Assembly: GCA_001790855.1 (NCBI GenBank)
Contig: MGDH01000012.1
Span: 1 to 15,841, forward strand
Origin: Candidatus Schekmanbacteria bacterium RIFCSPLOWO2_02_FULL_38_14
GTDB taxonomy: Bacteria > Schekmanbacteria > GWA2-38-11
Length of the DNA: 15,841 bases
Direction of reading: 5' to 3'
Shown: piece by piece, positions 1 to 15,841 of the stretch
How positions within the stretch are numbered: the stretch's first letter is position 1
How the letters are laid out: the number at the start of each line of letters is the position of its first letter
The notes under the pieces: generated by a model
The model's database searches: none
Told to the model about the DNA's origin: nothing
What the model saw: only the letters and a program-made list of their open reading frames with translations
Program-made: the position numbers and the translations under genes

Positions 1-60
1 AAGTTCCACGAAAAAGGGGTTCCTGCCTTCAGGAGCATACTTCACAAGATTTGCAAATAG
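1..60 (+). CDS. Probable 3' end of a gene cut by the window edge
   Basis: Read from base 1, frame 1 is open for 19 codons and closes with TAG at 58-60. The encoded tail contains a stretch EKGVPAFRSI. This is reminiscent of the C-terminal edge of the CoA-binding part of ADP-forming acyl-CoA synthetases (G-[IV]-P-x-[FY]-x-S), but 19 residues are too few to assign a family. It lies convergent to the aldehyde oxidoreductase gene, with a palindromic repeat between them. The open frame could also be chance. Confidence 0.35.
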   Translation, partial: KFHEKGVPAFRSILHKICK

Positions 61-103
61 ATGGACCTGTACTTTCATATCACAAAAGCCCTTTGTTACC
101 GCC

Positions 104-210
104 TGTCATTGCGAGCGATAGCGAAGCAATCTCAAATCCCCCTCTATCCCCCTTTTCTAAAGGGGGAGGAAAGGGGGGATTGCTTCATCACTACGCTCCT
201 CGCAATGACA
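104..210. repeat. Nested palindromic intergenic repeat (GTCATTGCGAG type)
   Basis: The left arm starts TGTCATTGCGAGCGATAGCG and runs to about 133. The right arm, about 178-210, is its imperfect reverse complement and ends CGCAATGACA. Between them is a second palindrome of C-rich then G-rich runs (AATCCCCC... / ...GGGGGGATT) centred near 158. The whole could fold into one long hairpin. It lies between two convergent genes and may act as a bidirectional terminator. A single-arm copy lies at 5853-5881. Related repeats are common in intergenic DNA of many bacterial genomes. Confidence 0.85.
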
Positions 211-248
211 ATACCACTGCAAACTGTTTAATGAAACAAGTACACTAT

Positions 249-2078
249 TTACTCAAGCCCAAGTTCCCTGAGTTTTTCCTTTGTGGGAATGCCGTTCTGG
301 TCCCATCCCCGCAGTTTGTAATACTCATTTAACATTTCATCAAGGTGAACCACAAGCCCTTTGGACGGGCCCTCGGGCATTGGATCTTTTAGAAGGCGGT
401 CCGGTAGCGTATCATCCTTTCGCGAAAAGCCTGCCTTCACCATGAACTGCCTCTCGGCATTGAAAATCCGCTCGCCCGCCTTTTCAACTTCCTCGACCGT
501 GTATCCTGCGCCGGTAGCCGCATTCAGAAAGTTGCAGAACCCCTCGGGCGTTACCTCCAGCACGGGCCGCACGTAATAGCGGATCGCAAAGAAGTAGCAC
601 ACCCCAGAGGAATCTATCACTGATGACATATCCTGATGTATCTTAACAAGCCTGGGCTTGCCTTTCCATTCCTGGGGATCAACTATTGTTGGCACGCCGA
701 AGACCTCGAAGTAGGCTGTCTGGGCTCTCATATGTGATGCTCCGATGGGCGAGGTGGCATAGGCAAGCCCCATGCCCTGGATTCCCTGCGGATGGTATCC
801 GGCCAGATCCTGTTTCTTTGATACCATAGCAAGCTCGGGGTGCCCGTATTGCTCTGCCATCCTGTAGCTGCCCTGTGCCAGTATATCCCCAAAACCTTCC
901 CTGTACCCGGTTTTTCTGGTGAATTCAACAATGGCCTTCGCATCGCCCCATTTCAGTGGTTGTCCAATATCTTTTTCCGGCAAATACCCCCTGTCATAGA
1001 GTTCCATGGCGCAGGCAATGGCCGAGCCCATGGAAATTGTATCCATTCCAAGGTCATTACAGATATAGTTTGCCTTAATCACTGCCGCAAGGTTGTCGTT
1101 CAGGCAATCGGGACCGAAAGCGTAAATCGTTTCGTATTCGGGCCCCTCTCCCTCTCCCTCAAATTCAGGATCTTTAACCCTTGTTCCCCTGCCGCAGCCA
1201 ATCGGGCAATCGGCACAGTATTTCGGTTTTTCAAGGAAATTGTCTACCATGGTCTGGCTGCTTACCTTTTCCCACTTCTCCCATATGCTCTGCTGAAAAT
1301 TCTTTGTGGGGAGTATTCCAACCTTCTGGTTTGAGCCCACTGCGTAGGAAGTGCCGTACACGCGAAGCACAGGCGGGGAATCCTTGTTCGCCTCCTTGAA
1401 TTTGCTAAGGGCTCCTGCTCGGAGTTTATTGAATCCCTCCCCGTCATAGAGGGAAATGTCCCCTTCGCCGCGGACCACGACGGCCTTCAGGTTCTTTGAA
1501 CCCATCACGGCCCCCACACCCGAGCGCGCAGCCGACCTGTCCTTGTCATTCATCACTGCGGCAAAGAGCACAAGCCGTTCACCGGCAGGGCCGATGCAAG
1601 CAACCTTTGCCTCGGGTGATGTTTCGCCATTTAAAATGTCCGTTGTTTCGTTCACGGTCTTACCCCACAAGTGGCTTGCGGAGCGAAGTTCATATTTTCC
1701 ATTGCTAACCCAGAGATATACCGGCTTCTCGGAGCGGCCCGTGAATATGAAGGCGTCAAAGCCGGACTTTTTCATCTCCTTTGGGAATTTTCCCCCTGAA
1801 TTTGAACACGTTACGGAACCGGTGAGTGGAGATTTTGTCATTATCATATAACGCGCACCTGTTGGAACTCTTGTTCCTGTCAGGGGTCCCACAGCCATTA
1901 TCATCATATTTTCAGTGGAAAAGGGCTCAATGCGTGGGTCCAGTTCTTTGTTCAGATAATATATGCCAAGCCCTCTGCCTCCAATATAGTCCTTTGCAAC
2001 TTTTGGATCAAGTCTCTCTTCTTTTAGTGTGCCAGTGGTAAGATTTACTCTTAAAACCCGTCCTCTCCATCCGTGCAT
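249..2078 (-). CDS. Aldehyde:ferredoxin oxidoreductase (tungsten enzyme, AOR family)
   Basis: The 609-residue product matches the usual length of AOR-family enzymes, which oxidise aldehydes to carboxylic acids in the cytoplasm with ferredoxin as electron acceptor, using a tungstopterin cofactor and one [4Fe-4S] cluster. The N terminus (MHGWRGRVLRVNLTTG) and the YIGGRGLG segment near residue 31 are typical. Cluster ligands are visible as Cys288, Cys291 and Cys295 (C-x2-C-x3-C), with the fourth in the late DSSGVC motif. Pterin-binding type motifs are NDLGMD (about 341-346) and DSSGVC. The GPEYET signature is at 312-317. The start is supported by an AGAGG ribosome site about 6 bases upstream. 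The gene is visibly more GC-rich than its neighbours, which may indicate transfer. The substrate cannot be told from sequence. Confidence 0.96.
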   Translation of the reverse strand: MHGWRGRVLRVNLTTGTLKEERLDPKVAKDYIGGRGLGIYYLNKELDPRIEPFSTENMMIMAVGPLTGTRVPTGARYMIMTKSPLTGSVTCSNSGGKFPKEMKKSGFDAFIFTGRSEKPVYLWVSNGKYELRSASHLWGKTVNETTDILNGETSPEAKVACIGPAGERLVLFAAVMNDKDRSAARSGVGAVMGSKNLKAVVVRGEGDISLYDGEGFNKLRAGALSKFKEANKDSPPVLRVYGTSYAVGSNQKVGILPTKNFQQSIWEKWEKVSSQTMVDNFLEKPKYCADCPIGCGRGTRVKDPEFEGEGEGPEYETIYAFGPDCLNDNLAAVIKANYICNDLGMDTISMGSAIACAMELYDRGYLPEKDIGQPLKWGDAKAIVEFTRKTGYREGFGDILAQGSYRMAEQYGHPELAMVSKKQDLAGYHPQGIQGMGLAYATSPIGASHMRAQTAYFEVFGVPTIVDPQEWKGKPRLVKIHQDMSSVIDSSGVCYFFAIRYYVRPVLEVTPEGFCNFLNAATGAGYTVEEVEKAGERIFNAERQFMVKAGFSRKDDTLPDRLLKDPMPEGPSKGLVVHLDEMLNEYYKLRGWDQNGIPTKEKLRELGLE

Positions 2079-2213
2079 TGTACACCTCTTTATATTTTTT
2101 TATTGCTCTGCTCTTCTGTATATAGAGCATTGTTATCTGAAATGAATCCTTTTAAAAATTTATCGAATAAATACTTAACCCTTTATCAGATGTCAAGAAA
2201 TTGTAAGAGGCTT

Positions 2214-2286
2214 CTGAGAAACAGAGTTTTCTCAGCCTTCGTAGGACAGGCGCCTGCCTGCGGTAGGCAGGTCTCGCCTGTCCTAC
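2214..2286. repeat. Two hairpins upstream of the AOR gene, one a dispersed palindrome
   Basis: This lies in the 250-base gap between the AOR start and the zinc-ribbon gene. Bases 2214-2235 form a short hairpin (CTGAGAAA / TTTTCTCAG). Bases 2241-2286 are a near-perfect palindrome with outer arms GTAGGACAGGCG and CGCCTGTCCTAC and an inner GCCTGC/GGCAGG core. A second copy of the latter is at 13606-13645. The rest of the gap is AT-rich; apart from the AOR ribosome site I see nothing else in it. Confidence 0.8.
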
Positions 2287-2328
2287 TGGCTTTTTGGGGT
2301 CGTGTAAATCCAATATCAATAGGTTAAT

Positions 2329-2580
2329 TTACCCTTTACATCTTGGGCAGTAAAAGGCTGCGGTTTCAGGAGAGAAAAAGTCTATATCGCACTTGAGGCA
2401 GGTTAGAATCTTTATGCCATTTCTTTCCATCTCGCGCACGATGGTATAGTAGTAGATGCGATAACCACACTTGTAACAAAAAAGAGAAGACTCTCTCCCT
2501 TTCCCATCCCTTGCAATCATGGTGTTCCCGCATCTTAAGCAGGTAACATTTGCATCTATTTTATATAAAACTAAGGGCAT
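2329..2580 (-). CDS. Small double zinc-ribbon protein of unknown function
   Basis: The 83-residue product has eight cysteines in four C-x2-C knuckles: Cys14/17, Cys35/38, Cys61/64 and Cys78/81. They pair naturally into two zinc ribbons joined by a Tyr-rich segment (about 39-46). No enzyme motif, signal peptide or membrane segment is present. A cytoplasmic zinc-binding role, possibly nucleic-acid or protein binding, is inference. No strong Shine-Dalgarno sequence precedes the ATG. The gene stands alone between the AOR gene and a lipoprotein gene on the same strand. The cysteine pattern makes it very likely to be real, but I do not recognise a named family. Confidence 0.75.
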   Translation of the reverse strand: MPLVLYKIDANVTCLRCGNTMIARDGKGRESSLFCYKCGYRIYYYTIVREMERNGIKILTCLKCDIDFFSPETAAFYCPRCKG

Positions 2581-2662
2581 AGCTTTTATCCAACCATCTA
2601 TTTTTCAAAATATGCATTTTTCCTGTTTTGTAAATAGGAAAATTACTAATCGCTCAATAGCT

Positions 2663-2683
2663 GTCAGCTTTCAGCTCTCAGCT
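2663..2683. repeat. Three tandem 7-base repeats (NTCAGCT)
   Basis: GTCAGCT, TTCAGCT and CTCAGCT follow each other without a gap in the spacer between the zinc-ribbon and lipoprotein genes. It is a short degenerate minisatellite with no evident function. Confidence 0.7.
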
Positions 2684-2742
2684 AACTTGAAACTTGAAGC
2701 AAAAATATCAACCCTCAACCTCTTGACCCCTTTACCTACTTA

Positions 2743-3072
2743 CTATCTGAAAAATTCCCAACCTGCAAATTTCCATTTTCCGTCAGGTTCTTTTCTATAA
2801 TACATTCTTATATTTTCTTTTTTGTAATAGGATTTTTTTAACTTAATTTCAACCTTGAAAGCCCCCTCTTCTTTATAAATCCTCTGAATCCAGTAACCTG
2901 AAGACTTGCTAAGTTCCCATTCAGTCCTTGGAAGGTTTGTTGTCGGGTTAATTTTTTGGAGTGATTTAAAATCCTCTTCAATTCTTTCCTTGGGAGGCTT
3001 TTCGCAAGCAATGAGTAAAGGCAGCAACAGAAAAAGAAATAAAAAGTATTTTAAATTGCCCGAGCTTTTCAT
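2743..3072 (-). CDS. Small hypothetical lipoprotein
   Basis: The 109-residue product starts with a basic n-region and a Leu/Phe-rich hydrophobic core (about residues 8-20), then a lipobox LIAC with the lipidation site at Cys23. The remaining ~85 residues are soluble, rich in Lys and Glu, and end in a compact YRKEPDGKWKFAGWEFF region. This indicates signal peptidase II processing and anchoring to a membrane, with the mature part outside the cytoplasm. The start is supported by an AAGGAG ribosome site 8 bases upstream. I do not recognise the mature domain. The final segment resembles small beta-rich domains of lumazine-binding/NTF2-like lipoproteins only loosely. Confidence 0.8.
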   Translation of the reverse strand: MKSSGNLKYFLFLFLLLPLLIACEKPPKERIEEDFKSLQKINPTTNLPRTEWELSKSSGYWIQRIYKEEGAFKVEIKLKKSYYKKENIRMYYRKEPDGKWKFAGWEFFR

Positions 3073-3171
3073 CAGATTATCTCCTTAAAAGAAAATTTAG
3101 TGTATAAAGTTTCTTTAATATATTGAAATTATTTAAAAAGTCAATAAGTTCCCGTTATTCAAAAAGTGTCA

Positions 3172-3237
3172 GCAGGCAAGGTAGCCTGCGGAGTTCGGTA
3201 AAAGAATCCTGTAGCTGTAGAGCAAAGCTCTGCTCTA
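3172..3237. repeat. Pair of repeat hairpins upstream of bioB
   Basis: The 275-base gap between the divergent lipoprotein gene and bioB holds one hairpin at 3172-3189 (GCAGGC/GCCTGC). A second lies at 3219-3236 (AGAGCA/TGCTCT), inside a GTAGCTG-AGAGC motif that recurs at 7691-7713. A TATAAT hexamer at 3277-3282 could be the -10 of a bioB promoter, but I see no good -35. No convincing biotin-repressor operator is visible. Confidence 0.6.
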
Positions 3238-3347
3238 AGAATGAATCAAGGGGCAAGGGAGAGGTTTTCTTTATATTATAATCTTGAAGAAACTGGACAT
3301 TTTTGATAAGCAGGTAAAAATTAAGATTGCAAGGGAGTGGAATAAAG

Positions 3348-4328
3348 GTGAAAGACTTTTGCTTTAAATTAAAAAACAAAGTGCTCTCAGGAGGCGAAAT
3401 CTACTTTGAGGAAGCACTGGAATTAATTAAACTGGACGGACCCCAAATCTTTGACCTTTTGGCTTGCGCCAACTGGATAAGGCATACATATAAAAAGGGA
3501 AAAATCATATTCTGCTCCATTGTCAATGCAAAATGCGGAGGATGTTCTGAGGACTGTGCATTTTGTTCCCAGTCTGTTCATTATCAGACAAATATTAATT
3601 CCTACCCTTTGCTTTCTGCTGATGAAATAGTTAACAGCGCAAAGGAGGCTTTTAAATATGGTGCTACGGAGTTTTCAATTGTAACAAGCGGGAGAGGCGT
3701 AGAAGAGGAAAAGGAGATATCGCGCCTTGAGGAAACTTTTTCTAAATTCAATGAAACCCTGCAAATCCCTGTGTGTGCTTCGCTTGGGTTTTTAGATATT
3801 GATACAGCTTTAAGGTTTAAAAAAGCAGGGCTTGAAAATTACCATCATAATCTTGAAACATCTGAAAGCTTTTTTAAGAATATCTGCTCAACCCATTCCT
3901 ATAGAGAAAGCGTTGAAACAGTAAGGATTGCCAAAAAGACTGGCTTCAGGGTCTGTTCAGGAGGAATTTTTGGAATGGGAGAGACACTGCAACAAAGAGT
4001 TGAACTGGCTTTTACTTTAAGAGAGCTTGATGTTGACTGCATACCAATGAATTTTTTAAACCCGATTCCCGGAACACCTCTTGAAAACATGCCTCCAATG
4101 AAACCGCTTGAAATATTAAAGACCATTGCAGTTTATCGCTTTATTCTGCAGCAGAAGGATATAATCATCTGTGGGGGAAGGGAAATCAACCTGCGTGATT
4201 TGCAGTCTTTTATGTTTGTTGCAGGCGCTAACGGAACAATGCTTGGCAATTACCTGACAACAAAGGGAAGGGCAGCGCAAGAAGATATGCAGATGATTAA
4301 GGATTTAGAGCTTGAAGCGACAAAATGA
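3348..4328 (+). CDS. bioB: Biotin synthase
   Basis: This radical SAM enzyme inserts sulfur into dethiobiotin, the last step of biotin synthesis. The radical SAM motif C-SED-C-AF-C is at Cys66/70/73 (numbering from the GTG start). The second, [2Fe-2S], cluster has its expected ligands in CASLGFL, RVCSGGIFGMGE and the Arg of GREINLRD. The substrate-site region YHHNLETS matches the family YNHNL motif. The length of 326 residues is normal. I chose GTG at 3348 because AAGGGAG lies about 10 bases upstream; a TTG at 3327 would add seven residues without a ribosome site. bioA follows 101 bases downstream on the same strand, so the two are probably co-transcribed. bioF and bioD are not in the window. 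Confidence 0.97.
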   Translation: MKDFCFKLKNKVLSGGEIYFEEALELIKLDGPQIFDLLACANWIRHTYKKGKIIFCSIVNAKCGGCSEDCAFCSQSVHYQTNINSYPLLSADEIVNSAKEAFKYGATEFSIVTSGRGVEEEKEISRLEETFSKFNETLQIPVCASLGFLDIDTALRFKKAGLENYHHNLETSESFFKNICSTHSYRESVETVRIAKKTGFRVCSGGIFGMGETLQQRVELAFTLRELDVDCIPMNFLNPIPGTPLENMPPMKPLEILKTIAVYRFILQQKDIIICGGREINLRDLQSFMFVAGANGTMLGNYLTTKGRAAQEDMQMIKDLELEATK

Positions 4329-4429
4329 TACTTTTTCAACAAGATATTAGAGCTGTTATTAACAGGTTTTAAGGAGATGTTTCAACAGGTTTTTAAACAA
4401 GTTTTCAATAAAACAGGGAAAAGGAGAAG

Positions 4430-5803
4430 ATGTCTGTAAATAAAGAAAAAATAAATAATAAAGCTGAACTTGAAAGTGATGACAAACAGCATATCTGGCA
4501 CCCTTTTACCCAGATGAAGGAATATATTGAAGAGAAGCCTCTTATTATTGAAGAAGGAGAGGGGGTTTATTTAAAAGACATTTACGGGAATTCATATATT
4601 GATGGTGTTTCATCCCTGTGGGTAACAACACATGGCCACAGGAAAAAAGAGATTGATGATGCAATCATCAGGCAGATAAAAAAAATCTCCCATTCAACAC
4701 TTCTCGGACTTGCAAATACTCCGGCAATAAACTTAGCAAAAAAACTTATCCAGATAGTGCCTCAAGGATTAGAAAAAGTTTTTTTTTCTGATAACGGCTC
4801 TACGGCAGTTGAGATAAGCTTAAAAATTGCCTTCCAGTACTGGCAGCAGAAGGGAGAAAAATATAAAAGCAAAACAAGGTTTGCTTCTTTAAAAAACGCC
4901 TATCACGGAGATACTCTCGGCGCGGTAAGCGTTGGAGGGATAGACCTGTTCCATAATATCTACAGCCCGTTGCTCTTCAGGACATTTAAAGCCAAATCCC
5001 CTTATTGTTACAGATGCGAAGATGGATTGAGCTATCCTGATTGCAAACTTTTCTGCGCTAAGGATTTAGAAGAAATTTTAAAAAATAACAGCTCTGAAAT
5101 TGCGGCTTTAATAATTGAGCCAATGGTTCAGGCAGCAGGGGGTATGATTGTCTTTCCGAAGGGGTATCTGAAAAAGGCAAGAGAGCTCTGCACAAAATAT
5201 AATGTACTGATGATAACTGATGAGGTGGCAACAGGGTTTGGAAGGACAGGCAAAATGTTTGCCTGCGAGCATGAAAAAATAGCTCCTGATATTATGGCTG
5301 TTGCAAAGGGGATAACAGGAGGCTACCTGCCTCTGGCAGTAACTATTACTACAAAAGAGATATACAATGCTTTTTTAGGAGAATACAGAGAATTAAAAAC
5401 TTTCTTTCATGGCCACACATACACAGGAAACCCACTTGCCTGCGCTGCAGCATTAGCCTCTTTAAAAATCTTTGAAGATGAAAAAGTATTGGATAATCTT
5501 CAGGTGAAGATTTCATATCTCAAGGAAAGACTCCAGAGTTTTTATGAACTGCCCGGTGTTGGTGATATCCGCCAGTGCGGGTTTATTACAGGAATTGAGC
5601 TTGTAAAAAACAAAGCCTCAAAAGAATATTATCCACTGGAGGAAAAAATCGGGGTTAAGGTAATAATGGAGGCAAGAAAAAGGGGTGTAATCCTGCGGCC
5701 CCTTGGGAATGTGATTGTCCTGATGCCACCGCTCTCTATATCCCAAAACGAACTCAGACAGCTTGTTGATGTGACATATGAAGCGATTAAGGCTGTGAGT
5801 TAG
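4430..5803 (+). CDS. bioA: Adenosylmethionine-8-amino-7-oxononanoate aminotransferase
   Basis: This PLP-dependent class III aminotransferase makes 7,8-diaminopelargonate from 8-amino-7-oxononanoate (KAPA), normally using S-adenosylmethionine as amino donor. The early WHPFTQM motif (about 23-29) is a BioA hallmark. Cofactor residues visible are the phosphate-binding DNGSTAVE (121-128), YHG (158-160), Asp264 in TDEVATGFGR, and the Schiff-base lysine Lys293 in AKGITGGYLPL. HGHTYTGNPLA near residue 330 is also typical. A four-cysteine insertion (Cys193, 196, 205, 209) in PYCYRC...PDCKLFC resembles that of some BioA subgroups and could bind a metal. The length, 457 residues, is normal. The start follows AAAGGAGA with a rather short spacer. 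It sits behind bioB, consistent with a biotin operon. Confidence 0.97.
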   Translation: MSVNKEKINNKAELESDDKQHIWHPFTQMKEYIEEKPLIIEEGEGVYLKDIYGNSYIDGVSSLWVTTHGHRKKEIDDAIIRQIKKISHSTLLGLANTPAINLAKKLIQIVPQGLEKVFFSDNGSTAVEISLKIAFQYWQQKGEKYKSKTRFASLKNAYHGDTLGAVSVGGIDLFHNIYSPLLFRTFKAKSPYCYRCEDGLSYPDCKLFCAKDLEEILKNNSSEIAALIIEPMVQAAGGMIVFPKGYLKKARELCTKYNVLMITDEVATGFGRTGKMFACEHEKIAPDIMAVAKGITGGYLPLAVTITTKEIYNAFLGEYRELKTFFHGHTYTGNPLACAAALASLKIFEDEKVLDNLQVKISYLKERLQSFYELPGVGDIRQCGFITGIELVKNKASKEYYPLEEKIGVKVIMEARKRGVILRPLGNVIVLMPPLSISQNELRQLVDVTYEAIKAVS

Positions 5804-5852
5804 GCGGCAAAGGGGTTTTTGCATGGAGCATGGAGACAGAAAGATCCCTCTT

Positions 5853-5881
5853 TGTCATTGCGAGCAAAGCGAAGCAATCTC
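5853..5881. repeat. Single-arm copy of the GTCATTGCGAG repeat
   Basis: TGTCATTGCGAGCAAAGCGA followed by AGCAATCTC matches the left arm of the palindrome at 104-133 apart from a short difference in the middle. The opposite arm is absent. It lies in the bioA to QueG-like spacer (5804-5922), which otherwise holds only AT-rich sequence. Confidence 0.8.
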
Positions 5882-5922
5882 GTTTGACATAAAGAAAATT
5901 TTTTAATAATAATCAAACTCCT

Positions 5923-6600
5923 ATGGAAAAGAAAAATTATGATGATTTAAAAGAGATAGCACTTCGCGAGGATATGAGCCTTTTTGGTGTAGCTGACCTT
6001 GGCGGGATAAGGCAGACCTTTCATTCTTCAATAGAAAATGTTGCAAAAGACCTTTCCTTTGGTATTTCCTTTGGCTTTCATTTGTCAGAGTCAATTTTGG
6101 ATGGGATTATTGACAAGCCTACTCTTATCTACAAGCATCACTACAAGGCTGTAAATTACAGGCTTGACCAAGTAGCCTTAAAGGTTGTGAAATTTATTCA
6201 GGATAATGGTTTTAATGCCTTTCCAATACCTGCATCGCAGACAATTGACTGGGAGAACCAATTGGGACATCTTTCACACAAGCTTGTGGCAAAATTTGCA
6301 GGGCTTGGTTTTATTGGAAGGTCAAGCCTTCTTGTAAATCCTGAGCATGGTGCAAAGGTGAGGTATGTAACGATTCTAACTGACCTTCCCCTTGAGGCAA
6401 ATAAACCACTTGAGATTGATTGCAAGGAATGCAAAAAATGCATTGAAGCTTGCCCTGCACAGGCGATTACTATGGAAGAGTATGATAAGGCAAAATGCAC
6501 TGAGAAGCTGAAGGAGTTTTCAAAGGAGAGAGGAATCGGAGTCTATATCTGCGGGGTTTGTGTGAGGGAGTGTAAGGGAAAAGTGAATAGTGGTCAGTGA
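5923..6600 (+). CDS. QueG-like double [4Fe-4S] cluster protein
   Basis: The 225-residue product resembles the core of epoxyqueuosine reductase (QueG) and its short relatives. A central GLGFIGRSSLLVNP segment (127-140) and ILTDLPL (151-157) match the QueG pattern. A ferredoxin module follows, with Cys167/170/173/177 (C-x2-C-x2-C-x3-CP) and a second set at Cys192, 210, 213 and 217, enough for two [4Fe-4S] clusters. Canonical QueG is longer and uses cobalamin to reduce epoxyqueuosine in tRNA. This protein has no HEAT-repeat tail, so a different redox role is possible. No clear ribosome site precedes the ATG. The last few residues (VNSGQ) are encoded by a short repeat shared with 10008-10024. Confidence 0.8.
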   Translation: MEKKNYDDLKEIALREDMSLFGVADLGGIRQTFHSSIENVAKDLSFGISFGFHLSESILDGIIDKPTLIYKHHYKAVNYRLDQVALKVVKFIQDNGFNAFPIPASQTIDWENQLGHLSHKLVAKFAGLGFIGRSSLLVNPEHGAKVRYVTILTDLPLEANKPLEIDCKECKKCIEACPAQAITMEEYDKAKCTEKLKEFSKERGIGVYICGVCVRECKGKVNSGQ

Positions 6601-6709
6601 ACAGTGAATAGTTTTTTATAAAAGAGTTTTAGGTTTCAATATTTTAATTGCAACTATCTGATTATTCATCTATATTTTAATATGAAAATTTTAAAAAGAA
6701 AAAAAGTTC

Positions 6710-6732
6710 AGTATAAAGTTAAACTCTATACT
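6710..6732. promoter_or_regulatory. Inverted repeat over a probable promoter of the toxin-antitoxin-like pair
   Basis: AGTATAAAGTT (6710-6720) and AACTCTATACT (6722-6732) form 11-base arms with one mismatch and a 1-base spacer. The right arm contains TATACT, a possible -10 element. It starts 43 bases upstream of the first gene of the pair. The arrangement suggests an operator for autoregulation, but this is inference. Confidence 0.4.
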
Positions 6733-6752
6733 AAATTTATTATGAGTTAAAA

Positions 6753-6950
6753 ATGAAAAGAATCTGGATTAATAAATCATCATCTTTTAAAGCTGCAAAT
6801 CAGTTTGATATTAATTATTACCTTTCTATGTCTTCTTTGGAAAGGCTGGAGACCATGCAGTTTTTAAGAGAAATTGCCTTTAAGATAAAAAATTTGAAAT
6901 ATGGCAAAAATAGAAAAGGATTACGAAGAGTTATTAAGATTATTCAATAA
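6753..6950 (+). CDS. Small protein paired with a nucleotidyltransferase, antitoxin-like
   Basis: The 65-residue product is basic, with an N-terminal KRIWINKSSSF, a central DINYYLSMSSLERLETMQFL and a Lys/Arg-rich end (NRKGLRRVIKIIQ). Small proteins of this general form are often encoded just before minimal nucleotidyltransferases, and the sequence reads as a genuine protein, not a shadow frame. Its last 50 bases overlap the start of the next gene in another frame, which suggests translational coupling. An antitoxin or partner role is inferred from context. The Shine-Dalgarno sequence is weak (GAG about 7 bases upstream). Confidence 0.65.
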   Translation: MKRIWINKSSSFKAANQFDINYYLSMSSLERLETMQFLREIAFKIKNLKYGKNRKGLRRVIKIIQ

Positions 6951-7368
6951 ACACAGAGTAAGGTATTGTATAGTCGGTGCCTTTGCTGTTGCCTTTTATG
7001 CAGTTCCTCGATACACGAAAGATATTGACATCTTTGTGGAACCTTCTGAAAAAAATGCTCACAATATATTGGAAGCGCTTAACGAATTTGGTTTTGAAAC
7101 CTTAAAGCTTTCTATTGAAGATTTCAATCGGAAAGGAAAGATTATACAGCTCGGATATGAGCCAGTAAGAATAGATATTATTACTTCAATTGAAGGGTGT
7201 GCTTTTGATAAGGTATGGAAAAATAGGAAAACAGGGATGTACGGAGAAGAAAGAGTTTGCTTCATTGGATTGGATGAATTGATAAGGAATAAACAAGCCT
7301 TAAAACGGAAGCAGGATAAAGCAGATATTGATATTTTATTGATTGCAAAAAGACCAAGAAAGAAATAG
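6901..7368 (+). CDS. Minimal nucleotidyltransferase, toxin-like
   Basis: The 155-residue product has the DNA polymerase beta-type nucleotidyltransferase motif, VGAFA (25-29) followed by RYTKDIDIFV. The metal-binding aspartates are Asp41 and Asp43, and a third carboxylate is Asp92 in VRIDII. The C terminus has DKADIDILL, typical of AbiEii/MNT-related and DUF6036-like families. Some relatives act as toxins that transfer nucleotides to RNA or proteins; others have unknown roles. The ATG at 6901 lies inside the preceding small gene, so the pair is probably one operon. No C-terminal extension beyond the catalytic domain is present. Function as a toxin is not shown by the sequence. Confidence 0.8.
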   Translation: MAKIEKDYEELLRLFNKHRVRYCIVGAFAVAFYAVPRYTKDIDIFVEPSEKNAHNILEALNEFGFETLKLSIEDFNRKGKIIQLGYEPVRIDIITSIEGCAFDKVWKNRKTGMYGEERVCFIGLDELIRNKQALKRKQDKADIDILLIAKRPRKK

Positions 7369-7400
7369 AAAGTTTCAAACCAGAAACTCCAAAGAATTTC

Positions 7401-7428
7401 TTGACAAAAAAATTAAAGCTGTTATAGT
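7401..7428 (+). promoter_or_regulatory. Sigma-70-type promoter candidate
   Basis: A perfect TTGACA (7401-7406) is followed after 16 bases by TATAGT (7423-7428). It lies just after the nucleotidyltransferase gene and reads toward the DUF1566 gene at 7812, giving a long leader that would include the terminator hairpin at 7604-7657. Confidence 0.5.
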
Positions 7429-7539
7429 TAGGTCAAAAATAACACACTGCAAGCAATAAGATTGTTTCAAAATAAGTTTACTATTTGATTTTCTTTGCAA
7501 GGAACAGAAATAAATCCTGTTCATGTTAAGGAGCAAAAA

Positions 7540-7555
7540 TGGCATACTTCTTGCA
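7540..7555 (+). promoter_or_regulatory. Sigma-54 (RpoN) promoter candidate
   Basis: TGGCATACTTCTTGCA matches the -24/-12 consensus TGGCAC-R-N4-TTGCW at all but one specified base, with GG at 7541-7542 and GC at 7553-7554. Transcription would start near 7565-7567, inside a (GACA)4 tract at 7558-7573. Sigma-54 promoters need an enhancer-binding activator, so the downstream transcript would be signal-dependent. Confidence 0.6.
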
Positions 7556-7603
7556 GAGACAGACAGACAGACAGATTTAAAATCCCTAAAATATATTATT
7601 TCT

Positions 7604-7657
7604 AAAAACCCTCGTATGTTTCTGAGAGATGGAACTGCGAGGGTTTTTTGTTTTTTT
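7604..7657 (+). terminator. Rho-independent terminator, possibly a conditional one in the leader
   Basis: AAAAACCCTCG (7604-7614) pairs perfectly with CGAGGGTTTTT (7638-7648). The loop carries an inner GTTTC/GGAAC pairing, and a T-rich run reaches 7657. It ends a transcript of about 90 bases from the sigma-54 site or about 220 bases from the sigma-70 site. Because it lies before the DUF1566 gene it could act as an attenuator, or simply end a small RNA. Confidence 0.7.
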
Positions 7658-7660
7658 GCA

Positions 7661-7747
7661 GGGACAGGGCTTGCCCCTGTCCAATCTGATGTAGCTGCAG
7701 AGCCTTGCTCTGCCTATAAGCACGGACAGCCACAAGGGCTGTCCCTA
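7661..7747. repeat. Cluster of three GC-rich repeat hairpins
   Basis: GGACAGGG/CCCCTGTCC (7662-7682), GCAGAGC/GCTCTGC (7697-7713) and GGACAGCC/GGGCTGTCC (7724-7744) are consecutive hairpins. The middle one belongs to the same family as 3211-3237. An open frame runs through them but does not look like a protein. Confidence 0.7.
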
Positions 7748-7811
7748 CGGAAAATAGAGTTAAGAATTTAGAGAAAATTTATAAAATAACAAATTTTTAA
7801 GGAGGATTAGC

Positions 7812-8387
7812 ATGCTTAAACGAATTTCATTTTTTCTCTCAACAGCGATTATTTTTTTCATCATTTCCGGTGTTTCGCTCGCTGCCACAATCCAGCTTCC
7901 ACAGACAGGGCAGACAAAGTGCTACAACAAATCAGGCACAGAGATTCCCTGCACAGGCACAGGGCAGGATGGAGAGATTCAGGCAGGCATTGGATGGCCC
8001 AGTCCGCGTTTTGCTGACAATGGGAATGGAACAGTAACAGACAACCTTACAGGGCTGATGTGGGTAAAATCTCCTGACAGCACTACTCGAAGATGGTCTA
8101 AGGCACTCGATTATTGCAACAATTTAAATTTTGCTGGTCACACAGACTGGCGTCTCCCAAATGTGAACGAACTTGAAAGCCTTGTAAATGCTGATGTGCC
8201 AGACACAGCCACATGGCTTAATACACAGGGCTTTACTAATGTGCAGTCATTCTACTACTGGTCGTCCTCTACTAGCGCCTACAATACAAACCGCGCGTGG
8301 GACGTCAATATGGGCAGTGGCAGCATGTACTACTTCATTAAGGGCTACTACGATGACTATGTTTGGCCTGTGCGCGCTGGACAGTAG
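7812..8387 (+). CDS. Secreted DUF1566 protein, probable DGR target 1
   Basis: The 191-residue product starts with a signal peptide (hydrophobic core about 7-22, likely cleavage after VSLA). A DUF1566/Lcl C-terminal-type domain follows, with the usual markers PRFADNGNGTVTDNLTGLMW (about 65-84), TDWRLPNVNEL (111-121) and a final VWPVRAGQ. DUF1566 belongs to the formylglycine-generating-enzyme/C-type-lectin-like fold, a common scaffold for ligand-binding proteins diversified by retroelements. Codons 147-182 form the variable region, at the extreme C terminus as in classical DGR targets, and two TAG stops follow. A strong AAGGAGG site lies 6 bases before the ATG. The N-terminal two thirds are paralogous to the protein at 8875-10011. 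The ligand is unknown; envelope or extracellular location is inferred from the signal peptide. Confidence 0.9.
   Translation: MLKRISFFLSTAIIFFIISGVSLAATIQLPQTGQTKCYNKSGTEIPCTGTGQDGEIQAGIGWPSPRFADNGNGTVTDNLTGLMWVKSPDSTTRRWSKALDYCNNLNFAGHTDWRLPNVNELESLVNADVPDTATWLNTQGFTNVQSFYYWSSSTSAYNTNRAWDVNMGSGSMYYFIKGYYDDYVWPVRAGQ
8250..8384 (+). other. DGR variable region 1 with GC-rich 3' flank
   Basis: Bases 8250-8357 (36 codons) align without gaps to 9319-9426 and differ at 30 positions. Examples of codon pairs are TTC/GAC, AGC/TAC, CGC/TAC, GAC/TTC, GGC/TAC and ATT/GGT. Each can derive from AAC or AAT by changing only adenines. The invariant 3' part (8358-8383), including GGCCTGTGCGCGCTGGACA, is identical in both copies and resembles an initiation-of-mutagenic-homing region. 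The template itself is not in this window, so the adenine rule is inferred from the pair. Confidence 0.8.
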
Positions 8388-8427
8388 TAGGTAATTTGGA
8401 AATTTGGTAATTTGAAAAATTTTTAAA

Positions 8428-8760
8428 ATGGCACAATATGAACATCTGCCAATATATAAGAAGGCAATGGATATATCCATATATATTGAAAACATAGTTA
8501 GAGGCTTTTCAAGGTATCACAAATATACGCTTGGGACAGACTTGAGGAATCTATCCCGTGAAGTTGTGAGGCTTATTATCCGGGCAAATTCTGAAAGAGA
8601 AAAATATTTAACACTTTGTACACTCCGGGATACTATTGAAGAACTCAAGGTAACTGTCAGGATATGTAAAGAGGTAAAGGCATTCAAGAGTTTTAATTCT
8701 TTTAAATATGCAGCGGAAGAAGTGATAAATTTGAGCAAACAGAAAAAGGGCTGTCTATAA
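8428..8760 (+). CDS. Avd-like four-helix-bundle protein (DGR accessory, bAvd/S23 family)
   Basis: The 110-residue product is almost wholly helical by appearance. It carries the family pattern: an N-terminal LPIYKKAMDISIYIENIV helix, then YTLGTDLRNLSREVVRLI, then a third helix with ANSEREKYLTL, then LRDTIEELKVTVRICKEVKA and FKYAAEEVINLSKQ. This matches the bAvd family of diversity-generating retroelements, whose founding member (phage BPP-1 Avd) forms a pentameric barrel, binds the reverse transcriptase and template RNA, and is required for mutagenic retrohoming. The usual Trp-Leu-Lys ending is replaced by GCL-stop. No ribosome site is evident. Its place between two putative DGR targets supports a DGR role over the unlinked S23/rRNA-intervening-sequence relatives. 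Confidence 0.85.
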   Translation: MAQYEHLPIYKKAMDISIYIENIVRGFSRYHKYTLGTDLRNLSREVVRLIIRANSEREKYLTLCTLRDTIEELKVTVRICKEVKAFKSFNSFKYAAEEVINLSKQKKGCL

Positions 8761-8855
8761 TTATTGTCAGAGAAACAGATAGATATGTTGGAAAAATTAA
8801 AGAACGTTTACCAGAGATGAAAATAACCAGCAATGAGAAAAATTATGTAGCATGA
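8761..8855 (+). pseudogene. Possible remnant of a coding sequence after avd
   Basis: One frame is open from 8706, overlapping the end of the Avd-like gene, to TGA at 8853-8855. It reads protein-like, with IIIVRETDRYVGKIKERL and then MKITSNEKNYVA. It has no plausible start of its own and no recognised family. It could be a leftover of the original cassette between avd and the second target, or chance. It has no resemblance to a template repeat or to reverse-transcriptase motifs. Confidence 0.2.
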
Positions 8856-8874
8856 CATTAAGGATTATATAACC

Positions 8875-10011
8875 ATGAAATATAAAGGAGACACAAATAT
8901 ACCTAAACGAATTTCATTTATTTTGTCACTGTTACTTATTTTATTCATGTCCTCCATTGTCATTGCAGGGACAATCGAGCTTCCAAAGACAGGACAAACC
9001 ACGAGCTATACAACAGGAGATGACGGTGATTTAGAAAGAGGAGTTGCATGGTCCAATCCAAGGTTTACTGATAACAGTAATGGAACAGTAACAGACAACC
9101 TAACAGGGCTTATGTGGTCAAAGAATGCAAATCTTCCTGATGGCTACATGACATGGCAGAATGCTCTTAATTATATAGCGTCTCTTAATAGTGGAAGTGG
9201 ATTAGCCGACTACCATGACTGGCGACTTCCAAACAAAAAAGAGCTTCAAAGCCTGATTGACTATTCAAATCATGAGCCTGCATTGCCAACAGGTAATCCT
9301 TTTACAAATGTGCAGTCAGACTACTACTGGTCGTCCTCTACTTACGCCGACAGTACCTACTACGCGTGGTTCGTCGATATGTACGATGGCTACATGTACT
9401 ACAACGGTAAGGACGGCGGCTATAACTATGTTTGGCCTGTGCGCGCTGGACAATCTGGGTCATTTGGTCATTTGGTTATTTCTGTTAGCCCCGCCTCAGG
9501 AGTTCAGAGCGGGAGCTTTGATGTTACTATAACTGGGACAAATTTTACCGGGGCTACAGAAGTAAGCTTTGGTTTAGGGATTACAGTAAACAGCTTCAAT
9601 GTGGATAGCGATACTCAGGTAACCGCAAATATCACGATAGATTCTTCTGCCGTTGCAGGCGCAAGAGATGTGAGTGTAACAAACGCAGATGGAACAGGGA
9701 AAATGCTCGGCGGGTTTGTAATTAAAAGCCCCTGTGGCAGTGATAAGCCTTCAATTACAAAACTCAGCAAGTTAAAAGGAAAGCCCGGGAATGTTATAAC
9801 CATTACTGGCAAGAATTTCTGTGATGAAGGAGGAGAGGTTTTGTTTGGAATCAAAAGCGCAGAGGTTTCTGTTTGGAGCAATCAAAGCATTTCTGTAAAA
9901 GTTCCAAATATTAAAGTTGGGAAATTGGGAAAAACTGTTTTAGTAAAAGTTAAATCTTCAAATGGCAAGATTAGCAATGTCAAAGCGTTTAAGGTATTGC
10001 CGACAAAGTGA
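8875..10011 (+). CDS. Secreted DUF1566 protein with two IPT/TIG-like domains, probable DGR target 2
   Basis: The 378-residue product has a signal peptide (hydrophobic 14-31, likely cleavage near VIAG). Its DUF1566 domain (about 35-193) shows PRFTDNSNGTVTDNLTGLMW, YHDWRLPNKKEL and VWPVRAGQ. Two immunoglobulin-like IPT/TIG-type domains follow, at about 201-284 and 292-376, marked by PASGVQSGSFDVTITGTNF and KGKPGNVITITGKNF. Variable region 2 covers residues 149-184, so here it is internal instead of C-terminal. A short Gly-Ser-Phe-Gly linker encoded by a near-repeat tract (9458-9478) joins the parts. The ATG at 8875 has AAGGA 10 bases upstream. Alignment with the paralogue at 7812 points to an ancestral start at 8899, now ATA, preceded by AAAGGAG. 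It converges on mutS with a 15-base gap. Confidence 0.88.
   Translation: MKYKGDTNIPKRISFILSLLLILFMSSIVIAGTIELPKTGQTTSYTTGDDGDLERGVAWSNPRFTDNSNGTVTDNLTGLMWSKNANLPDGYMTWQNALNYIASLNSGSGLADYHDWRLPNKKELQSLIDYSNHEPALPTGNPFTNVQSDYYWSSSTYADSTYYAWFVDMYDGYMYYNGKDGGYNYVWPVRAGQSGSFGHLVISVSPASGVQSGSFDVTITGTNFTGATEVSFGLGITVNSFNVDSDTQVTANITIDSSAVAGARDVSVTNADGTGKMLGGFVIKSPCGSDKPSITKLSKLKGKPGNVITITGKNFCDEGGEVLFGIKSAEVSVWSNQSISVKVPNIKVGKLGKTVLVKVKSSNGKISNVKAFKVLPTK
9319..9453 (+). other. DGR variable region 2 with GC-rich 3' flank
   Basis: This is the partner of 8250-8384: 108 variable bases (9319-9426), then an invariant 26-base block (9427-9452) identical to that in target 1. Encoded residues at variable sites are rich in Tyr, Asp, Gly and Asn, as expected when AAY codons are randomised without ever creating a stop. 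Aromatic and small residues are typical of DGR ligand-binding surfaces. Confidence 0.8.
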
Positions 10012-10026
10012 ACAGTGAATAGTTCT

Positions 10027-12648
10027 TTAAATCTTCTTCTTCAGTTCATCAAGTTTGTTTAATGCTTCAAGCGGGGTTAAGGAAGAGATATCAATTTTCT
10101 TAAGCTCTTCAATTACAGGGTTTGGCGGGTGGGTGAAGAGAGAAAGCTGGTCATTAACAGAGAGGGTGTTTTCTTTTTTTGAATGGGCAATAACTGGTTT
10201 CCCACCTTGGTCAAATTCTTTCTCTTCAAGATTTGCAAGCACCTCTTTTGCTCTTTCAATCACTTCCCTTGGAAGCCCTGCAAGCCTTGCAACCTGAATA
10301 CCATAGCTTTTGTCAGCTCCGCCTTCAACAATCTTTCTCAGAAAAATAATTTCATCGTTCCATTCTTTTACTGCGATGTTGAAGTTTTTGACTGCCGGAA
10401 GGGTTGAAGCAAGTTCTGTGAGTTCGTGGTAATGGGTTGCAAAGAGCGTTTTTGCGCCAATACGGTTTTTGTCATGGATATATTCTGCCACTGCCCAAGC
10501 AATGCTTAAACCGTCAAAGGTGCTTGTGCCTCTTCCTATTTCATCAAGGAGTATAAGGCTTTTTGAAGTTGCATTGTTCAGGATATTTGCAGTCTCCTGC
10601 ATTTCAACCATAAAAGTGCTTTGCCCTTTTACAAGGTTGTCAGCAGCTCCAACGCGGGTGAATATCCTGTCAACTATTCCAATGTGTGCTTCTTTTGCAG
10701 GAATGAAACTTCCCGTCTGGGCAAGAATCACAATCAGCGCTACCTGTCTCATGTAGGTTGATTTTCCTGCCATATTGGGACCTGTGATTATTATTACCTT
10801 GTTCTCCTCTGAATCAAGACAGGTATCATTCGGAATAAATCTTTCCTCTGGGTACAGGCTTTCAAGAACAGGATGCCTTCCATCCTTTATGCTTATAATT
10901 CCATCATCCTCTATTTCAGGTTTTATATAATTATTCCTGTAAGCAACCTCTGCAAGATTTGCCAGAACATCAAGAAGGGCGATTTTGTCTGATGTTTCCT
11001 TGATTCTGTTAATTTCACAAGCTACTTTATCTCTGATTTGTGCAAAGAGTTCAAATTCAAGCTCATTAATCTTTTCTTCAGCGCCTAAAATTCTTGATTC
11101 ATAATCCCTCAGCTCCTCAGTAATAAATCTCTCTCCTGTTGCGATGGTCTGTTTTCTTATATAGTCAGGAGGAACAAGGCGCAGGTTAGTCTTTGTAACC
11201 TCTATGTAATATCCGAAGATTTTATTGAACCTCACCTTTAAAGAGCTTATTCCTGTTCTCTCTTTTTCCCTTATTTCAAGGGCTGCAAGCCACGAAGTGG
11301 CGTTTCCCTTTATCTCTCTTAACTCGTCAAGCTCCTTGCTGTAACCGGTTTTGATAATCCCGCCTTCCTTTAAAACCAGCGGAGGGAAATCTTTTATGGA
11401 TGAATCAAGAAGAAAAAAGATGTCCTGCAAATCATCAAAGCCGGAAGCCACAGAGCTTAAAAACCCTGATTTGAATTTGTCAGTAAACTTTTTTATCTCT
11501 GGCAGGATTGAAAGGGATTCCTTTAAAGCCAAAAGGTCTCTTGCATTTGCTGTCTGAAGGCTGACCCTGCCTCCAAGCCTTTCAAGGTCATAGAGCTTTC
11601 CCATTAACTCCCGGAGAGAATCTCTCAGGCAGAATTCCTTTAAAAGCTCTTCAACGCTTTCCTGCCGTGCCCTTATCCCGTCAGTTTTTAATAAAGGATG
11701 GAGAAGCCATTTTCTCAGAGTTCTTGCTCCCATGCAGGTTCTGGTATGGTCTAATACTCCAAGCAGGGATTCTTCCTTAATCCCTTCTCTTATTGTTTGT
11801 GTCAGTTCAAGATTCGCCTGTGTGGTTTTATCAAGAACCATGTAATCGCCACGGTTAAACAGGGATATTTTATTGATATGTTCAAGCGGATTTTTCTGAG
11901 TCTCTTTCAAATAATGGATAAGGGCACCAGCGGCTGAGATTGAGGTTTTAAGTTCTTCGCACCCGAATCCTTCAAGGGAGGTTACTCTGAATTTATCAAG
12001 CAGAAGTCTTCTTGCATTTCCGTAGTCAAATGTCCAGTCATCATAGAATGTAAGAAAAAGCTGAGGGCTGAACATGGTTTTAAGCTTTTCTGTAAAAGCT
12101 TCTTCTGTGTTTTTCCGAAGAAGGATTTCTTTGGGAGAGAACCGCGATATCTCTGCTTCAAGCCTTGAAAGGCTGTTGGTCCTTTCAATCTCTTCAACCA
12201 TAAATTCCCCTGTTGTTACATCTATTACAGCTATTCCTATTTTTTCCATGCTCGTTGCAAGAGAGAGGATGAAGCTGTTGGTTTTAGGGTTAAGCAGTGC
12301 AGTATCAATGACTGTTCCCGGGGTTACAACCCTTACAACCTCACGTTTGACAATTTTTTTAGTTTTTTTGGGGTCTTCAACCTGGTCACATATGGCTACC
12401 TTGAATCCTTGATTGATAAGTTTATGCAGATAGGAGTTAACAGCATGGTAAGGTATGCCGCACAGGGGAATATCTTCTCCGATATGTTTTCCCCTTGTTG
12501 TTAGGGTAATCTGCAGCGCTTTTGATGCAACCTTTGCATCATCAAAAAACATCTCGTAAAAGTCACCAATGCGGAAAAAAAGAATTGCATCCTGATGCTG
12601 GCTTTTAATCCGGTGATATTGTTCCATCATCGGGGTGAGATTGTCCAT
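10027..12648 (-). CDS. mutS: DNA mismatch repair protein MutS
   Basis: The 873-residue product recognises mispaired and small looped bases and recruits MutL. The mismatch-wedge Phe-x-Glu motif is FYE at 30-32, inside FFRIGDFYEMF. The connector, lever and clamp regions fill the middle. The ATPase has Walker A GPNMAGKST (623-631), Walker B LILLDE with Asp702-Glu703, and the following GRGTSTFDG. FATHYHELTEL near 745 is the conserved His segment. A beta-clamp binding peptide QLSLF is at 834-838. Length and order are normal for MutS1. The gene follows lepB by 63 bases on the same strand and may share its transcript. The start ATG has only a weak AAGG about 8 bases upstream. Confidence 0.98.
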   Translation of the reverse strand: MDNLTPMMEQYHRIKSQHQDAILFFRIGDFYEMFFDDAKVASKALQITLTTRGKHIGEDIPLCGIPYHAVNSYLHKLINQGFKVAICDQVEDPKKTKKIVKREVVRVVTPGTVIDTALLNPKTNSFILSLATSMEKIGIAVIDVTTGEFMVEEIERTNSLSRLEAEISRFSPKEILLRKNTEEAFTEKLKTMFSPQLFLTFYDDWTFDYGNARRLLLDKFRVTSLEGFGCEELKTSISAAGALIHYLKETQKNPLEHINKISLFNRGDYMVLDKTTQANLELTQTIREGIKEESLLGVLDHTRTCMGARTLRKWLLHPLLKTDGIRARQESVEELLKEFCLRDSLRELMGKLYDLERLGGRVSLQTANARDLLALKESLSILPEIKKFTDKFKSGFLSSVASGFDDLQDIFFLLDSSIKDFPPLVLKEGGIIKTGYSKELDELREIKGNATSWLAALEIREKERTGISSLKVRFNKIFGYYIEVTKTNLRLVPPDYIRKQTIATGERFITEELRDYESRILGAEEKINELEFELFAQIRDKVACEINRIKETSDKIALLDVLANLAEVAYRNNYIKPEIEDDGIISIKDGRHPVLESLYPEERFIPNDTCLDSEENKVIIITGPNMAGKSTYMRQVALIVILAQTGSFIPAKEAHIGIVDRIFTRVGAADNLVKGQSTFMVEMQETANILNNATSKSLILLDEIGRGTSTFDGLSIAWAVAEYIHDKNRIGAKTLFATHYHELTELASTLPAVKNFNIAVKEWNDEIIFLRKIVEGGADKSYGIQVARLAGLPREVIERAKEVLANLEEKEFDQGGKPVIAHSKKENTLSVNDQLSLFTHPPNPVIEELKKIDISSLTPLEALNKLDELKKKI

Positions 12649-12711
12649 AGAAAAACCTTAAGCAATTAAATCCAAATATCAAAGTTCAAGCGCCAAGGGA
12701 ATCTTGTTGTT

Positions 12712-13527
12712 CTAATGTATCAGCCGCCCTATTCTCTCCCAGCGGACTTTATTCATTAATGAAGTATTTTTATGCCACGACCAGTATATCATAAAGGCTT
12801 TCCCTTTTATCTTTTCCCTGTCAACAAATTTCCAGAATCTGCTGTCAAGGCTTCTGTCCCTGTTATCACCCATTACAAAGTACGACCCTTCCGGGACGTT
12901 TATGGGTCCAAAATTATCCCTCAGCCCTTCATCTCCCAAGACAGCATTTGAGTCTTTCTTGAAGATAAACGAGTCCTTGTGGATTACATATGGTTCATAG
13001 GTTTTTTTATGGTTTAAGAAAATATTTTTATTCCTGCTTTTTATTCTGTCTCCTCCCATGGCAATAACTCTTTTAATAAAATCCCTCGTTTCATCTACAG
13101 GATATCTGAAGACTATAACATCCTGTCTTTTGGGGTCAGTGAACCAGTAGATAAACTTATTGACCAGTATGTGGTCTCCTATCTGGAGTGTATCGAGCAT
13201 TGAGCCTGAGGGAATTTTAAAAGCCTGCACAACATATGTCCGTATTGTAAGCGCAAGAATCAGTGCAATTATTATTGCCTCGGCGTATTCCCTCAATACA
13301 GACTTAATTGAATGCTGGATATCTCTTGCGATTTCCAGCAAATCATAGGAGTATTTCTTTATATCAGATAAATTTTCCTTCTGGACAGCGGTTTCAAGGT
13401 TTTTGCAGCAGGTTTCAAACCTTTTCAGATCCTTGGTATCTATTTTATCCTCAATACGAGCTATCTCTTTTTTTGACCTTTCTATGATCTTATTAGCCTT
13501 CCTGATATTTCTCTTAATTTTCCACAT
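12712..13527 (-). CDS. lepB: Signal peptidase I with an N-terminal coiled-coil extension
   Basis: This membrane protease removes signal peptides from exported proteins; the window itself encodes two with signal peptides suited to it (the DUF1566 proteins). The catalytic serine is Ser109 in IPSGSM and the general-base lysine is Lys152 in DFIKRVIAMGGD. The GDNRD box is at 220-224 and is followed by SLDSR. One membrane segment lies at about 83-99. The first ~80 residues are charged and helical, likely coiled coil and cytoplasmic, and are longer than the usual N terminus of this family. A GAGG site lies about 5 bases before the ATG. It sits between lepA and mutS on the same strand. Confidence 0.96.
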   Translation of the reverse strand: MWKIKRNIRKANKIIERSKKEIARIEDKIDTKDLKRFETCCKNLETAVQKENLSDIKKYSYDLLEIARDIQHSIKSVLREYAEAIIIALILALTIRTYVVQAFKIPSGSMLDTLQIGDHILVNKFIYWFTDPKRQDVIVFRYPVDETRDFIKRVIAMGGDRIKSRNKNIFLNHKKTYEPYVIHKDSFIFKKDSNAVLGDEGLRDNFGPINVPEGSYFVMGDNRDRSLDSRFWKFVDREKIKGKAFMIYWSWHKNTSLMNKVRWERIGRLIH

Positions 13528-13765
13528 TTTTACCTCTATTGTTTTTTAATGAATTTCCTTCAAGCAATTTAGATTTCATCATCTGTCATTGATCAAAAAA
13601 TTTCTTAGGACAGGCGCCTGCCTGCCGGCAGGCAGGTCTCGCCTGATTATTTTCATCCCTTTCTGTGAACCAAAGACTCGTAGCGGTTTCCACTCCCCGC
13701 TTTCGTGGGAATGACATAAAAAGTAGCTACCTAAAAAAACTCCTGAGAATTAAAACAGTGAAAAA
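13528..13765. repeat. lepA-lepB spacer with dispersed palindromes
   Basis: Bases 13606-13645 are a second copy of the GTAGGACAGGCG palindrome (here TAGGACAGGCGCCTGCCTG / GGCAGGCAGGTCTCGCCTGA), with the outermost bases of the right arm lost. Bases about 13691-13716 carry CCCCGCTTTCGTGGGAATGA, which resembles the widespread GTCATTCCCGCGAAAGCGGG repeat. The gap separates lepA from lepB, so the hairpins may reduce read-through between them. I see no gene here. Confidence 0.75.
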
Positions 13766-15559
13766 CTATATCTGCAGTATTGCCATAAAGGCTTCCTGAG
13801 GGATTTCAACCTTTCCTATCTGTTTCATCCTTTTTTTGCCCTCTTTCTGCTTTTCGAGAAGTTTTCTTTTTCTTGTAATATCTCCTCCATAGCATTTTGC
13901 GGTAACATTTTTTCTCAAAGCCTTTACAGTTTCTCTTGCTATTATCTTGCTTCCTATTGCTGCCTGTATTGCCACTTCAAACATCTGTCGTGGGATAATT
14001 TCCCTCATCTTTTCAGTCAGGTCCCTTCCCTTGTAATAGGCTTTGTCTTTATGCACAATCAGGGAAAGGGCATCAACAGCTTCACCGTTGAGAAGTATAT
14101 CAAGTTTGACAAGGTTTGCTTCCCTGTAGCATAAGAAGTTGTAATCAAATGAAGCATATCCCTTGCTTATGGACTTTAGCTTATCGTAAAAATCAAGGGC
14201 AATTTCATTAAATGGCAGCTCATAGGATATCATCACTCTTCTTTCATCCAAGTACCGAATCTCTTTCTGTATGCCTCTTTTATCCTGACACAGCTGCAGA
14301 ATGTCTCCAACATATTCATTTGGCGTTAATATGTTTGCAGAAATTATTGGCTCCTCTATTTTTACTGTTAATTGCTGGGAAGGGAGTTTTGAAGGGTTGT
14401 CCACATCAATTAAGCTTCCATCAGTTTTCGTGACTTTATAGATAACAGTAGGCGCTGTAGTAATCAGCGAGAGACCGTATTCCCTCTCAAGCCTTTCCCT
14501 GATGATTTCCATATGAAGAAGCCCAAGGAAGCCGCACCTGAAGCCAAAGCCAAGGGCAAGAGAAGATTCAGGCTCATAAGTAAAGGCTGAATCATTGAGC
14601 CTCAGCTTTTCAAGCGCCTCTCTTAAATTCTGGTAGTCATCGCTGATAATAGTGTATAGCCCTGAAAACACCATGGATTTTACTTCCTTATATCCGGGGA
14701 AGGGCTCTTTTGTGGGTTTTATTGCAGAGGTTACTGTATCCCCTATCTTTGTATCAGAAATCTTTTTTATTCCTGCAGTAATGAATCCTACTTCTCCGGA
14801 AGAAAGAGAGGGAAGGTCCACAGGCTTTGGGGTGAGAGTGCCAATTTGAGAAACTTCATACTCCTTGTTGTTTGACATTAAAAGAATCTTATCACCTTTC
14901 CTGACCTCACCATCAATAACCCTTGTTAAGACAACAGCTCCCTGGTAAGGATCAAACCAGGAGTCAAAGATTAAAGCCTTAAGCGGTTTATTTATATCCC
15001 CTTTTGGAAGAGGGATTCTTTTGACAATTGCTTCAAGAACATCCTTGATTCCTATCCCTTCTTTTGCGCTTACAAGAAGGGCTTCATTGGAATCAAATCC
15101 TAAAATATCCTCTATCTGGGTTTTTACTCTTTCAATATCTGCACTCGGAAGGTCAATTTTGTTAATTATTGGAATCATTGCAAGTTCGTTATCCATTGCA
15201 AGATACACATTTGCCAGAGTCTGGGCTTCAACCCCCTGCGAGGCGTCAATTATAACAAGAGCTCCTTCGCAGCTTGCAAGGCTTCGCGAGACTTCATAGG
15301 TGAAATCCACGTGCCCCGGAGTATCAATTAGATTTAAGATATATGTATTTCCATCATCTGCTTTATAGTTGAGCCTTACAGCATGGGCTTTAATTGTTAT
15401 GCCCCGCTCTCTTTCAAGATCCATGTCATCAAGCACCTGGTCAAGCATCTCCCTCTGCGAGAGCGCGCCTGTCATTTCAAGAAGCCGGTCTGCCAGGGTT
15501 GATTTCCCGTGGTCAATATGGGCAATGATTGAAAAATTTCTGATTAATGAAGAATCCAT
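13766..15559 (-). CDS. lepA: Elongation factor 4 (ribosome-associated GTPase LepA)
   Basis: This translational GTPase back-translocates or remodels stalled ribosomes and influences initiation and assembly. The GTPase motifs are G1 AHIDHGKST (13-21), G2 near RGITIKA (52-58), G3 DTPGH (79-83) and G4 NKID (133-136). Beta-barrel and EF-G-like domains follow, with [14 protein letters not shown] in the middle. The LepA-specific C-terminal domain shows [20 protein letters not shown] and ends [13 protein letters not shown], as usual for the family. The length, 597 residues, is standard. The ATG is preceded by TAGGGA about 2-4 bases away. lepA next to lepB is a common arrangement in bacteria. Confidence 0.98.
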
Positions 15560-15568
15560 ATTCCCTAA

Positions 15569-15685
15569 TAATGTTAAAAATTTAAGCCCTGAAAACTACA
15601 AATTCTAAATTCTAATGCTCAAAATTCTAAAAAACTTAAAACATTTGAATTTTTAACATTATTTAGGATTTTGAATTTAGAATTT
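15569..15685. repeat. Interleaved AT-rich inverted repeats upstream of lepA
   Basis: TAATGTTAAAAATT (15569-15582) is the exact reverse complement of 15648-15661, and AAATTCTAAATTC (15600-15612) is the exact reverse complement of 15673-15685. The two pairs are interleaved, not nested. Low-complexity AT composition makes some matches likely by chance, but arms of 14 and 13 perfect bases are notable. They lie in the leader of lepA. Confidence 0.6.
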
Positions 15686-15719
15686 AATGTTTATTTATTT
15701 TCCATGGCTTTTTATAATT

Positions 15720-15811
15720 AATGAAAAAACTTTCGTCAATGAAAAAACTTTATTTCGTGGTAGCCACATGAAAATGTCAGTGTAACAGCCAAGTGAAAAT
15801 GTCAGTAGAAT
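15720..15811. repeat. Two sets of direct repeats before a gene at the right edge
   Basis: AATGAAAAAACTTT occurs at 15720-15733 and 15738-15751. A 25-base unit is then tandemly repeated at 15762-15786 and 15787-15811, matching at 20 of 25 positions and sharing TGAAAATGTCAGT. A degenerate third TGAAAA follows at 15819-15824. Short repeated subterminal motifs like this are seen at the ends of some insertion sequences, but no terminal inverted repeat can be checked within the window. Confidence 0.65.
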
Positions 15812-15828
15812 ATCCTGTTGAAAAGACA

Positions 15829-15841
15829 GGAGGGAAGGATG
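15829..15841 (+). CDS. Ribosome binding site and start codon of a gene leaving the window
   Basis: GGAGG (15829-15833) is followed after 5 bases by ATG (15839-15841), the last three bases of the window. Spacing and match are ideal for translation start. Product unknown. Given the repeats just upstream, a transposase or other mobile-element gene is one possibility. Confidence 0.45.

Follow-up and report, generated by a model that had tools for sequence, protein, structure and literature searches.

Two neighbouring lectin-like genes in the window, the 15,841-nt stretch analysed here and one entire, short contig, share a segment whose differences resemble those left by a diversity-generating retroelement (DGR), which raises the questions of whether such an element shaped these genes and whether it is still at work. 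Our results indicate that the locus is very probably a chromosomal DGR of the Avd and RT-MutS_I type with two flanking lectin-like targets, from which the template repeat (TR) and nearly all of the reverse transcriptase (RT) were lost by one internal deletion. The order in the window is variable region 1 (VR1), avd, the last RT codons, and variable region 2 (VR2).

Both targets carry an Lcl_C domain (PF07603), formerly DUF1566, and a genome search revealed no Lcl_C genes in the assembly beyond these two. Target gene 1 (7812–8387, + strand) encodes 191 aa with a signal-peptide-like N-terminus and Lcl_C (E 6.7e-33), while target gene 2 (8875–10011, +) encodes 378 aa with Lcl_C (E 1e-36) and TIG repeats (PF01833, E 1.1e-14). 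The reading frame of gene 2 was called from an in-frame ATG at 8875, upstream of position 8899, where the counterpart of the gene 1 start (ATG CTT AAA CGA ATT TCA at 7812) is an ATA behind GGAG; the start codon of gene 2 was possibly lost or relocated. The AlphaFold model of target 1 (pLDDT 90) has a C-type-lectin-like fold, with the Legionella Lcl C-terminal domain as best PDB match (8q4e, Z 13.4). TvpA (2y3c, Z 9.2) and Mtd (1yu3, Z 8.3), both variable proteins of DGRs, were also matched. VR1 corresponds to residues 147–182, the C-terminal part of the Lcl_C domain, so that the protein has the C-type-lectin-like architecture with a C-terminal VR found in DGR targets. Foldseek/VIA matches to animal C-type lectins hold at the fold level only. 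Both targets are inferred to be secreted and ligand-binding.

VR1 (8250–8357, +) and VR2 (9319–9426, +) align without gaps at an offset of 1069 and in the same reading frame. Their 30 differences are distributed 16/13/1 over codon positions 1/2/3, third positions being nearly spared (binomial P = 8e-5 for at most one third-position change among 30), whereas the codon-aligned upstream flanks of the same genes differ at 47/29/66 positions, the usual third-position excess. Eighteen of the 19 differing codons can be derived from AAC or AAT by changes at A sites alone; the 19th is ACA/ACC, whose third base might also be a template A. Upstream of the segment, 18 bases contain a single difference between the genes, and downstream, 26 bases (8358–8383 and 9427–9452, both +) are identical and have 58% GC compared to 41% in the window, making them candidates for the initiation of mutagenic homing (IMH). 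Our recount thus agrees with the preliminary description on the gapless segment with one third-position difference in 30, on flanks with the opposite preference, on the identical GC-rich bases that follow, and on nearly every differing codon being reachable from AAC or AAT.

Adenine specificity could be assessed against real templates, which we took from complete DGRs of other phyla, fetched through the avd gene and aligned to the window. At the positions that distinguish VR1 from VR2, these templates carry A in 25/31 (L063), 25/32 (L064), 24/31 (L065), and 26/32 (L067) cases, compared to just 22–26 of about 120 sites where the VRs agree (Fisher p 4e-10 to 2e-9). Sliding the L065 template by 1–3 columns as a control reduced the count to 3–15 of 30–31. 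The VR differences therefore lie at template adenines, as judged from relatives' templates.

Between the targets lies an ORF (8428–8760, +) that went unnoticed in the preliminary description. It is avd, the DGR accessory variability determinant: its bAvd match (PF22296, E 3.3e-9) is slightly under the model cut-off, and over 110 aa its product has 53–80% identity to the Avd proteins of complete DGRs. The gene is full length except that its last codons appear to have been replaced, its product ending in QKKGCL* compared to QxEGW[IL] in relatives, with the change at 8740–8757. Three further weak bAvd matches in the genome (two on C36, one on C6) were below the family cut-off.

Directly after avd, the frame ending at stop 8853–8855 encodes QTEKGLSIIIVRETDRYVGKIKERLPEMKIT..., which shares 66% identity with residues 665–693 of the L063 RT reading frame (E 1.5e-6) and matches positions 459–492 of the 494 in the RT profile (E 6e-4). 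Judged by these alignments, 8736–8852 (+), which overlaps the avd end in another frame and was likewise missed before, is a short RT C-terminal remnant, comprising the last ~35 codons from the end of the MutS_I-like part and nothing more of the RT. Intact RTs of relatives carry a C-terminal MutS_I part (PF01624), and in DGRs this type of accessory domain is known as MSL (PMC10053308). A second RT-profile match, at 12343–12636 (−), was discarded as an RT fragment because it represents the N-terminus of chromosomal mutS, and relatives' RTs contain MutS_I. Where the sequence switches from avd-like to RT-like (8740–8753, +), the relatives' avd end AGAACGAGGGCTG and the window's AGAAAAAGGGCTG match in 11 of 13 bases. 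This suggests a short-homology deletion, with the ancestral junction reconstructed from relatives whose Avd proteins are 67–80% identical; judged from the same relatives, the missing stretch, from the end of avd to that of RT, would measure roughly 1.7–2.2 kb. The presence of avd and of the RT scar shows that a DGR once occupied the locus and that its core was removed by internal deletion. Together, the adenine enrichment, the VR statistics, avd, the RT scar, and the intact relatives confirm the DGR origin of the locus.

The assembly (2.68 Mb, 43 contigs, estimated 99.43% complete and 0.89% contaminated) yielded no RVT_1 match at E values up to 10, while the same search detected DGR-type RTs with the GxxxSQ motif in other genomes. 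With a complete DGR RT as query, the whole assembly returned only the RT C-terminal scar and both VR genes, the latter matching through the template read in the RT frame. Template searches with a VR and with a relative's TR recovered only VR1 and VR2 above chance-level short matches. Neither a template repeat nor a DGR-type RT with GxxxSQ and [YFL]xDD motifs was thus found in the genome, the RT being represented by its last ~35 codons only. The preliminary description had named a template repeat near an RT elsewhere in the genome as its own check, and by that measure an active DGR is unsupported. Its broader claim that the genes are DGR targets holds in that the VRs are genuine and their A-specificity is confirmed with relatives' templates, but not as regards a partner template and RT in this genome.

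We propose that, before the deletion, the RT would have introduced errors at adenines while copying the template, and VR1 and VR2 would have been replaced by the resulting cDNA from their common 3' end, as inferred from the DGR family and the A-specific pattern. A single internal deletion from the avd 3' end to the RT 3' end would then have removed the template and nearly all of the RT. Given that no template or enzyme would be left after this event, each target gene would be fixed at its last variant and exposed to drift or selection as any ordinary gene. Diversification at the window locus has thus most likely stopped. The core loss is most likely recent, since all VR differences but one are at codon positions 1 and 2 and the non-hypervariable sites are still nearly identical.

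The strongest competing explanation, although improbable, is that the DGR is still active, with RT and template hidden in an assembly gap or carried by other members of the population and acting in trans on both VRs. As in intact elements, VR1 and VR2 hardly differ beyond their adenine-type sites, the avd frame is open over its full length, and targets distant from their RT are known (PMC3521204); moreover, given 43 contigs at 99.43% completeness, RT and template might lie in a gap. However, an assembly this complete contains neither RT nor template, and the RT core and template are absent precisely at the position they occupy in relatives, where the RT tail is left. The contig is also continuous across the junction, and the about 11/13 bases common to the inferred sides fall short of what an assembler would typically join on. 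More improbable still is an assembly artefact as the cause of the missing TR-RT core. VR1, VR2, and TR would be near-repeats that could confuse assembly, and the window is an entire short contig, but the junction links the end of avd to that of RT, outside the VR/TR repeat, and the missing RT sequence occurs nowhere else in the assembly. Finally, ordinary lectin-like-domain paralogues under diversifying selection without any retroelement, conceivable because Lcl_C is common without DGRs (as in genome G002, where 16 Lcl_C matches occur without any to RVT_1), are already refuted by avd and the RT scar between the genes and by differences that coincide with the adenines of relatives' templates, while the flanks show the opposite codon-position pattern.

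The core deletion remains the preferred reading and is supported by comparison to relatives. Four complete Avd-type DGRs with DUF1566/Lcl_C targets (L064, L065, L068, and L080) have the same avd, target family, and VR reading frame as the window, and likewise place two VR-bearing targets around the core; all hold VR, avd, TR, RT, and a second VR in a single cluster, in the order VR1, avd, TR, RT, VR2 in L064, L065, and L080, while in L068 the first VR sits between avd and TR. The window differs from them in having no template repeat and only the last ~35 RT codons. In the RT reading frames of L063 (371–2455), L064 (8484–10139), and L065 (1227–3584), the TR precedes the RT domain in frame, hence the Pfam Lcl_C fragment at their N-termini.

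Two Nitrospirota loci show what appears to be the window's layout in further decay. L103 (Hainich Nitrospiria) consists of a VR gene followed by a frameshifted avd, an inserted repeat, only positions 460–492 of the RT profile, and a second intact VR gene; it independently reproduces the arrangement of VR gene, broken avd, RT tail, and VR gene, in support of a core deletion. In L107, avd is cut after about residue 57 and lies between two VR genes, with no RT. Adenine-type and other VR differences number 29/3 in the window, 20/2 in L103, and 27/13 in L107, and the three loci possibly form a decay series. The genomes of L103 and L107, of unreported completeness, yielded no DGR-type RT; their RVT_1 matches have the group-II-intron-type QGxxxSP rather than GxxxSQ. 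The L103 junction (8320–8400) also contains a GC-rich, GATGGGAGAGGGCTGGGGTGAGGGG-like repeat reminiscent of the MITE-like degradation reported in PB-PSB1 (PMC10907252). A KSB1 locus (L071, 7810–8912) has a VR, avd, TR, and a second truncated avd copy with no recognisable RT within the locus, and 17/18 of its VR differences are at template A; it may represent another stage of core loss.

Among 62 avd loci, 25 had a near-complete RT, 11 were too near a contig edge, 5 had RT fragments, and 21 had no RT within the locus, so that partial or no recognisable RT (26 of the 51 loci not cut by a contig end) was equally common as near-complete RT (25), in a rough survey that includes several truncated avd fragments among its matches and in which the target gene was checked in part of the loci. 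Given this parity, counts based on RT genes may overlook many proteins that were once diversified.

A direct literature search for DGR RT loss found none, the precedents lying within DGR surveys. RT-less DGR targets are nonetheless already known, and the window holds a DGR remnant rather than an intact DGR. In Treponema denticola isolates, targets without an RT retain adenine-type VR changes after RT and TR loss (PMC4891356); that loss was inferred by isolate comparison, while the window keeps avd, an RT 3' scar, and a readable junction. Diversification components near VR genes have also been lost or degraded in cyanobacteria (decayed parts at all3226; PMC7517822), in PB-PSB1, where redundant parts of multiple DGR loci were lost (PMC10907252), and in Pseudogulbenkiania, where decayed parts accompany a second RT that remains (PMC3521204). 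In contrast to the redundant losses of PB-PSB1 and the second RT of Pseudogulbenkiania, no RT was found in the window genome. The DGR of Bordetella phage BPP-1 (mtd, avd, TR, RT) shares with the window a C-type-lectin-fold target and avd, but belongs to a phage and is complete and active. Because avd and both targets persist beside the scar, the window offers an unusually clear example of core deletion, in which targeted hypermutation would have been switched off by one short deletion that left avd and the diversified lectin-like proteins in place.

Removal of diversification parts after selection of an optimal variant has been suggested for cyanobacteria (PMC7517822). We regard it as possible, although doubtful, that TR-RT loss with both targets kept is a recurrent, selected end point, the lock-in of a useful binder, and not simple decay; the window, L103, and L107 could then be stages of lock-in. 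DGR remnants make the idea of a mutator discarded once a good binder has been found testable by selection analysis of frozen VRs.

Searches for avd gave no match in plasmids and just three distant matches in viral contigs. No intact DGR was found in genomes G001–G003, of which G001 is only 70% complete. In G001, from the same family as the window genome, an Lcl_C gene (L153, 4785–5549) has conserved parts with 80–85% DNA identity to target gene 1 and a VR-like C-terminus, and another contig (L154, 1–400) is cut off at the point where an Lcl_C gene would enter its VR. In G002, from the same order, the Lcl_C matches are mostly tandem pairs in one frame, apparently an Lcl_C expansion without a DGR.
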